The notes below the pieces were generated by a model. The model did not search any database, was not told where the DNA came from, and was given only the letters and a program-made list of their open reading frames with translations. A DNA stretch of 64,000 nt from Sphingomonas sp. JC676. Lineage in GTDB: Bacteria; Pseudomonadota; Alphaproteobacteria; Sphingomonadales; Sphingomonadaceae. Of this stretch, positions 1-64,000 are shown one piece after another; the first letter of the stretch is position 1, and each line of letters opens with the position of its first letter. The stretch is taken from NCBI RefSeq assembly GCF_014489075.1, contig NZ_JACTGR010000001.1, positions 1,426,001 through 1,490,000 on the forward strand, given 5' to 3'. A program made the translations under genes and the position numbers.

Positions 1-201
1 ATCGCGCAGCAGCTTGGCGCATCGGGCGCGATGGTCACCGGAATGGTCGATGCCGAGGTGAACAGGCAGGCGGCGATGATCGCTTATCTCAACGACTTCT
101 GGCTGATGGCGATCGTGACCGCTGTCAGCGTGCCGCTGGTCCTGCTGCTTCAGAAGCCAAAGGCGCCGGTGGAAAACGATCCGGCAGCGGCGGGGCACTA
201 G
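1..201 (+). CDS. C-terminal end of a DHA2-family (EmrB-like) MFS drug exporter, partial
   Basis: The window opens inside this gene, so only the last 66 residues are visible. They carry the VNRQAAMIAYLNDFW stretch and a final hydrophobic helix followed by a short polar tail, which is how the 14-helix EmrB/DHA2 exporters end (family knowledge). The predicted role is proton-driven efflux of drugs or other small molecules across the inner membrane, normally with an EmrA-type adaptor that would lie upstream of the window. The last 77 bases overlap the 3' end of the convergent DUF418 gene. The exact substrate cannot be inferred. Confidence 0.75.
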   Translation: MAQQLGASGAMVTGMVDAEVNRQAAMIAYLNDFWLMAIVTAVSVPLVLLLQKPKAPVENDPAAAGH

Positions 202-1525
202 GCCTCGCCCGGAGCAGCGGCTGCCATTTCACATAGGCCAGGCTGCGCCACAGCCATTCGAACGGTCCGCTGGCGAAACGCCGCATCCAGACATGCGCGA
301 ACAGCACGAGCAGCACGATCCCCATCGTCGAGATCGCCGCCATCTGCGCCCAACCATAGCGTCCCCACAGGTTGAACCCGAACGGCGCGAACAGGATATA
401 TTTCCCCACAAACTGCTGGAGAAAATAGAGCGAGAAGGCCATCCGCCCGGGCGCCTTGAACACCGAGAGCAGTGCGTTGCCGGGCCGCGTCTGCACGGCC
501 CAGTTCACCAGTGCGAGATGCCCCAGCCCCACCGCCAGCCGCGCGAACTCGCCGGTCACCCAGCTCGTCCGCGGCATCAGCGTAAAGCTGATCGTCTCCG
601 AAACCCCGATCGCGCGCGCGGTGACGCCAAAGCCATAGGCCGCCAGCATCAGCACCAGGTAAAAACGCTTGCTCCGCTCCCCCTGGATCACGCCCCATTT
701 CCACAGCGCGACGCCGATCAGCATCGTGCAGAACGCCTCGATCACGTCCCACACCAACCATTCGTTCGCCAGGAATGCCCAATAGCCCCACGCCTCGCGC
801 GCATAGAAGACGAAGCCGCCCTGATGCGCCTTGATCTCCCGCGCGATCCGCGCGTTGAGCTCAGGATCGGGCTTGTGGGCCGCGACCAGCTTGTCCCATT
901 CCGCCAGCGCCTTGCCGTCCGCCGGCGTCAGCGCCTGCCCGGCGCGCTGGTGCGCATGCGCGACGTCGACCTGCTGCACCAATTCGGCGCGATCCACATA
1001 TTGGCGCAGGCCATGCTCGGGAATGCCTATTGCGCAAAGCACCGCCCAGCCCAGCCCCAGCGTCAGCAGTACGCGCGGCGTCAGCGTCCGGAACGGGAAG
1101 AGGAACAAGGCCGCCAGCGCATAGATATGCAGGATGTCGCCGGGCCATAACAGCACGAACACGTCGAACAGCCCGAACCCCAGCAGCCACAGGTTGCGCC
1201 GCCAATAAAGGTCGGCGATCGCGACCGGCCCGTCGGGCGTCATCGCCTTGCGCGCCAGCACCATCATCCCCGCGCCAAACAGCAATTCAAGCAGGCAGCG
1301 CTGCGTGCCCGCCAGGAAAATGTTGATCAACGCCCAGGCGTTCTGGTCCGCCGCGCTCCAGCCGAGCGAGCGGATGTCGGCCGAGAATTGCCAGACCGGC
1401 GCGGCCATATAAGGCACGTTGATGTAGAAGATGCCGAGGATCGCGAGCCCGCGCAGGATATCGAGCACGTCGATGCGCGCCGTGCCCCGAACGGGCGCGA
1501 GGGAAACCGCCAATGGCTCAGCCAT
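125..1525 (-). CDS. DUF418 domain membrane protein (paralogue 1)
   Basis: This is a polytopic inner-membrane protein of 466 residues with the N-terminal IDVLDILRGLAILGIF signature and the C-terminal FSLYFLQQF helix typical of DUF418 proteins, a family of unknown biochemical function. A soluble loop rich in charged residues lies around residues 180-240. I chose the ATG at 1525 because the paralogue at 5268-6599 aligns from there; an in-frame ATG 16 codons further upstream is possible. Its 3' end runs 77 bases into the convergent MFS gene. The two DUF418 proteins in this window are clearly similar along their whole length and probably arose by duplication. Confidence 0.85.
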   Translation of the reverse strand: MAEPLAVSLAPVRGTARIDVLDILRGLAILGIFYINVPYMAAPVWQFSADIRSLGWSAADQNAWALINIFLAGTQRCLLELLFGAGMMVLARKAMTPDGPVAIADLYWRRNLWLLGFGLFDVFVLLWPGDILHIYALAALFLFPFRTLTPRVLLTLGLGWAVLCAIGIPEHGLRQYVDRAELVQQVDVAHAHQRAGQALTPADGKALAEWDKLVAAHKPDPELNARIAREIKAHQGGFVFYAREAWGYWAFLANEWLVWDVIEAFCTMLIGVALWKWGVIQGERSKRFYLVLMLAAYGFGVTARAIGVSETISFTLMPRTSWVTGEFARLAVGLGHLALVNWAVQTRPGNALLSVFKAPGRMAFSLYFLQQFVGKYILFAPFGFNLWGRYGWAQMAAISTMGIVLLVLFAHVWMRRFASGPFEWLWRSLAYVKWQPLLRARPSAPPLPDRFPPAPLASEAAGPAAR

Positions 1526-1649
1526 GCTGCACTCAAATCGAACCAGCCCGCATCCTAGCCGAGTGTTGGTCAATTCCGCGTAAAGACCAATGGCGTCGCC
1601 AGGTGAAAACCGTGGGATTGTGGGGAGTCAGGCAGGAGGCAATCTCTGC

Positions 1650-1823
1650 CTAACCCATATGAGGCGAGCCCACATATTTGTCCTGGGCCAGCGCCAGCAT
1701 CGCCACACGCCGCCAGCCGCGCGCGACGCTGACATAATCCTCGCGCTGAACCGGAATGGAGCAGGTCAACCCATAGGCTTCCATCGCGTCGGCCCTTGCC
1801 AGGCATTCGCGATATGTAAGCAT
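1650..1823 (-). CDS. short hypothetical protein (57 aa)
   Basis: This reading frame begins MLTYRECLARADAMEAY and ends at a TAG at 1650. An AGGTAGGAG ribosome-binding sequence sits six bases before the ATG, which supports real translation. The protein is soluble, probably two helices, with a pattern (CLARADAM...DYVSVARGWRRVAMLA) that I recall from many short conserved proteins of unknown function in sphingomonads. It begins nine bases after the stop codon of the 56-aa gene at 1833-2003, so the two are probably co-transcribed. No function can be assigned. Confidence 0.6.
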   Translation of the reverse strand: MLTYRECLARADAMEAYGLTCSIPVQREDYVSVARGWRRVAMLALAQDKYVGSPHMG

Positions 1824-1832
1824 CTGCCGCTC

Positions 1833-2003
1833 CTACCTGCTCGCGCGTTCTTCGATCGAAGCGAAAGGACGAAGCGTAACGATACGGCCCTTGCCCGAAT
1901 TTAGGAAAGCTCCGCCATGGTCAATGGCATCGAATAGGGCCTCGTTCTGAGTTTTGCACCAAGCTCCTACCAATAATTTCGTCGTCCACCTAAATTGTGC
2001 CAT
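1833..2003 (-). CDS. short hypothetical protein (56 aa)
   Basis: The protein starts MAQFRWTTKLLVGAWCK; a GGGAGG Shine-Dalgarno sequence lies eight bases upstream of the ATG at 2003, and this decided the start over two upstream in-frame ATGs. It has no signal peptide or membrane segment and no motif I recognise. It is the first gene of a likely two-gene unit with the 57-aa protein that follows. The 190 bases upstream, up to the GFA gene, are AT-richer than the surroundings and hold no coding sequence I can support, so a promoter is probably there. Confidence 0.6.
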   Translation of the reverse strand: MAQFRWTTKLLVGAWCKTQNEALFDAIDHGGAFLNSGKGRIVTLRPFASIEERASR

Positions 2004-2194
2004 AAAAATACCTCCCATATTATTTAAGCGGGAGCACATATATCTGACCCTAAGGCTTCACATATTCAGTATTCTACTAACGCTATTGTACCAGCACCCT
2101 CATAACGTAAAGGTTCCACTATCGTCGCCTCCGGTAAACCCCCGTCTGAGCGTGGGGCTCTTGCTCCTCACGGCGGTGATAACCCGGAGATCGC

Positions 2195-2629
2195 CTAGCC
2201 CAGCAATATCCGGGCGAACTGGTCCACCGGTGCGCTTTCCGCAAATTGCGGCACGTCGTCGGGGATCGCGATCCACGCCTGTTTGCGCTTCACCCAGATA
2301 TGCGCACGCGGCACGAGCCTGTCGCTCTCGTCGAGCGTGCCAGCGCGCACGACCGCCAGCCCCGGTCGGGCGCTGTTGGTATTGTAGACGCGGGAATGGC
2401 AGATGCCGCAGATGAACTGCCGCGATGTTGAACCACTGGGATTGGTGAAGGCATATTCCACCGGCTGCCCCTCCACCGCGATCGCATCCACTGCAATCAC
2501 CGCCTGCTCGGCGAAGGCGCTTCCCGACCAGGTCTGGCAGTCGAGGCAATGGCAGCAATAGACCGGCGGCAGCGCATCGACCGCCAGCGTGTAGCGGACG
2601 GCGCCGCAACGGCAGCCGCCCGCGATCAC
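2195..2629 (-). CDS. GFA-family (Mss4-like fold) zinc protein
   Basis: The 144-residue protein has the paired cysteine sites of the GFA family: CRCGAVRY near the N terminus, CCHCLDCQ at about residues 25-32 and CGICHS at about 74-79. Family members bind one or two zinc ions. The name comes from glutathione-dependent formaldehyde-activating enzyme, but most members have unknown roles. The start codon is GTG, separated by a single base from the TAA of asd, so it is likely translationally coupled to asd. The length (about 140) is normal for the family. There is no evidence here for an actual role in formaldehyde metabolism. Confidence 0.8.
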   Translation of the reverse strand: MIAGGCRCGAVRYTLAVDALPPVYCCHCLDCQTWSGSAFAEQAVIAVDAIAVEGQPVEYAFTNPSGSTSRQFICGICHSRVYNTNSARPGLAVVRAGTLDESDRLVPRAHIWVKRKQAWIAIPDDVPQFAESAPVDQFARILLG

Positions 2630-2630
2630 G

Positions 2631-3659
2631 TTACGCCGCCTTCTTCAGGTGCCGCCGACCGAGCAGCTCGGCGATCTGGACTGCGTTCAGCGCCGCGCCC
2701 TTGCGCAGATTGTCGCTCACGCACCACAGCGACAGCCCGCTCTCGACGGTCGGATCCTCGCGCACTCGGCTGATGAACGTCGCATATTCGCCGACGCACT
2801 CGATCGGAGTGATGTAGCCGCCATCTTCATGCTTATCGATCAGCATCACGCCCGGCGCCTCGCGCAGGATCGTCTTGGCCCTGGCGGCGCTGATCTCGTC
2901 CTCGAACTCGATGTTGATCGCCTCGGAATGGCCGACGAACACCGGCACGCGCACGCAGGTCGCGGTCACCTTAATGTTCGGATCGAGGATCTTCTTGGTC
3001 TCGACCACCATCTTCCACTCTTCCTTGGTCGATCCGTCGTCCAGGAAGCTGTCGATGTGCGGGATCACGTTGAACGCGATCTGCTTGGTGAACTTGCTCG
3101 CAACCGCGGGATCGCCGACGAAGATGTTGCGGCTCTGCTCGAACAGCTCGTCCATGCCGGCCTTGCCCGCGCCGGAGACCGACTGATAGGTCGCCACCAC
3201 AACGCGCTTGATCCGCGCAGCATCGTGCAGCGGCTTGAGCGCCACCACCATCTGCGCGGTCGAGCAGTTCGGGTTCGCAATGATGTTGCGCTTGCGATAG
3301 CCGTCGATCGCCTCGGGGTTTACCTCGGGCACGATCAGCGGCACGTCCGGATCCATGCGGTAGAGCGACGCATTGTCGATCACCGTGCAGCCGGCTGCGG
3401 CGAACTTGGGCGCGTATTTCGCGCTCCCCTCGGATCCGATCGCGAACAAGGCCATGTCCCAGCCGGTCGGATCAAAATGTTCGATGTTCTGGACCTTGTA
3501 CTGCTTCCCGGTCTCGCCGAAGTCGACAATATCGCCCGTCGAGCGCGACGAGGCGAGCACCGCCAGTTCGTCGATCGGGAATTCCCGCTCGGCCAGGATG
3601 TTCAGCATTTCACGCCCGACATTGCCGGTGGCGCCAGCGACCACGACACGGTAGCCCAT
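2631..3659 (-). CDS. asd: aspartate-semialdehyde dehydrogenase
   Basis: This is a cytosolic 342-residue enzyme that reduces aspartyl phosphate to aspartate semialdehyde with NADPH, the branch point to lysine/diaminopimelate, threonine and methionine. The N-terminal GATGNVGREM nucleotide-binding loop, the catalytic cysteine in NPNCSTAQM and the VFVGHSE segment are all present, and the length matches the family. The ATG at 3659 is chosen because the protein begins MGYRVVVAGATGNVG; the open frame upstream has no similarity to the family. A GFA protein follows after one base. Confidence 0.95.
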   Translation of the reverse strand: MGYRVVVAGATGNVGREMLNILAEREFPIDELAVLASSRSTGDIVDFGETGKQYKVQNIEHFDPTGWDMALFAIGSEGSAKYAPKFAAAGCTVIDNASLYRMDPDVPLIVPEVNPEAIDGYRKRNIIANPNCSTAQMVVALKPLHDAARIKRVVVATYQSVSGAGKAGMDELFEQSRNIFVGDPAVASKFTKQIAFNVIPHIDSFLDDGSTKEEWKMVVETKKILDPNIKVTATCVRVPVFVGHSEAINIEFEDEISAARAKTILREAPGVMLIDKHEDGGYITPIECVGEYATFISRVREDPTVESGLSLWCVSDNLRKGAALNAVQIAELLGRRHLKKAA

Positions 3660-3820
3660 CACATACTCCAGGTTGAAGACAGGTGCCGCTACGCTTCCAG
3701 GCGTCTTGGCGCAAGCAAGCCGTGCTTTGCGTGGCCCAAGGCTCCACTTTGGTCGGATTCCTCCAAGACCCGCCACTCCGATTTGAGTAAGATCGGCGGA
3801 CAGGCTTGGGGGAGCGAACG

Positions 3821-5302
3821 ATGCGGCGCGTGATGGTGATCGTCCTGATGGGGCTCGCGCTGGGCAGCTGCGCGTGGCGCGGCGCGCTCAAGATGGATTG
3901 CGCGGACTTTGCCAGTCGCGTCCATCCGCTCCAGCGTACCGTGCTGGAATGGCAGATCCGCGGCGAGGATCCCGAAGACTTTCCGCGCGCCGATATCGAG
4001 CTCGCCCGCCGCCTCGCCGCGCCCGACATCGCGAAGCTGGAGCAGGATGACGCGTTCCTGCGTGCCGCCCCCACCCCGCCGCGCCCGATCCTGCTGCTCT
4101 CGGGCGGGGGCCAATGGGGGGCGTTCGGCGTTGGCCTGATGACCGAGCTGGTCAAGAACCACCAATTCCCCAATTTCTCGGTAGTCACCGGAGTGAGCAC
4201 TGGTGCGCTCCAGGCGCTGTTCGTCGGCGCCGGACTCGACCGCGACGATGCCGAGGGCGAGGCGATCCGCCAGGCGCTGGTCGCCGCCTATTCGCCGCAA
4301 AAGGAAAGCGACGTGGTCGATCGCGAGTCGATCCAGGCGCTGGCGGCGATCAACGGCGCCATGGCCAATCTCAAGCCGCTCAAGCGTCGCTTCGAGGAAC
4401 GGATCTGCCCCAAGATCTACGACCCCAAATCGATCGCCGGCCAGAACGGCGCGTGTCTCATCGCGCGCCTGCGCGATCCCAAGGGCCGCAAGGTATTGCT
4501 CGGCTCGATCGAAGCGCAGTCGGGCGAGTTCGGCTATGTCGATGTCCAGGAGCTGCTCCAACCCTATGGCGACACCGACGAGGATCTGGCCAAGGCGACG
4601 CAGTGCCTCGCCGGCGCGGCAATCGCCTCGGCGGCGGTGCCGGTCTTCTACCAGCAGGTCCGCGTCGACGGGCGGACCTATTATGACGGCGGCGTGCGCC
4701 AATCGGTGTTCCTCGCATCGGTCGCGCAGGCCCAACAGATGGCCGCTGAGATGGTCGCCGAGCGTCGCCGCGTGCTGCTCGAAGAGCGCGGGAGCACGTC
4801 TGCGGGGGAGACCACGACGCCGTTCGATCCGCCCTCGATCTACGTGATCCGCAACGGCCCGACCGTGCTCGAGCCCGACGACTATTCGGTCGCTGGTTTT
4901 GAAACGCCCCGCATCGATCGGAAAGCGGACGCGCTCCATGCGGCGCAACGCGGAGAGGCGATCATGGTCAACCAGCTCGAGGTGAGCTCGATCGCGGCGC
5001 TGCGCCTCGCCCAGCCGGGCGGGAGCATCTATTTCGTCAGCGCCGACGGTTGGAAAAACTATACGCCGATCACTGGTGGCGAGACCTGCGGGAAGATCAA
5101 GCCACGCTATCCCAATGCGATGTTCATCCCCGAATTCATGCAGTGCATCATGGACCAGGGCCGCAACCGCAATCGCGGCACCCTCCCCTGGACCGAGCTC
5201 TGCAAATACGACGGGACCGAGACGCGAACCTTCTGCCTGAAGGCCCCGGTGGGCGTGCCGACGCGCCCTACGCCATCTGCGCCGCCGCCACCCGCGACTT
5301 GA
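3821..5302 (+). CDS. patatin-like phospholipase, predicted lipoprotein
   Basis: The protein (493 aa) begins with a short signal sequence and a lipobox LALGSC at about residues 11-16, predicting a lipid-anchored exported protein. The patatin elements follow in order: the oxyanion-hole loop SGGGQWGAFGVG near residue 92, the nucleophile elbow GVSTG near residue 125, and the catalytic-dyad aspartate in YYDGGVRQS near residue 290. It therefore probably hydrolyses acyl ester bonds in lipids. The ATG at 3821 has a GGGGGAG sequence just upstream. Its last 35 bases overlap the convergent second DUF418 gene. The substrate and the leaflet where it acts are unknown. Confidence 0.88.
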   Translation: MRRVMVIVLMGLALGSCAWRGALKMDCADFASRVHPLQRTVLEWQIRGEDPEDFPRADIELARRLAAPDIAKLEQDDAFLRAAPTPPRPILLLSGGGQWGAFGVGLMTELVKNHQFPNFSVVTGVSTGALQALFVGAGLDRDDAEGEAIRQALVAAYSPQKESDVVDRESIQALAAINGAMANLKPLKRRFEERICPKIYDPKSIAGQNGACLIARLRDPKGRKVLLGSIEAQSGEFGYVDVQELLQPYGDTDEDLAKATQCLAGAAIASAAVPVFYQQVRVDGRTYYDGGVRQSVFLASVAQAQQMAAEMVAERRRVLLEERGSTSAGETTTPFDPPSIYVIRNGPTVLEPDDYSVAGFETPRIDRKADALHAAQRGEAIMVNQLEVSSIAALRLAQPGGSIYFVSADGWKNYTPITGGETCGKIKPRYPNAMFIPEFMQCIMDQGRNRNRGTLPWTELCKYDGTETRTFCLKAPVGVPTRPTPSAPPPPAT

Positions 5303-6599
5303 GGAAGGGCTGCCAGCGGACATAGGCGAGGCTCCGCCAGGCCCATTCGAGGGGTCCGCTGGTGAAGGCCCGCACCCATAGATTGGCGAGCAGCAATTGC
5401 CCCGCGATCACCATCAGCGCCGTGCCGTGCATGTCGCTCCAGCTCTGCCGCGTCCAGAAGTTCAGCCCCCAGGGCGCGTAGAGGATCCACAGGCCGATGA
5501 TCTGCTGGAGGAAATAGAGCGAGAACGCCGTCCGCCCCGCCGCCTTGAACGGCGCCAGCACTGCGCGGCCCGGGCGAGATTTCACTGCCAGGTTGATCAG
5601 CGCGACATGCCCAATCGACATGGCGATCCGGGCGAACTCCAGGCTGAACCAGCCGGTTCTGGCGATCGGAACCAGTGTCGTCATTTCCTGCGCCGCGATC
5701 GCACGCAGCCCGATCGCGGGCACATAGCAGAGCAGCATCAACGCTAGATAGAAGCCGGCGCTTCGCTGTCCCTGGATCACGCCCCATTTCCACAGCGAGA
5801 TGCCGATCAGCATCATGCAAAAGGCTTCGGCGACGTTGAACAGCAGCGAGCCGCTTACAAAGCCGATCCACGCCGTGATGTTCATCCGCGCATAGTCGAT
5901 CAGGCCGCCGCTATGGCCCTTCCTCTCCAGCTCGGTGTATTTTTTCATCTCTTCGCCGCCGGTGGTCCGCCTGACGACGAGCTTGCGCCACTCCTCCAGC
6001 GTTTTCTTGTCCGCCGGCGAAAGCGCGGCATGCGATACCTGTTTCTCCTGCACGGCATGGACCCGCCCGATCAGCTCGACGCGTTCCTGATATTGCAGCC
6101 CGCCGGTCACCGCGATGAACAGCGCGTAGAGCATGCCCAGCCCGAGCAGCAGGTTCGGCCCTAGCTTGCGGAACGGGAACAGCAGCAGCGCCGCGAGGCC
6201 ATAGATGTGGAGGATGTCGCCCGGCCATAGGAGCACGAACACGTCGAACAGTCCGAACAGGATCAGCCACAGGTTGCGCCGCCAGTAGAGGTCGGCGACG
6301 GCTACCGGCCCGTCCGGCTGCATCGCCTTGGCCGCCAGCACCATCATCCCAGCACCGAACAGCAATTCGAGCAGGCCGCGCTGCGTGCCCTCCAGCGCGA
6401 TCTGGACCGCGTACCAACTCAACTGATCAAGCGGCGACCAGCCGAGCGAAGGGATGTTGAGGAACAGCTTGGCGATCGGTGCCGCCATGAAGGGGATATT
6501 CATGAAGAATATCCCCAGGATCGCGATACCCCGCAGGATATCGAGCACCTCGATCCGAGCCTTGCCCGTCACCGGGGCGATCGTTGCTGCTTCCCCCAC
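5268..6599 (-). CDS. DUF418 domain membrane protein (paralogue 2)
   Basis: A second DUF418 protein of about 443 residues, with ARIEVLDILRGIAILGIFFMN at the start of the first helix and FSLYFLQQIIG near the C terminus, both nearly identical in position to the paralogue at 125-1525. I favour a GTG start at 6599, which has AGGGGAG five bases upstream; an adjacent GTG at 6602 and a TTG at 6614 are also in frame. As in paralogue 1, its 3' end runs into a convergent neighbour, here the patatin gene. The two copies differ most in the soluble loop between residues 180 and 240. Function unknown. Confidence 0.85.
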   Translation of the reverse strand: MGEAATIAPVTGKARIEVLDILRGIAILGIFFMNIPFMAAPIAKLFLNIPSLGWSPLDQLSWYAVQIALEGTQRGLLELLFGAGMMVLAAKAMQPDGPVAVADLYWRRNLWLILFGLFDVFVLLWPGDILHIYGLAALLLFPFRKLGPNLLLGLGMLYALFIAVTGGLQYQERVELIGRVHAVQEKQVSHAALSPADKKTLEEWRKLVVRRTTGGEEMKKYTELERKGHSGGLIDYARMNITAWIGFVSGSLLFNVAEAFCMMLIGISLWKWGVIQGQRSAGFYLALMLLCYVPAIGLRAIAAQEMTTLVPIARTGWFSLEFARIAMSIGHVALINLAVKSRPGRAVLAPFKAAGRTAFSLYFLQQIIGLWILYAPWGLNFWTRQSWSDMHGTALMVIAGQLLLANLWVRAFTSGPLEWAWRSLAYVRWQPFLKSRVAAAQMA

Positions 6600-6662
6600 C
6601 ACCGCTCCCCTCAAACCAATGCGGTCATGAAGCTACGCGGGGCGGGGAAAACGGTCGAGCCG

Positions 6663-8891
6663 CTATTTCTTCTCGGCAAGGCGCCGGTCGAGAAAGCCCA
6701 GGATCGTGCCCCATAGATGCTCGCTGATCCCCGACCCGCCCACTTTGTGCGTATTGCCGGGATAGAGCATCATCTCGAACGGCACTTCGGCCTTCTGCAG
6801 CGTCGCCGCCATCGCGGTGGTATGCTCCAGCACGACATTATCGTCGGCCATGCCGTGGACGATCAATAGCGGATCGGCGATCCTGGCGGCATTGGCGATG
6901 TTGTCGGACTTCCTGTACGCCTCGGGCACCTTGGTCGGGTCGCCCATGTAGCGCTCGGTATAATGGGTGTCGTAGAGTTCCCACTTGGTCACCGGCGCGC
7001 CCGCCACGCCCGCCGCGAACACGCCCGGCGCAGCTTCGAGCATCTTCAGCGTCATGTATCCGCCGTACGACCAGCCATAGATCGCGATCTTGTCCGGATC
7101 GACGAAGCTCAGGCTCTTCAGATATTTGGCGCCGGCGAGCTGGTCGGCGACTTCCACAGACCCCATCGCGTGCCAGATCGCGTCCTCGAATTCCTTGCCG
7201 CGATTGGCCGATCCGCGATTGTCGATCTGGAACCAGATATAGCCGCGGTCGACCAGATATTGCTGGAGCGTCCCGCCCCAAGCACGGCTGACCGTCTGCG
7301 AATGCGGGCCGCCATAATGCTGGAAGAACACGGGATAACGCTTGCCCGGCTCGAGCTTGGGCGTGATCATTTCCCAGTGCAGTACGGTGCCGTCATCGGC
7401 CTTGACCGTGCCGAAGGTCCGCTCGCGGTGGCTGGCGAGATAGGGGTTGTAGGGATGGTCCGACGCGGTGACCGCGTTCTCGCTTACCCAGGCGAGCCGC
7501 TTGCCCGTGGCGTCTGCCAGATAGACCTGGGTAGGCTGATCGGTGTTCGAGCGCGTCACGATCGCCCGCGTCGCCGCTTCGTCCATCGTCGCGCTGTTCC
7601 ACCATCCGGCCTCGGTCAGCCGCGTCACGGCGCCGGGCTTGGTGTAGTCGACCGAATAGAGCTGGCGCTCGAGTATGTCGTCCTTGTTGCCCAGGAAGAA
7701 GACGCGGTGCTTCGCCTCGTCGACATAGGTGGCGTCGATCGCGACCTCCCACGGCCCCTTGGTCAGCTGGGTCCATTTGCCCGCCTTCCAGCGATAGAGA
7801 TGGCCGTGACCGTCGCGCTCCGACCACCAGATCAGGCTGCCGTCGGAAAGTGGCTCGAAGCCTTTGGACAGATTCACCCAGCTACGCGGCTCGGACTTCT
7901 CGGTGAAGAGGATGCTGGACTTGCCCGTCGCCGGATCGACCTTGAGCATGTCGAGCACGGTCTGGTCGCGGTTCTGCCGCTGGACGTAGAGCGTATTGCC
8001 GTCCTTCGACCAGTCGACGCGCGCCACATAGATGTCGGTTTCCTTGCCGAGATCGACCTTCACCTTGTTCGCGCCCGCTGGATCCATGACGTAGAGCTCG
8101 ACCAGCGCATTGGGCGTGCCCGCCTTGGGATAGCGCTGCTGGTAGATATTGGTGCCCTCAGCCCCGATCGCGGCACGCGTGACCACGCCCACCGGCGCCT
8201 CGTCGAACCGCTCGACCGCGACATAATGATCGCCTGGCGACCACCAATAGCCGCTGAACCGGTCCATTTCCTCTTGTGCGACGAACTCGGCTTCGCCCCA
8301 GTGCACGGTATCCTTGCCGTCCTGGGTGATCGGCGCCGCCTTGCCCGTCGCCAGGTTCATCACCACCAGGTTCTGGTCCTGGACATAGCTGGCATAGCCG
8401 CCCGCCTTGCTGATCGCTGCGTTGAGCTTGGGCCCGGCCGCCGCCGGCAGCTTCACGGCCTTGCCGTCCAGAGTCGCACGGTAGAGATCGCCCTCCAGCG
8501 GCACCAGGATCGATTGGCTGTCGGGCGCCCAGTCATAGGAGACGATACCCTTGCTCCCGCCGATCCGCGCGCGCTCGCGCTGCATCTTCTCGGCCTCGGA
8601 AAGCTCTGCGCCCGATCCGACCTTCTTCGAGTCTACCAGCATCCGCCATTCGCCGCTGGTCGTGTCCATCGCCCAAAGGTCGAACCGCTCTTTCTCGTCA
8701 GGGCGCCCGCGCAGCAGCGTCAGCCACTTGCCGTCGGGCGAAAGCTTCATCGCGCGCGGGGCGGCCCCGGCCAGATCGGGGCTGGCGAAGACGCGGTCGA
8801 GCGTCAGGCGCTGGGTCTGGGCGCTGGCGTCAGTTGCCACGGCAAGAGTTCCACTCGTGGCCAAAGCCAATCCCAACAGCCATGTGCGCAT
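6663..8891 (-). CDS. dipeptidyl peptidase IV family serine peptidase (S9B)
   Basis: A 742-residue exported enzyme with an N-terminal signal peptide ending around ASAQ, a long beta-propeller region, and a C-terminal alpha/beta-hydrolase domain. The catalytic serine is in GWSYGGYM at about residue 608, the aspartate in the ADDNV segment at about 682 and the histidine in NTHKVGG at about 715. The YWWSPGDHY and EEMDRFSGYWW segments resemble the Glu-Glu region that binds the free N terminus in DPP IV enzymes. The ATG at 8891 has GGAG six bases upstream. It probably removes dipeptides from peptides in the periplasm. It stands alone, with a 420-base gap before the next gene. Confidence 0.92.
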   Translation of the reverse strand: MRTWLLGLALATSGTLAVATDASAQTQRLTLDRVFASPDLAGAAPRAMKLSPDGKWLTLLRGRPDEKERFDLWAMDTTSGEWRMLVDSKKVGSGAELSEAEKMQRERARIGGSKGIVSYDWAPDSQSILVPLEGDLYRATLDGKAVKLPAAAGPKLNAAISKAGGYASYVQDQNLVVMNLATGKAAPITQDGKDTVHWGEAEFVAQEEMDRFSGYWWSPGDHYVAVERFDEAPVGVVTRAAIGAEGTNIYQQRYPKAGTPNALVELYVMDPAGANKVKVDLGKETDIYVARVDWSKDGNTLYVQRQNRDQTVLDMLKVDPATGKSSILFTEKSEPRSWVNLSKGFEPLSDGSLIWWSERDGHGHLYRWKAGKWTQLTKGPWEVAIDATYVDEAKHRVFFLGNKDDILERQLYSVDYTKPGAVTRLTEAGWWNSATMDEAATRAIVTRSNTDQPTQVYLADATGKRLAWVSENAVTASDHPYNPYLASHRERTFGTVKADDGTVLHWEMITPKLEPGKRYPVFFQHYGGPHSQTVSRAWGGTLQQYLVDRGYIWFQIDNRGSANRGKEFEDAIWHAMGSVEVADQLAGAKYLKSLSFVDPDKIAIYGWSYGGYMTLKMLEAAPGVFAAGVAGAPVTKWELYDTHYTERYMGDPTKVPEAYRKSDNIANAARIADPLLIVHGMADDNVVLEHTTAMAATLQKAEVPFEMMLYPGNTHKVGGSGISEHLWGTILGFLDRRLAEKK

Positions 8892-9064
8892 CCAACACTC
8901 CAAACGGCCATCCATCCGCGGAGGCCGGCGGCGTTATTGCGACTGCCGGCGGCAGCGTAAAGGGCGAAACCGGACCGCGCGGCTCGTACGGCGCGATTAA
9001 AGATGCGCTAAGTCATTGAACTAATGATCAGCCTGCGTTAAGCATGTTACTGGGCCGCAACAAG

Positions 9065-9102
9065 ATTCACGCAGCGAAGCGCTGGAGCGCTTTTCCGTGA
9101 AT
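9065..9102. repeat. two-stem inverted repeat (hairpin)
   Basis: The outer arms ATTCACG (9065-9071) and CGTGAAT (9096-9102) enclose inner arms AAGCGCT (9077-9083) and AGCGCTT (9086-9092) around a GG loop. The two stems are separated by short unpaired bulges. It lies far from both flanking start codons. It could be a structured RNA, a protein-binding site or a remnant terminator; the sequence does not tell which. Confidence 0.45.
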
Positions 9103-9223
9103 TATCTGATGGTTGCTGAAGGTTTCAACAGTAGAATCGTGGTCACCGCGTCCCGTAATCTAGGTTAAGAGCGATATTTTCGGCGCACATTGTTTTGTGG
9201 GCGACAGCGCACACAATAACCGT

Positions 9224-9254
9224 TTGTTAACCAATCTTGTGCAATTGTTAACCA
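9224..9254. promoter_or_regulatory. direct repeat TTGTTAACCA x2, spaced 21 bp, upstream of the 91-aa gene
   Basis: Two perfect 10-base copies at 9224-9233 and 9245-9254 are two helical turns apart and 60-90 bases upstream of the ATG at 9314. TTAACCA is the core of half-sites recognised by the cell-cycle regulator CtrA in alphaproteobacteria (established for Caulobacter), so a CtrA-like site is an obvious guess, but the repeat spacing is not the usual TTAA-N7-TTAA form. Confidence 0.4.
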
Positions 9255-9313
9255 TATAGCCGAAGAAACAAAATGACGGGGGCGCGCACGATCAGAAGGA
9301 GTGCAAGCGTTCC

Positions 9314-9589
9314 ATGTCGTCCCAAGATCGCCTGGTATTTGAGGAAGGGCTGCATATTACGCCCTTTACCAGCGTCTTGGCTGCGAGCTGGCCGATACTG
9401 GTGACCTTGACTCCGGAGAGTGTCGGTCTCGGCAGCAATGAGGAAGCGACGCTCGAGTTCCTGCGGATCGTGCAGGCGCTAAGCGACACGGGCCTGCTCA
9501 GCTACGAGGCATTGCTGATTGGATCGGACGGACCGATCCTTATCGACGCCACGCTCACGGCGCGTGGCCGGGCGGCGTTCAGCGAATAG
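9314..9589 (+). CDS. hypothetical protein, paralogue of the 13273-13572 product
   Basis: A 91-residue soluble protein that I do not recognise. From residue 25 it aligns with the product of 13273-13572: both have WPxLVTLTP, then GL, an acidic EATLEFLR-type helix, an LSDTGLLSYEAL-type helix, and the terminal DATLTARGRAAF. Roughly half of the residues in this span agree. The final helix-turn plus LTARG pattern looks like the wing region of small winged-helix proteins, but I cannot demonstrate that. An AGAAGGAG sequence lies 12 bases upstream of the ATG, rather far. The last 11 bases overlap the convergent GAF gene. Confidence 0.65.
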   Translation: MSSQDRLVFEEGLHITPFTSVLAASWPILVTLTPESVGLGSNEEATLEFLRIVQALSDTGLLSYEALLIGSDGPILIDATLTARGRAAFSE

Positions 9590-10022
9590 TCCGGCTCATA
9601 CGAAGCGACACGCCTTCCGCGACCAGATCCGCCAGACGGTGCAGCGTTTCCACATCCCGCACGTCGAAAGCCTGTTGACCCCTGCTCACCACCGCGAGCG
9701 TCCCGATCCGCTCTCGGCCTGCTCTGATCGGGACACTGGCCTGGCTCGCAAAGCCCAGTTTCAGTGCCGCCACCGGATCGGCGATACGCGCCAACCCGCT
9801 GGCATCGTCTGGCGCCGTTGAAATACCGAGGCCGGAAAGGTCTTCCGAGGGATTGCCCAGATCGACAATTCCCGCGTCGCCCTTCAGCAGGAAGCGCGCG
9901 AGCTCGGCAATACGGTCGAATGCGCCATCGTCTAGAAAGCCGACAGCCTCAAACGCGCCCAGATTAGGGTGCCCGCTTGACAACAATGTCCCCCCAACTA
10001 GCCCCAACATGGCTACCATCAT
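9579..10022 (-). CDS. GAF-domain-like protein
   Basis: About 147 residues with the layout of a single GAF domain: an early helix (FDRIAELARFLLKGDAGIVDLG), a central loop, the strand pair ASVPIRAGRERIGTLAVVS, and the terminal helix DVRDVETLHRLADLVAEGV. GAF domains sense small ligands or redox state and usually sit in front of an output domain; here none is attached. The start is uncertain: ATGs at 10022, 10019 and 10010 are all in frame. It overlaps the 91-aa gene by 11 bases tail to tail. No partner gene is adjacent. Confidence 0.7.
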   Translation of the reverse strand: MMVAMLGLVGGTLLSSGHPNLGAFEAVGFLDDGAFDRIAELARFLLKGDAGIVDLGNPSEDLSGLGISTAPDDASGLARIADPVAALKLGFASQASVPIRAGRERIGTLAVVSRGQQAFDVRDVETLHRLADLVAEGVSLRMSRTIR

Positions 10023-10226
10023 CCTCTACAAACCCGTGACGGTTTGTAGATGGGCGCACTATCCCGATGCAATTAAGGACAATTACCGCCCACACTGCAA
10101 CCGTAATGATATGTTGGAGCCATTCAAATTGGGGCGTCACCGCTGCTCCGATCTTGCGCCCTTGGCCTGCATCCGAAGCAATAACGCGCAAACTCCACAT
10201 TAACGGATGAAGATCCATAATGGAGC

Positions 10227-11093
10227 ATGCTTCGCCTCACCATATGCGCCGCCGCCGGTCTGGCCGCAGGTTCCCCCGCTTGGGCCCAGCACGAACTTCG
10301 CAACGGTGGCAAGCTGGTCCTCACCAACGGCATCTCAACGATCGAGGGCGCCTCGGGCGGCGGCCTCACGCCCTGGGCGGTGATCGCCGGCAACGAGACC
10401 AAGGACGGTATCGGCATTCAAGCCGCAGCGACCGCGGCCGAAGTCGAAAGCTACGATTTCCGCAGCTTCAGCGTCGCGATCGGAATCAAGGACCGTATCG
10501 AATTCAGCTATGCCCGCCAGAATTTCAACACCAACGAAATCGGCGGCGCGCTTGGCCTGGGCAACAACTATGCCTTTGATCAGGACATCTATGGCGCCAA
10601 GGTCAAGCTGTTCGGCGACCTGGTCTATGGTCCCGAGATGCTCCCCGCGGTCGCAATCGGCGTCGAGTACAAGAAGAGCCTCGATGCCCCGGTCGTGAAG
10701 GCAGTGGGCGCGCGCCACTCGGAAGGCGCCGATTATTATGTCTCCGCCTCGAAACTGTTCCTTCGCCACTCAATCCTGGTCAACCTGACCGGAAGACTGA
10801 CCAAGGCCAACCAGCTCGGCCTGCTCGGCTTTGGCGGCCGGGACGACAAATATCGCGTGCAGATCGAAGGATCGGCAGCGATCCAGCTTTCGCGCCGCCT
10901 CGCTCTCGGTGCCGAATTCCGTTCCAAGCCCGACAATCTCGCCATCGCCCGCGAGGACGACTGGTTCGACCTATTCGGTGCCTATGCGTTGGGTCGCCAC
11001 CTCACCCTTACCGCCGCCTATGCCGATCTCGGCTCGATCGCCACGGTCAAAGGGCAGCGCGGCGCTCTGTTTCAGATCCAGGCGGGGTTCTAA
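10227..11093 (+). CDS. DUF3034 family predicted outer-membrane protein
   Basis: The 288-residue product has a signal peptide (cleavage near AWAQ, residue 20) followed by alternating-pattern strands and a C-terminal phenylalanine (QIQAGF), as in outer-membrane beta-barrels. The segments GGKLVLTNGISTIEGASGGG and RIEFSYARQNF are characteristic of DUF3034 proteins, a family without known function. A gene for an exported truncated hemoglobin follows after 10 bases, so the two probably form one operon. A conserved pairing of this kind hints at a shared role, which would be inference only. Confidence 0.8.
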   Translation: MLRLTICAAAGLAAGSPAWAQHELRNGGKLVLTNGISTIEGASGGGLTPWAVIAGNETKDGIGIQAAATAAEVESYDFRSFSVAIGIKDRIEFSYARQNFNTNEIGGALGLGNNYAFDQDIYGAKVKLFGDLVYGPEMLPAVAIGVEYKKSLDAPVVKAVGARHSEGADYYVSASKLFLRHSILVNLTGRLTKANQLGLLGFGGRDDKYRVQIEGSAAIQLSRRLALGAEFRSKPDNLAIAREDDWFDLFGAYALGRHLTLTAAYADLGSIATVKGQRGALFQIQAGF

Positions 11094-11103
11094 GGACATG
11101 TCG

Positions 11104-11601
11104 ATGAAATCCCTGCTTCTCGCGGCCGCCCTGTTGGTGCCCGGCACGGCTCTCGCCCAGTCCCAGCCCTATGCGATGCCGGGCGAGGACAAGGTCGATC
11201 CCTATACGCCCAGCAATCACAATGCCGGCGCCAAGCCGTTCGCGGGCGATGGCATGGCGAAGGCGTTTCACGGTCAAGACGGCATCCGTCGAATCGTCGA
11301 GACTTTTGTGGAAAGCAATTATGCCGACCCCGTGATCGGCGAGATCTTCATGGGCCACGACAAGGTCCGGCTGAAGCGCACGCTGTTCGAGCAGTTCTGC
11401 TATATCCTCAACGCCGGCTGCAACTATACTGGACGTGACTTGCCGTCGTCGCACAAGAATCTCGGCACACAGCAAGCCGACATGAACAAGCTTGTCGAAA
11501 ATCTCCAGGCGGCAATGCGCAAGGAGCGCGTGGGCTTTCACGCCCAAAATCGGTTCCTCGCCAAGCTGGCGCCGATGCACAAGGATGTCGTCGACCGCTA
11601 G
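11104..11601 (+). CDS. group 1 truncated hemoglobin with signal peptide
   Basis: A 165-residue protein starting MKSLLLAAALLVPGTALAQ, a clear signal peptide, followed by a truncated-globin domain from about residue 50. The proximal heme-binding histidine is in the SSHKNLG segment, and the helix around TFVESNYADPVIGEIF fits the family. Typical group 1 globins are cytosolic and about 120 residues, so the export signal and the ~30-residue linker are unusual. I chose the second ATG (11104) because AAGGA lies seven bases upstream of it. It follows the DUF3034 gene and overlaps soxR by four bases tail to tail. A role in oxygen, NO or peroxide handling in the periplasm is plausible. Confidence 0.85.
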   Translation: MKSLLLAAALLVPGTALAQSQPYAMPGEDKVDPYTPSNHNAGAKPFAGDGMAKAFHGQDGIRRIVETFVESNYADPVIGEIFMGHDKVRLKRTLFEQFCYILNAGCNYTGRDLPSSHKNLGTQQADMNKLVENLQAAMRKERVGFHAQNRFLAKLAPMHKDVVDR

Positions 11602-12065
11602 TCCGCCATCGCCACGGCGCGGGAGACGAGAATGAAGCGCGCGCCCGTCCCGCTCCGCGCCGCCCTGTCGTCCGGATTGTAGAGCGCGCATTTCTTGAGG
11701 CTCAGGCAGCCGCAGCCGATACAGCCGTCGAGATCTTCGAGCATCCGCTGGAGCTGCGCCACCCGCGTCTCGATCACCTCGCGAAAGCCGGCGCTGATCC
11801 GCTTCCAGTCTGCGGCGCTGGGCGTCCGTCCCTCGGGCAGCTTGCCGAGTTCCGTTGCGATCTGGGGCAACGTGAAGCCCAATTGCTGCGCGATCAGCGC
11901 GAAGGACAGCCGGCGAATGTCCGACCGCAGGAAGCGCCGCTGGTTGCCCTGCGTGCGGTGCGGCTGCACCAGTCCCTTCGCCTCGTAGAAGCGCACCGCG
12001 GAGACCGACAGCCCGGTCCGAGCCGCCAGTTCGCCGATCGTCAGAAGCTCGTTTCCCCGATGCAT
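11598..12065 (-). CDS. soxR: redox-sensitive transcriptional activator SoxR
   Basis: A 155-residue MerR-family regulator. The N-terminal winged helix (LLTIGELAARTGLSVSAVRF) binds DNA, a long dimerisation helix follows, and the [2Fe-2S] cluster ligands are in the CIGCGCLSLKKC motif at about residues 115-126. Oxidation of the cluster by redox-cycling compounds or superoxide switches the promoter on (established for SoxR). It is divergent from a VOC-family gene, and a perfect palindromic sox box lies between them. No soxS is nearby, as usual outside enteric bacteria, so SoxR likely controls the VOC gene and itself directly. Confidence 0.95.
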   Translation of the reverse strand: MHRGNELLTIGELAARTGLSVSAVRFYEAKGLVQPHRTQGNQRRFLRSDIRRLSFALIAQQLGFTLPQIATELGKLPEGRTPSAADWKRISAGFREVIETRVAQLQRMLEDLDGCIGCGCLSLKKCALYNPDDRAARSGTGARFILVSRAVAMAD

Positions 12066-12086
12066 TCCCGCACCTCGATTTCTCGC

Positions 12087-12117
12087 TTGACCTCAACCTA
12101 GGTTGAGGTTGTAGCTG
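12087..12117 (+). promoter_or_regulatory. SoxR-binding site (sox box) inside a 19-bp-spacer promoter
   Basis: The 18-base palindrome CCTCAACCTAGGTTGAGG occupies 12091-12108 and matches the known SoxR operator class CCTCAA-N6-TTGAGG exactly in its arms. It lies between a -35 TTGACC (12087-12092) and a weak -10 TAGCTG (12112-12117), giving the stretched 19-base spacer that MerR-family activators correct by twisting DNA. The promoter reads toward the VOC gene at 12153. Confidence 0.85.
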
Positions 12118-12152
12118 CTCTTGGCATGGCCTCCAACAAGGAAAGGAACTCC

Positions 12153-12530
12153 ATGCCTGCCCCCTATATCGAGCACGTCAATCTCACCGTCAGCGATCCC
12201 GAGCGGATGGCGGCACTGCTCGGCAAATTGTTCGACTGGCATGTCCGCTGGGAAGGCCCGGCGCGTGACAATGGCCGCACCATTCATGTCGGCGACGATC
12301 GCACCTATCTTGCGGTCTATGCCCCTCCCCAGGCGCCCGATGCCGAAATCTTCGGCAAGGGCCGCCCGCTCAACCATGTCGGGATCCTTGTCGACGACCT
12401 CGACGAGATCGAGCGCCGCGTCGTCGCGGCGGGCCTCGTGCCCTTCGCGCACGGCGATTACGATCCCGGCCGCCGCTTCTATTTCCTCGATCACGACGGC
12501 ACCGAGTTCGAGATCGTCAGCTATTCATGA
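12153..12530 (+). CDS. VOC-family protein (glyoxalase/dioxygenase fold), SoxR-controlled
   Basis: A 125-residue single-unit vicinal-oxygen-chelate protein. It begins PYIEHVNLTVSDPERM and has the second beta-alpha repeat NHVGILVDDLDEIERRV and the closing FYFLDHDGTEFEIVSY. Histidine and glutamate positions that could bind a metal are visible in HVNL, NHVG and EFEIV. The ATG at 12153 has AAAGGA five bases upstream. The preceding sox box suggests induction by redox-active compounds, so the protein may bind or modify such a molecule, but the substrate is not known. Confidence 0.85.
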   Translation: MPAPYIEHVNLTVSDPERMAALLGKLFDWHVRWEGPARDNGRTIHVGDDRTYLAVYAPPQAPDAEIFGKGRPLNHVGILVDDLDEIERRVVAAGLVPFAHGDYDPGRRFYFLDHDGTEFEIVSYS

Positions 12531-12624
12531 GGCTTTGGCAAAGCTTTGCTAACCATCTTTTACTCGCAACCCCGGGGCCGCAAGCGCAGTTTTCCTCTCC
12601 AAGCCATTGGTGAGGAGAACGCGC

Positions 12625-13077
12625 ATGTCCATCAATACCGACATCTCGAAGCTCGACGACCTGATCGTCACCACGATCGACAGCATTCGTGGCTATGAGC
12701 ATTCGGCCGACCATGCCGATGCCGGCCGCTATGCTCATTTTTTCCGCTCGATGGCCGGCGAACGCCGCAACGTTGTCGCCCGCCTGCAATCGGCCAGCCG
12801 GACGCTGGGCGGTACGCCGGCGGAATATGGCTCGACCGCCGCAGCCCTCCATCGTCGCTGGGAGGACCTGCGCCGCGTGCTGGGCGGCGGCGACGAGGCA
12901 TTGGTCAAGGAAATCGAGCGCGGCGAGGACTATCTGGTGGAAGAGTTCGAGCGTGCGCTGGGCGACGACAATATCTCGTCTCCCACCCGCGCGCTTATCG
13001 AGGAATGCTTTGAATCGGTGCGCCATGGCCATGACCGTGCCAGCGCCCTTAAACACCAGTTCGAAGCTACCCATTGA
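12625..13077 (+). CDS. PA2169-type four-helix-bundle protein (DUF2383)
   Basis: A 150-residue all-helical protein beginning SINTDISKLDDLIVTTIDSIRGYEHSA, the pattern of the ferritin-like PA2169/DUF2383 family. Members have four helices and acidic and histidine residues along them. Their function is not established, though they are often linked to stress conditions. GAGGAG lies seven bases upstream of the ATG. The gene stands alone; nearest neighbours are a VOC protein and the 99-aa unknown protein. No export signal. Confidence 0.8.
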   Translation: MSINTDISKLDDLIVTTIDSIRGYEHSADHADAGRYAHFFRSMAGERRNVVARLQSASRTLGGTPAEYGSTAAALHRRWEDLRRVLGGGDEALVKEIERGEDYLVEEFERALGDDNISSPTRALIEECFESVRHGHDRASALKHQFEATH

Positions 13078-13272
13078 GCCATTCGCGGGCCGCGCGCGCA
13101 TCCCAGCCGCGGTCCGCCTATTCGGCCTGCCCCCATTTCGTCGCACGATTTTCCGATTCGTCGCACCTGCGATTGAGCGAGCGCCGCTGCTGCGCTAGCG
13201 GTAACCGACCGCGACATTCCGACTGTCGGTCTCGCGCTCTGGTATCATGCTGGTCTGCGAGATCCGGCGCCT

Positions 13273-13572
13273 ATGGGATGGTTGAAGATGCCGCTTCGCG
13301 AAGGGGTTGCCGCGCTACAGAACTCCATCGTGAGCGAATTGCAGCGCAACTGGCCGGCCCTGGTGACACTCACGCCCGATCTGTTGGGCCTGGAATATCC
13401 CGGCGAGACGACCCTCGATTTCCTCGAAGCCATTCGCGATCTTACTGATTCAGGCATGGTCACCTGTGAGGCGATCATCATCAGCAGCAATGACGGTCCG
13501 CGGATGGTCGATGCCGCGCTCACCGCACGCGGCCGCGCCATGTTCGAGCCGAAGGGCCGCGCGGCGGCCTGA
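13273..13572 (+). CDS. hypothetical protein, paralogue of the 9314-9589 product
   Basis: A 99-residue soluble protein. From residue 25 it matches the 91-aa protein at 9314-9589: QRNWPALVTLTPDLLGLEY, TLDFLEAIRDLTDSGMV and DAALTARGRAMF are the shared blocks. The family is unknown to me; the C-terminal pattern could be a winged helix. An alternative ATG lies at 13288. An inverted repeat ACCGAC-N15-GTCGGT at 13204-13230 sits 45-70 bases upstream and may be an operator. A strong bidirectional hairpin follows the stop. Confidence 0.65.
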   Translation: MGWLKMPLREGVAALQNSIVSELQRNWPALVTLTPDLLGLEYPGETTLDFLEAIRDLTDSGMVTCEAIIISSNDGPRMVDAALTARGRAMFEPKGRAAA

Positions 13573-13586
13573 CCCCCGAAAACGAC

Positions 13587-13621
13587 AAAGGGCGCGGACA
13601 CCGGTGTGTCCACGCCCTTTT
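13587..13621. terminator. bidirectional rho-independent terminator
   Basis: The arms AAAGGGCGCGGACAC (13587-13601) and GTGTCCACGCCCTTT (13606-13620) pair with one mismatch around a four-base loop. The stem ends in runs of A on the left and T on the right, so it can stop transcripts from both the 99-aa gene (plus) and rplS (minus), which converge here. Confidence 0.85.
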
Positions 13622-13643
13622 ACGTGTCTCGATACGCCGGAGC

Positions 13644-14033
13644 TTATTCGGCGGCTGCGGTCTCGGTCGAACGCACGTCGCGGCGCTCGGCGATACGGGC
13701 CGACTTGCCGGTGCGGCCACGCAGATAATAGAGCTTCGCACGACGCACGACACCGCGGCGGACGACCTCGATCGAATCGATGTTCGGCGAATAGAGCGGG
13801 AAGACGCGCTCGACGCCCTCACCGAACGAAATCTTCCGCACGGTGAAGTTGGAGCCCATGCCCTTGTTCGAACGCGCAATGCACACGCCTTCGTAGTTCT
13901 GCACGCGGGTACGCTCGCCTTCGACGACCTTCACGCCGACCTTCAGCGTGTCGCCGGGGCGGAATTCCGGAATCTTCTTGCTCGCCGCGAACTTGGCGAT
14001 CTGCTCGGCTTCGAGCGTCTGGATGACGTTCAT
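13644..14033 (-). CDS. rplS: 50S ribosomal protein L19
   Basis: A 129-residue protein with the L19 core: [46 protein letters not shown] and [22 protein letters not shown]19 lies at the interface of the two ribosomal subunits. A short alanine- and glutamate-rich tail extends beyond the family core. It starts one base after the trmD stop, so both are translated from one message; the promoter must lie upstream of trmD. Confidence 0.97.
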
Positions 14034-14034
14034 G

Positions 14035-14766
14035 TCATTCGTCCTTGTTTCGTCGCCGCGCGCCAGAGGGAGACTTGACCCGAGCGCCCTCGTGGCGCTC
14101 CCAAAGGTCCGGCCTCCTTAGCCGTGTATCGGTCTCGGCCATCGACTTTCGCCAGGCCGCGATCCTCGCATGATCCCCCGATCGCAGCACTTCGGGGATC
14201 GTGCGCCCTTCCCATTCAGCAGGTCGGGTATATTGCGGATATTCGAGAAGCCCCGTTTCGAAGCTCTCGTCCAAGCCGCTGGAAGGCGCGCCCATTACTC
14301 CGGGAATGAGCCGAATGCAAGCGTCGAGCAAGGTCAGCGCCGCCATCTCCCCGCCGGAGAGGATGTAATCGCCGATCGAGACCTGTTCGATTGCGCGCGC
14401 CTCGAACAACCGCTCGTCGATCCCCTCAAACCGGCCGCACAGGATCGTCACGCCAGGCCCGTCCGTCAGCGCCCGCACGCGCTCCTGCGTGAGCGGGCTC
14501 CCGCGCGGCGTCATCGCCAGCACCGGCCGTCCCGGCGCGACGCTGTCGAGCGCGGCGGCGAGCACATCAGCGCGCATCACCATCCCCGCCCCGCCCCCAG
14601 CCGGCGTGTCGTCGACCGAGCGATGCTTGTCGGTCGCGAAGTCGCGGATCTGCACAGCCTCAAGGCTCCACAGCCCCTCGCGCATCGCCCGTCCGGCCAG
14701 CGAAATACCGAGCGGCCCGGGAAACATCTCGGGGTAGAGCGTCAGGATTGTCGCGGTGAAAGCCAT
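14035..14766 (-). CDS. trmD: tRNA (guanine37-N1)-methyltransferase
   Basis: A 243-residue SPOUT-class enzyme that methylates G37 of tRNAs with SAM and prevents frameshifting. It shows the start [16 protein letters not shown], the [16 protein letters not shown] segment, and the knotted SAM-binding region [12 protein letters not shown] followed by [10 protein letters not shown]. Length is normal. The ATG at 14766 fits the family start; the open frame runs further upstream without similarity. It is coupled to rplS (one-base gap). Its usual upstream partners rimM and rpsP are 4 kb away, beyond an inserted block. Confidence 0.97.
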
Positions 14767-14804
14767 GCGCGCGTTTCGCGCCCGCGCATCTTTTTGGCAA
14801 GCGC

Positions 14805-15215
14805 TCAGCCGTGGGCGGCCCCGCTCTCCAGATGCGCCTTCATGCTTGCCAGCCCCTGCGCCATCGCCGCCGAAACGCGATCGGCAAGCGAATCCGGCAA
14901 AAGGTCGGCGGTCCAGACCACCCTGGCGCCGTCCGGTGCTTCCGTGATTTGCAGCACGCCGTTGTGATGCTCGAGCGCCTTGATCGCCCACACCAGGCGG
15001 CGACGCGCGTCGTCAATGGACACGATCGTCTCGTCGGCCACCATGCCATTGGCGAAGGTGACCCGGCGTACGGGCGCCCCTTCGACGGCCAGCATCTCGG
15101 TGGCGGTGACGAAGCCAGGGACCAGCCGGTCGTGCAGGCGGTCGACTTCACGCGCGGCGTCCCACGCGGTGCCGGGGTCGACGGCGATGAAGATCTCGTG
15201 ATGAAGCGATGCCAT
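14805..15215 (-). CDS. SRPBCC (START/Bet v1-like) family protein
   Basis: A 136-residue single-domain protein starting [23 protein letters not shown] and carrying the [28 protein letters not shown] and [21 protein letters not shown] blocks of polyketide-cyclase/SRPBCC proteins, which form a cavity for hydrophobic ligands. GGAG lies nine bases before the ATG at 15215. The ligand is unknown. It lies 38 bases upstream of trmD on the same strand, so it could be the first gene of that transcript in this genome. Confidence 0.75.
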
Positions 15216-15329
15216 GAATCCAACTCCGCTGGAATGTCGCGAGGCAGGAATAGCGCCGGCCCGCGATAGAGGCTGGCAGGAATCGGACATGGTCATCGCC
15301 ATCGAGCGATAAGGAGGCGGACAGCGCTT

Positions 15330-15941
15330 ATGATGCCGCCGATGACGCCGATGACGCCGTTGATCGACCCAGAGGCCGAACTCGATTTCGCGACCTGCGA
15401 GCGGGCGCGATTTGCGCGCGACCCGGCGTTCGATGGCGTGTTCTTCATCGCCGTCAAATCGACCGGCATCTATTGCCGCCCCGTCTGTCCGGCACGCCAG
15501 CCGCTGACCCGCAACGTCCGCTACTTCCCGAGCGCAGCTGCAGCGGAGGCGGCGGGATTTCGGCCCTGTCTCCGCTGCCGGCCCGAAACGGCGCCGCACT
15601 CGCCTGCGTGGAACGGCACGCGGGCGACCGTGGACCGTGCGCTTCGGCTCATCGAGCAAGGCGCACTCGACGAGGCCGGTGTCGAAGCTCTCGCCAGCCG
15701 GCTCGGACTGGGCGCGCGCCATCTAACGCGGCTGTTCCGGCGCTATCTCGACACCACACCTCTCGCCGCGGCGCGCACCGCGCGGATCCAGCGCGCCAAG
15801 CGGCTCATCGACACGACCAATCTCGGCATGACTGAAATCGCGCTGGCAGCGGGTTTCGGGAGCGTCCGATCCTTCAACGCCGCCTTCCAGCAGGTCTATC
15901 GGAGCCCGCCAGGGGGCCTCAAACGCCGCGGCATGCGTTAG
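15330..15941 (+). CDS. AdaA-like methylphosphotriester-sensing transcriptional activator
   Basis: A 203-residue protein with two parts. Residues 15-95 form the Ada zinc domain, with the methyl-acceptor and zinc-binding cysteines in GIYCRPVCPAR and PCLRCRPE. Residues 100-200 form an AraC-type double helix-turn-helix (LASRLGLGARHLTRLFRRYL and MTEIALAAGFGSVRSFNAAF). In Ada proteins, methyl transfer from DNA phosphotriesters onto the first cysteine turns on DNA-binding. There is no O6-methylguanine transferase or AlkA glycosylase domain, so the architecture resembles Bacillus AdaA. The next gene follows after seven bases. Confidence 0.85.
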   Translation: MMPPMTPMTPLIDPEAELDFATCERARFARDPAFDGVFFIAVKSTGIYCRPVCPARQPLTRNVRYFPSAAAAEAAGFRPCLRCRPETAPHSPAWNGTRATVDRALRLIEQGALDEAGVEALASRLGLGARHLTRLFRRYLDTTPLAAARTARIQRAKRLIDTTNLGMTEIALAAGFGSVRSFNAAFQQVYRSPPGGLKRRGMR

Positions 15942-15948
15942 GGCGCCC

Positions 15949-16854
15949 ATGGACGACTGCATCATCGTCGGCGCAGGGCCGGCAGGCCTCACCGCCGCTA
16001 TCTATCTCGCGCGCTTCCATTTGAGCATCCGCCTGTTCGATAGCGGCAACAGTCGCGCCGCGATGATCCCCTGCACGCGCAACCATGCCGGCTATCCCGA
16101 CGGCATTTCCGGCAAGGAACTGCTGGCGCTGATGCTGGCCCAGGCCGAAAAATACGGTGCGGTCCGCGAACTGGCCGAGGTCTCGGCGCTAAGGACGATC
16201 GACGGCGGCTTCGGCGTAAGGGTCGGCGAGCGAGAATTTGGCGCGCGATCGGTGCTCCTCGCCACCGGCGTGGTCAACCACCGGCCCGACATGCCCGCCG
16301 AGCTGCACGACGAAGCGCTGGCCCGCGGCCTGCTCCGCTATTGCCCGATCTGCGACGCCTATGAAGTCACCGACCGCCGCATCGGCGTGATCGGCACCGA
16401 CGAGCACGGTGCGCGCGAGGCGCTGTTCCTGCGCGGCTATAGCCCCGATGTGACCCTGATCGCCCCGGACGGCGCGCACGAGATCGACGAAGAATATTCC
16501 GAGAAACTCGAGGTCGCGGCGATTCGACGCGTCGATGGTCCGAGCGGCGGCTATGCCATCGAAGGCGACAGGATCACGCTCGACACCGCGCAGGGCCGGC
16601 TCGCCTTCGATACGGTCTATCCCGCTTTGGGCTCGCGCATCCGCTCGCGCCTGGCGGTCGCCGCCGGTGCCCGCGCCGCGGGGGATGGCTGTCTCGAGGT
16701 CGATGCCCATCAGCGGACCTCGATCCCCGGCCTGTTCGCCGCGGGCGACGTCGTGAAGGGCCTCGACCAGATCAGCCACGCGATGGGCGAAGGCGGGGTC
16801 GCGGCCACCACGATCCGCAACATGCTCGACGAACAGCGGCCGATCCGGCGCTAG
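15949..16854 (+). CDS. thioredoxin-reductase-like FAD/NAD(P) oxidoreductase
   Basis: A 301-residue flavoprotein with the FAD-binding GAGPAGLTAAIYLAR at the N terminus, a redox CxxC motif in CPICDAYE at about residues 132-135, and the closing FAD motif GLFAAGDVVKGLDQISHAMGEG. This is the low-molecular-weight thioredoxin-reductase fold; the NAD(P) loop (IGVIGTDEHGAREA) lacks the classical GGGxSA form, so the usual electron donor or partner may differ. It follows the AdaA-like gene by seven bases and probably shares its transcript. It might reduce a thioredoxin- or AhpF-like partner; none is adjacent. Confidence 0.82.
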   Translation: MDDCIIVGAGPAGLTAAIYLARFHLSIRLFDSGNSRAAMIPCTRNHAGYPDGISGKELLALMLAQAEKYGAVRELAEVSALRTIDGGFGVRVGEREFGARSVLLATGVVNHRPDMPAELHDEALARGLLRYCPICDAYEVTDRRIGVIGTDEHGAREALFLRGYSPDVTLIAPDGAHEIDEEYSEKLEVAAIRRVDGPSGGYAIEGDRITLDTAQGRLAFDTVYPALGSRIRSRLAVAAGARAAGDGCLEVDAHQRTSIPGLFAAGDVVKGLDQISHAMGEGGVAATTIRNMLDEQRPIRR

Positions 16855-17258
16855 TCGAAAAGCCCGCTGCCAAGTTGACACGGTTGACACCTGCTATGTC
16901 GAAAAACCTTCCTCCACGCGAGCGGGTCCCGATCCGGCTGAGTCGTGGCCGCGCGCGGTAGCCGGATACCCTAAAGTCACAAACGTCAGGAGTTTCTCGC
17001 GCGGGAGCGTGCGCGCGCCCGCGGGCGCGCGAGGACTGCGATGATATTCAGAATGAGAAAGAGCAATGCCGTGGATTTCATGCGAAGTCCTACATTGCAA
17101 GGCGGCCCGTTCGTCACCCCGGCCTCGTGCCGGGTCCACGCTTCCCGAACCGAGCCGCCAGAAACTCGCTGGGCTCGCCCAGATGCTTGGTGGGCCCCGG
17201 CACAAGGCCGGGGTGACGATGAAGGAGGTTGGGCCCGGACGGAGGCCGACTATCGACC
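16855..17258. other. intergenic region with REP-like pair and GC palindrome
   Basis: About 400 bases without a supportable gene between two convergent units. It holds an 18-base GC palindrome, GCGCGCCCGCGGGCGCGC, at 17013-17030 and a REP-like inverted pair at 17112-17218. Either could act as a transcription end for the flanking genes. Confidence 0.6.
17112..17218. repeat. REP-like inverted pair, copy 1
   Basis: The left unit (17112-17140) begins CGTCACCCCGG and ends GGGTCCACG; the right unit (17190-17218) is its inverse, beginning GTGGGCCCCGG and ending GGGGTGACG. Each unit is itself a hairpin with a loop of the CTCGTG or CACAAG type. Related pairs occur at 25088-25194, 42531-42622 and 46817-46922. 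Confidence 0.8.
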
Positions 17259-18086
17259 TCAGCTCCCACCGCAGCCGCCGCAGCCACCGCCGCCGCCGCA
17301 GCCGCTGCCTCCGCCGTCGCTGCTGCTGCTCGACCCGCTGTCGCCGCCGGAGCTCGACGAGCGCAGCGTGTGGAAATCCGACCAACTCGACCCCGCGAGC
17401 ACGCCGGTTCCGAACAGCGCCACGCCCATGTCGGTCTCCACCGGCGTCGGCGCGCGCCGCAGGCGCTCGGACCGTTGCCGTGCCTCGGCGAGCGTCTCCG
17501 CGCCGCCCCGCGTCAGCCGGTCGACCGCGATGAAGCGGATCAACGCGAAGATCGCGGTTGCGATCAGGAACATGGTGAGGAAACCGACCGGCCGATCGCG
17601 CGACACGCCGACCTCCCATTTGATCGCGCCGAAGCCGAGCAGCAGGAAGTAAGGCAGCGTCTGCCAGAAGCGCATCTGCCATGCCGTTCCGCTGTCCATC
17701 AGCAGATCGGCGGAGACCAGTTTCTCCTCGATCGGATCGGCATGGCGCTTGAGGATATGTTCGATCGTCGACCAGCGCGTCGGTGCCGACAGCGCGAGGA
17801 TGCTGCGTTCGGCCGCGTCGCCGCCCGCGTCGCGCGCGTCCGCCTGGAACCTGTCCTTGCCGACCATCGACAAGGCCCGCCGGGCGAGCAGCCGCGAGAC
17901 GAGCGCGTCGGCGAACCGCGCCCTTCCGCCGGCAAGGAAAGCCAGCTCGTCGACCGTCGCCGAACGCGCCGTGCGTCCCTCGGGCTTCAGCCAGCGTGGG
18001 ATGAGGAACCCGGCGACGATCACCAGGACGAAGAGAATGAAGTAGAGCTGCAAGAAGGGTCCGCCGGTCATATCGAAGGGGGACAT
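17259..18086 (-). CDS. TIGR04222-type membrane protein with Gly/Ser/Cys-rich tail
   Basis: A 275-residue protein with an N-terminal membrane helix (LYFILFVLVIVAGFLIP), a soluble part, two further helices at about 150-190, and a C-terminal tail (residues 235-275) made almost only of serine, glycine and cysteine. That combination is typical of the TIGR04222 family of unknown function. The preceding gene on the same strand (three-base gap) encodes a protein with a related domain, so they probably work together. GC-rich triplet repeats code for the tail, which makes it prone to length change. Confidence 0.75.
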   Translation of the reverse strand: MSPFDMTGGPFLQLYFILFVLVIVAGFLIPRWLKPEGRTARSATVDELAFLAGGRARFADALVSRLLARRALSMVGKDRFQADARDAGGDAAERSILALSAPTRWSTIEHILKRHADPIEEKLVSADLLMDSGTAWQMRFWQTLPYFLLLGFGAIKWEVGVSRDRPVGFLTMFLIATAIFALIRFIAVDRLTRGGAETLAEARQRSERLRRAPTPVETDMGVALFGTGVLAGSSWSDFHTLRSSSSGGDSGSSSSSDGGGSGCGGGGGCGGCGGS

Positions 18087-18089
18087 GGT

Positions 18090-18662
18090 CTATGCTCCTC
18101 TGAGTGCGATCAGAACCGTCAACAGAGCCGCTGCGATCGCGAGCAGCGCCCAGAACGTGGTTCGTGGAAGGATGAAGGCGTCGCGGGGATGGACGCGGCG
18201 CGCCTTGGGGTCCTGGATCAGCCGCCGTGCCGCGTTCGGCCAGATATCGGCCGGCGGCAGGCCGAAGACCTGCTCATAGCTTTTGAGCGTCTCGGCATAT
18301 TGCTCGAAATAGCGCTGTTTCTCGGCGCCGCCGCCCGCGGTCGGCCCGTGATGCAGAGGGCGGCCCAGGATCTCGGGGCAGAAGCGCTCCCAATAATCGC
18401 GGGTATAGGTGAGGTGGAGATGCCAGGCCTGGTCGACCGCGTCGGACGGCGTCACTTCGTGGCCGGCGGTCACCGCGAGGAAGCAGAAGCGCTTATATTC
18501 CTCGATCACCCGCGCGGTCTTCGCCGCGCTCCAGCCATTCTCGCGCGCCAGCCGCGCAGCGAAGGGGAGCGCCGCGTCGTCGGGGCCGATGATGTAATGG
18601 GAGAGCGCTATCCAGACCGGGTGGTCGGCAGGGGTTCGAGACAGACCGGAGGCCGTACTCAT
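18090..18662 (-). CDS. membrane-anchored protein of the glycine-rich-domain (DUF1399-like) type
   Basis: A 190-residue protein with a soluble N-terminal part and one C-terminal membrane helix (FWALLAIAAALLTVLIAL). The core signature is DQAWHLHLTYTRDYWERFC followed by GRPLHHGPT, which I associate with bacterial relatives of the plant GRDP/DUF1399 proteins; histidines in this segment could bind metal. It is transcribed just ahead of the TIGR04222-type gene. Function unknown. Confidence 0.65.
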   Translation of the reverse strand: MSTASGLSRTPADHPVWIALSHYIIGPDDAALPFAARLARENGWSAAKTARVIEEYKRFCFLAVTAGHEVTPSDAVDQAWHLHLTYTRDYWERFCPEILGRPLHHGPTAGGGAEKQRYFEQYAETLKSYEQVFGLPPADIWPNAARRLIQDPKARRVHPRDAFILPRTTFWALLAIAAALLTVLIALRGA

Positions 18663-18705
18663 CTAATCCCTACTTAGCAGATGGATATTACATCCTCAAG
18701 ACAGA

Positions 18706-19188
18706 TCACAGCTCGATGAAAGCGTTTGCCACGACCAGCCGCGCGTCGTCCCATTCGGGCACCGCCTCGGGATTCATCGGCACCATGAAGCGCTTGCCGT
18801 CGGGCCGCTCGATCTCGAGCACGTCGCCCGCGCCGTAATTGTCGATCGCGATCACCGCGCCGAGCGGCTCGCCGCTTTCAGAGACCGCGGGCAGGCCGAG
18901 CAGGTCGACATGATAATATTCGCCTTCGCCCAGCGGCGGCAGCGCCGATCGCGGGACGGCCAGCGCGGTGCCGCGCAGCGCCTCGGCGGCGCTGCGGTCG
19001 GCAATCTCGGCAAAGCGCGCAATCGCGCCGTTGGAGCCGGGCCGGACCGATTTGAGCGTAAGCGCGCCGCCATTGAAGGATTTGTGCGAAGCCAGGTCTT
19101 CGGCGAAGACCTTCAGCCGCACTTCGCCCGCGATGCCGTGCGCGCCGATGATCGCGGCGAGCGTGATCGGCTTATCTGAACCGCTCAC
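18706..19188 (-). CDS. rimM: 16S rRNA processing protein RimM
   Basis: A ~160-residue assembly factor for the 30S subunit that binds ribosomal protein S19. The N-terminal domain (ITLAAIIGAHGIAGEVRLKVFAED) and the C-terminal PRC-barrel (EYYHVDLLGLPAVSESGEPLG... DVLEIERPDGKRFMVPM) are intact. I favour the GTG at 19188, which has AGGAG eight bases upstream; an ATG six codons earlier (19206) is the alternative. It follows rpsP by about 90 bases. trmD and rplS, normally next, are displaced by an inserted block. Confidence 0.95.
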   Translation of the reverse strand: MSGSDKPITLAAIIGAHGIAGEVRLKVFAEDLASHKSFNGGALTLKSVRPGSNGAIARFAEIADRSAAEALRGTALAVPRSALPPLGEGEYYHVDLLGLPAVSESGEPLGAVIAIDNYGAGDVLEIERPDGKRFMVPMNPEAVPEWDDARLVVANAFIEL

Positions 19189-19279
19189 GCCGCTCGCTCC
19201 TCGCATCCGGGCTGATGGCCATCACGCGCACGCCGGAGCGCATGCGCCCCATCCCCACGCACGATGGCCATCCTGTAGC

Positions 19280-19903
19280 TCAGCCTTCCGACTTTTCTTG
19301 TGCGGCTTCCTCAGCGGCCGGGGCTTCTTCAGCGGCCGGGGCTTCGGCGGCAACTTCGACCGGCGGGGTTGCTTCGGCAACCGCCTCGGCGACCTGCTCG
19401 GCCTCCGGGGTCGGCTCTTCGGTCGCGGCTTCGATTTCAGCGGCGATCACGGCTTCGGCTTCCTCGTTCGAGTCGGCGGCAGGCGCTTCCTCGGCGACGA
19501 GAGCTTCCTCGACGACAGGCTCGGGAGCCGGTGCGGCAGCGGCTTCGGCGGCAGCTTCCTCGGCGGCCTTCAGCTTCTCGGCACGCTCCTCGGCGCGCTC
19601 GGTGGCCTTTTCGCCCGGCTTGGCCTTGTTCGGGTTGTTGCGCGCGGCGCGCTCCTTGACACCGGCGGCGTCGAGGAAGCGGGCGACGCGGTCGGTCGGC
19701 TGCGCGCCGACGCTCAGCCAATGCTTGGCGCGCTCGCCGTCGAGAATGATGCGCTTCTCGTCATCCTTGCCGAGCAGCGGATTATAGGTGCCGATCTTCT
19801 CGATGAACTTGCCGTCGCGGGGCGAACGGGCGTCCGCGATCACGATCCGGTAATAGGGGCGCTTCTTGGAGCCGCCGCGCGACAGACGCATGGAAATAGC
19901 CAT
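19280..19903 (-). CDS. rpsP: 30S ribosomal protein S16 with long acidic/alanine-rich extension
   Basis: The first ~80 residues are a normal S16 ([27 protein letters not shown], then IGTYNPLL and [13 protein letters not shown]). The total length is 207 residues, so about 120 residues are added at the C terminus. The extension begins with a lysine-rich segment and continues as low-complexity alanine, glutamate and proline. Extended S16 proteins are known in alphaproteobacteria, but this tail is long. AAGGAAG precedes the ATG at 19903. It is the promoter-proximal gene before rimM and lies downstream of ffh on the same strand. Confidence 0.95.
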
Positions 19904-19946
19904 TAATCTTCCTTCTTGATATTCGATGTTTGTATTCGGGTTTAAA

Positions 19947-21434
19947 TTACTTTTTCTTCAGCAAATTCTCGAAGCCAGGTGGCAGGTTCGCGCCGCCCGG
20001 CAAGCCCGGCAGGCCGCCGCCCATCTTGCCCATCATCTCGCCCATCTCGGGGCCGCCCAGGGCATTGCCGATGCCGCCCATGCCGCCGCCGGGGCCGCCC
20101 TTGCCGAGCATGCCCATCATGCCCTTCAGGCCGCCCATCTTCTTCAGGCGCTTCATCGCGGTCTGCATTTCCTGGTGCATCTTGAGCAGCTTGTTGACGT
20201 CCTGCACGGTCGTCCCGCTGCCCTTGGCGACGCGGATCTTGCGCTTGGCGTTGAGCAATTCGGGCTTGGTGCGTTCCTTGGGCGTCATCGACGTGATCAT
20301 CGCGTCCATGCGGAGCAGGATCTTCTCGTCCATGCCGCCGCCGGCCATCGCCGCCTGGGCCTTCTTCATGCCCGGGATCATGCCGGCCAGCGCACCCAGC
20401 CCGCCCATGCGGCGCATCTGCTGGAGCTGCGCGCGCAGGTCGTTCATGTCGAACTGGCCCTTGGCGAGCCGGCCCGCCATGCGCTCGGCATCTTCCTGCT
20501 GGATCGACTCGGCGGCGCGCTCGACCAGGCTGACGACATCGCCCATGCCCAGGATGCGGCCGGCGACGCGCTTCGGATGAAAGGGCTCGATCGCATCGAG
20601 CTTCTCGCCCATGCCGGCGAACTTGATCGGCTTGCCGGTGACGGCGCGCATCGACAGCGCGGCGCCGCCACGGGCATCGCCGTCCATGCGGGTCAGGATC
20701 ACGCCGGTCAGCGGCACCTGTGCCGAGAAGCTGGACGCGACATTGACTGCGTCCTGGCCGGTGAGCGAGTCGACGACGAGCAGGATCTCGGCCGGCGTGG
20801 CGATGTCCGCCACCGCCTTCATCTCGTCCATCAGCTGCTGATCGACGTGGAGGCGGCCCGCGGTATCGAGCATCAGGACGTCATAGCCCTGGAGCTTCGC
20901 CGCCTGGAGCGCGCGCCGGGCGATGTCGACCGGCTGCTGGCCCTGCACGATCGGCAGGGTCGCGACCTCGGTCTGGGTGCCGAGCACCGCGAGCTGCTCT
21001 TGCGCCGCCGGGCGATTGACGTCGAGCGACGCCATCAGCACCTTCTTGCCCTGCGTCTTGGTCAGCAGCTTCGCCAGTTTGGCGGTCGTGGTCGTCTTGC
21101 CCGAACCCTGAAGGCCGACGAGCATGATCACCGCCGGCGGCGTGACGCCGATCTCGAGCTCGGCGGTATCCGAGCCGAGCATGTCGACCAGTGCGTCATG
21201 GACGATCTTGACGACCTGCTGGCCCGGCGTGATCGAACGCAGCACCTGCTGGCCGACCGCCTGCTCGGTCACCTTGTCGACGAAATCGCGCGCTACCGGA
21301 AGCGCGACATCGGCCTCCAGCAGGGCGATCCGCACTTCGCGCATGGCGGTGCGGACATCGGCTTCGTTGAGCGCACCGCGCCCGCGCAGGCGCTCGAAGA
21401 CGCTGCCAAGCCGTTCGCTCAGACTATCGAACAT
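19947..21434 (-). CDS. ffh: signal recognition particle protein Ffh
   Basis: A 495-residue SRP54 homologue. The N domain ([20 protein letters not shown]) is followed by the GTPase with [15 protein letters not shown] near residue 108, [15 protein letters not shown] and [10 protein letters not shown], then the methionine-rich M domain with the GSGTT signal-sequence/4.5S RNA region near residue 415 and a Gly/Met-rich end. It binds signal sequences on the ribosome and delivers them to FtsY, whose gene is also in this window (25209-26144). rpsP follows after 43 bases. Confidence 0.97.
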
Positions 21435-21482
21435 GGGTCCAGATCACTCCAATTCCAGGCCGAAATCCGCCAAACGCAAAAC

Positions 21483-21514
21483 ACGCCGGCGGACGAAACC
21501 TCGTCGGCCGGCGT
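21483..21514 (-). terminator. hairpin with T-run in the ffh leader
   Basis: Arms ACGCCGGCGGACGA (21483-21496) and TCGTCGGCCGGCGT (21501-21514) pair with one mismatch around AACC. On the minus strand the stem is followed by GTTTTGCG. There is no minus-strand gene just upstream to terminate, so this may be a leader attenuator for ffh, about 50 bases before its ATG, or a leftover terminator. Confidence 0.45.
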
Positions 21515-21672
21515 CACCCCTGAGGGCGGCAATGTCTCGCGTTCCACGGGAACAGCAAGCGGGCCACATAGCCTCACAATGCCTTCGTTGCAACCGTTAC
21601 GCGTTTAACCTGATCTACACCCTCGGCATGTGAAAACGCCCCGCTATCCGCTTGGGGGAGCCTAACCCGGCA

Positions 21673-23301
21673 ATGTCGCTGGACCACGAAGAAGAAATCC
21701 GCAATCGCACAGCAGCACGCCCGAGCATCATCACGGGCGCGATCAGCGTTGCCGCGATCCTGCTGTTCGTGGGAACGGGCAGCGCGGTACTGTCCAAGAC
21801 CTTGCAATATTATACGTCGGGCACGGAGCCCGCGGACCGCACGCTCGTCATCGCGCTGCTCCTGAACGTCGCGCTGATCCTGTTCGGCTGGCGCCGCCAT
21901 CACGCGCTGTCGATGGAAGTGCAGGTCCGCGCCGCCGCGGAGGAACGCGCCCAGCATCTCGCCAGCCGCGATCCGCTCACCGGCTTCCTCAACCGCCGCA
22001 GCCTGGCCGAGGAAGGCGCCGCGATGTTCGCGCGCGCCCAGCGTCGCCGCAAGGCGATGGCGCTGATCATGCTCGACCTCGATCACTTCAAGACGATCAA
22101 CGACATGCACGGCCACGCCGTGGGCGATGCGCTGCTGCGCGCCGTCGCGGCCGAGATCGCCCATGCCATGCCTCCGATCGCGCTCACCGCGCGGCTGGGC
22201 GGCGACGAATTCTCCTGCGGTTTCCTGTTCGATCCGGCCGAGCCCTCCACCATCGAGCGCATCGCCGAACGGCTCGTCAGCCGCATGGCCCAGCCGTTCG
22301 AAGCCGAAGGGCTGCGGCTCCACATCTCCTGCTCGCTCGGCATCGCCCGCTCGGATTTCGATTGCGCGAGCATGGATGCGCTGACCCGCTCGGCCGATAT
22401 CGCCATGTACCAGGCGAAGAAGGCCGGCCGGAACCGCTATGCCTGGTTCGACCAGTCGATGGAGCGCGAGCTCCAGGTCCGCAACGAGCTCGAAAGCGGC
22501 CTGCGCCTCGCCATTCCCCGCCAGGAAGTGGTTCCCTATTTCGAGCAGCAGATCGATCTGTCGACCGGCCGCCTCCACGGCTTCGAAGTGCTCGCGCGCT
22601 GGGAGCACCCCACCCGCGGCCTGATCTCGCCCGAACTCTTCATCCCCATCGCCGAGGAAACCGGCATGATCGCCGAGCTGTCGCTCTCGATCATGCGCCA
22701 GTCCTTCATCGCCGCGCGCGACTGGGATCCGTCGCTCAACCTGTCGATCAACATCTCGCCCTGGCAGCTGCGCGACGCCTGGCTGGCGCAGAAGATCATC
22801 AAGGTACTGACCGAGACCGGCTTTCCCGCGAGCCGGCTCGAGGTGGAGATCACCGAGAGCTCGCTGTTCGACAATCTCGCGCTCGCCCAGTCGATCGTCG
22901 GCAGCCTCAAGAACCAAGGCGTCCACCTCGCGCTCGACGATTTCGGCACCGGCTATTCGTCGCTGGCGCATCTGCGCGCTTTGCCCTTCGATCGCATCAA
23001 GATCGACAAGAGCTTCGTGATGTCGCTCAACGAAAGCGCCGATTCGGCCGCGATCGTCAACGCGATCATCAGCCTGGGCGAAAGCCTCAACCTGCCGATC
23101 ACCGCCGAGGGTGTCGAAGACGCCTCGATCGAGGAGCGGCTGCGCGTGCTCGGCTGCTCCAAGGCGCAGGGCTGGCTCTATGGCCGCCCGCTATCGGTCA
23201 GCGCGGTGCGCCGCCTGCTCGCCGAGCGCCGGCTGCTGCAGGGCAGCCCCGCTCCCGCGGAGAAGAAGGACGCCGCTACCAGCCAACGCCTGGTTGGCTG
23301 A
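21673..23301 (+). CDS. membrane-bound GGDEF-EAL cyclic-di-GMP enzyme
   Basis: A 542-residue protein: two N-terminal membrane helices (about residues 20-42 and 58-74) with a short periplasmic loop, a GGDEF domain with the intact GGDEF motif (RLGGDEFS), and a complete EAL domain with EVLARWEHP, the metal ligands in EITESS and LALDDFGTGYSSL, DKSFV and AEGVE. It could both make and break c-di-GMP; the catalytic residues of both domains look intact, but no RxxD inhibitory site precedes GGDEF. The start at ATG 21673 is weakly supported. The gene overlaps the convergent DUF924 gene by 26 bases. Confidence 0.92.
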   Translation: MSLDHEEEIRNRTAARPSIITGAISVAAILLFVGTGSAVLSKTLQYYTSGTEPADRTLVIALLLNVALILFGWRRHHALSMEVQVRAAAEERAQHLASRDPLTGFLNRRSLAEEGAAMFARAQRRRKAMALIMLDLDHFKTINDMHGHAVGDALLRAVAAEIAHAMPPIALTARLGGDEFSCGFLFDPAEPSTIERIAERLVSRMAQPFEAEGLRLHISCSLGIARSDFDCASMDALTRSADIAMYQAKKAGRNRYAWFDQSMERELQVRNELESGLRLAIPRQEVVPYFEQQIDLSTGRLHGFEVLARWEHPTRGLISPELFIPIAEETGMIAELSLSIMRQSFIAARDWDPSLNLSINISPWQLRDAWLAQKIIKVLTETGFPASRLEVEITESSLFDNLALAQSIVGSLKNQGVHLALDDFGTGYSSLAHLRALPFDRIKIDKSFVMSLNESADSAAIVNAIISLGESLNLPITAEGVEDASIEERLRVLGCSKAQGWLYGRPLSVSAVRRLLAERRLLQGSPAPAEKKDAATSQRLVG

Positions 23302-23854
23302 GATAGGCCTTCTCCTCCGGCGTCGACTCGCGGCCGAGCGCTGCGTTGCGCGTCGGAAACCGCCCGAATCGCGCGATCACTTCGGCATGTTCGATCGCAT
23401 AGGTCAGCGGCTCCTCCAGCCCCAGCGCCTCGAAGCACCTTAGGCTTACCGCCTGCAGCTCGCGGCTCTCGCCGTGCTGGAACGGCAGGTAGAGAAATTG
23501 CCGACGTTCGGGCGGCAGTGCCTGGTCCCAGCCCCGCTCGACCGCCAGCGTCGCCAGGTCCCGCGCCAGCGGATCGGCGGCAAAGGCTTTGGCGGTGTCG
23601 CGATGGATGTTGCGCGAGAACTGGTCGAGCAGGATCACCGCCGCCAACAAGGTTTCGGGATCGCCGCGCCAATCCGCCGCGCCGCTCGCCAGCACCTCGT
23701 CCCGGCGCGATCCGAACAGCGTCGAGATCTCCGCATCGAGCCCGTGCGATCCGCCGAACCATTGCTCCGGCATCAGCAGATCGAACCAGAAACCCAGCAC
23801 TTCGCGGGCCCTTGCGTGGACTTCCGGCGCCGTCGCTCCTAGATCGCTCGCCAA
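23276..23854 (-). CDS. DUF924 family protein
   Basis: A ~192-residue helical protein with the DUF924 signatures VLGFWFDLLMPEQWFGG, ILLDQFSRNIHRDTAKAFAADPLA, FLYLPFQHGESRELQ and FGRFPTRNAALGRESTPEE. The family resembles TPR-like folds and has no known activity. I favour a TTG start at 23854 because AGGAGG lies six bases upstream; the alternative GTG at 23869 contains that AGGAGG inside the coding region. Both choices make its 5' end overlap the 5' end of mtaB on the other strand. The 3' end overlaps the GGDEF-EAL gene. Confidence 0.85.
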   Translation of the reverse strand: MASDLGATAPEVHARAREVLGFWFDLLMPEQWFGGSHGLDAEISTLFGSRRDEVLASGAADWRGDPETLLAAVILLDQFSRNIHRDTAKAFAADPLARDLATLAVERGWDQALPPERRQFLYLPFQHGESRELQAVSLRCFEALGLEEPLTYAIEHAEVIARFGRFPTRNAALGRESTPEEKAYLSQPGVGW

Positions 23855-25212
23855 TGCCGTCCTCCTCACCGCATGTCGTCAACCTGGGTTGTCGTCTCAA
23901 CCTCGCCGAGGGCGAGTCGATCCGTGCCCTGCTGTCAGGGCGGGACACGATCGTGGTCAACAGCTGTGCGGTTACGAACGAAGCCGTCAAGCAGACGCGC
24001 CAGGCGATCCGCCGCGCCCGCCGCGAGCGGCCCGGGGCCGAGTTGGTCGTGACGGGCTGCGCGGCGCAGATCGATCCAGCGGCCTTTGCGGCGATGCCCG
24101 AGGTCGATCGGGTGATCGGCAATGCCGAGAAGCTCTTGCCCACCTCCTGGACATCGTCCGAGCCGGTGCAGGTGCAGGACATCATGGCGGTGCGCGAGAC
24201 CGCGCCGCACCTCGCCGCCTGCTTCTCGACCCATGCGCGCGCCTTTGTCGAGGTCCAGAATGGCTGCGACCATCGCTGCACCTTCTGCGCGATCCCGTTC
24301 GGACGAGGCAACAGCCGTTCGGTGCCCGCCGGCGCAGTGATCGACCGCATCGCCGCGCTCGCCGAGCATCATGCCGAGATCGTGCTCACCGGCGTCGATC
24401 TCACGAGCTATGGTCCCGATCTTCCCGGCGCGCCGACGCTAGGCCAGCTGGTCGAGCGCATCCTCGCCCACGTCCCTGCCCTCAAGCGCCTGCGCCTCTC
24501 CTCGCTCGACGGCGTGGAAGTCGACGACCGCCTGTTCGCGTTGCTCACCCAGGAACCGCGACTGATGCCGCATGTCCATCTCTCGCTCCAGGCGGGGGAC
24601 GACATGATCCTCAAGCGGATGAAGCGTCGCCATAGCCGTGCGCAATCGGTGGCGCTTGCCGAGCGCCTCCATGCAGCGCGCCCCGACATCGCGATCGGCG
24701 CCGATCTGATCGCCGGTTTCCCGACCGAGACCGAGGCAATGTTCGAGAACAGCCGCGCGCTGATCATGGATTGCGGCATCGTCCATGCGCATATCTTCCC
24801 CTATAGCCCGCGCGCCGGCACCCCCGCCGCGCGCATGCCCCAGGTCGAACCCGAAATCGTCAAGGCCCGTGCGGCCCGGCTCAGGGCCGAGGCGGAAGGC
24901 CAGCGCACACGCTGGCTGCAAAGCCTTGTGGGCAGCAGCCAGCAAGTACTGGTAGAGCGCCCGGGAGACCGCGGCCATGCCGGCAATTTCGCGGAAGTGC
25001 GCCTTGGCCAGGCCGAACCGGTCGGATCGATAGTACAGGTGAAGATCAACGCAGTGAGTAATCAGACACTCGAAGCAACTCCCATCCGTCACCCCGGGCT
25101 TGTTCCGGGGTCCACGGAGCAGTCGAACGCCACGCTTGAGCCGTTTGCACAATGCGCGGCCCACGGTGGATCCCGGAACAAGTCCGGGATGACGAATGGA
25201 ACTCGGGCATGA
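23854..25212 (+). CDS. mtaB: tRNA t6A37 methylthiotransferase MtaB
   Basis: A 452-residue radical-SAM enzyme that converts t6A37 to ms2t6A37 in tRNAs reading ANN codons. The N-terminal MiaB-type domain (VVNLGCRLNLAEGE, NSCAVTNEAVKQTRQ, GCAAQ) supplies one Fe-S cluster; the radical-SAM cysteines are in CDHRCTFC at about residues 137-144, followed by IPFGRGNSRS. The TRAM region near 355-400 is recognisable. The last ~40 residues (from IRHPGLVPGS) are encoded by a REP-like repeat rather than by family sequence. Its stop overlaps the ftsY start (ATGA). Confidence 0.92.
   Translation: MPSSSPHVVNLGCRLNLAEGESIRALLSGRDTIVVNSCAVTNEAVKQTRQAIRRARRERPGAELVVTGCAAQIDPAAFAAMPEVDRVIGNAEKLLPTSWTSSEPVQVQDIMAVRETAPHLAACFSTHARAFVEVQNGCDHRCTFCAIPFGRGNSRSVPAGAVIDRIAALAEHHAEIVLTGVDLTSYGPDLPGAPTLGQLVERILAHVPALKRLRLSSLDGVEVDDRLFALLTQEPRLMPHVHLSLQAGDDMILKRMKRRHSRAQSVALAERLHAARPDIAIGADLIAGFPTETEAMFENSRALIMDCGIVHAHIFPYSPRAGTPAARMPQVEPEIVKARAARLRAEAEGQRTRWLQSLVGSSQQVLVERPGDRGHAGNFAEVRLGQAEPVGSIVQVKINAVSNQTLEATPIRHPGLVPGSTEQSNATLEPFAQCAAHGGSRNKSGMTNGTRA
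25088..25194. repeat. REP-like inverted pair, copy 2, inside the 3' end of mtaB
   Basis: The left unit (25088-25117) reads CGTCACCCCGGGCTTG and ends GGGGTCCACGG; the right unit (25160-25194) is the inverse, ending CCGGGATGACG. The pair is translated as the C-terminal tail of MtaB, so it either landed in the gene end or read-through followed loss of the original stop. Confidence 0.8.
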
Positions 25213-26144
25213 GCAACGCCTCCTGGCACGAGCGCCTGCTTGGTGGCTTCCGCAAGACCTCAGACCGGCTGCTCGGCAACCTCGCCGGCCTCAGTCTCGC
25301 GCGTCTCGACGATGCGACGCTTGACGAGATCGAGGAGGCGCTGATCGCCTCCGATCTGGGTCCCGCCACCGCGGCCAAGGTCCGCGCCCGCCTTGCCGAG
25401 GGCCAGTTCGAGCGCAACATGGAAGAGCTTGGCATCCGGCTGATTGTCGCCGAGGAAGTCGCCAAGACGCTCGAACCCGTCGCCAAGCGGCTCGAGATCG
25501 AGGCCTTTCCGCGCCCCCAGGTGATCCTGGTGATCGGCGTCAACGGATCGGGCAAGACCACTACGATCGCCAAGCTCGCCAACAATTTCCTCGAGCAGGA
25601 TTACAGCGTGATGGTCGCCGCCGGCGACACGTTCCGCGCAGCCGCGATCGGCCAGCTACGCACCTGGGCTGAGCGGATCGGGGTGCCGATCGTCTCGGGC
25701 GCGGAGGGCGGAGACGCCGCCGGCATCGTCTTCGAAGCGGTCAAGCAGGCCACCGAAAAGGGCATCGACGTGCTGATCGTCGATACCGCCGGCCGCCTCC
25801 AGAACAAGCGCGAGCTGATGGACGAGCTCGCCAAGATCCGCCGCGTGCTCGGGCGTATCAACCCCGCCTCGCCGCATGACGTGGTCCTCGTCCTCGATGC
25901 CACCACCGGCCAGAACGCGCTCAGCCAGATCGAGGTTTTCAAGGAAGTCGCCGGCGTCACCGGGCTGGTCATGACCAAGCTCGACGGCACCGCGCGTGGC
26001 GGCGTTCTCGTCGCCGCCGCCGAGAAATTCGGCCTCCCCATCCATGCGATCGGAGTCGGCGAGAAGGTCGACGATCTACGCCCGTTCGACGCGCAAGAGG
26101 TTGCGCGGATCATCGCGGGCGTGGAAGGAGCTACCAATGGCTAG
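25209..26144 (+). CDS. ftsY: signal recognition particle receptor FtsY
   Basis: A 311-residue SRP receptor GTPase with the NG domain only: the N-terminal four-helix bundle (WHERLLGGFRKTSDRLLGNL), GVNGSGKTTTIAKLA, the GDTFRAAA insertion, DTAGRLQNKRELMDEL and TKLDGTARGGV. The long acidic A domain of the E. coli protein is absent, as is usual in alphaproteobacteria. It docks Ffh-ribosome complexes at the membrane. The ATG at 25209 overlaps the mtaB stop by four bases, and its own stop overlaps the ispZ start by eight. Confidence 0.96.
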   Translation: MSNASWHERLLGGFRKTSDRLLGNLAGLSLARLDDATLDEIEEALIASDLGPATAAKVRARLAEGQFERNMEELGIRLIVAEEVAKTLEPVAKRLEIEAFPRPQVILVIGVNGSGKTTTIAKLANNFLEQDYSVMVAAGDTFRAAAIGQLRTWAERIGVPIVSGAEGGDAAGIVFEAVKQATEKGIDVLIVDTAGRLQNKRELMDELAKIRRVLGRINPASPHDVVLVLDATTGQNALSQIEVFKEVAGVTGLVMTKLDGTARGGVLVAAAEKFGLPIHAIGVGEKVDDLRPFDAQEVARIIAGVEGATNG

Positions 26145-26757
26145 CAATTCCAAGCCCGCGATATCGCCGGGCCTCCGCATGGCGATCGATTTCGGTCCGT
26201 TGATCGTGTTCTTCGCGGTCAACAGCCTGGCGTCCGGCCCGCAGATCGCCCGGATCCTCACCGCCACGGTCGCCTTCATGGTCGCGATGGTGGCCGCGAT
26301 GCTGGTGTCCTGGTGGCGCGCTCGGCACATCTCGCCGATGTTGTGGATCACCGGAGCCTTCGTGCTCGTGTTCGGCGGGCTGACGCTATATTATCACAGC
26401 CAGATCTTCATTCAGATCAAGCCGACGGTCATCTACGCGATGTTCGCGATCGTGCTCGGCTACGGCCTGTTGACCGACAAGCCGCTGCTCCAGCTGCTGC
26501 TGCAACAGGCCTATCCCGGCCTGACCGCCAAGGGCTGGCGGCTGCTGACGATCAGCTGGGCCTGCTTCTTCCTCTTCGCCGCGGTCCTCAACGAAGTGAT
26601 GCGCCAGCTGCTCAATTGGGACCAATGGGTGCTGTTCAAGACCTGGGGAATGATCCCGCTGACCCTCGTCTTCGCGATGCTCAACATCCCGATGCTGCTC
26701 AAGCACGGGCTCCAGCTCGACAAGCCCGAAGAGGCGCCGATCCCACCCGAGGGTTGA
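26137..26757 (+). CDS. ispZ: inner-membrane septation protein A (YciB/IspZ)
   Basis: A 206-residue protein with about five membrane helices. The signature MAIDFGPLIVFFAVNS near the start, GLTLYYHSQIFIQIKPTVIYAMFAIVL in the middle and WACFFLFAAVLNEVMRQ are typical of YciB/IspZ, which influences cell-envelope and septum formation. GGAAGGAG lies six bases before the ATG. It is the last gene of the mtaB-ftsY-ispZ unit. Family length (about 180-210) fits. Confidence 0.92.
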   Translation: MASNSKPAISPGLRMAIDFGPLIVFFAVNSLASGPQIARILTATVAFMVAMVAAMLVSWWRARHISPMLWITGAFVLVFGGLTLYYHSQIFIQIKPTVIYAMFAIVLGYGLLTDKPLLQLLLQQAYPGLTAKGWRLLTISWACFFLFAAVLNEVMRQLLNWDQWVLFKTWGMIPLTLVFAMLNIPMLLKHGLQLDKPEEAPIPPEG

Positions 26758-26808
26758 GTTCGACCCGACGAAGCGAAGCTTGTGCTCCTGCGAAAGCGGA
26801 TCGGACAG

Positions 26809-28185
26809 CTATTCCGCTGGCTTGAGATCGATCAGCAGCGTCGGGATCAGCTCCGAGACGGTGGGGTGGATCGGAACCGCCCAGCGCAGCACGTCCAGCG
26901 GCTGATCGGCGTGCATCATGTCGAGGATGCCGTGAATCGCCTCGTCGCCGCCCACGCCCAATATCGCCGCGCCCAGGATGCGGCGGGTCTCGGCATCGGC
27001 GACCACTTTCATCACGCCGATTGTCTCGCCCTTCTCGATCGCGCGCCCGACGCGCTTCATCGGCCGGTGCGACACCAGCAGCGGCCGGCCGGTCGCGCGT
27101 GCCTGGGTCTCGGTCATGCCGACCCGGCCGAGCGGTGGATCGGTGAAGAGCGCATAGCCGGGCAGCCGCTGGCTGAGCGTGCGGTCCTCGCCATCGAGCA
27201 GGTTTGCGGCGACGATCTCGAAATCATTCCACGCGGTGTGGGTGAAGGCGCCGCGGCCGTTGCAGTCGCCCAGCGCCCAGATGCCGGGCACATTGGTGGC
27301 GAGCTTCTCGTCGACCTTGATATAGCCGCGCTCGTCGGTCGCCACGCCGGCGATATCGAGCCCGAGATCGTCGGTGTTCGGCCGGCGCCCGATCGCGAGC
27401 AGGACATGGCTGGCTGGCACCCGCGGCGCGCCTTCCGTGCAATCGACATTCACCGATATCCCGCCGGCATCCAGCGCGAAGCCGATGCAGGTGGCGCTGG
27501 TCCGCACCTCGATGCCCTCGGCCTCCAGCATCTCGCGGATCGCCTGGCTGATATCCTCGTCCTCGCGCGCGATCAGGCGCGGCTGCATCTCGACCACCGT
27601 CACCTGCGAACCGAGGCGGCGGAATATCTGGGCGAATTCGAGCCCGATATAGCTCCCGCCGACGACCACCAGATGCTCGGGTAGCGCCTCGAGCTTCAAT
27701 ATGCTGGAATTGTCGAGCGTCTGGACCTTGTCGAGCCCGGGCATCGGCGGCCGCGCCGCACGGCCGCCGACGTTCAGGAAGATGCGCGGCGCGGTGAAGC
27801 TTTCCTCACCCACCGCGATGGTGTCGGGCGCGGTGAAATGGGCATGGCCGCGGATCAGCTCCAGCCCCGGCATGCGCGACAGCCAGGTCTCGTTGCGGCC
27901 GCGCGACGCCGCCGCGATCTCCTGCGCGCGGCGGATCACCGTGGGGAAATCGACCGTCACCGTGCCGGTGCCGATGCCGTAATCCGCCGAACGCCGGGCG
28001 AGAAACGCGGCATAGGCGCTCGCCACCAGCGCTTTGGTCGGAGTGCAGCCGGTGTTGACGCAGGTGCCGCCGACCTGGTCGCGCTCGATCAACGCCACCT
28101 TCTGGCCCGCGTCGGTCAGGCGCCCGGCAAGCGCCGGTCCCGCCTGGCCGGCGCCGACGATGATCGCATCGAACGCGCGGCTCAC
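26809..28185 (-). CDS. mercuric-reductase-like pyridine nucleotide-disulfide oxidoreductase
   Basis: A 458-residue class I flavoprotein: FAD loop DAIIVGAGQAGPALAG, the redox-active disulfide CVNTGCTPTK at residues 43-48, an NAD(P) loop VVVGGSYIGLEFAQ, the second FAD motif IWALGDCNGRGAFTH and the C-terminal HPTVSELIP, whose histidine works with the disulfide. It lacks the N-terminal heavy-metal domain and the C-terminal cysteine pair of true MerA, and is closer to the RclA/YkgC type. The electron acceptor is unknown. It overlaps the upstream DUF4126 gene by four bases. Confidence 0.85.
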   Translation of the reverse strand: MSRAFDAIIVGAGQAGPALAGRLTDAGQKVALIERDQVGGTCVNTGCTPTKALVASAYAAFLARRSADYGIGTGTVTVDFPTVIRRAQEIAAASRGRNETWLSRMPGLELIRGHAHFTAPDTIAVGEESFTAPRIFLNVGGRAARPPMPGLDKVQTLDNSSILKLEALPEHLVVVGGSYIGLEFAQIFRRLGSQVTVVEMQPRLIAREDEDISQAIREMLEAEGIEVRTSATCIGFALDAGGISVNVDCTEGAPRVPASHVLLAIGRRPNTDDLGLDIAGVATDERGYIKVDEKLATNVPGIWALGDCNGRGAFTHTAWNDFEIVAANLLDGEDRTLSQRLPGYALFTDPPLGRVGMTETQARATGRPLLVSHRPMKRVGRAIEKGETIGVMKVVADAETRRILGAAILGVGGDEAIHGILDMMHADQPLDVLRWAVPIHPTVSELIPTLLIDLKPAE

Positions 28186-28640
28186 AGCGCGAGCACGATA
28201 AGCACCGCGCCTCCCACCGCAATCACGTCCTCGATCAAGGCCGCGGGGCGATCGCTGCCCAGCATGGCGGCCAGCCGCGCGCGCAACGCCGCGCCACCCA
28301 GCGTGCCGATTACCGCGCCGACGATACCCGCTCCGAGCCCGACGACCAGCGAGCCGCCCGAAATGCCGATCGCCGCGCCGCTCAGCCCGCCCATCACCAG
28401 CCGGGTGACGAACTGGGGCGGTGTCTTGCGGCTTGGCGTCGTGGGAAGCTGATCACCGACCAGCTCGAACAGCGCGAGCGCCGAAAAGACCCAGGGGGTG
28501 AAGCGATAGCCGAGAAAGGCCAGCCAGCTGCCGTCGAGATGGAGCCAGCCGAGATGGGCCGCCCAGCTAATGGCCGCGGGTGCGGTGAAGGCGCGAAGGC
28601 CTGCGACGACGCCGATCAACAGAGCGAGGAGCACGAACAT
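28182..28640 (-). CDS. DUF4126 family membrane protein
   Basis: A 152-residue protein of about four hydrophobic helices, beginning MFVLLALLIGVVAGLRAFTAPAA, with the polar ELVGDQLPTTPSRKTPPQF loop and glycine-rich helices toward the end. These features define DUF4126, of unknown function. The stop overlaps the start of the disulfide oxidoreductase (ATGA), so the two are co-translated. The pairing suggests the membrane protein may localise or feed the oxidoreductase, which is inference. Confidence 0.8.
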   Translation of the reverse strand: MFVLLALLIGVVAGLRAFTAPAAISWAAHLGWLHLDGSWLAFLGYRFTPWVFSALALFELVGDQLPTTPSRKTPPQFVTRLVMGGLSGAAIGISGGSLVVGLGAGIVGAVIGTLGGAALRARLAAMLGSDRPAALIEDVIAVGGAVLIVLAL

Positions 28641-28726
28641 GCAGAGTCCTTTCGCGGAAATCCGTCCGGGTGGAATGGAAAACTACCCGTTCCGGTTGGG
28701 TTAGGCGATCCTTCCTTCGGCCCTGC

Positions 28727-29032
28727 TCATATGAACCGCGGTATAGGTCCCCGCTGCGGCGTCTGATCGGGCAGATCGACCTCCATCTCGTCGACATAGC
28801 ACCAGCCCCAGCCTTCCGGCGGGTCATAGCCTTCGATGATCGGGTGCCGCGTGGCGTGGAAATGCGCGGTCGCATGGCGATTGGGCGAATCGTCGCAGCA
28901 GCCGACATGCCCGCAGCTCCGGCAAAGCCGCAGATGCACCCACCAGCCGCCCGTCTTCAGGCATTCCTCGCACCCGAGCGCGCTTGGCGTCACTTCGTTG
29001 ACGGTATCCCGGTGCTGGCAGGTTTGCGACAT
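28727..29032 (-). CDS. UBP-type zinc finger domain protein
   Basis: A 101-residue protein that is essentially one ZnF-UBP domain: CQHRDTVNEV at the start, then GCEECLKTGGWWVHLRLCRSCGHVGCCDDSPNRHATAHFHATRHPII with the full set of cysteine and histidine ligands. In eukaryotes this fold binds the C terminus of ubiquitin; in bacteria its ligand is unknown. The ATG at 29032 is 25 bases after the stop of the GH18/NodB/GT2 gene, so they may be co-transcribed. Confidence 0.88.
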   Translation of the reverse strand: MSQTCQHRDTVNEVTPSALGCEECLKTGGWWVHLRLCRSCGHVGCCDDSPNRHATAHFHATRHPIIEGYDPPEGWGWCYVDEMEVDLPDQTPQRGPIPRFI

Positions 29033-29057
29033 GCTCTGATCCCCCTCGGTTTGATGT

Positions 29058-32000
29058 TTACGTCGCAGGCGCACCCGTCCCTACCCGGCCGCTGCGCTCG
29101 AGCTTGCCCCAGCCGACCCACCAGCCGCCCACCGCCGAGCTGATTGCGCGGAGCACCACCCAGTACATCAGCTGCCGATAGACGAAGCGCTGCGCGACCA
29201 GCAACAGCGCCGGATAGCGGATCCTGCGGCTGTTGAGCCGGTACGCCACCCAGCCGCAGCCCACGTCGATCGCGGTGAAGGCCAGCCAATAGATCGCCAT
29301 CGTACCGACATCGCCCCGGGTCTGCTCCCAGCCATGCTGCCAAACGTTGATCGCGGTCCCAGCCACTGCCACCACCAAAGCGAGATCGATCAGCGGCGAG
29401 ATCGCGGCGAACCCGATCTGGAAAATCCAGGCCTGGGGAAGCCCGACCAGCGCCAGCCCGCGCGCCTGCCGGTCGCGATAGATGCCGCGATGCTTCCACA
29501 GGCACTGGAGCGTACCGAACGCCCAGCGATAGCGCTGCTTGGCGAGCGCCTTGAAGCTCTCGGGTGCCTCGGTCCAGGCGACCGCATCGGTGTCGTAGGT
29601 CACGCGCCAGCCCGCGCGCTGGATGGCGATGGTCAGGTCCTGGTCCTCGGCCAGCGTATCCTCGGGATAGCCGCCGACGGCATCGAGCGCGGCACGCCGC
29701 CACGCGCCGACCGCGCCAGGAACGACGGTGATCGCGTTGAACCCGGCAAGCGCGCGGCGCTCCAGATTCTGCGCGGTTATATACTCCACGGCCTGCCAGC
29801 GGGTGACGAGATTGACGCGGTTACCCACCTGGGCGTTGCCCGCCACCGCGCCCAATTTGGGATCGACGAACCAGCGCGCCAGCCGCCCGATCGTCTCGGG
29901 CTCGAACTGGGTATCGGCGTCGAGCGCGATGATGACCTCGCCCTTGGCCGATTGCAGCGCGCGGTTGAGCGCGGACGCCTTGCCGCCATTTTGCAGCGTG
30001 AGCAACGTGACCCGCGGATCGTGGCCAAACTCGCGCGCAACGATTTCGCTGGTCGCGTCCTTCGATCCGTCGTCGGCGACGATCAGCTCGATCGCCGGAT
30101 AGTTGCTCGCCAAAACCCGGCGGATCGAGCCTTCGATCACGCGCTCTTCGTTATAGGCGGGGATGATCACGGACACCGTTGGCGTGAAGGCCGGCGGCTC
30201 GCCACGGCGGCGCTCGCGGCGGCGCTGCCAGAGCGCCAGGCCGGCGAGGAACAGCGCGCGCGCGATCCCCAGCGCGATCGCGACGAAGAACAGTCCCTTG
30301 AGCGCGGAGGCGAGCCCCGCGAGGAGCACGAAGATCGCGACATCGGCGCGCACCGCCAGCAGGTCGCTGCCGGTGATCTCGGGCATCACCGCGTCGCGCG
30401 AGAGGCCGGCGAGCTGCGAGACGGGGACGAACGTATATCCGCGCGCACGGAGCTGGGCGATGATCTGCGGAAGGGCGACCACGGTCTGGTCGCGATTGCC
30501 GCCGCCATCGTGCAGCAGAATGATATTGGCCGAGCGTTCCGGCGTGGCGCCCAAAACCTGCGCCACCGATTGCTGAATGATCGAATCGACGCCGGGCCGT
30601 TTCCAATCATTGGGATCGGCGTGGAGGCCGACCACGGTATAGCCCTGTTGCTGCGCCACCATCGCCGGATCGAGCTCGTCGGCGGTGGTCGGCTCGGCAT
30701 CGCCGAAATAGGGCGCGCGGAACAGGCGCATGCCGCGACCGGTATAGGCCTGGACCAGCCGCTGCGTCGCGTTGAGCTCGATCGAGGTGCTGCGCGCCGA
30801 ATCGAGCGCGAGATTGGGATGGGTATAGGTGTGATTGCCGAGCTCATGCCCCTCGGCGACCATCCGGCGGAGCAGCAGCGGGTGCTGGAGCGCATTCTCG
30901 CCGATGATGAAGAAGGTCCCCGGCACCTTCTCCGCCTTCAATATGTCGAGGATCTGCGGCGTGTAGGTCGCGTCGGGTCCATCATCGAAGGTCAGCGCGA
31001 CCAGCTTCGGCGCAGCCCCGGTGCGTGAGACGACATAGGGCGTCGGCAAAGTAACGTAATGGACGTCGCGGATGATCCCCGCGGCATCGAAGCTCAGGTC
31101 GCGCCGTCCGTTGGTAGGCGAGGCGGTGACGCGCAATATCTCGCCCGATCCCTCGACATCGACATCGCTGGCGGACACCACCGTGCTCAGGTCGGGCCGG
31201 CCGCCGTTGCGGAACGCCTGGAGCGCGGGCCAGACGCCGGCATCCTCGGTCCCGAGCCGCCACAAAGCGACGCTGCCCACCCCCATCGCGCGCACCGCCT
31301 GGAGCTGGTTCCACGTCGTCGTGGCGTCCATCATCCAGATTTCGTGATGCTCGCCATTGTCCTCGTCGTAGGCAAAGGCCTGGTTGCCGCTCGCCTTGTC
31401 GAACTGAATCACTGCCTCACTGTCATGCGCCGCCAGCCACGCTTCCTCGACGCTGAGCGCGTCGACCTTGCCGCCGTGCCAGTCATAGGCATAGCTGCCC
31501 AGCGCGACGATCAGCTTCTCCGCGCCGATCTGCTGCACGGCGCTGCGCAGCTGATCGACGAACCAGGGCTGCGCGGCGATCGGTCCGGCGGTGCCGCCCT
31601 GCCAGTGCTGGTCGTAGTTCATCAGGATCACGCGGTCGGCGACAGCGGCGAAGCGCTTGATATCCCACTCGGGATCGCCCGCCGGGACTGTGACGGCAAG
31701 CACCTTGTCCGGCGGCAGCGCGGCATTGATATGCGCGAGCAGTGCCAGATAACGCGGCACGGCGGCGGCCGGCAGGCTCTCGAAATCCATGACCAGGCCG
31801 GCCTGCTTGCGCGCCGCGACCATCGCCGCGAGATCGTGCGCGAACTTGGTGCGCGCTACGGGATCGGCGACCAGCCTGGCCACGCCCTCCCCGTCCCATT
31901 TCTCGTTCGCCAGATTCTGCACCATCGGCAGCACCCTGGGCGGGTGCGGCGCACCGGCGACGATGGTGGCAAAGGCCGGATCGTCCTGGATGCGGATTGC

Positions 32001-32372
32001 ATGATCGGGGCCCGCGACGGTCACCAAAGCGGGCACCACCCAGTCGAGGTTGCGGATATTGCGGCGGAGCGAGCTCGCGCTCGACTGATCCCAAGGAACA
32101 TAGAAGCCGATCGTCAGCGCCGAGCCGATCGTCTTGGCATTGCCGGCGGGCAGCCATCGCCCGCCTTTATGTCCCCTCGCGTCCTTCAGATGGAGCGCGG
32201 AGGCCTTGGCGCTCCCCCAGCGCACCGGCAGATCACCGCCGCGCGGCACATCGAGGATCGTGATCGCGAACACCACGGCGGTCGCCACCACGAGCAGCAC
32301 CGTCGCCACGACGGCGCGCATCGTCCAACGCTTCCGGCTGCCGCTGGGATCGAAGAAGATGGGCGGAGACAT
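29058..32372 (-). CDS. trifunctional GH18-like / NodB deacetylase / GT2 glycosyltransferase fusion
   Basis: An 1104-residue membrane protein. A first helix (residues ~18-40) is followed by a GH18-like barrel (~65-390) with the catalytic-strand motif GLVMDFESLP near residue 195. A NodB polysaccharide deacetylase follows (~455-650) with TFDDGPD and HTYTHPN metal-site motifs. After two helices (~670-715) comes a family 2 glycosyltransferase (~735-960) with VSVIIPAYNEE, DDGS, the DADT metal motif, AEDQDL and QRYRW, then C-terminal helices. It probably polymerises, deacetylates and trims an N-acetylglucosamine-like polymer across the inner membrane. The three activities resemble PgaC plus PgaB of PNAG synthesis, but in one chain. 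Confidence 0.88.
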   Translation of the reverse strand: MSPPIFFDPSGSRKRWTMRAVVATVLLVVATAVVFAITILDVPRGGDLPVRWGSAKASALHLKDARGHKGGRWLPAGNAKTIGSALTIGFYVPWDQSSASSLRRNIRNLDWVVPALVTVAGPDHAIRIQDDPAFATIVAGAPHPPRVLPMVQNLANEKWDGEGVARLVADPVARTKFAHDLAAMVAARKQAGLVMDFESLPAAAVPRYLALLAHINAALPPDKVLAVTVPAGDPEWDIKRFAAVADRVILMNYDQHWQGGTAGPIAAQPWFVDQLRSAVQQIGAEKLIVALGSYAYDWHGGKVDALSVEEAWLAAHDSEAVIQFDKASGNQAFAYDEDNGEHHEIWMMDATTTWNQLQAVRAMGVGSVALWRLGTEDAGVWPALQAFRNGGRPDLSTVVSASDVDVEGSGEILRVTASPTNGRRDLSFDAAGIIRDVHYVTLPTPYVVSRTGAAPKLVALTFDDGPDATYTPQILDILKAEKVPGTFFIIGENALQHPLLLRRMVAEGHELGNHTYTHPNLALDSARSTSIELNATQRLVQAYTGRGMRLFRAPYFGDAEPTTADELDPAMVAQQQGYTVVGLHADPNDWKRPGVDSIIQQSVAQVLGATPERSANIILLHDGGGNRDQTVVALPQIIAQLRARGYTFVPVSQLAGLSRDAVMPEITGSDLLAVRADVAIFVLLAGLASALKGLFFVAIALGIARALFLAGLALWQRRRERRRGEPPAFTPTVSVIIPAYNEERVIEGSIRRVLASNYPAIELIVADDGSKDATSEIVAREFGHDPRVTLLTLQNGGKASALNRALQSAKGEVIIALDADTQFEPETIGRLARWFVDPKLGAVAGNAQVGNRVNLVTRWQAVEYITAQNLERRALAGFNAITVVPGAVGAWRRAALDAVGGYPEDTLAEDQDLTIAIQRAGWRVTYDTDAVAWTEAPESFKALAKQRYRWAFGTLQCLWKHRGIYRDRQARGLALVGLPQAWIFQIGFAAISPLIDLALVVAVAGTAINVWQHGWEQTRGDVGTMAIYWLAFTAIDVGCGWVAYRLNSRRIRYPALLLVAQRFVYRQLMYWVVLRAISSAVGGWWVGWGKLERSGRVGTGAPAT

Positions 32373-32503
32373 GGGATCCCTCAGAAACGCGGATTCGCGG
32401 GCCGCAACATAGGGGCAATATTAGCACCGCGCATTCCGGTAATGGAGCATACACAGGTTTGCACGGCCTATCCGGCGTGCACCGGCTGCGATATGCAGGA
32501 AAG

Positions 32504-34057
32504 ATGGATCGCAAGCGCAGCATATTGGTGATCGGGGGCGGTACGGCAGGCTGGCTGACCGCGGCGCATCTCGCCAAATTCCTCGATCTCTCAGGCCATG
32601 GCCATCTCGAGATCACCTTGCTCGAATCCCCCGATATCGGCATCATCGGGGTGGGCGAAGGCACCTTCCCCACGATCCGCGAGACGCTGAAGTTCCTCGG
32701 CATCGACGAGGCGCAGTTCATCCGCAGCACATCGGCCACGTTCAAGCAGGGCATCCGCTTCACCGACTGGGTGCGCACGCCGGAAAATGGCGCGCACAGC
32801 CATTTCTTCCATCCATTCGAAGCGCCCTTCTACGCCGATGGCGCGAACCTGGCGGCCTATTGGCTGCTCCAGGACGAGAAGAGCCGCCCGCCCTTTGCCG
32901 AGGCGGTGACCATCCAGAACCGCGTCGCCGATGCGCGCCGCGCGCCCAAGCGGCCGCACGAGGGCGATTTCGGCGGACCGCTCAACTATGCCTATCATTT
33001 CGACGCGGCGAGCCTCGCCCGCGTGCTCGCCGCGCGCGGCAAGGAACTGGGCGTCCGGCACATCGAGGACCGGCTGCGGAGCGTCGAACTCGATGCCGAT
33101 GGCGCGATCGATCATGTCCTCACCGACGGGCACGGCGAACTGAGGGCCGACCTCTACATCGATTGCTCGGGCTTTCGCGCCGAGCTGATCGGCAATGCGA
33201 TGCAGGCGCCGTTCAAGTCGGTGCGCACCAGCCTGTTCACCAATCGCGCGCTTGCCTGCAAGATCCCCTATGACCGGCCAGACGCGCCGCTGGAGAGCTT
33301 CACCGTCGCCGCCGCGCATGAGGCGGGATGGACCTGGGACATCGGCCTGGCCGGCGCGCGCGGCATCGGCTGCGTCTATTCGAGCGACCATATCGACGAT
33401 GACCGCGCCGCCGAGATCCTCGCCGGCTATATCGGCCCGCGCGACGTGGAGATCACCCCGCGCAAGATCCCGTTCGAGCCGGGCTATCGCGAGCTGCAAT
33501 GGGTGAAGAACTGCGTCGCGGTCGGGCTGTCGGCGGGCTTCCTCGAACCGCTTGAATCCACAGGCGTCGTCCTGATCGAAGCCGCAGTCGGCATGATCGC
33601 CGAACTGTTCCCGCACAACGGCCCGATCGATGCGCCGGCGAAGCGCTTCAACGAGCTGATGACCGGGCGCTACGAGAACATCGTCACCTTCCTGAAACTC
33701 CATTACTGCCTCAGCCAGCGGCAGGAACCCTTCTGGCGCGACAACACGCAAGCGAACTCGATCCCCGACCGACTGGCCGGACTGCTCGACCAGTGGCGCT
33801 ATCGCCCGCCGGGCCGCTTCGATTTCATCCTCGATCTCGAGAGCTTCGCCTTCTTCAACTATCAGTACATCCTCTACGGGATGGAATTCAAAACCGATCT
33901 GGGCCCGGCGCGCAGCGATTTCCCGAATGTCGCGGCGGCGGAGCGGATCTTCGCCCGCATCCGCAATTTCGGTGAGCGCGCGACGCACGACCTCCCCTCC
34001 CACCGCGCGCTGATCCAGCAGATCAACGCGCAGGACGAGCGCCTGCTCGCGGTGTGA
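32504..34057 (+). CDS. tryptophan-halogenase-family flavoprotein
   Basis: A 517-residue FAD enzyme: GGGTAGWLTAAHLAKF at the N terminus, GVGEGTFPTIRETLKFLG with the conserved lysine that forms the halogenating species, a GWTWDIGL segment in the place of the family WxWxIP motif, and FLEPLESTGVVLIEAA with the conserved glutamate/serine region. In this family FADH2, oxygen and halide give a lysine-bound haloamine. The WxWxIP proline is not preserved here (IGLAG follows), so true halogenation is uncertain. The ATG at 32504 is preferred. The gene is divergent from the GH18/NodB/GT2 gene; no flavin reductase lies nearby. Confidence 0.85.
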   Translation: MDRKRSILVIGGGTAGWLTAAHLAKFLDLSGHGHLEITLLESPDIGIIGVGEGTFPTIRETLKFLGIDEAQFIRSTSATFKQGIRFTDWVRTPENGAHSHFFHPFEAPFYADGANLAAYWLLQDEKSRPPFAEAVTIQNRVADARRAPKRPHEGDFGGPLNYAYHFDAASLARVLAARGKELGVRHIEDRLRSVELDADGAIDHVLTDGHGELRADLYIDCSGFRAELIGNAMQAPFKSVRTSLFTNRALACKIPYDRPDAPLESFTVAAAHEAGWTWDIGLAGARGIGCVYSSDHIDDDRAAEILAGYIGPRDVEITPRKIPFEPGYRELQWVKNCVAVGLSAGFLEPLESTGVVLIEAAVGMIAELFPHNGPIDAPAKRFNELMTGRYENIVTFLKLHYCLSQRQEPFWRDNTQANSIPDRLAGLLDQWRYRPPGRFDFILDLESFAFFNYQYILYGMEFKTDLGPARSDFPNVAAAERIFARIRNFGERATHDLPSHRALIQQINAQDERLLAV

Positions 34058-34083
34058 CTCACTTTTGACGAAAAGGGGATTTG

Positions 34084-34944
34084 ATGGCCAAGTTCGTGAA
34101 GTCCGTGCCGATCCTCGGGCGGATTAGGGTTCGCAACGCGTTTGCGAGCGCATTTGCGATATGCATGTTGTCGGTGCATCCGGCGGCGGCGCAGGACTCG
34201 CCGAAACCGGGTTTTCGCCAGCCCGATCCCGTCGATTTCGAGCATGACGCTCCGGGTTTCGTATCGATATTCGACGGCAAGACGTTGCGCGACTGGGATG
34301 GCGACAGCCGGGCCTGGCGCGTCGAGGACGGCGCGATCGTCGGCCAGTCGAGCGCCGAAAAACCTGTCAGCAATTCCTACATCGTCTATCGCGGCATGAT
34401 CGCCAAGGATTTCGACCTCAAGTTCGAGATCAAGGTCGAACAAGGCGGCGGTTCGGGGTTTCAGTATCGCAGCCAGACGGGCCTTCCCTGGGATCGAAAG
34501 GCGCGCCCGGATGAGCCGCCCTATAATCTCGATCGCATGATGAGCGGCCCGCAGGCGGACTTCTGGTTTCCGGTGCAACCGTCTGTCGAGCGCTACACCG
34601 GGCAGTTCTACTCGGAGAACAGCCCGCTCGGCGTTCTCGCCTGGCGGGGACAGGTGACGCAATCCGAACCGGGCACCTTCAAGCGACTGCTCGGGACCAT
34701 CGGCGATCTCGAACCCCTGGGCGGCTATGTGAAGACGAACGACTGGAACCAGTATGAGGTCATCGCGCGCGGCGGCGTCTTCATCCATATCATCAACGGC
34801 CACGTGATGTCGGTTCTGGTCGATGACGACCCCAAGTCGATCAACAACCAGGCGGGAAAGTTCGGCATCGAGCTCGAAGGGATTCCGTCGAAGGTCTCGG
34901 TCCGGCGCATTCGGGTAAGGTCGTTCGATCGGCCCCAGCGATAG
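34084..34944 (+). CDS. DUF1080 (3-keto-disaccharide hydrolase-like) exported protein
   Basis: A 286-residue protein with a signal peptide ending near HPAAAQ and a concanavalin-like DUF1080 domain: FVSIFDGKTLRDWDGDSRAWRVEDGAIVGQS, FEIKVEQGGGSGFQYRS and, near the end, NQAGKFGIELEGIPSKVSVRRIRVR. Members act on 3-keto-glycosides or are carbohydrate-binding; the exact substrate here is unknown. AAGGGGA lies four bases before the ATG at 34084. It follows the halogenase-like gene by 26 bases and may share its transcript. Confidence 0.85.
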   Translation: MAKFVKSVPILGRIRVRNAFASAFAICMLSVHPAAAQDSPKPGFRQPDPVDFEHDAPGFVSIFDGKTLRDWDGDSRAWRVEDGAIVGQSSAEKPVSNSYIVYRGMIAKDFDLKFEIKVEQGGGSGFQYRSQTGLPWDRKARPDEPPYNLDRMMSGPQADFWFPVQPSVERYTGQFYSENSPLGVLAWRGQVTQSEPGTFKRLLGTIGDLEPLGGYVKTNDWNQYEVIARGGVFIHIINGHVMSVLVDDDPKSINNQAGKFGIELEGIPSKVSVRRIRVRSFDRPQR

Positions 34945-34980
34945 CCGCCAACGCCGAACACGGGCGATTCCGGCATCCGG

Positions 34981-35022
34981 TTGACCAGCGGATATACGAA
35001 CCATATACGGTTCGTATATCCG
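34981..35022 (+). promoter_or_regulatory. promoter with embedded perfect palindrome before parD-like/map
   Basis: A -35 TTGACC (34981-34986) and -10 TATACG (35004-35009) are 17 bases apart. The perfect 14-base arms CGGATATACGAACC (34989-35002) and GGTTCGTATATCCG (35009-35022) flank ATATAC and cover the -10. Such a site is well placed for repression by the ParD-like protein made just downstream (inference). Confidence 0.75.
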
Positions 35023-35041
35023 CCAGCTGGAAAGGCCGCTT

Positions 35042-35248
35042 ATGGGCATCGTGAAAATCGACGACGATCTGCATGAGGAGGCCCGTCGGGCCAGCACCGT
35101 CATGTGCCGGTCCATCAACGCGCAGGCTGAGTTCTGGATGACGATCGGCATGCTCGCCGAAGCCAATCCTACCCTGTCCTTCAACCAGATCGTGAAGATG
35201 CAGTTTGCCGCGGCGCATGTGCGCCTCGCGGAACCTGCGGCCGCCTGA
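35042..35248 (+). CDS. ParD-like antitoxin-type protein upstream of map
   Basis: A 68-residue protein beginning GIVKIDDDLHEEARRASTVMCRSINAQAEFWMTIGMLAEANP, the ribbon-helix-helix pattern of the ParD-like family. GGAAAGG lies six bases before the ATG. One base separates its stop from the methionine aminopeptidase ATG, so the pair is translationally coupled. No ParE-type toxin is present. I know ParD-like genes next to map from other proteobacteria; here the palindromic promoter suggests autoregulation of the pair. Confidence 0.85.
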   Translation: MGIVKIDDDLHEEARRASTVMCRSINAQAEFWMTIGMLAEANPTLSFNQIVKMQFAAAHVRLAEPAAA

Positions 35249-35249
35249 C

Positions 35250-36029
35250 ATGGTGAAGACCCCGGACGAACTGTTGCTCATGCAGGTGTCGGGCAAGATG
35301 CTCGCATCGGTCTTCGAGATGCTCGACGGGCAGGAACTCGCCGGCATGTCGACGATGCAGGTCAACGATCTGGTCGACCGCTTCATCACCATGGACCTTG
35401 CCGCCCGTCCGGCGAGCAAGGGGCAATATGGTTTCAAATACGTCCTGAACTGCTCGATCAATCATGTCGTCTGCCACGGCGTGCCCGACGCGGGCGAGAT
35501 CATCCGCGACGGCGACATCATCAACCTCGACATCACGCTCGAAAAGAACGGTTTCATCGCGGATTCGAGCAAGACCTATCTGGTCGGCAATGTCCCGCCC
35601 GCCGCGCGGCGGCTCGTGCGGGTCGCCCAGGAGGCGATGTGGAAGGGCATCAGGCAGGTGCGGCCCGGAGCGCATCTGGGGGACATCGGCTTCGCGATCG
35701 AGCGGCATGCCAAGAAGAATGGCTATTCGGTCGTGCGGGAATATTGCGGGCATGGCATCGGCCGGGAGATGCACGAGGAACCGGCAGTGCTCAACTTCGG
35801 ACGGCCGGGAACGGGCATGAAGCTGCGCGAGGGCATGGTCTTCACCATCGAGCCGATGGTCAACCAGGGCACGCGGAAAGTATCGACCGAGAGCGACGGA
35901 TGGACCGTCGTGACCAACGACCGCAAGCTCTCCGCTCAATTCGAGCATACGGTCGCGGTCACGAGGACTGGTGTCGATGTCCTGACCCTGCGCCACGACG
36001 AGATGCCGATGCTCGAGCGCAGGGCATGA
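35250..36029 (+). CDS. map: type I methionyl aminopeptidase
   Basis: A 259-residue dinuclear-metal enzyme that removes the initiator methionine from new proteins. The five metal ligands are visible in order: NLDITL, DSSKTY, GHGIGREMHEEP, FTIEPM and FEHTVAV; the substrate-site histidine is in CSINHVVCHGVPD. Length is normal. It is preceded by a ParD-like gene with one base between them. Whether it is the only map in the genome cannot be told from this window; linked ParD-like/map pairs may be second, regulated copies. Confidence 0.95.
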   Translation: MVKTPDELLLMQVSGKMLASVFEMLDGQELAGMSTMQVNDLVDRFITMDLAARPASKGQYGFKYVLNCSINHVVCHGVPDAGEIIRDGDIINLDITLEKNGFIADSSKTYLVGNVPPAARRLVRVAQEAMWKGIRQVRPGAHLGDIGFAIERHAKKNGYSVVREYCGHGIGREMHEEPAVLNFGRPGTGMKLREGMVFTIEPMVNQGTRKVSTESDGWTVVTNDRKLSAQFEHTVAVTRTGVDVLTLRHDEMPMLERRA

Positions 36030-36072
36030 CGGCCTGATATTCGCTTCCGGACATTCCCGCGGCTAGCTCGCC

Positions 36073-37281
36073 TTACAGCGCCCAGTCCACCTGTAGCCAG
36101 AACTTGTCGGTATCCGTCGCGAACTTGTCCGCCTTGTAGTGCGCATAGCGGGCGGAGAGCGTGGTGTGGCCTTCCTTGAGGCTGGCGAGCAGATCGACCT
36201 CGTCGCCATAATGCTGGCTCAACCGGTCGCTGTCGAAGCGGTGATAGCTGGCGGACAGGTTTATCGCGTCGATCGGACCGGCCTTCTTCCAGCCATAGCC
36301 GAGCGTGCCGTACAGATCGTGCAGCCCGTTGGGCGGCGTGGTGCCGAACTTGCCGGCCCAGCCGTTGAACCGGAAATAGGAGGCGAGCGGCGTCTGGACG
36401 CTGGTGAGCGCCACGCCCTTGTCGGCGCCGAGCACCTCATAGCCGGCGGTTGCGGTCAGCGCCTTGGCGGTGAGCGTCGCTTCGCCGAGCCAGTAATCGG
36501 CCGAATAGTCGTTCGGATTGCGGTGATAGTCGCTCTGCCGCGCCCAGCTCGCGATATAGCCGAGCTTCAGATCCTTGCCGATCGGCGTGCTGCCCGCGAA
36601 GCGCGCGCCATAGGTCTGGCTCGACAGGCGGAAGCCCTGCACCGCGGCTTCGTCCTGGTCGATCAGATAGGCGAAGCCGGTCAGCGTGCCGATCTTGGTT
36701 CCGTAATTGACCAATGCGAAGACATTGTCGCCATCGATGGCGGTCGGGCGCGCGCCGGTGCCGTTGCGCCCGTTGATGGTGCGATCACTCCACGCATAGG
36801 TGATATCGGCGCTCAACCCCTTGGGCTTGCCCCATTGCAGCCGCACCGCATCGAAGGTCTGCTCGTTCTGGCGCCAGGCGGCCGGCCCGACGAAACGCTG
36901 GTCGGCAAGCTCGAGCCGCTGGCGGCCCGCGGTCAGCCCCAGGCCGTTTTTGCCGGCATAGCGGATCTGCGCGCGGTTGAGTTCGGCATTGGGCGGATCG
37001 ACCACCAGCGGGTAGGCGATCTTGCCGTTAGTGCCGTCATTATACTGATCGACCAGCACGACATTGGTCTCGCCTTCGACCAGCGCCGACCATTCGCCCA
37101 TCGTGGCGATCACGCCGGGGCGGAGGCGCAACGTCACCGCCCCGGCATTCTTGTTCAGGCCGTCCTGGTCGACCAGCTCGTAGCGCAGCCGCGCATCGGC
37201 GATCGGCTTGAAGGTAATGTCCTGGGCCTGGGCGGTGCCGCACGTCGCCAGCCCCGCCGTCACGGCGAGCAGATACTTCAT
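36073..37281 (-). CDS. outer-membrane porin (alginate-export-like beta-barrel)
   Basis: A 402-residue exported protein with a clean signal peptide (MKYLLAVTAGLATCGTAQAQ) and alternating amphipathic strands throughout. ADARLRYELVDQDG, TLRLRPGVIATMGEWSALVEGE and YAGKNGLGLTAGRQRLELADQRFVG are the pattern of AlgE/alginate-export-type barrels. The C terminus (FWLQVDWAL) suits barrel assembly recognition. The transported substrate is unknown. Next upstream on the same strand is a CPA2 antiporter, 84 bases away, possibly co-transcribed. Confidence 0.78.
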   Translation of the reverse strand: MKYLLAVTAGLATCGTAQAQDITFKPIADARLRYELVDQDGLNKNAGAVTLRLRPGVIATMGEWSALVEGETNVVLVDQYNDGTNGKIAYPLVVDPPNAELNRAQIRYAGKNGLGLTAGRQRLELADQRFVGPAAWRQNEQTFDAVRLQWGKPKGLSADITYAWSDRTINGRNGTGARPTAIDGDNVFALVNYGTKIGTLTGFAYLIDQDEAAVQGFRLSSQTYGARFAGSTPIGKDLKLGYIASWARQSDYHRNPNDYSADYWLGEATLTAKALTATAGYEVLGADKGVALTSVQTPLASYFRFNGWAGKFGTTPPNGLHDLYGTLGYGWKKAGPIDAINLSASYHRFDSDRLSQHYGDEVDLLASLKEGHTTLSARYAHYKADKFATDTDKFWLQVDWAL

Positions 37282-37365
37282 CGAATGTCTCCGGAAAATT
37301 GGCTCGTCGCGTCGCAATCGGGGAGGAAAGCGTGGACGCGACGAGCCCAGGAGGGTGGTCGGAGT

Positions 37366-38739
37366 TCAGACCGCGCCGGCGGCCATGCTGCCGGGGACGG
37401 CGCCGAGTTCGCCGGTCTGGCGCGCCTTGCGGCCATAGACGAACTCGAACAGCGGGGTCGCCATCACCGTGGTGACGATCGCCATCAGCACCAGCATCGA
37501 GAAGAGCGTGGGTCCGATGATGCCCTTCTGCAGGCCGATATTGATGATGATCAGCTCCATCAGCCCGCGCGAGTTCATCAGCGCGCCGATGCCGAGCGCA
37601 GTGCGGTTATCCTCGCCCGCAAGCCGCGCCGCCGCCCAGCAGGCGCCGAACTTGGCGAGGATCGAGGCGATGAGGATGCCGAGCGCGATCAGCAGCAGCG
37701 GGATCGAATTCACCATGTCGAGTCGGGTGTTGAGGCCCGAATAGGTGAAGAACATCGGCAGCAGCAGGACAACCGCGAGCGGCTCGACCTTCTTCTTCAG
37801 CTCCTGAACGAACAGGCCGCGCGGCATCACCGAGCCGAGCAGGAAACCGCCGAAGATCGCATGGATGCCGATCGCGTCCATCAGGAAGGCCGAAAGGCAG
37901 AACAGCATGATCGTGACGGCGAGCACGCCGGTTGTCATCTCGCCCTTTTCCTCGACCATCCGGCCGAGCGGGGCGAGCAGCTTGCGGCCGAAGAACAGCA
38001 TGAAGCCGGCATAGAGGAGCCCGCCACCGATCGCGATCACCGCAATGCCGGGGCCGCCGCCAAAGGTCGCAAGCACGACCGCCAGCACGCACCAGGAAGT
38101 GGCGTCGTCGAACGCGCCCGCAGTGAGCGAAAGCGTGCCGAGCGAGGTGTTCGAAAGCCCGCGCTCGTTGATGATGCGCGCGAGCATCGGGAAGGCGGTC
38201 AGCGCAATGCACGCACCCATGAAGAGCGTTGCATTGGACTGGCTGATCCCGGGCGCGAACAGCCCCGGCACGGTCAGCAGGAACGGCGTGATCGCCACCG
38301 CGATCAGGAACGGCGCGATGATCCCGGCCATCGAGACGCCGAACGCGCTCTTGCCCTTGCTCTTGAAGTGATCGAGCTGGAGCGTGGTGCCGACCAGGAA
38401 CATGTAAAGCCCCACGCCGAGCTGCGCGCCCGCATAGAGGACGTTCTTGGTCTCTTTGGGGAAGATCGCCAACTGGATGTCGGGGAAGAGCAGCCCGAGC
38501 AGCGACGGCCCGAGCACGACGCCAGCGATCATCTCGCCGACGACCTGGGGCTGGCCGAGGAATTTCTGGCCCAGCCAGCCGACGACGCGGCAAGCGAGGA
38601 TGATCACCGCGAGCTGCAGGAAGAAGTGGATACTGAAATCGCCCGGGGCGAAGCTCTTGGCGGCGTTCACCGCCGGGCCGTGTGGCCCCAATACGTCGGT
38701 CAGGACGCGGATGGCGTCGTTAAGCAGATCAGTCAGCAC
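37366..38739 (-). CDS. CPA2-family cation:proton antiporter
   Basis: A 457-residue inner-membrane protein with about 12-13 helices. GQPQVVGEMIAGVVLGPSLLG, the AFDDATSWCVLAV helix with the conserved aspartate pair, and GIHAIFGGFLLGSVMP are the conserved blocks of Kef/NapA-type exchangers. The protein ends after the transmembrane domain, so there is no cytosolic TrkA-N/RCK regulatory domain as in KefB/KefC. It probably exchanges Na+ or K+ for protons. It is divergent from the Phd/PIN toxin-antitoxin pair. Confidence 0.88.
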   Translation of the reverse strand: MLTDLLNDAIRVLTDVLGPHGPAVNAAKSFAPGDFSIHFFLQLAVIILACRVVGWLGQKFLGQPQVVGEMIAGVVLGPSLLGLLFPDIQLAIFPKETKNVLYAGAQLGVGLYMFLVGTTLQLDHFKSKGKSAFGVSMAGIIAPFLIAVAITPFLLTVPGLFAPGISQSNATLFMGACIALTAFPMLARIINERGLSNTSLGTLSLTAGAFDDATSWCVLAVVLATFGGGPGIAVIAIGGGLLYAGFMLFFGRKLLAPLGRMVEEKGEMTTGVLAVTIMLFCLSAFLMDAIGIHAIFGGFLLGSVMPRGLFVQELKKKVEPLAVVLLLPMFFTYSGLNTRLDMVNSIPLLLIALGILIASILAKFGACWAAARLAGEDNRTALGIGALMNSRGLMELIIINIGLQKGIIGPTLFSMLVLMAIVTTVMATPLFEFVYGRKARQTGELGAVPGSMAAGAV

Positions 38740-38876
38740 TGCATTCTCCCCCTCAATTCACGTCGCATCGTTGCGCGATCTGCGTCGAGGGAGCCCAGTT
38801 CGGGTATCGGGCGCAATCCGAAATTGCAGCGACTTGGCGCTCCGCGCGCACTTTTTCGCGAATGGCGAACGAAATG

Positions 38877-38938
38877 TTGCCAAGGCGCCACAAGGTAGTA
38901 ACATACCTACACGCCAACGCTGTCAATTGTAGGTATGT
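38877..38938 (+). promoter_or_regulatory. toxin-antitoxin promoter and operator
   Basis: A -35 TTGCCA (38877-38882) and -10 TAACAT (38899-38904) with 16-base spacing precede the antitoxin. Arms ACATACCTAC (38901-38910) and GTAGGTATGT (38929-38938) form a perfect inverted repeat with an 18-base gap, the left arm overlapping the -10. A further GTAGG directly follows. The layout fits autorepression by a Phd-type antitoxin. Confidence 0.65.
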
Positions 38939-38947
38939 AGGTTCGAT

Positions 38948-39193
38948 ATGAAGGTGATTAGCAGCCGCGATCTGAACCAGGATGTGAGCAGCGCGAAGCG
39001 CGCCGCGCGACTCGAACCGGTGTTCGTCACCGATCGCGGCAAGCCCACCCATGTGCTGATGAGCATCGAAACCTTCCGCCAATTGACCGGCCATGGCGAG
39101 ACGATCGTCGACCTGTTGGCGATGCCCTCCTCCGCCGAAATCGACATGGAGGCGGCGCGCGCGGGCGGCGCGTGGGACCGGAGCGCCAGCTGA
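38948..39193 (+). CDS. Phd/YefM-family antitoxin
   Basis: An 81-residue protein with the Phd fold: VISSRDLNQDVSSAKRAARLEPVFVTDRGKPTHVLMSIETFRQL, then a flexible acidic C-terminal part that would wrap the toxin. It probably binds the inverted repeat just upstream and neutralises the PIN toxin. Its TGA overlaps the toxin ATG (TGATG), the usual coupling. Confidence 0.9.
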   Translation: MKVISSRDLNQDVSSAKRAARLEPVFVTDRGKPTHVLMSIETFRQLTGHGETIVDLLAMPSSAEIDMEAARAGGAWDRSAS

Positions 39194-39690
39194 TGTACCT
39201 GCTCGATACCGGCGTGGTGCTCGAACTGCGCAAGGCCAAGGCCGGACGCACCGATCCCGGTCTGGCGAGCTGGGCGGCGGGCGTCCCGCGGCAGAGCCTG
39301 TTCCTCTCCGCGCTCTCGCTCCTCGAGATCGACACCGGTACCGCCGCGCTCGAGCACAAGGACAAGGCGGCCGGCGCGGGGCTCCGCGCCTGGATCGACG
39401 GGCAGCTGATGCCGGCGTTCGAAGGACGCATCCTGTCGATCGACAGCATTGTGGTGCGCCGGCGCGGGCAGCTGGCTTATCCGAATGCCCGCGACGGATT
39501 GCTCGCCGCAACGGCGCTGGAACATGGGCTGACCTTGGTGACGCGTACCCCCGCCGCGTTCAAGGTCGGCCGGGTCAAGGTCTTCAATCCCTGGGGCTAT
39601 GCGCCCGACGCGTTCGACGAGGAAGCCGATTGGGGACAGGCGGCACGCACCGGCCCGCTATGGCTCAAGAACCTGTTCGTCAGAACCTAG
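39193..39690 (+). CDS. PIN-domain toxin (VapC/FitB-like)
   Basis: A 165-residue PIN ribonuclease. The acidic active-site residues lie in YLLDTGVVLEL (aspartate near residue 5), SLLEIDTG (glutamate) and ARDGLLAATALEHGLTLVTR (aspartate near residue 103); NPWG follows as in FitB-type proteins. About 25 residues beyond the usual end (DAFDEEADWGQAARTGPLW...) are an unusual C-terminal extension. Likely cleaves tRNA or other RNA when released from the antitoxin. The last 11 bases overlap the convergent membrane-protein gene. Confidence 0.88.
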   Translation: MYLLDTGVVLELRKAKAGRTDPGLASWAAGVPRQSLFLSALSLLEIDTGTAALEHKDKAAGAGLRAWIDGQLMPAFEGRILSIDSIVVRRRGQLAYPNARDGLLAATALEHGLTLVTRTPAAFKVGRVKVFNPWGYAPDAFDEEADWGQAARTGPLWLKNLFVRT

Positions 39691-40357
39691 CTTCGATGGG
39701 CTCCGGCGCAGGGTTCCGCGAAGGCATCAGCTTGAACGACAGGCCGGTGATCGTGCCGAGCACCACACCCGAAGCAACGCCACCGACGAGTCCGCGGAAC
39801 GCGATCTCCAGCGACCCCGGCTGCGCGCTGCCCACTGACGATGCGATATAGATGCAGGGCAGCGCCAGCCCCCAGCCGATCATATTGGCAAGGATCCACC
39901 AATGCGCCCTGTGTGCCACTCCGCGCAACACCAGCGCCTGAGCGGATCCGAACAACAGTCCGGTGGCAATTCCGAACGCCGCGGCGGTAAGCGCAGTCTG
40001 CATCAGGTTGAGCACCGGCGCGTCCGGCCCGTTCTCGAATCCGAATATCGAGGCCCAGGCGGCGAGGCCCCATCCCGCGACCGCGATCACGGTCGTCGCG
40101 ACAGTCCAGCGACCGGCGCTGATCGCCGAATAGGGGCGCTGCAGCGCCCAACCCTGAAGATAGCCCAGCACCAGGCCCTGAATCAGGCCGCTTCCGCCCT
40201 TTGCCACAAACATCAGGATTTGTGCGGTAAGGCCAATGGGCGCGGGATCGAAACGGTCGCAGGCGACCCACCACAAAGCGGCGCTGGCGATGCCCAGCAG
40301 TTCGCCAGCCGCGCAGGCCTCGATCCACCGCGTGAAGCTGTCATCCTGCTCCTGCAC
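39680..40357 (-). CDS. hypothetical multi-pass membrane protein
   Basis: A 225-residue protein with roughly six hydrophobic helices. It contains glycine-rich helices such as LIQGLVLGYLQGWALQR, which recur twice (LLFGSAQALVLRGVAHR), suggesting an internal duplication of a two-helix unit. The start is GTG at 40357 with GGGAG 11 bases upstream. I do not recognise a family. The last 11 bases overlap the PIN toxin gene tail to tail. The 170 bases upstream, to pccA, have no gene. Confidence 0.7.
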   Translation of the reverse strand: MQEQDDSFTRWIEACAAGELLGIASAALWWVACDRFDPAPIGLTAQILMFVAKGGSGLIQGLVLGYLQGWALQRPYSAISAGRWTVATTVIAVAGWGLAAWASIFGFENGPDAPVLNLMQTALTAAAFGIATGLLFGSAQALVLRGVAHRAHWWILANMIGWGLALPCIYIASSVGSAQPGSLEIAFRGLVGGVASGVVLGTITGLSFKLMPSRNPAPEPIEARF

Positions 40358-40528
40358 TTTTCTTACGCTCCCCCAGCCTCAGCCGATATCTGGCTGATAG
40401 ACGGCCCCCACCGTTACGCGACGCGATAATGGCGCCATTCCCCTGGCGGAGCAAACGCGAAACCGAGCGCGGTTGCAATCGCTGTTATTGGTCCAAATCG
40501 GCACTCGCCCCCACCGATCGACCGTGGA

Positions 40529-42508
40529 CTATTCGAATTCGAGGATCGCTGCGTCCACCGCCAGGCTGTCACCCGGGCCGAAATTGGCTGCCTTGACCGT
40601 GCCTGCGCGCTCGGCGCGAAGGATGTTCTCCATCTTCATCGCTTCGACCACCGCCAGCGGCTGGCCCGCCTCGACCTTGTCGCCGGGCGCGACGTGCAGG
40701 CGCGTGAGCAGGCCCGGCATCGGCGCGAGCAGGAACCGGCTCATGTCGGGCGGGATCTTCTCGATCATGTGGTAGCGATATTGCGCGATATGCGGCGGCA
40801 GCACTTCGACGAGGTGCGAGGCGCCGTGCGCCGTCAGCTTCCACGCGACGCCCTTGCGAGCCACACCAACACTCAGAGTCTCACCGTCGATCCGGGCGGT
40901 CAGGATCAGATTGTCGGGGCCCCATTCGCCCTCGATCTCAACGGTCTGTCCGTCTATCGAGACAGTCTCGCCGATATTCACTTCGAAGCGTTCGCCGTCG
41001 ATCAGCACCACACGCTGCTCGCTCACCGCGATCGGATCGGCGAGTTGGCCGGATATCCCGGCGGCGCGCTCGGCACGCTCGACATCGATCGTGGCGGCGA
41101 CCGCCGCCAGCTTGCGCTTGAGCGCGGCCGATGCCGGCGCGCCGTGGAAACCTTCGGGATATTCCTCGGCGATGAAACCGGTAGTGATCGCGCCCTCGCG
41201 GAAGCGCGGGTGCTGCATGATCGCCGACAGGAAGTCGATATTGTGGCCGATGCCGTCGATCCGGAAGCTGTCGAGGGCGACGATCTGCCTGTCGATCGCC
41301 TCTTCGCGGGTCGCGCCATGGGTGATCAGCTTGGCGATCATCGGATCGTAGAACATCGAGATTTCGCTGCCCTCCACCACGCCATCGTCGACACGGACGC
41401 CGTCCTCCGCCGACGGCGGTCGATACCGCACCAGCCGACCGGTGGAGGGCAGGAAACCGCGATAGGGGTCTTCGGCATAGACCCGGTTCTCGATTGCCCA
41501 GCCGTTGATCTTCACCTCGTCCTGCGTCAGCGGCAATTTCTCGCCCGCTGCGACCCGGATCATCAGTTCGACCAGGTCGAGCCCGGTAATTTCCTCGGTA
41601 ACAGGATGCTCCACCTGGAGCCGCGTGTTCATCTCGAGGAAGTAGAAGCTCTCGCCGGTCGTATCCGCGCCCGAGACGATCAGCTCGACCGTGCCCGCCG
41701 AATAATAGCCCACCGCCTGGGCCAATGCGACCGCCTGCTCGCCCATCGCCTTGCGCATCTTGGGCGTGACGAAGGGCGACGGCGCCTCTTCGACCACCTT
41801 CTGGTGGCGGCGCTGGATCGAGCATTCGCGCTCGTTGAGGTACAGGATGTTGCCGTGCTGGTCGCCGATCACCTGGATCTCGATATGGCGCGGACTCTCG
41901 ATGAACTTCTCGATGAAGACGCGGTCGTCGCCGAACGACGCCAGCCCCTCGCGCTTGGTCGCCTCGAACCCCTCGCGGACGTCCTGCTCCCCAAAAGCGA
42001 GCCGCATGCCCTTGCCGCCGCCGCCGGCCGACGCCTTCATCATCACGGGATAGCCGATCTCGGAGGCGATCTTCACCGCCTCATCGGTATCGGCGATCTC
42101 GCCCAGGAAACCGGGGACGACATTCACGCCCGCCGCCTTGGCCAGCTTCTTCGATTCGATCTTGTCGCCCATCGCGGCGATGGCGTTGGGCGGCGGGCCG
42201 ACAAAGGCGATCCCGGCCTCGGCACAAGCCTTGGCGAAGCTCTCGCGCTCGGAGAGGAAGCCATAGCCGGGATGGATGCAGTCCGCCCCGGTCTCCTTGG
42301 CGGCGAGCAGGATCAGATCGGCCTTGAGATAGCTCTCTGCAGCCGGCGCCGGCCCGAGCCGCACCGCCTCGTCGGCCATCAGCACATGCGGCGCGCGGGC
42401 ATCGGCATCCGAATAGACCGCGACGGTGGCGATCCCCATCTTCTTGGCGGTGCGCATCACCCGACAGGCGATCTCGCCGCGATTGGCGACCAGGATCTTC
42501 TTGAACAT
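40529..42508 (-). CDS. pccA: propionyl-CoA/acyl-CoA carboxylase, biotin-carrying alpha subunit
   Basis: A 659-residue subunit with biotin carboxylase (FKKILVANRGEIACRVMRTAKK; ATP-grasp loop KASAGGGGKGMR; FLEMNTRLQVEHPVTE), a linker (BT) domain, and a C-terminal biotinyl domain with the biotin-accepting lysine in VEAMKMEN near residue 620. It carboxylates biotin with bicarbonate and ATP for the PccB partner (48241-49767), making methylmalonyl-CoA. ATGs at 42511 and 42508 are both possible; AGAGG spacing favours the second. It is the distal gene of the propionate module. Confidence 0.95.
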   Translation of the reverse strand: MFKKILVANRGEIACRVMRTAKKMGIATVAVYSDADARAPHVLMADEAVRLGPAPAAESYLKADLILLAAKETGADCIHPGYGFLSERESFAKACAEAGIAFVGPPPNAIAAMGDKIESKKLAKAAGVNVVPGFLGEIADTDEAVKIASEIGYPVMMKASAGGGGKGMRLAFGEQDVREGFEATKREGLASFGDDRVFIEKFIESPRHIEIQVIGDQHGNILYLNERECSIQRRHQKVVEEAPSPFVTPKMRKAMGEQAVALAQAVGYYSAGTVELIVSGADTTGESFYFLEMNTRLQVEHPVTEEITGLDLVELMIRVAAGEKLPLTQDEVKINGWAIENRVYAEDPYRGFLPSTGRLVRYRPPSAEDGVRVDDGVVEGSEISMFYDPMIAKLITHGATREEAIDRQIVALDSFRIDGIGHNIDFLSAIMQHPRFREGAITTGFIAEEYPEGFHGAPASAALKRKLAAVAATIDVERAERAAGISGQLADPIAVSEQRVVLIDGERFEVNIGETVSIDGQTVEIEGEWGPDNLILTARIDGETLSVGVARKGVAWKLTAHGASHLVEVLPPHIAQYRYHMIEKIPPDMSRFLLAPMPGLLTRLHVAPGDKVEAGQPLAVVEAMKMENILRAERAGTVKAANFGPGDSLAVDAAILEFE

Positions 42509-42530
42509 CATGCCTCTCGCACTTCTTCTT

Positions 42531-42622
42531 CGTCACCCTGAACTTGTTTCAGGGTCCACCGCGCAACAGGCGCGGACGGCGCAGCAGGAAAGATGGATGC
42601 TGAAACAGGTTCAGCATGACGG
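42531..42622. repeat. REP-like inverted pair, copy 3 (divergent type)
   Basis: The left unit (42531-42560) begins CGTCACCCTGAACTTG and ends CAGGGTCCACC; the right unit (42595-42622) reads back as GCTGAAACAGG...TCAGCATGACGG. The outer GTCA/TGAC and inner CTTGT/ACAGG elements match the other three pairs, but the stem sequence differs. It lies between pccA and the small membrane gene. Confidence 0.75.
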
Positions 42623-42635
42623 ATGCTGGAAACGC

Positions 42636-42887
42636 TCATTGCGCCGTTTCCACATCAGCATGCGGCGCGCGCGCCATCATCCTGCGCTCGACCCTTCGAA
42701 AGAAAACCAAGCAAATGAGGCAATATATGACCAGCGGGAAAACACCGATTACCACGACAATCAGCGACTTCGCTTCAAACGGATGAAGCGCAAGTACTGC
42801 GAATGCCTGATACTGCACCATCGAGGCCAGCATCCAATATATCGCCGATACTATTGAGAATATGGCCGAAGCGCTGGATGCTCTCAC
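42636..42887 (-). CDS. small membrane protein coupled to bioB
   Basis: An 83-residue protein with two membrane helices (about residues 8-32 and 42-64) and a basic C-terminal tail ([16 protein letters not shown]). The start is GTG, sharing four bases (GTGA) with the bioB stop, so it is translated from the same message. I know no family. Its position between biotin synthase and the biotin-dependent carboxylase subunit is the only functional hint. Confidence 0.65.
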
Positions 42888-43882
42888 TCTGCCGCCTCCA
42901 AATGAGGATGCGGCGCAACCTGCTTCGGCACGACCCCCAACCGCGCGAACAAAGCCGCGTCCTTGTCGTCGCCGGCATTGCCCGTCGTCAGCAGCTTATC
43001 GCCCGTGAAGATCGAGTTCGCCCCAGCCAGGAAGCAAAGCGCCTGAGTCTCGTCGCTCATGCTCTCGCGCCCCGCCGAAAGCCGCACCATCGACAGCGGC
43101 ATCAGGATCCGCGCCACCGCGACGGTCCGCACGAACTCGATTGCGTCGATCTTCGCCAGCGGCGTATCCGCCAGCATGTCGCCCAGCACCGTGCCCTTCA
43201 CCGGCACCAAAGCGTTGATCGGCACGCTCTCGGGATGCTCCATCGTGGCCAGCGCATGGAGGAAGCCGACGCGGTCCTCGCGCTTCTCGCCCATGCCGAT
43301 GATCCCGCCCGAACAGACGTTGATCCCCGCGCCGCGCACATTCTCCAGCGTCTCGATCCGGTCCTCGAAGGTGCGCGTCGTGATGACGTTGGCGTAATTC
43401 TCGGGCGAGGTATCGATATTGTGGTTGTAGTAATCGAGCCCCGCCTCGGCGAGCTGCCCGGCCTGCTTCTCGCTGAGCATGCCCAAGGTCATGCAGGTCT
43501 CGAGCCCCATCTGCCGCACGCCCTGCACCATCTCGACGATGGCGGGCATGTCGCGGTCCTTGGGCTCACGCCACGCCGCGCCCATGCAGAAGCGCGACGA
43601 GCCATTGTCCTTGGCCTGCGCCGCCGCCTGGAGCACCGCGCGCACGTCCATCAGCTTGGTGGCCTTGAGCCCCGTCTCGGCATGCGCGGACTGGTTGCAA
43701 TAGCCGCAATCCTCGACGCAGCCGCCGGTCTTGATCGACAGCAGGGTCGAGAGCTGGACCTCGTTGCGCGGATGGTGCGCGCGGTGGATCGACGCCGCCT
43801 CGTACACCAGGTCGAGGAACGGCAGGTCGAACAATGCGGCGATCTCGTCGCGGGTCCAGTCGGTACGCACGTCTACGGTCAT
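42884..43882 (-). CDS. bioB: biotin synthase
   Basis: A 332-residue radical-SAM enzyme that inserts sulfur into dethiobiotin. The cluster cysteines are in [19 protein letters not shown] at about residues 53-60, and the auxiliary-cluster residues are in the [12 protein letters not shown] and [10 protein letters not shown] segments. Length is normal. No other biotin-synthesis gene is nearby; instead it sits between methylmalonyl-CoA mutase (four-base overlap) and the pccA side, apparently placed to match cofactor supply to the carboxylase. Confidence 0.95.
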
Positions 43883-46020
43883 TCGGCAGCTTCCTCTACG
43901 GGCGGCATGTTGTGGCCGAGCAGGCGGAGCACTTCCTCGGCGGCCTTCACCAGATTGGTGCCCGGGCCGAAGATCGCCTGCACACCCGCCTCGCGCAGGA
44001 ATTCATAGTCCTGTGCCGGGATCACGCCGCCAGCGATCACCTTGATATCGGCCCGCCCGGCATCCTGGAGTTCGCGGATCAGCTCGGGGATCAATGTCTT
44101 GTGGCCCGCCGCCAGGCTGGAGGCGCCGACCACGTCGACATCCTTCTCCAGCGCCAGCGCGGCGGCTTCGGACGGCGTCTGGAACAGCGGCCCCGGCACG
44201 ATCTCGAAGCCGAGATCGCCGAACGCCGAGGACACGAGGTTCGCGCCGCGATCATGCCCGTCCTGCCCCATCTTGGCGACGAGCATGCGGGGCTTGCGGC
44301 CCAGCCGGCGTTCGGTGGCGACCACGCCGTCCTTCAGCCGTTCCCAGCGGACATCGTCGGCATAGGCGCCGCCATAAATGCCCTTCACCGGCGTCGGCTG
44401 CGTGGCGTAGCGGCCGAACCCGGCCTCCATCGCCGAGCTGATCTCGCCCAAAGTCGCCCGCTTGCGCGCCGCTTCGACCGCGAGTTCGAGCAGGTTCGCA
44501 TCGCCCTCGGCGCCGACGCGGAGCGCCTCCAGCGCCGCCTGGCACGCGACCTCGTCGCGCTCGGCCTTCACCCGCTTGATCCGCGCGATCTGCGCGTCAC
44601 GCACGGCGTGGTTGTCGACGTCGAGGATGTCGATCGGGTCCTCGCCATCCTTGCGATATTTGTTGACGCCGACGATCACCTGCTCGCCGCGATCGATCCG
44701 CGCCGCGGTGGCGGCGGCGGCTTCCTCGATCATCGCCTTGGGCCAGCCATGCGCCACCGCCTTGGCCATGCCGCCATCGTCCTCGACCTTCTCGATAATC
44801 GCCCAGGCCTTGTCGACCAGCTCCTGGGTCAGCGCCTCGACATAATAGGAGCCGCCGAGCGGATCGACGACCTTGGTCATCCCGGTCTCTTCCTGGATGA
44901 CGATCTGCGTGTTGCGCGCGATCCGGGCGGAGAAATCGGTGGGCAGCGCGATCGCCTCGTCGAGCGCGTTGGTGTGGAGCGACTGGGTGCCGCCCAGCAT
45001 CGCCGCCATCGCCTCGATCGTGGTGCGCATGACGTTGTTGTACGGGTCCTGCTCGGTCAGCGACACGCCCGAGGTCTGGCAATGCGTGCGCAGCATCTTG
45101 GAGCGCTCGTCCTTGGCGCCGAGATTGGTCATCACCCGGTGCCACAGCACGCGCGCCGCGCGCAGCTTGGCGATCTCCATGAAGAAGTTCATGCCGATCG
45201 CGAAGAAGAACGACAGGCGCCCGGCGAACTTGTCGATGTCGAGCCCGCTCGCGACGCCGTATTTCACATATTCCTGGCCGTCGGCGATGGTGAAGGCGAG
45301 CTCCTGGACCTGCGTCGCCCCAGCTTCCTGCATGTGATAGCCGGAGATCGAGATGCTGTTGAACTTGGGCATCTCGCGGCTGGTGTAACCGAAGATGTCC
45401 GAGATGATCCGCATGCTGGGCTCGGGTGGGTAGATATAGGTGTTGCGGACCATGAACTCCTTGAGGATGTCGTTCTGGATGGTCCCGTCGAGCTGCGCGC
45501 GCGGCACGCCCTGCTCCTCGCCCGCGACGATGAAGAAGGCGAGGATCGGGATCACCGCGCCGTTCATCGTCATCGAGACGCTCATCTGATCGAGCGGGAT
45601 GCCGTCGAACAGGATCTTCATGTCCTCGATCGTGTCGATCGCCACGCCCGCCTTGCCGACATCGCCGGTGACGCGCGGATGGTCGCTGTCATAGCCGCGA
45701 TGGGTGGCGAGATCGAAGGCGACCGAAAGCCCCTTCTGCCCCGCCGAGAGATTGCGGCGATAGAAGGCGTTCGATTCCTCGGCGGTCGAGAAGCCGGCAT
45801 ATTGGCGAATGGTCCAGGGCCGCCCGGCATACATCGACGCGCGCACGCCGCGCGTGAACGGTGCGAAGCCCGGCAGGCCGGGATCGATCCCCGCCACATC
45901 CGCTTCGGTATAGAGCGGCTTGACCTGGATCCCCTCCGGCGTGTGCCAGGTGAGGTCCTTGCCCTTCACTTCCTTGGCGGCCGCTGCCGTCCAGGCATCG
46001 AGGCTCGGCTTGTCGGTCAC
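43879..46020 (-). CDS. scpA: methylmalonyl-CoA mutase
   Basis: A 713-residue adenosylcobalamin enzyme that converts (R)-methylmalonyl-CoA to succinyl-CoA. The N-terminal barrel shows [38 protein letters not shown] and the substrate-site segments. The C-terminal cobalamin domain has the DGHDRG histidine motif that ligates cobalt near residue 588, followed by GPLFQTP and [12 protein letters not shown]. It is the single-chain homodimeric type. Overlaps of four bases join it to the enoyl-CoA hydratase-like gene upstream and bioB downstream. No MeaB/ArgK chaperone is visible here. Confidence 0.97.
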
Positions 46021-46802
46021 TGCCCCTTGAACTCCGGCTTCCGCTTCTGGAGGAACGCCATGCCGCCTTCCATCGAATCGGCGCTGCCCCGCGCGGTCCG
46101 CTGGTTCTCGGCCTCGCGCTGCATCGCGTCCGCATAGCTCAGGCCCAGCGCGTCCTGCATCTGGCGACGCATCAAGCCCAGCGCGACGGTCGGCCCTGCC
46201 GCCAGCCGCTTAGCCAGCCGCCATGCCTCGGCGTCGAGCACGTCCTCGTGGGCGACTTCGTACACCATACCCCAGTCGCGCGCGCGCTCGGCATGGATGC
46301 GCTCGCCCAGCATCATCATTTCCAGCGCCCGCGCGCGGCCGATCAGCCGCGGCAGCATCCAGCTCGCGCCGCCATCGGGCACCAGCCCGATATTGACGAA
46401 CGCCTGGAGGAAATAGGCGTCCTTGGCGGCGATGCAGAAATCGGCCGCCAGCGCCAGGCTGCAGCCGATCCCGGCCGCGGCGCCGCGCACGCCGCTCACC
46501 ACCGGCACCGGCAGGGCGGCGATCGCTTCCAGCGTCGGATGGTAATGCTCGGACAAGGCGCGATAGGTCGCCTCGCCCGGATCGTCCGCGCCGAGCGCGC
46601 CGCTGGCGACGTCCGCGCCCGAACAGAATGCCCTGCCCGCGCCCAAAAAGAGCACCGCCCGCACCCCGTCGAGCGCGCCGATCGCCGAACCGATCTCGTC
46701 GAACATCGCCGGCGGCGCCGCGTTCAGCCGTTCGGGCCGATTGAGCGTTATCGCCAGCACGTCGCCGCGCCGCTCGGTCAGGATATGCTCGTACTGGGTC
46801 AT
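46017..46802 (-). CDS. PaaG-like enoyl-CoA hydratase/isomerase
   Basis: A 261-residue crotonase-fold protein. The oxyanion-hole segments [11 protein letters not shown] and [19 protein letters not shown] are intact. The block [25 protein letters not shown] has the aspartate used by PaaG-type isomerases rather than the two glutamates of classical hydratases. Its role in the propionate module is not obvious: it might process unsaturated or odd-chain acyl-CoA. The ATG at 46802 has AGGGAAAG upstream. A REP-like pair separates it from mce. Confidence 0.88.
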
Positions 46803-46816
46803 CAAACTTTCCCTGT

Positions 46817-46922
46817 GTCACCCCGGCCATGTGCCGGGGTCCACTGCGCAGCGCGCGATGCGCTCCCTACAATGCACCCCGCCTGCCGCCCGGTGGGCCC
46901 CGGCACAAGTCCGGGGTGACGG
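46817..46922. repeat. REP-like inverted pair, copy 4
   Basis: The left unit (46817-46844) begins GTCACCCCGGCC and ends GGGGTCCAC; the right unit (46893-46922) begins GTGGGCCCCGG and ends GGGGTGACGG. It lies between mce and the hydratase gene and could stabilise or partly end the upstream transcript. Confidence 0.8.
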
Positions 46923-46931
46923 AATTGCGCA

Positions 46932-47351
46932 TCAGTGCCCATCTTTGGGCGTTTCCATGATCTCGGTCAGCACGCCGCCCATGTCCTTCGGGTGGACGAA
47001 GAAGATCAACGTGCCGTGCGCGCCGATCCGCGGTTCGCCGAGCACCTTGGCGCCCTTCCCCTCGAACCACGCCTTGGCTTCGTGGATGTCGGGCACCTCA
47101 TAGCAGAGATGATGCTGCCCGCCTGCCGGGTTCTTGGCGAGGAAGCCGTGGATCGGCGAGTTGTCGCCCAGCGGCTCGATCAGCTCGATCTGGCTGTTCG
47201 GCGTATCGACGAAGCACACCTTCACCCCCTGCGCGGGCAGGTCGAACGGTTCGCGGATCATCTCCGCGCCCATCACGTCGCGGTAGAGGGCGATCGACGC
47301 TTCGATCGAAGGCGTCGCGACGCCGACATGGTTGAGACGGCCTAGTTTCAT
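46932..47351 (-). CDS. mce: methylmalonyl-CoA epimerase
   Basis: A 139-residue VOC-fold enzyme that interconverts (S)- and (R)-methylmalonyl-CoA between PCC and the mutase. The metal ligands are in LNHVGVATPS, QIELIEPLG with GQHHLCYEV, and FFVHPKDMGGVLTEIME. The ATG overlaps the stop of the small membrane gene upstream by four bases. About 50 bases of its 5' end are repeated at 47660-47706 as part of a chimeric scar. Confidence 0.95.
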   Translation of the reverse strand: MKLGRLNHVGVATPSIEASIALYRDVMGAEMIREPFDLPAQGVKVCFVDTPNSQIELIEPLGDNSPIHGFLAKNPAGGQHHLCYEVPDIHEAKAWFEGKGAKVLGEPRIGAHGTLIFFVHPKDMGGVLTEIMETPKDGH

Positions 47352-47626
47352 TTTGCTTTCCTCACGCTGCGCCCGGCGACAATCAGGAAACCGCCGGCGA
47401 CCAGCACGTAGACCATCAGATTATTGCGCCACCTGTCGGCCGAGTTCACGAAGAAATGCCTGCCGTGAAACTCGATTCCGTTGGGTCGGTCGGGAGCAGG
47501 CGACAGATATTTCACCTGCGCTCCGACGCGCGCCTCCACCTCGATTCCGGATACAAGGGCAATCGCCATGACGCATCCGCCCACGATGCTAAGGACCAGC
47601 CCGATTCTGGAGCGAAATTTTGTCAT
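47348..47626 (-). CDS. small two-helix membrane protein in the propionate module
   Basis: A 92-residue protein with two membrane helices (about 8-30 and 70-86) and a polar loop between them (ARVGAQVKYLSPAPDRPNGIEFHGRHFFVNSADRW). I do not recognise it. The ATG lies inside a segment homologous to the 3' end of pccB: its first codons ATGACAAAATT correspond, out of frame, to pccB sequence. Its stop overlaps mce by four bases. It may therefore be a gene whose 5' end was set by the duplication that made the scar. Confidence 0.65.
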   Translation of the reverse strand: MTKFRSRIGLVLSIVGGCVMAIALVSGIEVEARVGAQVKYLSPAPDRPNGIEFHGRHFFVNSADRWRNNLMVYVLVAGGFLIVAGRSVRKAK

Positions 47627-47706
47627 GCTTCTTCCAGAGATTCTCGAGCTGCCTCCTCGATCGAAGGCGTCGCAATGCCGACATGGTTGAGGCGCCCTAG
47701 CTTCAT
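47612..47706 (-). pseudogene. chimeric scar: 5' end of mce joined to 3' end of pccB
   Basis: Bases 47706 down to about 47660 repeat the first ~16 codons of mce (MKLGRLNHVG-ATPSIE, with IA for VA). Bases about 47650 down to 47612 then repeat the 3' end of pccB, including an uninterrupted 18-base match across TTGTCATGCTTCTTCCAG. The joint encodes a 27-residue reading frame ending at 47623 that overlaps the membrane gene start. This is the order expected at the novel joint of a tandem duplication running from pccB 3' to mce 5'. Confidence 0.75.
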
Positions 47707-48200
47707 TTCCCCGCTGCTCCCGGCAATCCATAGGGAAGCCCGCACACCGCATAGACCTTGCGGAACATGGTGTCGTCGCCCGGGCCCTCGAAAGACGTAT
47801 CGATCATCTTGTCGCCATCCTGCAGGGTGACGCGCACCTTCTTGGCCTTGGCGATCTCGTCGGCGATCAGGAAGACTTCGCCCGCCTCGCCGTTATAGGC
47901 GCCGTTTCCCGGAAACTGCCATGTGGTCATGTCCGCCTGCGCCTCGTCCAGCGTCAGCGTGACGATCCGTGACTCACCTGCGGCCAGCGGTGGCTTGGGC
48001 ATATATTGCACCGAAACGATCGGCACCTGAACGGTGTCGCAACGCACCAGCAGCCGCGAGCCGTCGGCCACGCGGATCGCGGCGGTCGCGCTCTTCGGCT
48101 TGGCTGGGTCACTGCTCTCGCGGAAGGTCCACCCCATCGCGGCCGGCGCGGGCGTGGCATTCTGGGCAGCAAGCGCGAAGGCGAAAAGAAAGCTGAGCAT
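47703..48200 (-). CDS. hypothetical exported protein in the propionate module
   Basis: A 165-residue protein with a signal peptide (MLSFLFAFALAAQ) and no further membrane segment, so probably periplasmic. Mixed beta-type sequence, no motif I know. It starts 40 bases after the pccB stop and its own stop overlaps the mce-like fragment by four bases (ATGA), the same arrangement as the next gene has with mce itself. A secreted protein among cytosolic propionate enzymes is unexpected. Confidence 0.7.
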   Translation of the reverse strand: MLSFLFAFALAAQNATPAPAAMGWTFRESSDPAKPKSATAAIRVADGSRLLVRCDTVQVPIVSVQYMPKPPLAAGESRIVTLTLDEAQADMTTWQFPGNGAYNGEAGEVFLIADEIAKAKKVRVTLQDGDKMIDTSFEGPGDDTMFRKVYAVCGLPYGLPGAAGK

Positions 48201-48240
48201 GAAATCCCCCGGTTAGTCCTGGCGGCCGATGCGGCCCGGC

Positions 48241-49767
48241 TCACAGCGGAATGTTGTCATGCTTCTTCCAGGGGATCTCAAGCTGCTTGTTACGCAGTTT
48301 GCGCAAGCCCAGCGCGATGCGGCGCCGCGTCGAATGCGGCATGATCACCTCATCCACGAAGCCCTTGCTCGCCGCGACGAACGGATTGGCGAAGCGCGCC
48401 TCATATTCGGCGGTCCGCTCGGCGATCTCGTCGGGGGTACGCCCACGGAAGATGATCTCGACCGCGCCCTTCGCCCCCATCACCGCGATCTCGGCGGTCG
48501 GCCAGGCATAATTGAGGTCACCGCGTAGATGCTTGGAGCTCATCACGTCATAGGCGCCGCCATAGGCCTTGCGGGTGATGACGGTGATCTTGGGCACGGT
48601 CGCCTCGGCATAAGCGAAGAGCAGCTTGGCGCCGTGCTTGATGATGCCCGAATGCTCCTGCCCCACCCCCGGCAGGAAGCCCGGCACGTCGACGAAGGTC
48701 AGGATCGGAATGTCGAACGCGTCGCAGAAGCGCACGAACCGCGCCGCCTTCTTGGACGAGTTGATGTCGAGACACCCGGCCAGCACCATCGGCTGGTTCG
48801 CCACCACGCCCACGCTGCGCCCCTCGATCCGCCCGAAGCCGATCAGGATATTGCCCGCATGCGCCGGCTGGAGCTCGAAGAACTCGCCCTCGTCGAGCGT
48901 CTTCCGGAGCAACTCATGCATGTCGTAGGGCTGGTTGGCGTTGGGCGGGATCAGCGTGTCGAGGCTCTCGTCGATCCGGTCCCAGGGATCGTCGCACGGT
49001 CGCTCGGGCACGTGCTCGCGGTTCGAGCTAGGCAAGAAGTCCACGAAGTCGCGGGCCGCGAGCAGCGCCTCGATATCGTTATCGAAGGCCACGTCGGCGA
49101 CCCCCGACTTCGTGGTATGCGTCACCGCTCCACCCAGTTCCTCCTGCGTGACGATCTCGTTTGTAACGGTCTTCACTACATCTGGGCCGGTGACGAACAT
49201 GTACGACGAATCCTTCACCATGAAGATGAAGTCGGTCATCGCGGGAGAATAGACGGCCCCGCCTGCGCAGGGGCCCATGATCAGCGAAACCTGCGGCACC
49301 ACGCCCGATGCGAGCACGTTGCGCTGGAATACCTCGGCATAGCCGGCAAGGCTGGCGACGCCCTCCTGGATGCGCGCGCCGCCGCTGTCGTTCAGCCCGA
49401 TCACCGGCGCGCCGACCTTCATCGCCATGTCCATGACCTTGCAGATCTTCTGCGCGTGCCGCTCCGAAAGCGAGCCGCCGAACACGGTGAAATCCTGGCT
49501 GAACACGAAGACGAGCCGACCATTGATCGTGCCGCTGCCGGTGACGACGCCGTCGCCCGGGACGATCTGGTCCTGCATGCCGAAATCGACACAATTATGC
49601 TCGACATACATGTCAAGCTCCTCGAACGATCCCTGGTCGAGCAGCACTTCCAGCCGCTCGCGCGCGGTCAGCTTGCCCTTGGCGTGCTGCGCATCGATGC
49701 GCTTCTGGCCTCCGCCCAGGCGCGCGGCGGCGCGGCGGCGTTCCAGCTCTTCGATCGTCGACGACAT
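48241..49767 (-). CDS. pccB: propionyl-CoA carboxylase beta subunit
   Basis: A 508-residue carboxyltransferase. The N-terminal half has [21 protein letters not shown] and the acyl-CoA oxyanion segment [14 protein letters not shown]; the C-terminal half has the biotin-side [49 protein letters not shown]. It transfers the carboxyl group from biotin on PccA to propionyl-CoA. The aspartate in the FVDVPG region region fits propionyl over acetyl specificity only loosely. AAGGGGA lies five bases before the ATG. It is the first gene of the module, divergent from the ScfR-type regulator. Confidence 0.96.
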
Positions 49768-49815
49768 CCATGTCCCCTTGGCGGCGGCCGCGCCTTCTGC
49801 ACAGGGCACGCGCCC

Positions 49816-49845
49816 AAGCGCAAATGCAATGTTGCGAAGTTGCGT
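49816..49845. promoter_or_regulatory. candidate operator in the pccB/regulator intergenic region
   Basis: Between pccB (minus) and the regulator gene (plus) lie CGCAA (49819-49823) and TTGCG (49832-49836) as an inverted repeat, followed by another TTGCG at 49840-49844. From memory, ScfR/PccR regulators bind TTTGCAAA-type repeats; the GTTGCGAA here is a partial match only. Confidence 0.4.
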
Positions 49846-49873
49846 GGGGCAGGTTTGCAGATATAAGGCAGTC

Positions 49874-51280
49874 ATGGCCTCTCCACGCCGCCGCCTGTTC
49901 GAGGGATTCCGCCTGCGCGAGCTGCGCCGCCGCGTCAGCACCAGCCAGGCGGCAATGGCGGCGCGGTTGGGCATCTCGGTCTCGTACCTCTCGCAGATCG
50001 AGAATAACGACCGGCCGATCACCGACGTGGTCCTGCTCGCGCTCGCCCGCGAATTCCCGCTCGAGGCGACCGAGATCGGCGGCGAGGCCGAGACCGCGGC
50101 GCTGCTCCGCACGATCGATGCCGCGAGCGACACCAGCGTGCCTGCCGACCGGATCGAGGAAGTCGAGATCCGCCGCGGCCTCGAGCAGCAGCCCTTGCTC
50201 GCCCGCCGCATGGTCGCGCTCCACGACGCCTATCGCCGCACCCAGGAGCAGCTCCGCGTGCTCGACGACCGGTTCGACAGCGGATCGAGCGACGCCGCCC
50301 CCCTCCCCTGGGAGGAAGTGCGCGACTGGTTCCAGGCCGAGGGCAATTATGTCGACGCGATCGACCGCTCGGCCGAGACTCTGGCCGACGCACTCGACGA
50401 AGGCCCGATGGTCCGTGCGCTCGAGGAAAGGCTGCGTCTGTGGCACGGCGTCCGCGTCGCGAGCGAGGATGGCGACGGCAGCCAGCTCAGCCGTTTCGAC
50501 GATGCCCAGCGCCTCCTCTCGCTCAACAGCGGACTCCCGCCCGAGAGCCGCAACTTCCTGCTCGCTCACCGGCTGGTGCGCTACGAATTCGCCAACGAGA
50601 TGCGCCAGGTCGTCGATGCCTCGGGCCTGGTTGCCCCCGCTTCGCGCGAATTGCTGAGCGTCGGCCTCGCCAATTACGCCGCGGGCGCCCTGCTGATGCC
50701 CTATGGCCGCTTCCGCGCGGCCGCACACGCGACGCGCCACGACATCGACCGCCTGCGCCAGCGCTTCGCGGTGAGCTTCGAGCAGGCCTGCCACCGCCTC
50801 TCGACGCTCCAGCGCCCGGGCGCCGCCGGCGTGCCTTTCTTCTTCTGCCGCGTCGACATGGCCGGCAACATCACCAAGCGCCATTCCGCGACGCGGCTCC
50901 AATTCGCGCGCTTCGGCGGCGCCTGCCCGCTCTGGGTGGTGCATGAGGCGGTCGCGATCCCCGATCGCATCCTCGTCCAGCTGGCCGAGATGCCCGACGG
51001 CAGCCGCTACGTCTCGATGGCCAAGGGGCTGGTGAAGCCCTCGGGCAGCTACGCCCGGTCGCCGCGCCGCTACGCCGTCGCGCTGGGCTGCGAGGAAATC
51101 CATGCCGCAGACTTCGTCTATGCCGATGCGATCCGCACCGGCGGCGCGGCGACGCCGATCGGCTCCTCCTGCCGCATCTGCCCGCGCACCGATTGCGACC
51201 AGCGCGCCTTCCCGCCCGCCGGCTCGGTCATCGAGATCGATGCCGACCGGCGCAGCGTGGTGCCCTACGTCTTCCGCTAG
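49874..51280 (+). CDS. short-chain fatty-acyl transcriptional regulator (ScfR/PccR type)
   Basis: A 468-residue regulator: an N-terminal XRE helix-turn-helix ([28 protein letters not shown]), a central IrrE-like region with [15 protein letters not shown] in place of the metallopeptidase HExxH, and a C-terminal DUF2083-type domain with the cysteine set [10 protein letters not shown]. Proteins of this kind sense short-chain acyl-CoAs and control propionyl-CoA carboxylase genes (established for Rhodobacter PccR). It is divergent from pccB with about 106 bases between starts, matching that role. Confidence 0.9.
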
Positions 51281-51294
51281 GAAGCGCGGGCCCG

Positions 51295-53508
51295 TTAGTT
51301 GATCTTCGTCCTGAGCGACAGGCCGAACACGCGCGGCTCGTTGACGAAGCCGGTATTGTTGTTGAAGTCGATGCCGCCCTTCACATTCTCCTCGTCGGTG
51401 ATGTTGCGGGCGAAGGCGGCGATCTCGAAGCTGCCGTCGCGCTTGGCATAGCCGATGCGCAGCCCGCCTTCGAACTGGCCGTCGCTGTAGAACTCCTTCG
51501 ACTGGTAGAGGAAGAAGTTGGTGTAGCCCTGATACGCCCAGTCGGTGAAGGCGAAGATCTCGCCGTCGCCCACCGGGATGGCATAGCGTGCCGTCACGTC
51601 GACGATCCATTCGGGTGCGTTCGGGAAGGGATTGCCGTCGACCAGCGCGCGCGGCGTGCCCGCGATCGTCACGAGCGGATCGGTGACGGTGCATTGCGCG
51701 CAGATGCCCACCGCCAGATTGGGATCGTCGATCTTGGTGTTGTTGTAGCTCACGCCCGCGGTGAAGGTGAGGTTCTCGACCGGACGGAACTCGGAATCCA
51801 CCTCGAAGCCCCAGGCCTTGCCCTTGTTGGCGTTGAGCAATTGGACGAGATTGCCGCTGCCGCCGACCGCGGTGAACTGCGGATCGGTGACGGTATAGGT
51901 GAATACCGCGCCGTTGAGGCGGATCCGCCGGTCTGCGAGCTGGGTCTTGAAGCCCGCTTCCCAGGACAGGATCTTCTCGGAACCCGCAACCGAGGGCGGA
52001 TTGAAGAAGGCGACGTCGCGTCCCTGGATCGAGGGCGCCCGGAAACCGCTGGCGACGCGGCCGTACAGGCTGACATCGGACGCGACTTCATACATCGCGC
52101 TGACGTCCCAGCTCACCCGCTCGTCCGAGACCGAGCGATCGTTGGTCGGCGATCCGCCGATCACGTTGAACTGCTTGTCGTCCTCGGTGTAGCGAACGCC
52201 GCCGGTCACCTTGAACGCCTCGGTGAGCTTGTAGCTCGCCTGGCCGAACACCGCCCAGCTCTGGTTCTTGTGGCGCACCAAAGTCGGCGGCGGGAAGGTG
52301 AAGCCCTCGGTCAGCACGGTGAAATCGCTGTCGAAGTAGAAGCCGCCGACCTGCCAGCTGAGCGGACCGCTCCCCGAACTCGCCAGCCGCACTTCCTGGG
52401 TCCACTGGTCAAGGTTGAGCGAATCCTGCGTGTCCGACGGGAACGGGATGAAGCCGGGGCCGCCCGGATTGCCGCCGTCCACATCGGCGCGGCTGCTGCC
52501 CTCGGTGGTCTCGTAGGCGGTGATCGAGGTGAGCACCGCGCCGCCGAAATCATAGTCGAGCTTCAGCGAGCTGCCCCAGCCGCGATATTGGGCGTAATTG
52601 CCGCCGCCCGCGTCGAGGAACACCGTGTCGCGCTGGAAATTGGCGTTGAGATCGTTGTTGCCCGGCCCCAGGATATTGGCGCGGAACACCGCGGCCGCGC
52701 CATAGCCCTCGAAGCGCCGGTAGTGGATGTTGGCGAGCGCGCTGAATTCCTCCGTCGGCGTGAGCAGCACCTGCCCTCGCGCCGCGATCTCGTCATAGCG
52801 GCCATAGGCGTTGTTCTCGCCGGTAAAGCCATTGTCGATCCAGTCGTTGCGATGCTGGTAGAGCAGCGACACGCGCGCGGCGAGCTTGTCGGGGATGATC
52901 GGCCCGCCGATGCCGGCATCGAAATTGACCGTGGCATAGGAGCCCGCCGAGAGCGACGCCTGCGCGCTGAATTCGTTCGACGGCTTGACCGTGCTGAACT
53001 TGATGATGCCCGCCGGCGTGTTGCGGCCGAACAGCGTGCCTTGCGGCCCGCGCAGCACTTCGACGCTCTGGATGTCGAAGATCGGCGTGCTCTTCAGCGC
53101 CACATTCTCGAGCACCACATCGTCGACGATCACCGAGACGGGCTGCGATGCGGCAAGGTCGAAATCGGTATTGCCCAGCCCGCGGATATAGAAGCGCGGC
53201 GCGACGCGGCCGTTCGAGCTCTCGGCATAGAGGCCGGGCACGCGGGTCGCCAATGCGGTGATGTCGCCACCCGCATCGAAGATCGTCTGGAGCTGGTCGC
53301 TCTGGATCGTCGCGACCGAGAGGGGAACGTCCTGGATATTCTCCTCGCGCCGCTGCGCGGTGACGACGATCTCGTCGACCTGGCCGGCCGTTACCTCGGG
53401 CGTTTCCTGCGCCCGAGCGGTTTCCACCGTCATCATGATCTGCATGGCAAGCGCGACGGCACCGAACAGGCGAGCGCGAGAGCGAGCAGCCGAACCTTCC
53501 TGAGTCAT
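51295..53508 (-). CDS. TonB-dependent receptor
   Basis: A 737-residue outer-membrane receptor. After a signal peptide ending near ARAQ comes the TonB box region (VDEIVVTAQRREENIQDVPLSV), the plug domain (VPGLYAESSNGRVAPRFYIRGLG ... VEVLRGPQGTLFGRNTPAGIIKF) and a barrel ending in FGLSLRTKIN. This is the sphingomonad type often used for plant-derived or aromatic compounds as well as iron complexes; the substrate cannot be read from sequence. AAGGGGAAACAC precedes the ATG at 53508. It is divergent from a class II aldolase with 235 bases between. Confidence 0.93.
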   Translation of the reverse strand: MTQEGSAARSRARLFGAVALAMQIMMTVETARAQETPEVTAGQVDEIVVTAQRREENIQDVPLSVATIQSDQLQTIFDAGGDITALATRVPGLYAESSNGRVAPRFYIRGLGNTDFDLAASQPVSVIVDDVVLENVALKSTPIFDIQSVEVLRGPQGTLFGRNTPAGIIKFSTVKPSNEFSAQASLSAGSYATVNFDAGIGGPIIPDKLAARVSLLYQHRNDWIDNGFTGENNAYGRYDEIAARGQVLLTPTEEFSALANIHYRRFEGYGAAAVFRANILGPGNNDLNANFQRDTVFLDAGGGNYAQYRGWGSSLKLDYDFGGAVLTSITAYETTEGSSRADVDGGNPGGPGFIPFPSDTQDSLNLDQWTQEVRLASSGSGPLSWQVGGFYFDSDFTVLTEGFTFPPPTLVRHKNQSWAVFGQASYKLTEAFKVTGGVRYTEDDKQFNVIGGSPTNDRSVSDERVSWDVSAMYEVASDVSLYGRVASGFRAPSIQGRDVAFFNPPSVAGSEKILSWEAGFKTQLADRRIRLNGAVFTYTVTDPQFTAVGGSGNLVQLLNANKGKAWGFEVDSEFRPVENLTFTAGVSYNNTKIDDPNLAVGICAQCTVTDPLVTIAGTPRALVDGNPFPNAPEWIVDVTARYAIPVGDGEIFAFTDWAYQGYTNFFLYQSKEFYSDGQFEGGLRIGYAKRDGSFEIAAFARNITDEENVKGGIDFNNNTGFVNEPRVFGLSLRTKIN

Positions 53509-53743
53509 GTGTTTCCCCTTTTGCCTAGTGGGAAACGCCGCCCGCATTCTTCTGTTGTTGCGTCGCAACGAATCCTGCCGCCGGTGAAGGTGACAAAAAA
53601 CTGTCTCTCGCGCGATATATTTATGTCATCGTTTCGCAGCCGCGGAACCGGGACGGCGGATCTGGCCGCCGCGACGCGGCCGGTTGCGCGCCGCCCGCCC
53701 AGCATGGCATACCCGATCCACGAAAAGTCTAAGGAGAGGGTTC

Positions 53744-54505
53744 ATGGCCACCGCGCTCGCGCAGAAGCCCGGCGTCACCGAAGCCGAATGGGAGGCGCGC
53801 CAGCAGCTCGCCGCCTGCTACCGCGTGTTCGACATGCTCGGCTGGTCCGAGATGATCTACAACCATATCACGCTGAAGGTCCCGGGCGAGGAAGGCGCGT
53901 TCCTGATCAATCCGTTCGGGCTGCACTTCAGCGAGGTAAAGGCGTCGAACCTCGTCAAGATCGACTTGGACGGCAACAAGCTCGACGACTCGCCCTACCC
54001 GGTGAACCGAGCCGGTTTCGTCCAGCACGCGCTGTTCCATCGCCATTTGCCCGACGCGCATTGCATCGCGCATACCCACACCACGGCCGGCATGGCGGTC
54101 GCCTCGGTCGAGGGCGGGCTAAGGCCGACCAATTTCTACGCGTGCAGCTTCGCTGGCCAGATCGCCTATCACGATTTCGAGGGCGTCACGGTGCGCGACG
54201 AGGAAGGCGCGCGCCTGCTCGAACATCTCGGCGACAAAAGGGTGATGCTGCTCCGGAATCACGGCATCCTGGTGATGGGCCGCACTTTGCCCGAGGCGTT
54301 CATCAAGCACTGGTCGCTCCAGCGCGCCTGCGAGATCCAGATCGCCACCGCTTCGATGGGCACGCCGCTCGTCGTGTCGGATGAGGTGGTGACGGTGCAC
54401 CAGCGCGACTTGCACATGGCGCAGGTCCCGGGCGGCCCCGGCGCCGCGGACTTCGCCGCGATGGTGCGGCTGGTGGATCGGACGGACAAGAGCTGGCGGG
54501 AGTAG
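53744..54505 (+). CDS. class II aldolase/adducin family protein
   Basis: A 253-residue protein with the aldolase II zinc site: the histidines in HCIAHTHTTAG and, further on, RNHGILVMG, plus the glutamate-side YNHITLKVPGEEGAFLINPFGLHF. Classical members are L-fuculose-phosphate-type aldolases, but this subtype, without phosphate-binding features I can confirm, is often annotated only as class II aldolase. AAGGAGAGG precedes the ATG at 53744. Divergent from the TonB receptor, with which it could share a substrate pathway. Confidence 0.88.
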   Translation: MATALAQKPGVTEAEWEARQQLAACYRVFDMLGWSEMIYNHITLKVPGEEGAFLINPFGLHFSEVKASNLVKIDLDGNKLDDSPYPVNRAGFVQHALFHRHLPDAHCIAHTHTTAGMAVASVEGGLRPTNFYACSFAGQIAYHDFEGVTVRDEEGARLLEHLGDKRVMLLRNHGILVMGRTLPEAFIKHWSLQRACEIQIATASMGTPLVVSDEVVTVHQRDLHMAQVPGGPGAADFAAMVRLVDRTDKSWRE

Positions 54506-54534
54506 GACGCAAACACGCCAGATCCCGAAACTCA

Positions 54535-54990
54535 CTCCCCTCCCTGGAAGGGAGGGGTTGGGGGTGGGTTGGCGAGCGAAGCGAAGCCATCCTACACTCG
54601 CCATATGCGCCGCCGCATCGATCCTGCGTTAACCGCCCGGGCGCGCGAGCTGCGCAACAATCCCACCGAGACCGAACTCGCGGTCTGGCACCTGATCTCA
54701 CGCTATCGCCCGTCCTTCACGCGCCAGTGCGTGGAGGCGCCCTTCATCATCGACCTCGCATGCAGGCAGGCAAAGCTGGCGATCGAGTTCGATGGCAGCC
54801 AACACATCGGAAATGCCGAAAGCGATGCCCGCCGCTCAACCTACCTTCGCTCCAAGGGCTGGCGAGTGATCCGGTTCTGGAATTCCGATGTGCTCGTAAA
54901 TCCAGAAGGTGTCGTCAGACATATTCTGGCGCAAGCCGCCGAGTGCCTCGGCGGCACCCACCCCCAACCCCTCCCTTCCAGGGAGGGGAG
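54535..54990 (+). mobile_element. candidate DUF559 mini-element bounded by perfect 35-bp inverted repeats
   Basis: The left end (54535-54569) and right end (54956-54990) are exact inverse copies over 35 bases, beginning CTCCCCTCCCTGG and running into GGGGTTGGGGGTGGGT. Each end is itself a hairpin (CCCCTCCCT, GGA loop, AGGGAGGGG). A single DUF559 nuclease gene fills the space between. No target-site duplication is visible outside the ends. The arrangement resembles REP-associated transposase genes flanked by REP units; DUF559 as the mobilising partner is my inference. Confidence 0.6.
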
Positions 54991-55015
54991 AGAAAGACGG
55001 CCGCGCTCGCGCTGA
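54605..55015 (+). CDS. DUF559 domain nuclease-fold protein
   Basis: A 136-residue protein of the DUF559/Vsr-like PD-(D/E)xK fold: ARELRNNPTETELAVWHLI at the start, then FIIDLACRQAKLAIEFDGSQH with the aspartate, glutamate and EFDGSQH motif of the active site, and LRSKGWRVIRFWNSDVLVNPEGV. Most likely a DNA endonuclease or its relative. The ATG is at 54605. The last ~20 residues (THPQPLPSREGRE...) are encoded by the right inverted repeat, so the repeat shapes the C terminus. Confidence 0.82.
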   Translation: MRRRIDPALTARARELRNNPTETELAVWHLISRYRPSFTRQCVEAPFIIDLACRQAKLAIEFDGSQHIGNAESDARRSTYLRSKGWRVIRFWNSDVLVNPEGVVRHILAQAAECLGGTHPQPLPSREGRERRPRSR

Positions 55016-55191
55016 TCTCCTACCCCTTCCAATGTAGGATTTCGCCTGCCATGCCGACAGCGCTCTTTCTCATTGCGAAGAACCAGCAGATCCCGGGCTT
55101 TCCCCGCCGGCGTAATTTCTGGAAAAGAGAAAACGCATATCGCGCCGCAGTATCGTTACCTTCGTTACCTTCCGCACTCCGTCGGGGTAAA

Positions 55192-55992
55192 TCAGCCGAA
55201 CCGGTATCCCGAGACGACCCAGCCGAGCACCGTGTCGCGATAGTCGCGCTCCGCCGGCCCCTCCCCGCCCGCGCCGAGCGCGACCATCAGCGGCAGCAGA
55301 TGCTCCTCGCGCGGATGGGCGAACTGGGCGTGGGGCAGCTTGTCCCAGGCGGCGACGCGATCCGCCCGCCGCACCGGATCGGGATCGGTCACCGCATCGG
55401 TCAGCGCCGCGTCCCATTCGTCGGCGATCGGGGTCACCTGCGGGCCGCGGGCGCGCAGATTGTGGAAGCTCATCCCCGATCCGACGATCAGCACGCCTTC
55501 GTCGCGGAGCGGCGCAAGCGCCTTGCCGATCGCGATATGCGCGGCCGGATCGAGATCCTTGCGCAGCGAGAGCTGGACGAGCGGAATATCGGCGCCCGGC
55601 ACCGCGACCATCATCGGGATGAACACGCCGTGATCCCAGCCGCGCTCGCGCTCTTCGCCCGCCGGAAAGCCTGCGCCCTCGATCAGAGCCTTGGCACGCG
55701 CCGCCACGTCGGGCGCTCCCGCCGCATCCCAGCGCAGCCGATAGGTGTGCTCGGGAAAGCCGTAATAGTCGAACAGCATCGGCTGACCGTCGCCGAAATG
55801 GACCGTGACGGCCTCCTCCTCCCAATGCCCCGAGACGAGCAGAATCACGCTGGGTCGCTCGGGCAGGCTCGCGATCAGCCCGGCCAGATAGGCCTGCATC
55901 GGCCGCCACATCGGATCGGGCGGACCGCCTTCGGGGTCCATGAAGAAGCAGGGGCCGCCGCCATGCGGAATGAAGAGCGTGGGAAGGGTCAT
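55192..55992 (-). CDS. DODA-type extradiol aromatic ring-opening dioxygenase
   Basis: A 266-residue class III extradiol-dioxygenase-like protein (YgiD/4,5-DOPA dioxygenase type). Metal-binding candidates are the histidines in FIPHGGGPCFF, LLVSGHWEEE, and HNLRARG plus HPREEHLLPL. Substrates in this family include DOPA and small catechols; the true substrate here is unknown. The ATG at 55992 begins TLPTLFIPHGG. It is divergent from an orphan [2Fe-2S] subunit gene 77 bases away. The 175 bases downstream hold no gene. Confidence 0.88.
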   Translation of the reverse strand: MTLPTLFIPHGGGPCFFMDPEGGPPDPMWRPMQAYLAGLIASLPERPSVILLVSGHWEEEAVTVHFGDGQPMLFDYYGFPEHTYRLRWDAAGAPDVAARAKALIEGAGFPAGEERERGWDHGVFIPMMVAVPGADIPLVQLSLRKDLDPAAHIAIGKALAPLRDEGVLIVGSGMSFHNLRARGPQVTPIADEWDAALTDAVTDPDPVRRADRVAAWDKLPHAQFAHPREEHLLPLMVALGAGGEGPAERDYRDTVLGWVVSGYRFG

Positions 55993-56069
55993 GCGCCGTA
56001 TCTCGGGCGTCCTGGCCGTCCGCACAATGCCGGCTTCGGAAACGACCGGTTTCCCGCTAGTCTCCCCGA

Positions 56070-56582
56070 ATGACTCGCTTCACCGTCAATAACCAGCCGG
56101 TCGAATACAAGATGGATCCGGCGACGCCATTGCTCTGGGCCCTGCGCGACGCATCCAATCTCACCGGCACCAAATATGGCTGCGGCACCGGCGATTGCGG
56201 TGCCTGCACCGTCGATGTCGACGGGACCGCGCGGCTCGCCTGCCAGGAAACGATCGGCGCGCTCGAAGGCACGTTCGTCACCACGATCGAGGGGCTTTCG
56301 AAGGATCGCAGCCATCCGGTCCAGCAGGCACTGATCGCCGGCAATGTCTCGCAATGCGGCTATTGCATCCCCGGCATCGTCATGGCGGCATCGGTATTGC
56401 TGCGCAACAATCGCAATCCTTCCGAAGACGACATCAAGTCGGCGATCCCCAATATCTGCCGTTGCGGCATTTACCCGCGCCTGATTCCGGCAATCAATGA
56501 AGCGGCGCGCATTACCCGCGGCGATGTGCCGCTGGTGCCCGGCGCCGATGCCCAAGTTCCTGTCCCGCAAGAAGAACCTTGA
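56070..56582 (+). CDS. orphan [2Fe-2S] small subunit of a molybdenum hydroxylase (IorA-like)
   Basis: A 170-residue protein with both [2Fe-2S] sites of xanthine-oxidase-family small subunits: the plant-type cluster in CGTGDCGACTVDVDG (plus ARLACQE) and the helical cluster in SQCGYCIPGIVMAA with NICRCGIYPR. Such subunits pass electrons from a molybdopterin large subunit, which normally lies directly downstream. Here the next gene encodes an RcnB-like protein, so the large subunit must be elsewhere or absent. Confidence 0.88.
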   Translation: MTRFTVNNQPVEYKMDPATPLLWALRDASNLTGTKYGCGTGDCGACTVDVDGTARLACQETIGALEGTFVTTIEGLSKDRSHPVQQALIAGNVSQCGYCIPGIVMAASVLLRNNRNPSEDDIKSAIPNICRCGIYPRLIPAINEAARITRGDVPLVPGADAQVPVPQEEP

Positions 56583-56692
56583 TTCTTTCAATTGGCTTTC
56601 ACCCGAATTCAGGAACCGCTCATTCGCCGGTTCGTAAATAGTTTGTTATCTGGAACCCCGGTGCCTTGCCGGTCCCAGCGGAGACTATGTTC

Positions 56693-57580
56693 ATGAAGAA
56701 GACCATCCTCGCGGCGATCATCGCCGCAACGGCCCTGGTCCCGCCGGCGGCGCTCGCGCAGGACCGGGGAGGCCGCTGGAGCGGCCGTGGTGACCGCTCC
56801 ACGTCGCAGCAATCGCAGCCCCGCCAGGAGCGTAGCTGGGGCGGGCAGCAGCAGCAGCAGGCACCACAGGCACGCCCGGATCGCGGCCAGTGGCGTCAGC
56901 AGCAGCCGAATGCCGGCCAGGCGCAGCAGCAGTGGCGCGGCAATCGCGGCGGCGACTGGAACCGTGGCCAAGCGCAGCAGGGCCAGCAGGCCCAGGCGCA
57001 GCCCCAGCAGCAGGTCCCGCAGCGCCAGTGGCGCGGCAATCGGGGCCGGCAGGACGGTAATCCCGGCGCCCAGCAATGGCGTGGTGATCGTGGCAACCAG
57101 GGCGGTCAGCAATGGCGTGGCGATCGTCGTCCCGACGGCCAGGCCACGCAGCAGTGGCGTGGCAATCAGGGGCGGTACGATCGCGGCAACCGCGACTGGA
57201 ACCGCGGCGACAATCGCGGACGCGACTGGAACCGCGGCAACAATGGCTGGCGCGGCGATCGCGGCGGAGGCTGGAACAACAGCTGGCGCAACGACAACCG
57301 CTACGATTGGCGCGGCTATCGCAACTCGAACCGCAATCTCTATCGCCTGCCGCGCTACTACGCGCCCGGCGGCTGGGGATATGGCTATCGCCGCTTCGGG
57401 ATCGGCTTCACGCTGAACTCGATTCTCTACTCGCAGCAATATTGGATCAACGATCCCTTCTATTATCGCCTGCCCGAGGTCGACGGACCCTATCGCTGGG
57501 TGCGCTATTACAACGATGCGCTGCTCGTCGACATCTACAGCGGCGAAGTGGTCGACACGATCTACGACATCTTCTGGTAA
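56693..57580 (+). CDS. RcnB-family exported protein with Q/R/W/G-rich repeats
   Basis: A 295-residue protein with a signal peptide (KKTILAAIIAATALVPPAALAQ), about 190 residues of low complexity built on QQWRGNR/RGDRGxQGG-type units, and an ordered C-terminal region (YRLPRYYAPGGWGYGYRRFGIG ... YWINDPFYYRLP) typical of RcnB-like periplasmic proteins. RcnB in E. coli influences nickel/cobalt homeostasis, but repeat-rich sphingomonad members have no tested role. The ATG at 56693 is nine bases from GGAG; an ATG two codons earlier is possible. Confidence 0.78.
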   Translation: MKKTILAAIIAATALVPPAALAQDRGGRWSGRGDRSTSQQSQPRQERSWGGQQQQQAPQARPDRGQWRQQQPNAGQAQQQWRGNRGGDWNRGQAQQGQQAQAQPQQQVPQRQWRGNRGRQDGNPGAQQWRGDRGNQGGQQWRGDRRPDGQATQQWRGNQGRYDRGNRDWNRGDNRGRDWNRGNNGWRGDRGGGWNNSWRNDNRYDWRGYRNSNRNLYRLPRYYAPGGWGYGYRRFGIGFTLNSILYSQQYWINDPFYYRLPEVDGPYRWVRYYNDALLVDIYSGEVVDTIYDIFW

Positions 57581-57686
57581 GGGGCGCCCGCTCCTCTTTC
57601 CGGAGATCCTGGGGCTCGGCCGAAAGGCCGGGCCCCTTGTCTGTGCGGGCTTGCAATCCGCCGCGCGGGGCGCGAATTGCGTGGCT

Positions 57687-58409
57687 GTGAGCAAAGTCAT
57701 CGGCAGAGTTTCGGGATCGCCCTCCCCCAAGCGCGCGCAGATCGGGCGCGACGTATCCGCTCGGCTCGAGGCAAACCCCAACGTCAAGCGCGCCAAGGTC
57801 GAAACGGCGCAGATGTACACCTATCCCGATTTCCTGAGCGACCAGGAATGCGACACGCTGATCGCCCTGATCGACGCCAATTCGCGGCCCTCGACCCTGC
57901 TCGCGACCAGCGACGATCCCGATTATCGCACCAGCCACAGCTCCGATCTCGATCGCTGGTCCGAAGAGGTGTCCCCTGTCGACGAGCGGATCGCCAGCCT
58001 GCTCGGCATCCCGCCGGAGAATGCGGAAACGCTGCAGGGCCAGCGCTACGCCCCCAATCAGCAATTCCGCGCGCATTGCGACTATTTCCACGAGAATAGC
58101 GGCTATTGGCAGCGCATGCTGGAGACCGGCGGCCAGCGCACTTGGACGGCGATGGCCTATCTCAACCATGTCGAGGAAGGCGGCGCTACCTGGTTCCCCC
58201 GCGCCGGCGTCCGCTTCAAGCCCAAGCGCGGCATGCTGCTGATCTGGAACAACATGATGCCCGACGGCACGCCGAACTACGACACGCTCCATGAGGGCAT
58301 GCGCGTGATCGAGGGGACGAAGTACATCGTCACCAAATGGTTCCGCGAAGAAGCGTGGATCAAGGGCTATATCCAGACCTACCTCCCCGGCGTCGAGGAT
58401 GCCGACTGA
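57687..58409 (+). CDS. prolyl 4-hydroxylase-type 2-oxoglutarate/Fe(II) dioxygenase
   Basis: A ~240-residue dioxygenase. The iron facial triad is visible as HCDYFH (His-x-Asp) near residue 130 and the distal histidine in DTLHEGMRVIEG; the 2-oxoglutarate-binding lysine is in KYIVTKWFREE. The N-terminal part (MYTYPDFLSDQECDTLIALID) is the conserved P4H start. The start is uncertain: GTG at 57681 or 57687, neither with a good ribosome site. The substrate, possibly a proline-containing protein, is unknown. Confidence 0.88.
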   Translation: MSKVIGRVSGSPSPKRAQIGRDVSARLEANPNVKRAKVETAQMYTYPDFLSDQECDTLIALIDANSRPSTLLATSDDPDYRTSHSSDLDRWSEEVSPVDERIASLLGIPPENAETLQGQRYAPNQQFRAHCDYFHENSGYWQRMLETGGQRTWTAMAYLNHVEEGGATWFPRAGVRFKPKRGMLLIWNNMMPDGTPNYDTLHEGMRVIEGTKYIVTKWFREEAWIKGYIQTYLPGVEDAD

Positions 58410-58451
58410 GCCTGCTCGACAAGCGCTTCCGCCCGGCCCACACAGCCCGGA

Positions 58452-60218
58452 ATGTCCGTCGTCCTCAACATCCATCGCTCGATCCTCGGCCAGCCCTGGC
58501 GCTGGCGCGGGCTTGCCTCGGACGCCCGCGATCCGGGCTTCGCGCCCGATGATCTCGTCACCCAGCTGCTGATGACCCGCGGCGTGGCGCGCGAGGATCT
58601 CGAGCAGCATCGCAACCCCAGCATCCGCGCCTTCATGCCGGATCCGTCGATCTTCCGCGACATGGACAAGGCGGCGGAGCGGATGGCCGACGCAGTGGAG
58701 GGACGCGAGCAGGTCGCGATCTTCGGCGATTACGACGTCGACGGCGCCACCTCGGCGGCGCTGCTGATCCTGCTGCTCCGCGACCTGGGGCTCGAGGCGC
58801 GTCCCTACATTCCGGACCGCCTGATGGAGGGCTACGGTCCCTCGGGCGAGGCGCTGGTGCGGCTCAAGACCGAGGGCGCCGGGCTCATCGTCACCGTCGA
58901 CTGCGGCGCCCAGGCATTCGAGGCGCTCGAGATGGCGCGCGCGGCCGATGCCGATGTGATCGTCGTCGATCACCACAAATGCGCATCCGAACTGCCCGTG
59001 GCATTGGCGCTGGTGAACCCCAACCGGCTCGACGAACTGGAGGGTGCGGCGCACGGCCACCTCGCCGCAGTCGGCGTCGCCTTCCTGCTCGGCGCCGCGC
59101 TGATCCGCACCTTGCGCGGCCGTGGCTATTTCTCCGGCCGACCCGAACCCCGTCTGCTCGACCTGCTCGACATCGTCGCGCTCGGCACCGTGGCCGATGT
59201 CGCGTCCCTGAAGGGCCTCAACCGCGCCTTCGTGGCGCAGGGCCTCAAGGTCATGGGTCAGCGCCGCAACATCGGCCTCAACGCACTGATCGAAGCATCA
59301 CGCCTCACCCGCGCACCGACCTGCACCGATCTCGGCTTTGCGCTGGGGCCGCGCATCAACGCCGGAGGCCGAGTCGGCCGCTCAGATCTTGGCGTCCGTC
59401 TGCTCACCACGCGCGACCCCGACGAGGCTCGCAGCATCGCCCAGGAGCTCAACCAGCTCAACGAGGAGCGCCGCGCGATCGAAGCCGATGTCCAGCGCGA
59501 GGCCGAGGAGCTCGGCATCCGCCAGGGCAATCGTGCGGTGGCAGTGATCGCCTCGCGCGGCTGGCATGCCGGGGTGATCGGCATCGTCGCCGGGCGACTG
59601 AAGGAGAAGCTCGGCCGTCCCTCGATCGTGATCGCCCTCGACGAGAACGGCATCGGCAAGGGATCGGGCCGTTCGATCCCGGGTGTCGACCTGGGCGCCG
59701 CCGTGCTCGCCGCCAAGGACGCTGGGCTGCTCCATGCCGGCGGCGGCCATGCCATGGCCTGCGGCGTGACCATCGCCGAGGATCGGCTGGAAGCCTTTGG
59801 CGATTTCCTCGAGGAACGCCTGGCCGAACGCGTGACGCAGTCGATGGGCGATCGCGCGCTGCTGCTCGACGCGGTAGTCACCGCCGCGGGCGTGAATCCC
59901 GGCCTGGTGACCGCGATGGAGGCCGGCGGTCCCTATGGCATGGGCTGGCCCGCCCCGCGCGTCGCCGCCGGCCCGGTGAGCGTCATCAAGGCCGATGTCG
60001 TCGGCAGTGGCGGCCATGTCCGTGTCATCGTCTCGGGCGATGGCGGCGGCAGCTTGAAGGCGGTTGCCTTCCGTCATGCGGAGAGCGAACTCGGCCAGGC
60101 GCTGCTCTCCGCCCCTCGCCATCGCAAGCTCTGGCTGGCCGGTCGCGCCAGGATCGACGACTGGGGTCCCCGCCCCGCCGCGGAGCTTCACATAGAAGAT
60201 GCAGCCTGGGCGGAGTAG
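58452..60218 (+). CDS. recJ: single-stranded-DNA-specific 5'-3' exonuclease RecJ
   Basis: A 588-residue DHH-family nuclease for recombination and mismatch repair. The metal motifs are FGDYDVDGATSAALL near residue 92, VTVDCGAQ and the DHH signature VVDHHKC near residue 176; the DHHA1 domain has GRSIPGVDLGAAV and the GGGHAMACG motif near residue 436, and an OB fold completes the C terminus. The start at 58452 fits the family. It follows the prolyl hydroxylase gene by 42 bases. Confidence 0.96.
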   Translation: MSVVLNIHRSILGQPWRWRGLASDARDPGFAPDDLVTQLLMTRGVAREDLEQHRNPSIRAFMPDPSIFRDMDKAAERMADAVEGREQVAIFGDYDVDGATSAALLILLLRDLGLEARPYIPDRLMEGYGPSGEALVRLKTEGAGLIVTVDCGAQAFEALEMARAADADVIVVDHHKCASELPVALALVNPNRLDELEGAAHGHLAAVGVAFLLGAALIRTLRGRGYFSGRPEPRLLDLLDIVALGTVADVASLKGLNRAFVAQGLKVMGQRRNIGLNALIEASRLTRAPTCTDLGFALGPRINAGGRVGRSDLGVRLLTTRDPDEARSIAQELNQLNEERRAIEADVQREAEELGIRQGNRAVAVIASRGWHAGVIGIVAGRLKEKLGRPSIVIALDENGIGKGSGRSIPGVDLGAAVLAAKDAGLLHAGGGHAMACGVTIAEDRLEAFGDFLEERLAERVTQSMGDRALLLDAVVTAAGVNPGLVTAMEAGGPYGMGWPAPRVAAGPVSVIKADVVGSGGHVRVIVSGDGGGSLKAVAFRHAESELGQALLSAPRHRKLWLAGRARIDDWGPRPAAELHIEDAAWAE

Positions 60219-60277
60219 CTCAAGGTTCCGGCGATGCGCAGCATCGTTGGAATAGCTAGGGAGGGCGATTGAGGTGC

Positions 60278-60306
60278 TTGACCAGCCGCCCAGCTTTCCC
60301 TAGTTC
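60278..60306 (+). promoter_or_regulatory. promoter of the tRNA-Glu gene
   Basis: A -35 TTGACC (60278-60283) and -10 TAGTTC (60301-60306) are 17 bases apart and end 18 bases before the mature tRNA start, a normal distance for a short 5' leader. Confidence 0.6.
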
Positions 60307-60324
60307 GCCCGCTCCACGCTAAAC

Positions 60325-60400
60325 GGCCCCTTCGTCTAGCGGTCTAGGACGCGGCCCTTTCACGGCTGAAACACGGGTTCGATTCCCGTAGGGGTCACCA
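60325..60400 (+). tRNA. tRNA-Glu (anticodon UUC)
   Basis: A 76-base cloverleaf with acceptor arms GGCCCCT and AGGGGTC, the TTCGATTC T-loop, and an anticodon loop CTTTCAC with TTC at 60359-60361. CCA is encoded at 60398-60400. The elements pair normally, with one G-U in the acceptor and one in the anticodon stem. A decayed conjugative-element remnant begins directly downstream, as is common at tRNA 3' ends. Confidence 0.97.
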
Positions 60401-60417
60401 AGTCTTTTCAAAGACTT
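60400..60417 (+). terminator. hairpin just after tRNA-Glu
   Basis: AAGTCTTT (60400-60407) pairs perfectly with AAAGACTT (60410-60417) around a two-base loop. No T-run follows, so it is only a weak terminator candidate; it could also assist 3' processing of the tRNA. Confidence 0.4.
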
Positions 60418-60512
60418 ATCGTGCGTTCTTCAAATTTCGTTGGTCGATTTGGCCGGAATCTGGCCGGAATACGCCCTCGGATTCCGCCGGATTTGCGGGG
60501 ACGATTGGGCGT

Positions 60513-60670
60513 TCACGAGGCAGCCTCCTCCCCGTCGCGAATCACCCGGCGCGCAGCCAGGAAACGCTCTGCCAAAGCCTCGGCCGCGCCCCGCCCGAAC
60601 TCCAGCGCGAGCCCCGCGATCACGCGATCACGCGATCCGACGCCACCGAAATCGGTTGAAACATGGTCAT
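60513..60670 (-). pseudogene. 49-aa open frame interrupted at an 8-bp tandem repeat
   Basis: An AGGAGG five bases upstream of the ATG at 60670 starts a frame MTMFQPISVASDRVIA that stops after 16 residues at 60620, inside three copies of an 8-base unit (CGCGATCA x2 and CGCGATCC on the plus strand, 60615-60638). Removing one unit would join it to GLALEFGRGAAEALAERFLA and 13 further residues, ending at 60513. This looks like a small gene switched off by repeat expansion. The protein is helical and unknown. Confidence 0.5.
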
Positions 60671-61064
60671 GAGAACCTCCTGTCGCTTGACGCCTTCCTC
60701 ATCGAAAACAGCCTCTCGACGGCGGTTGCCGGCGTGCCTGTCAGGGCTGCCGGAGCGTGAGCGGAGGCACCGCGAAGCGGCGGCGGCGGAACCGATTTTG
60801 TCGCACTGGAACGAACAAAAGCGCGTGCGAAGCACGCTCCAATTCGCGGCAAAATTGGAGGGGCCGCCGGCCTTGCACAGGCGCGCCGGCAGCCGCCATG
60901 CTGGGACGATACAAGACGAGCCCCACCCCAGAGCCCGAGGGCATAGGTGAGGCAAAACTCGCTATGGCCTGTGTCGAATACGTACAATCACGTAGGTTCG
61001 AAATCGTGCAGGTATTGGATGCGACCCGAGGGGTTCCTTTTTAACGGGGGGAATCCTTTCACTT

Positions 61065-61096
61065 GGCCCGGCAGGTTCGCTTGCCGGGCCATTTTT
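61065..61096 (+). terminator. rho-independent terminator
   Basis: GGCCCGGCA (61065-61073) pairs with TGCCGGGCC (61082-61090), followed by ATTTTT. It is a strong plus-strand terminator, but the 650 bases upstream contain no plus-strand gene that I can support apart from tRNA-Glu at a distance. It may end an unannotated small RNA. Confidence 0.75.
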
Positions 61097-61169
61097 CGCA
61101 GCGTGCCGAGCGCCCGCGACATGGATCCTCGCGAACCGCGCGCCGGATTTCCGCCGCCACGCCGGACCG

Positions 61170-61772
61170 TCAGCGTCTCGAAAGCACCACGAACAGCCGT
61201 GCATCCGGCGAAACCATCACTCCGAGTTCCGCCTTCGCAGCCGCCACGAACAGCTGGGCGTGACGCGGCTTGGACACCACCGCCTGCGTGCTCCCGCCAT
61301 CGGCGACGGCCACGAGGTAGGCCCTGGTCTCCGCCGGCAGGCCCCGCCGCCCGGCGCGCCAGGCGGCGTAGCGGTCCGGCCCGGCATTATAGGCGGCGAC
61401 ATGCCGGGATAGTTGAACCGGTCGTACATGCGGCCCAGATAGCAAGTGCCGGCGAGGATATTGTCGCGCGGATCGAACGGATCCGTGCCCAGTCCGAGCA
61501 CCGTGCGCATCTCGATCCAGGTGCCGGGCATCAGCTGCATGAGCCCCATCGCGCCGGCGCGGCTGGTGATCGGGCGGCCATCGAGCATCGTGCGGCCCGG
61601 CCTGCATCACGCGCTCGATCCAGGCGACCGGCACCCCGAACCGCGCCGACGCGTCGACGACAAAGGGTCGCCAGGTCGCCACGGTCTGTGCTCTCGCCGG
61701 TGCCGCGGCAAGCAGTGCCGCCGCCGCCCAAAGCAGCATCGCCGCGACCGCGCGCCCCCTCACTGCAGCCAC
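61170..61772 (-). pseudogene. VirB1-like lytic transglycosylase, frameshifted
   Basis: The N-terminal signal peptide and ARFGVPVAWIERVMQA are in one frame; RTMLDGRPITSRAGAMGLMQ, the GTW and YDRFNYPG segments continue in a second; VAAYNAGPDRYAAWRAGRRG returns to the first. Two small deletions explain this: about eight bases near 61600 and one base near 61410. The first removes the segment that should carry the catalytic glutamate (RAES in relatives), so the enzyme is inactive even if the frame is corrected. The full-length family member is about 200 residues. The 5' end overlaps the traF remnant by 13 bases. Confidence 0.75.
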
Positions 61773-62331
61773 AGCGCGGTCGCCTTTCCGATGACATCAC
61801 GCGCCGACGTAGGCCCGAAATAGCGCCCATCGAACGAGTCCGGCGTCTCCGCCATCAGGAGGAACAGCGTGCCGTCCTGCAGGGTCCAACAGCCGTTCCA
61901 CCAGGGCAAAGCTCGCTTTTGGGAGTCCAGCGCCCGCCGCATTGCGACCGTCCGGCCATTGACGGCGACGGCCGGTCCCGACGCGCAGATCGGTCTCCGG
62001 CTACGCCCGCGACGCGCTTCACCACGGGCACGTTGGCGGGAATGTAATGGCGGCTCGCCGCCAGCGCGCGGACGGAGATCGGGGTCCGCGCGATCACCAC
62101 GTCGCCGCGGCCGACCGCCCTGCCCGGCTCGACGCGATACAGCCCGACCGGCGCACTCGGACTGGCATTCCAGACGAAGCGGGGCAGCGGCGGGGCGACG
62201 ATCGTCGCCGCGACGCACCCACAGAACAGCGCCAGGGCCACACCTTGGCGGCGCAGGCGCATGCGGCGCCGGCGTGCGGCGCGCAGCGCGTCGCCCCAGA
62301 CGAACAGGGGCAGATCCCTGCGCTCAGTCAT
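61760..62331 (-). pseudogene. TraF-type S26 signal peptidase, frameshifted
   Basis: The first part (TERRDLPLFVWGDALRAARR, a membrane helix, then NASPSAPVGLYRVEPG with the catalytic serine and VPVVKRVAGVAGD with the catalytic lysine) is intact. Near 62005 a one-base deletion shifts the frame; RICASGPAVAVNGRTVAMRR and DGRYFGPTSARDVIGKATAL continue in another frame to 61760. In conjugative elements TraF processes and cyclises the pilin. The start ATG at 62331 overlaps the HTH gene by eight bases. Confidence 0.75.
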
Positions 62332-62557
62332 GGCCGCCGTCCCGCTTCCGGGCGTTCGACCAGGCCTCGATATCGTCGATATGATAATACCAGGCGTGGC
62401 CATGGAGCCGGCAGGCAGGACCGCGCCGCTCCGAGCGCATGCGCTTCAGCGTCGTGCGCGCGATGCCGAGATGGAACGCCGTCTGCTTGGCGGTCAGGAA
62501 GGGACAATTCTCGCGCGCCTGTTGCGCGCGGCGCTGGGTGCCGTCGGGTTCATTCAT
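62324..62557 (-). CDS. helix-turn-helix (excisionase-like) DNA-binding protein
   Basis: A 77-residue protein with FLTAKQTAFHLGIARTTLKRMRSERRGPACRLHGHAWYYHIDDIEAWSNA, the MerR/excisionase-type winged-helix pattern found in small regulators of alphaproteobacterial ICEs just upstream of traF. It appears intact, unlike its neighbours. The stop overlaps the traF start by eight bases. It may regulate or assist excision of the parent element. Confidence 0.8.
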   Translation of the reverse strand: MNEPDGTQRRAQQARENCPFLTAKQTAFHLGIARTTLKRMRSERRGPACRLHGHAWYYHIDDIEAWSNARKRDGGHD

Positions 62558-62634
62558 GGGAGTGGGCCCGTTGCGGCGGGCGCCCGATTACGCCGCCCGG
62601 ATCCCCAACTGTCCCCAACGTCCCCCATCGGGCA

Positions 62635-62666
62635 GGGTCGAAAACGCATATAGGCGTTTTCGACCC
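62635..62666. repeat. perfect hairpin 1 of a tandem pair
   Basis: GGGTCGAAAACGC (62635-62647) and GCGTTTTCGACCC (62654-62666) form 13 paired bases around ATATAG. It lies between the HTH gene and the DUF736 remnant. It could terminate the DUF736 transcript, or be a protein-binding site of the old element. Confidence 0.65.
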
Positions 62667-62674
62667 GGTGCCGT

Positions 62675-62705
62675 GATCCGCGCCCCGCGGTCCGGGGCGC
62701 GGATC
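62675..62705. repeat. perfect hairpin 2 of a tandem pair
   Basis: GATCCGCGCCCC (62675-62686) and GGGGCGCGGATC (62694-62705) form 12 paired bases around GCGGTCC. Only eight bases separate it from hairpin 1. There is no T-run, so it is not a typical terminator. Confidence 0.65.
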
Positions 62706-62712
62706 GGGTCGG

Positions 62713-62961
62713 TCAGTCGGCCGGGTTCCAGATGATGGCGAAAGCATCGTCATCGTCCTGGCCGGCGGCACGGCCGAGATTGGCGTACAGGCGCCGCGGC
62801 CCGAACTCCGGCGCCGCCAGGCTCAGCGAGACATAGTCGTTGCCGGACATCTCGCCGCGCCGGTTCCAGCCGGCGCCGAGCTCGACACCGCCGGCCATGA
62901 CGACATAATCGGGCTGGCTGTCCTTGGCCTTATCGGCGCAGAGGCGCGAAAGGCCGTCACC
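62713..62961 (-). pseudogene. DUF736 family gene, 5'-truncated
   Basis: The visible frame reads ...PDYVVMAGGVELGAGWNRRG, DYVSLSLAAPEFGPRRLYANL and DDDAFAIIWNPAD, the C-terminal three quarters of a DUF736 protein (normally ~100 residues, found in ICEs and plasmids). An in-frame stop at 62962-62964 precedes it and no matching N-terminal sequence is found upstream, so the first ~20 residues are lost. A short product from the internal ATG at 62898 (61 aa) is possible but would lack the first strands. Confidence 0.7.
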
Positions 62962-63077
62962 TCACCGAATGAAGCGCGGCAGGCTTCGAGACTCCGAAGC
63001 GAAATGCGCTAGCCCCCCGCGATCAGCCGTTCCCCCGGCACGCAGGCGCGGAAGATGGGAGATAGTGACCCAGCCGG

Positions 63078-63740
63078 TCAGGCCGCGGCCGATACGGGTG
63101 GGTGCACGCGCCGATCGAGGAAAGTCTCCGAGCGCCGCTGGAGGCGCTCCAGATAGGCGAAGATGCTGACTACGGCATCGCCTTCATGCGCGAATTGCCG
63201 GCGGGTCTGCTCGAGCAGGCCGCCGCCGACCAGGCCTTCGAGCGCGATCCGTCCTCGCGAAACGCGACTTTTGACGGTGCCGACCGCTACGTCCAGGATC
63301 TCGGCCGCCTCCTCATAGGAAAGCCCACCCGCGCCGACCAGGATCAGCGCTTCGCGTTGCGTGACCGGAAGCTCCTGCAGGGCGCGTAGCATATCGCGGA
63401 GCTCAACAATCTTGTCCTGCCCGGCACAAGCCGCGAGCAGGCGATCGGCGGCCAGCTCGTCCCACTCGCCGACGAACTTCCGGCGCCGCATCTGGGTGAG
63501 ATAATGGTTGCGCAGGATCGTGAAGGTCCATGCTCTGAAATTGGTGCCCGGCTGGAACTTGTGGCGCGCGGACCAGGCCTTGAGCATCGTCTCCTGGACG
63601 AAATCATCGGCAAGATCGGCGCTGCCGCACAGGCCACGGGCGAATGCCCGCAGCTGCGGGATCGCGACTGCCAGCATTTCCTTGATTTCGCGGTCCGAAA
63701 GCGGCGCGGCCTGAACATTCGCTACGGGTTCGGTTGCCAT
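63078..63740 (-). CDS. EcfG-like (ECF15-type) extracytoplasmic-function sigma factor
   Basis: A 220-residue sigma factor with region 2 (FARGLCGSADLADDFVQETMLKAW ... FRAWTFTILRNHYLTQMRRR) and region 4 (LPVTQREALILVGAGGLSYEEAAEILDVAVGTVKSRVSRGR). The phrase REALILVGAGG with YEEAAEI is typical of EcfG, the general-stress sigma of alphaproteobacteria. About 45 residues follow region 4. The ATG at 63740 has AGGAGAGGAAGGA upstream. The anti-sigma NepR and PhyR, normally adjacent, are not seen in the 260 bases before the window ends, so this may be a second, unlinked copy. Confidence 0.88.
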   Translation of the reverse strand: MATEPVANVQAAPLSDREIKEMLAVAIPQLRAFARGLCGSADLADDFVQETMLKAWSARHKFQPGTNFRAWTFTILRNHYLTQMRRRKFVGEWDELAADRLLAACAGQDKIVELRDMLRALQELPVTQREALILVGAGGLSYEEAAEILDVAVGTVKSRVSRGRIALEGLVGGGLLEQTRRQFAHEGDAVVSIFAYLERLQRRSETFLDRRVHPPVSAAA

Positions 63741-63767
63741 GTCCTTCCTCTCCTGGAATTCGGCCTG

Positions 63768-63794
63768 AAAACTTTTCATGGGCGTAACGGTTCC
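63768..63794 (-). promoter_or_regulatory. EcfG-type promoter candidate before the sigma-factor gene
   Basis: On the minus strand, GGAACC (63794-63789) is followed after 16 bases by GTTTT (63772-63768), close to the EcfG consensus GGAAC-N16/17-CGTT. It ends 27 bases before the ATG. If real, the sigma factor would amplify its own expression. Confidence 0.5.
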
Positions 63795-64000
63795 CGGCAC
63801 CGCTTGTCGGCGCTGCGCGACATGCAACTCCCGAAGAATAGGGAGGGCGGCGCCCATTACCGTCGGCGCGCGGGGCGTGCCGGCCAAACCCGCTCGAACC
63901 GATATGCAAGCGAGGGTCCTCTGATTCGCCTGGGTCTTATCCGGTCTTGTTCCTCACCGGGTCCCGCCGACAATCCTGGCTTCGAGATTTATTGCTGCAG

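Follow-up and report, generated by a model that had tools for sequence, protein, structure and literature searches.

Among the palindromic repeats described in bacteria, those closest to the locus analysed here are the REPs and REPINs that go with RAYTs (TnpA-REP, 'REPtrons') and the intrastrand-triplex repeats known as BoxC, PIT or TM_ECO. RAYTs are Y1 HUH enzymes, and their REPs bear a GTAG tag (PMC3733652, excerpt). BoxC-kind triplex repeats have been described from E. coli and several further bacteria, and they have been linked to genome instability (PMC4666352, excerpt). According to the same excerpt (Holder et al. 2015), triplex formation has been seen in vitro but is unproven in cells, MG1655 has five inverted pairs, variability is raised at the repeat loci, and near the E. 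coli copies nothing was identified that would provide genetic mobility. For the CGTC REPs, which are palindromic as well, Di Nocera et al. (2013; PMC3733652, excerpt) stated that no transposase is dedicated to them. As for DUF559 proteins, the relation between YcjD and Vsr has been in print since 2005 (PMC1189080, excerpt), and the EDxHD assignment of a DUF559 gene has also been published (PMC9403480, excerpt). Caulobacter VsrA, a DUF559 protein, triggers the SOS response when a cytosine methyltransferase is missing and has been proposed as a mismatch-repair nuclease (PMC12907096, excerpt). By analogy, VsrA suggests that DUF559-type proteins may cut DNA in cells, and it also offers a rival function.

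The locus studied here lies in a 64-kb stretch of the genome of Sphingomonas sp. JC676, the whole of which we call the window. A repeat search of the window found perfect 35-bp inverted repeats at 54535-54569 (forward strand) and 54956-54990 (reverse strand). With their outer bases included, the arms (54532-54569 and 54956-54993) are complementary at 37 of 38 bases and delimit the whole proposed element, 462 bp at 54532-54993 with no strand assigned. Each arm, of sequence CTCCCCTCCCTGGAAGGGAGGGGTTGGGGGTGGGT, contains a hairpin with a 9-bp stem and a 3-base loop (54537-54557 and 54968-54988) and a 12-base tail, directed to the gene, whose inward-reading strand is G-rich (54558-54569 in the left end). 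The right end, an exact reverse complement of the left, has its tail facing the gene and encodes the C terminus of the protein (...THPQPLPSREG...). The interior is filled by a forward-strand ORF at 54569-55015, 148 aa from TTG with a possible ATG at 54605, which matches the DUF559 profile PF04480 at E 1e-27; no transposase was seen inside the element. An earlier note, made from the sequence alone, had described exact inverse hairpin ends around a single DUF559 gene, a right end translated as the C terminus and the lack of a transposase, and the repeat search and profile match agree with it on each point. Recent movement or active maintenance, which it had taken the unbroken repeat identity to suggest, is a possible reading of this locus. 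Outside the element lie a class II aldolase gene (PF00596, 53744-54505, forward strand) and a gene for a LigB-type ring-opening dioxygenase (PF02900, 55192-56025, reverse strand). Among the three nearest neighbours scanned, namely these two and a [2Fe-2S] protein, there is no DNA methyltransferase.

The ends are built like BoxC/PIT/TM_ECO intrastrand-triplex repeats. In the window arm, read by eye, the tail as third strand is a mirror image of the stem's purine strand, the arrangement that confers triplex-forming potential. Over 132 other loci, mirror agreement between tail and purine strand, with A allowed to pair with either A or T, averages 0.76, against 0.49 with re-dealt tails (0/300), so that tail and stem covary between loci; 8 of 140 loci without a clean hairpin were left out of this test. 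Judging from the sequence, the G-rich tail could fold back as an intrastrand triplex. The window arm does not fit the strict E. coli consensus CCCTCNCCCN3-6GGGNGAGGGN3GGGNGAGGG (PMC4666352, excerpt), and an Rfam search gave one match, at E 0.89, far below the cut-off. The earlier note had thought that a DUF559-driven repeat system would be new. The end type itself is already known, BoxC-like repeats having been reported in E. coli and other bacteria (PMC4666352, excerpt).

The DUF559 protein, modelled from the ATG (pLDDT 90, 53 sequences), has a predicted fold whose nearest solved structures are 3hrl (Z 13.6), 3r3p (Z 12.3) and Vsr, 1cw0 (Z 10.1). The first, described as a putative endonuclease-like protein, is also a match of the DUF559 profile, at E 7e-38, and the second is the homing endonuclease I-Bth0305I, with a profile E of 0.0013. 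Residues E73, D75, H79 and D86 of the ORF, encoded within 54785-54826 on the forward strand, are invariant in one alignment of 19 sequences (A1) and, numbered E61, D63, H67 and D74 from the ATG, in another of 53 (A3). Together, the modelled fold and the E-x-D-G-x-x-H ... D residues place the protein among putative EDxHD/Vsr-like endonucleases. PADLOC defence models gave no full match to the window protein; the similarities seen were weak and local, each to a portion of a large protein (E 1.5e-5 and 2.4e-4).

How general the arrangement is was addressed by aligning the left flank of each gene locally with the reverse complement of its right flank, 350 bp each, and calling a locus bracketed if the best alignment scored at least 16. 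In the family Sphingomonadaceae, where DUF559 is present in 103 of 119 genomes, 84 of 91 complete loci are bracketed and none of 182 shifted windows. These loci derive from the four of our own genome, the top match in each of 30 genomes and 60 hand-picked from the listed matches in multi-copy genomes; L037, L038 and L049, cut by contig ends, stand outside the 91. Since no shifted window reaches the score of those 84 loci, chance is excluded as a general explanation. GTDB-wide, 55 of 77 loci are bracketed versus 1 of 283 controls, the loci being the best 80 among the matches listed for a query built on our own family, less 3 with short flanks. They are mostly alpha-, beta- and gammaproteobacterial, with a few others, e.g. 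Gastranaerophilales and Bipolaricaulota. For genomes drawn evenly from the phylum, the figure is 13 of 27 versus 1 of 54 controls (best matches of the sampled genomes; 30 given, 3 of them already in other sets). The phylum figure is the least biased, because the GTDB query was built on our own family and all three sets consist of best matches. Below the threshold are 7 of 91 family, 22 of 77 GTDB and 14 of 27 phylum loci. A second measure, a C/T-G/A hairpin of at least 7 pairs, is found on both sides of 128 of 169 loci, on one side of 32 and on neither side of 9 (2 of the 171-locus set had short flanks). ParE toxin genes, another small gene family, are bracketed in 0 of 30 cases, with a maximum score of 11. 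Among individually scored loci, those of Azospirillum (L282, 12), Neisseria (L283, 12) and Sinorhizobium (L285, 9) fall below the threshold, and that of S. parapaucimobilis (L284, 23) passes. We also observed that in the N. gonorrhoeae record (L283) BoxC-like repeats flank the DUF559 gene on both sides despite the score of 12, and that the inverted ends of one DUF559 gene, L337, are very long (score 98) and differ in sequence type.

The E. coli DUF559 gene, ycjD, with scores of 8 and 9, does not have brackets on both sides. TM_ECO no. 9 (1351204-1351239) lies 167 bases downstream of ycjD in MG1655 (1351407-1351760), and a partly degraded BoxC overlaps the ycjD stop. At least 80% of the sapF-ycjD-fabI stretch is present in 3333 of 5426 E. 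coli genomes. In three of the remaining genomes, examined at sapF, efflux genes come next, as also reported in a 2026 paper (PMC12817139, excerpt). As a separate observation, a piece of the ycjD 3' end is duplicated downstream, between the degraded BoxC and TM_ECO no. 9 (L378, MG1655 1351204-1351760), as if rearranged.

The genome of Sphingomonas sp. JC676 (4.87 Mb, 34 contigs) has four DUF559 matches in a profile search, and inverted palindromes bracket all four. The ends of L009 are similar to those of the window element, and L011 and L012 share a second type, GGGGACC...GGTGGAGGGG. The 22-bp core of the window ends, with up to 3 mismatches, occurs at 7 places in the genome, 2 of them the element's own ends, and the control at none; a looser palindrome pattern matches 51 times versus 9 for the control. 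By eye, several gene-less copies (L004, L007, L008) make up inverted doublets whose members are about 110-140 bp apart. The search for the end that the earlier note had called for found further copies, some of them paired without a gene, in numbers remote from the thousands of generic repeats that it had named as speaking against its idea. Beside L004, L007, L008 and L019 there is a second palindrome, around CGGGGC(T/A)CGA(T/G)(G/C)CCCCG, perhaps a terminator.

The number of palindromes follows the number of nuclease genes. Palindromes were counted as matches to CCTCNCCN{3,10}GGNGAGG, with the reversed form as control; since matches are counted, one palindrome with two possible loops may count twice. 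For 80 family genomes hand-picked from the 119, among them every one of the 16 that lack DUF559, the Spearman coefficient between DUF559 copies and palindromes is 0.65, compared to 0.20 for the control pattern, which thus also rises slightly. The 16 genomes without DUF559 have 3 to 25 palindromes, whereas the range is 36 to 437 in the 12 that carry five to ten copies. For 199 genomes of the phylum the coefficient is 0.66 (control 0.30), kinship being ignored in these statistics. The median is 56 palindromes in the 57 genomes with a strong DUF559 match and 3 in the 142 without, 18 genomes with weak matches only being classed as 'without'; the medians are unchanged outside our own family. At least 24 palindromes are found in 46 of the 57 and in 7 of the 142, and fewer than 10 in 7 of the 57. 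The earlier note had also named occurrence in distant genera as contrary evidence. The arrangement is indeed present there, yet it accompanies the nuclease in most genomes counted.

The kind of repeat follows the kind of nuclease as well. The arms were first inspected and then sorted by their tails into ten end classes, and 23 of 140 loci with no or a mixed class were left out. On a quick tree of the 140 DUF559 domains, the 117 classed loci require 38 changes of repeat class, compared to a mean of 77 after shuffling (0/300 as low). For the 73 classed family loci shuffled within genomes, there are 19 changes versus a mean of 39.5 and a minimum of 32 (0/300). A Mantel test gave 0/500 and its within-genome version 34/2000. 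More modestly, among 60 palindromes in 1.2 Mb of three genomes, the best-matching arm is that of a DUF559 locus of the same genome in 12 cases, where about 3.7 are expected. These correlations suggest that the repeat class is specific to the enzyme, as it is in REP/RAYT systems.

Several observations bear on mobility. Copies with different neighbours occur within the same genome: L245 and L247 (98% identical domains) together with L246 in G117, L241 and L242 in G067, and L197 and L198 in G027. When six related within-genome pairs were aligned, homology stopped 0-15 bases outside the palindromes in four (L245/L246, L241/L242, L197/L198, L190/L192); for L245/L247 it extends 28 and 13 bases further, and L200/L201 aligned over part of the unit. 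On the other hand, among the 103 protein pairs closest to each other (at least 62%), 55 have neighbours in common; therefore many copies have been inherited in place. Gene-less doublets are not confined to our own genome. In G049, 16 of the 49 adjacent pairs among 50 palindromes listed are 81-149 bp apart, where 0.5 would be expected within 200 bp. Ten aligned gene-less doublets of this genome, 92-121 bp long and in different places, have ends matching an arm of L209, the DUF559 locus of G049, at 22-41 of 45 positions; a 31-base stretch of the interior of one of them does not come from L209, the best match there being 10 bases. Of 18 close palindrome pairs in sections of G024, G086 and G027, 17 are inverted. 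It is worth adding that an evolution experiment with Legionella identified segments carrying a transposase and DUF559 as hot spots of recombination (PMC12308824, excerpt). Split or stop-bearing DUF559 matches (G390:C6, G291:C29, G354:C5, G307:C1 2233132-2233445, G414:C7) have the appearance of decayed copies, such as a selfish gene would be expected to leave.

Two orthologous sites were compared in 30 genomes each. Between dnaG and yqeY (30 genomes of our own genus, own included, the best of 121 searched), 10 genomes carry a DUF559 unit, and a script detected a GIY-YIG motif in 2. In the other 18 the script found none of DUF559, GIY-YIG motif and C/T-G/A hairpin, although inspection by eye shows GIY-YIG genes in two of these (L155, L158) and a single palindrome in one (L157). 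In six genomes dnaG and yqeY abut. Between the aldolase and LigB genes, DUF559 is present in 2 genomes, with ends of different classes, GIY-YIG in 1 and palindromes alone in 4, with a further doublet at L169 seen by eye. Sites lacking the gene, which the earlier note had suggested looking for at this very place, accordingly exist. By eye, the gene-less doublets there belong to another class than the window ends. Target-site duplications and exact empty-site junctions were not readable at either site, the junctions because no genome pair at the two sites exceeds 96% identity. By species, both intervals hold differing small genes or nothing. At dnaG-yqeY in L139 and L159, a further palindromic element with ends GTTTCAGG...CCTGAAAC sits within the hairpin of the DUF559-flanking repeat.

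The reading that we favour, and consider probable, is that the 462-bp unit is an autonomous nuclease-driven REP-like element in which an EDxHD nuclease takes the place of a RAYT. The DUF559 protein would recognise its own class of end, probably as extruded single strands, e.g. during replication, and would cut or nick there; repair or rejoining would then copy or move the bracketed unit, and gene-less doublets with the same ends might be copied or moved in trans. Such a scheme would parallel that of RAYTs with REPs and REPINs, with an unrelated nuclease. It is likely that DUF559 acts on its cognate ends, and both transposition-like movement and homing are possible. The earlier note had proposed a REP/RAYT-like layout with DUF559 instead of the transposase. 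That layout stands, with the brackets (84/91 and 55/77), gene-less doublets, copy-number link, co-diversification, within-genome copies and occupied and empty orthologous sites, whereas triplex folding, end recognition, cutting and the route of movement are what we infer.

Homing is the strongest rival, although we regard it as rather unlikely. Here the doublets would be older residents of the host, the nuclease would cut a gene-less doublet and its gene would be copied between the palindromes by recombination, the spread of the repeats not being owed to the gene. Apart from 3hrl, which is itself of DUF559 type, the nearest solved structure by both fold and sequence is indeed the homing endonuclease I-Bth0305I; GIY-YIG, the second bracketed family (see below), is also a homing family (PMC6083498, excerpt); and in the aldolase-LigB interval palindromes without a nuclease gene occur where other species have DUF559. 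However, those doublets are of another class than the window's as read by eye, and at dnaG-yqeY 18 of 30 genomes have no DUF559, GIY-YIG motif or hairpin by script (apart from the two GIY-YIG genes and one palindrome seen by eye). Moreover, nuclease and repeat class diversify together, and the number of repeats goes with that of nuclease copies, which speaks against homing. Still less probable is a cellular function of the nuclease in very-short-patch repair or restriction, ordinary terminators or mobile repeats having settled beside it. The Vsr-like fold (Z 10.1) and Caulobacter VsrA, tied to cytosine methylation and SOS (PMC12907096, excerpt), are in line with such a function, but there is no methyltransferase among the three scanned neighbours, neither shifted windows nor ParE genes have inverted palindromes at such spacing, and repeat class and nuclease co-diversify. 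Finally, the palindromes could be targets or scars, hairpin sites attracting varied small horizontally acquired genes, DUF559 included, which seems quite improbable: the dnaG-yqeY and aldolase-LigB intervals do hold DUF559, GIY-YIG or unrelated genes by species, but the GIY-YIG genes at both sites carry other, non-BoxC-like palindromes by eye, and none of 30 ParE toxin genes is bracketed.

Other candidates were rejected: composition or chance by the shifted windows and the reversed-pattern control, brackets as a property of small mobile genes in general by the ParE result (0/30), and phage or plasmid cargo by the scarcity of relatives: a search with L048 found them in 3 of the 50,697 phage records, and one with the window query in 32 of the 72,556 plasmid records, some of those 32 being chromosomes filed as plasmids. 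A RAYT as the engine was likewise discarded: the Y1 (HUH) transposase PF01797 was not found in our own genome, seven of ten Y1 loci scored 8-17 and had no BoxC-like ends, and the other three were cut. Among 20 palindrome-rich genomes, our own included, 10 have no PF01797 gene.

DUF559 is not the only nuclease family bracketed by palindromes. GIY-YIG (PF01541) matches, UvrC among them, are present in 119 of 119 family genomes, and 22 of 30 GIY-YIG loci (L250-L279) are bracketed by other inverted palindromes, versus 0 of 60 controls; so are L132, L133, L155, L158 and L163. Among the misses, L255, L257 and L263 have a stand-alone GIY-YIG domain, and therefore UvrC does not explain them; L259, L262 and L278 are further unbracketed loci. 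By eye, proteins with Y(I/V/T)GVT or YIGAT pair with CGTC-like palindromes (L256, L272, L273, L276, L279, of which L272 and L276 score below 16), and those with Y(T/V/I/A)GHT are mostly found with palindromes of the CCGTTCG... type. The left repeat of L270 fits the description of CGTC-1: an 8-bp stem starting with AT, a 4-base loop and a CCA tail (PMC3733652, excerpt). Tentatively, and with somewhat less assurance than for the window element itself, we propose that DUF559/EDxHD and GIY-YIG, unrelated families both also known as homing endonucleases, independently drive large groups of orphan repeats, the former BoxC/triplex repeats and the latter CGTC REPs and those of CCGTTCG type. REPs would then be convergent nuclease-driven parasites with at least three engines.

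In the open-access literature, which leaves subscription papers and bioRxiv largely outside, we found no paper linking DUF559 with palindromic repeats or GIY-YIG with 'extragenic palindromic' repeats, and open-access titles and abstracts on REPIN and RAYT, on ycjD or boxC, and on intrastrand triplex and nuclease hold no such link. In a 2025 survey of REPs (PMC12306157) the terms RAYT, nuclease and transposase are all absent. Our results suggest that the DUF559 family is the missing engine spreading a common unexplained bacterial repeat. Matched nucleases and ends offer a direct test both for BoxC, near whose E. coli copies no mobility gene was reported (PMC4666352, excerpt), and for CGTC REPs, for which no transposase of their own was claimed (PMC3733652, excerpt). 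The test is feasible in E. coli K-12, among others, with ycjD and its BoxC repeats, and a nuclease with matched ends would assign a function to the many genes whose annotation goes no further than 'DUF559 domain-containing'.

The window element shares features with several known systems. With I-Bth0305I and Vsr it has the fold and the catalytic-type residues in common, but the gene differs from those of EDxHD homing endonucleases and Vsr in having no intron or interrupted gene, palindromes at its flanks and no methyltransferase among the scanned neighbours. Its ends share with BoxC/PIT/TM_ECO a C-rich stem, a loop, a G-rich stem, a short linker and a second, mirroring G-rich strand, and in both cases inverted pairs occur; for BoxC/TM_ECO, however, no associated nuclease is named in the excerpt of PMC4666352, where nuclease, endonuclease and DUF have 0 occurrences. 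The CGTC REPs, found here around GIY-YIG genes (L270, L163), differ from the window element in both sequence and nuclease. REP/REPIN and RAYT offer a further parallel: there as here, inverted palindromes flank a nuclease gene, gene-less inverted doublets occur, the elements are mostly chromosomal and the repeat class is matched to the enzyme. Nonetheless, the GTAG tag is absent from the foot of the window palindromes, read directly in both arms, and a DUF559 protein (PD-(D/E)XK superfamily, EDxHD) replaces the Y1 enzyme. Because enzyme and tag differ, the window system is not a member of the REP/RAYT group but its counterpart with another nuclease.
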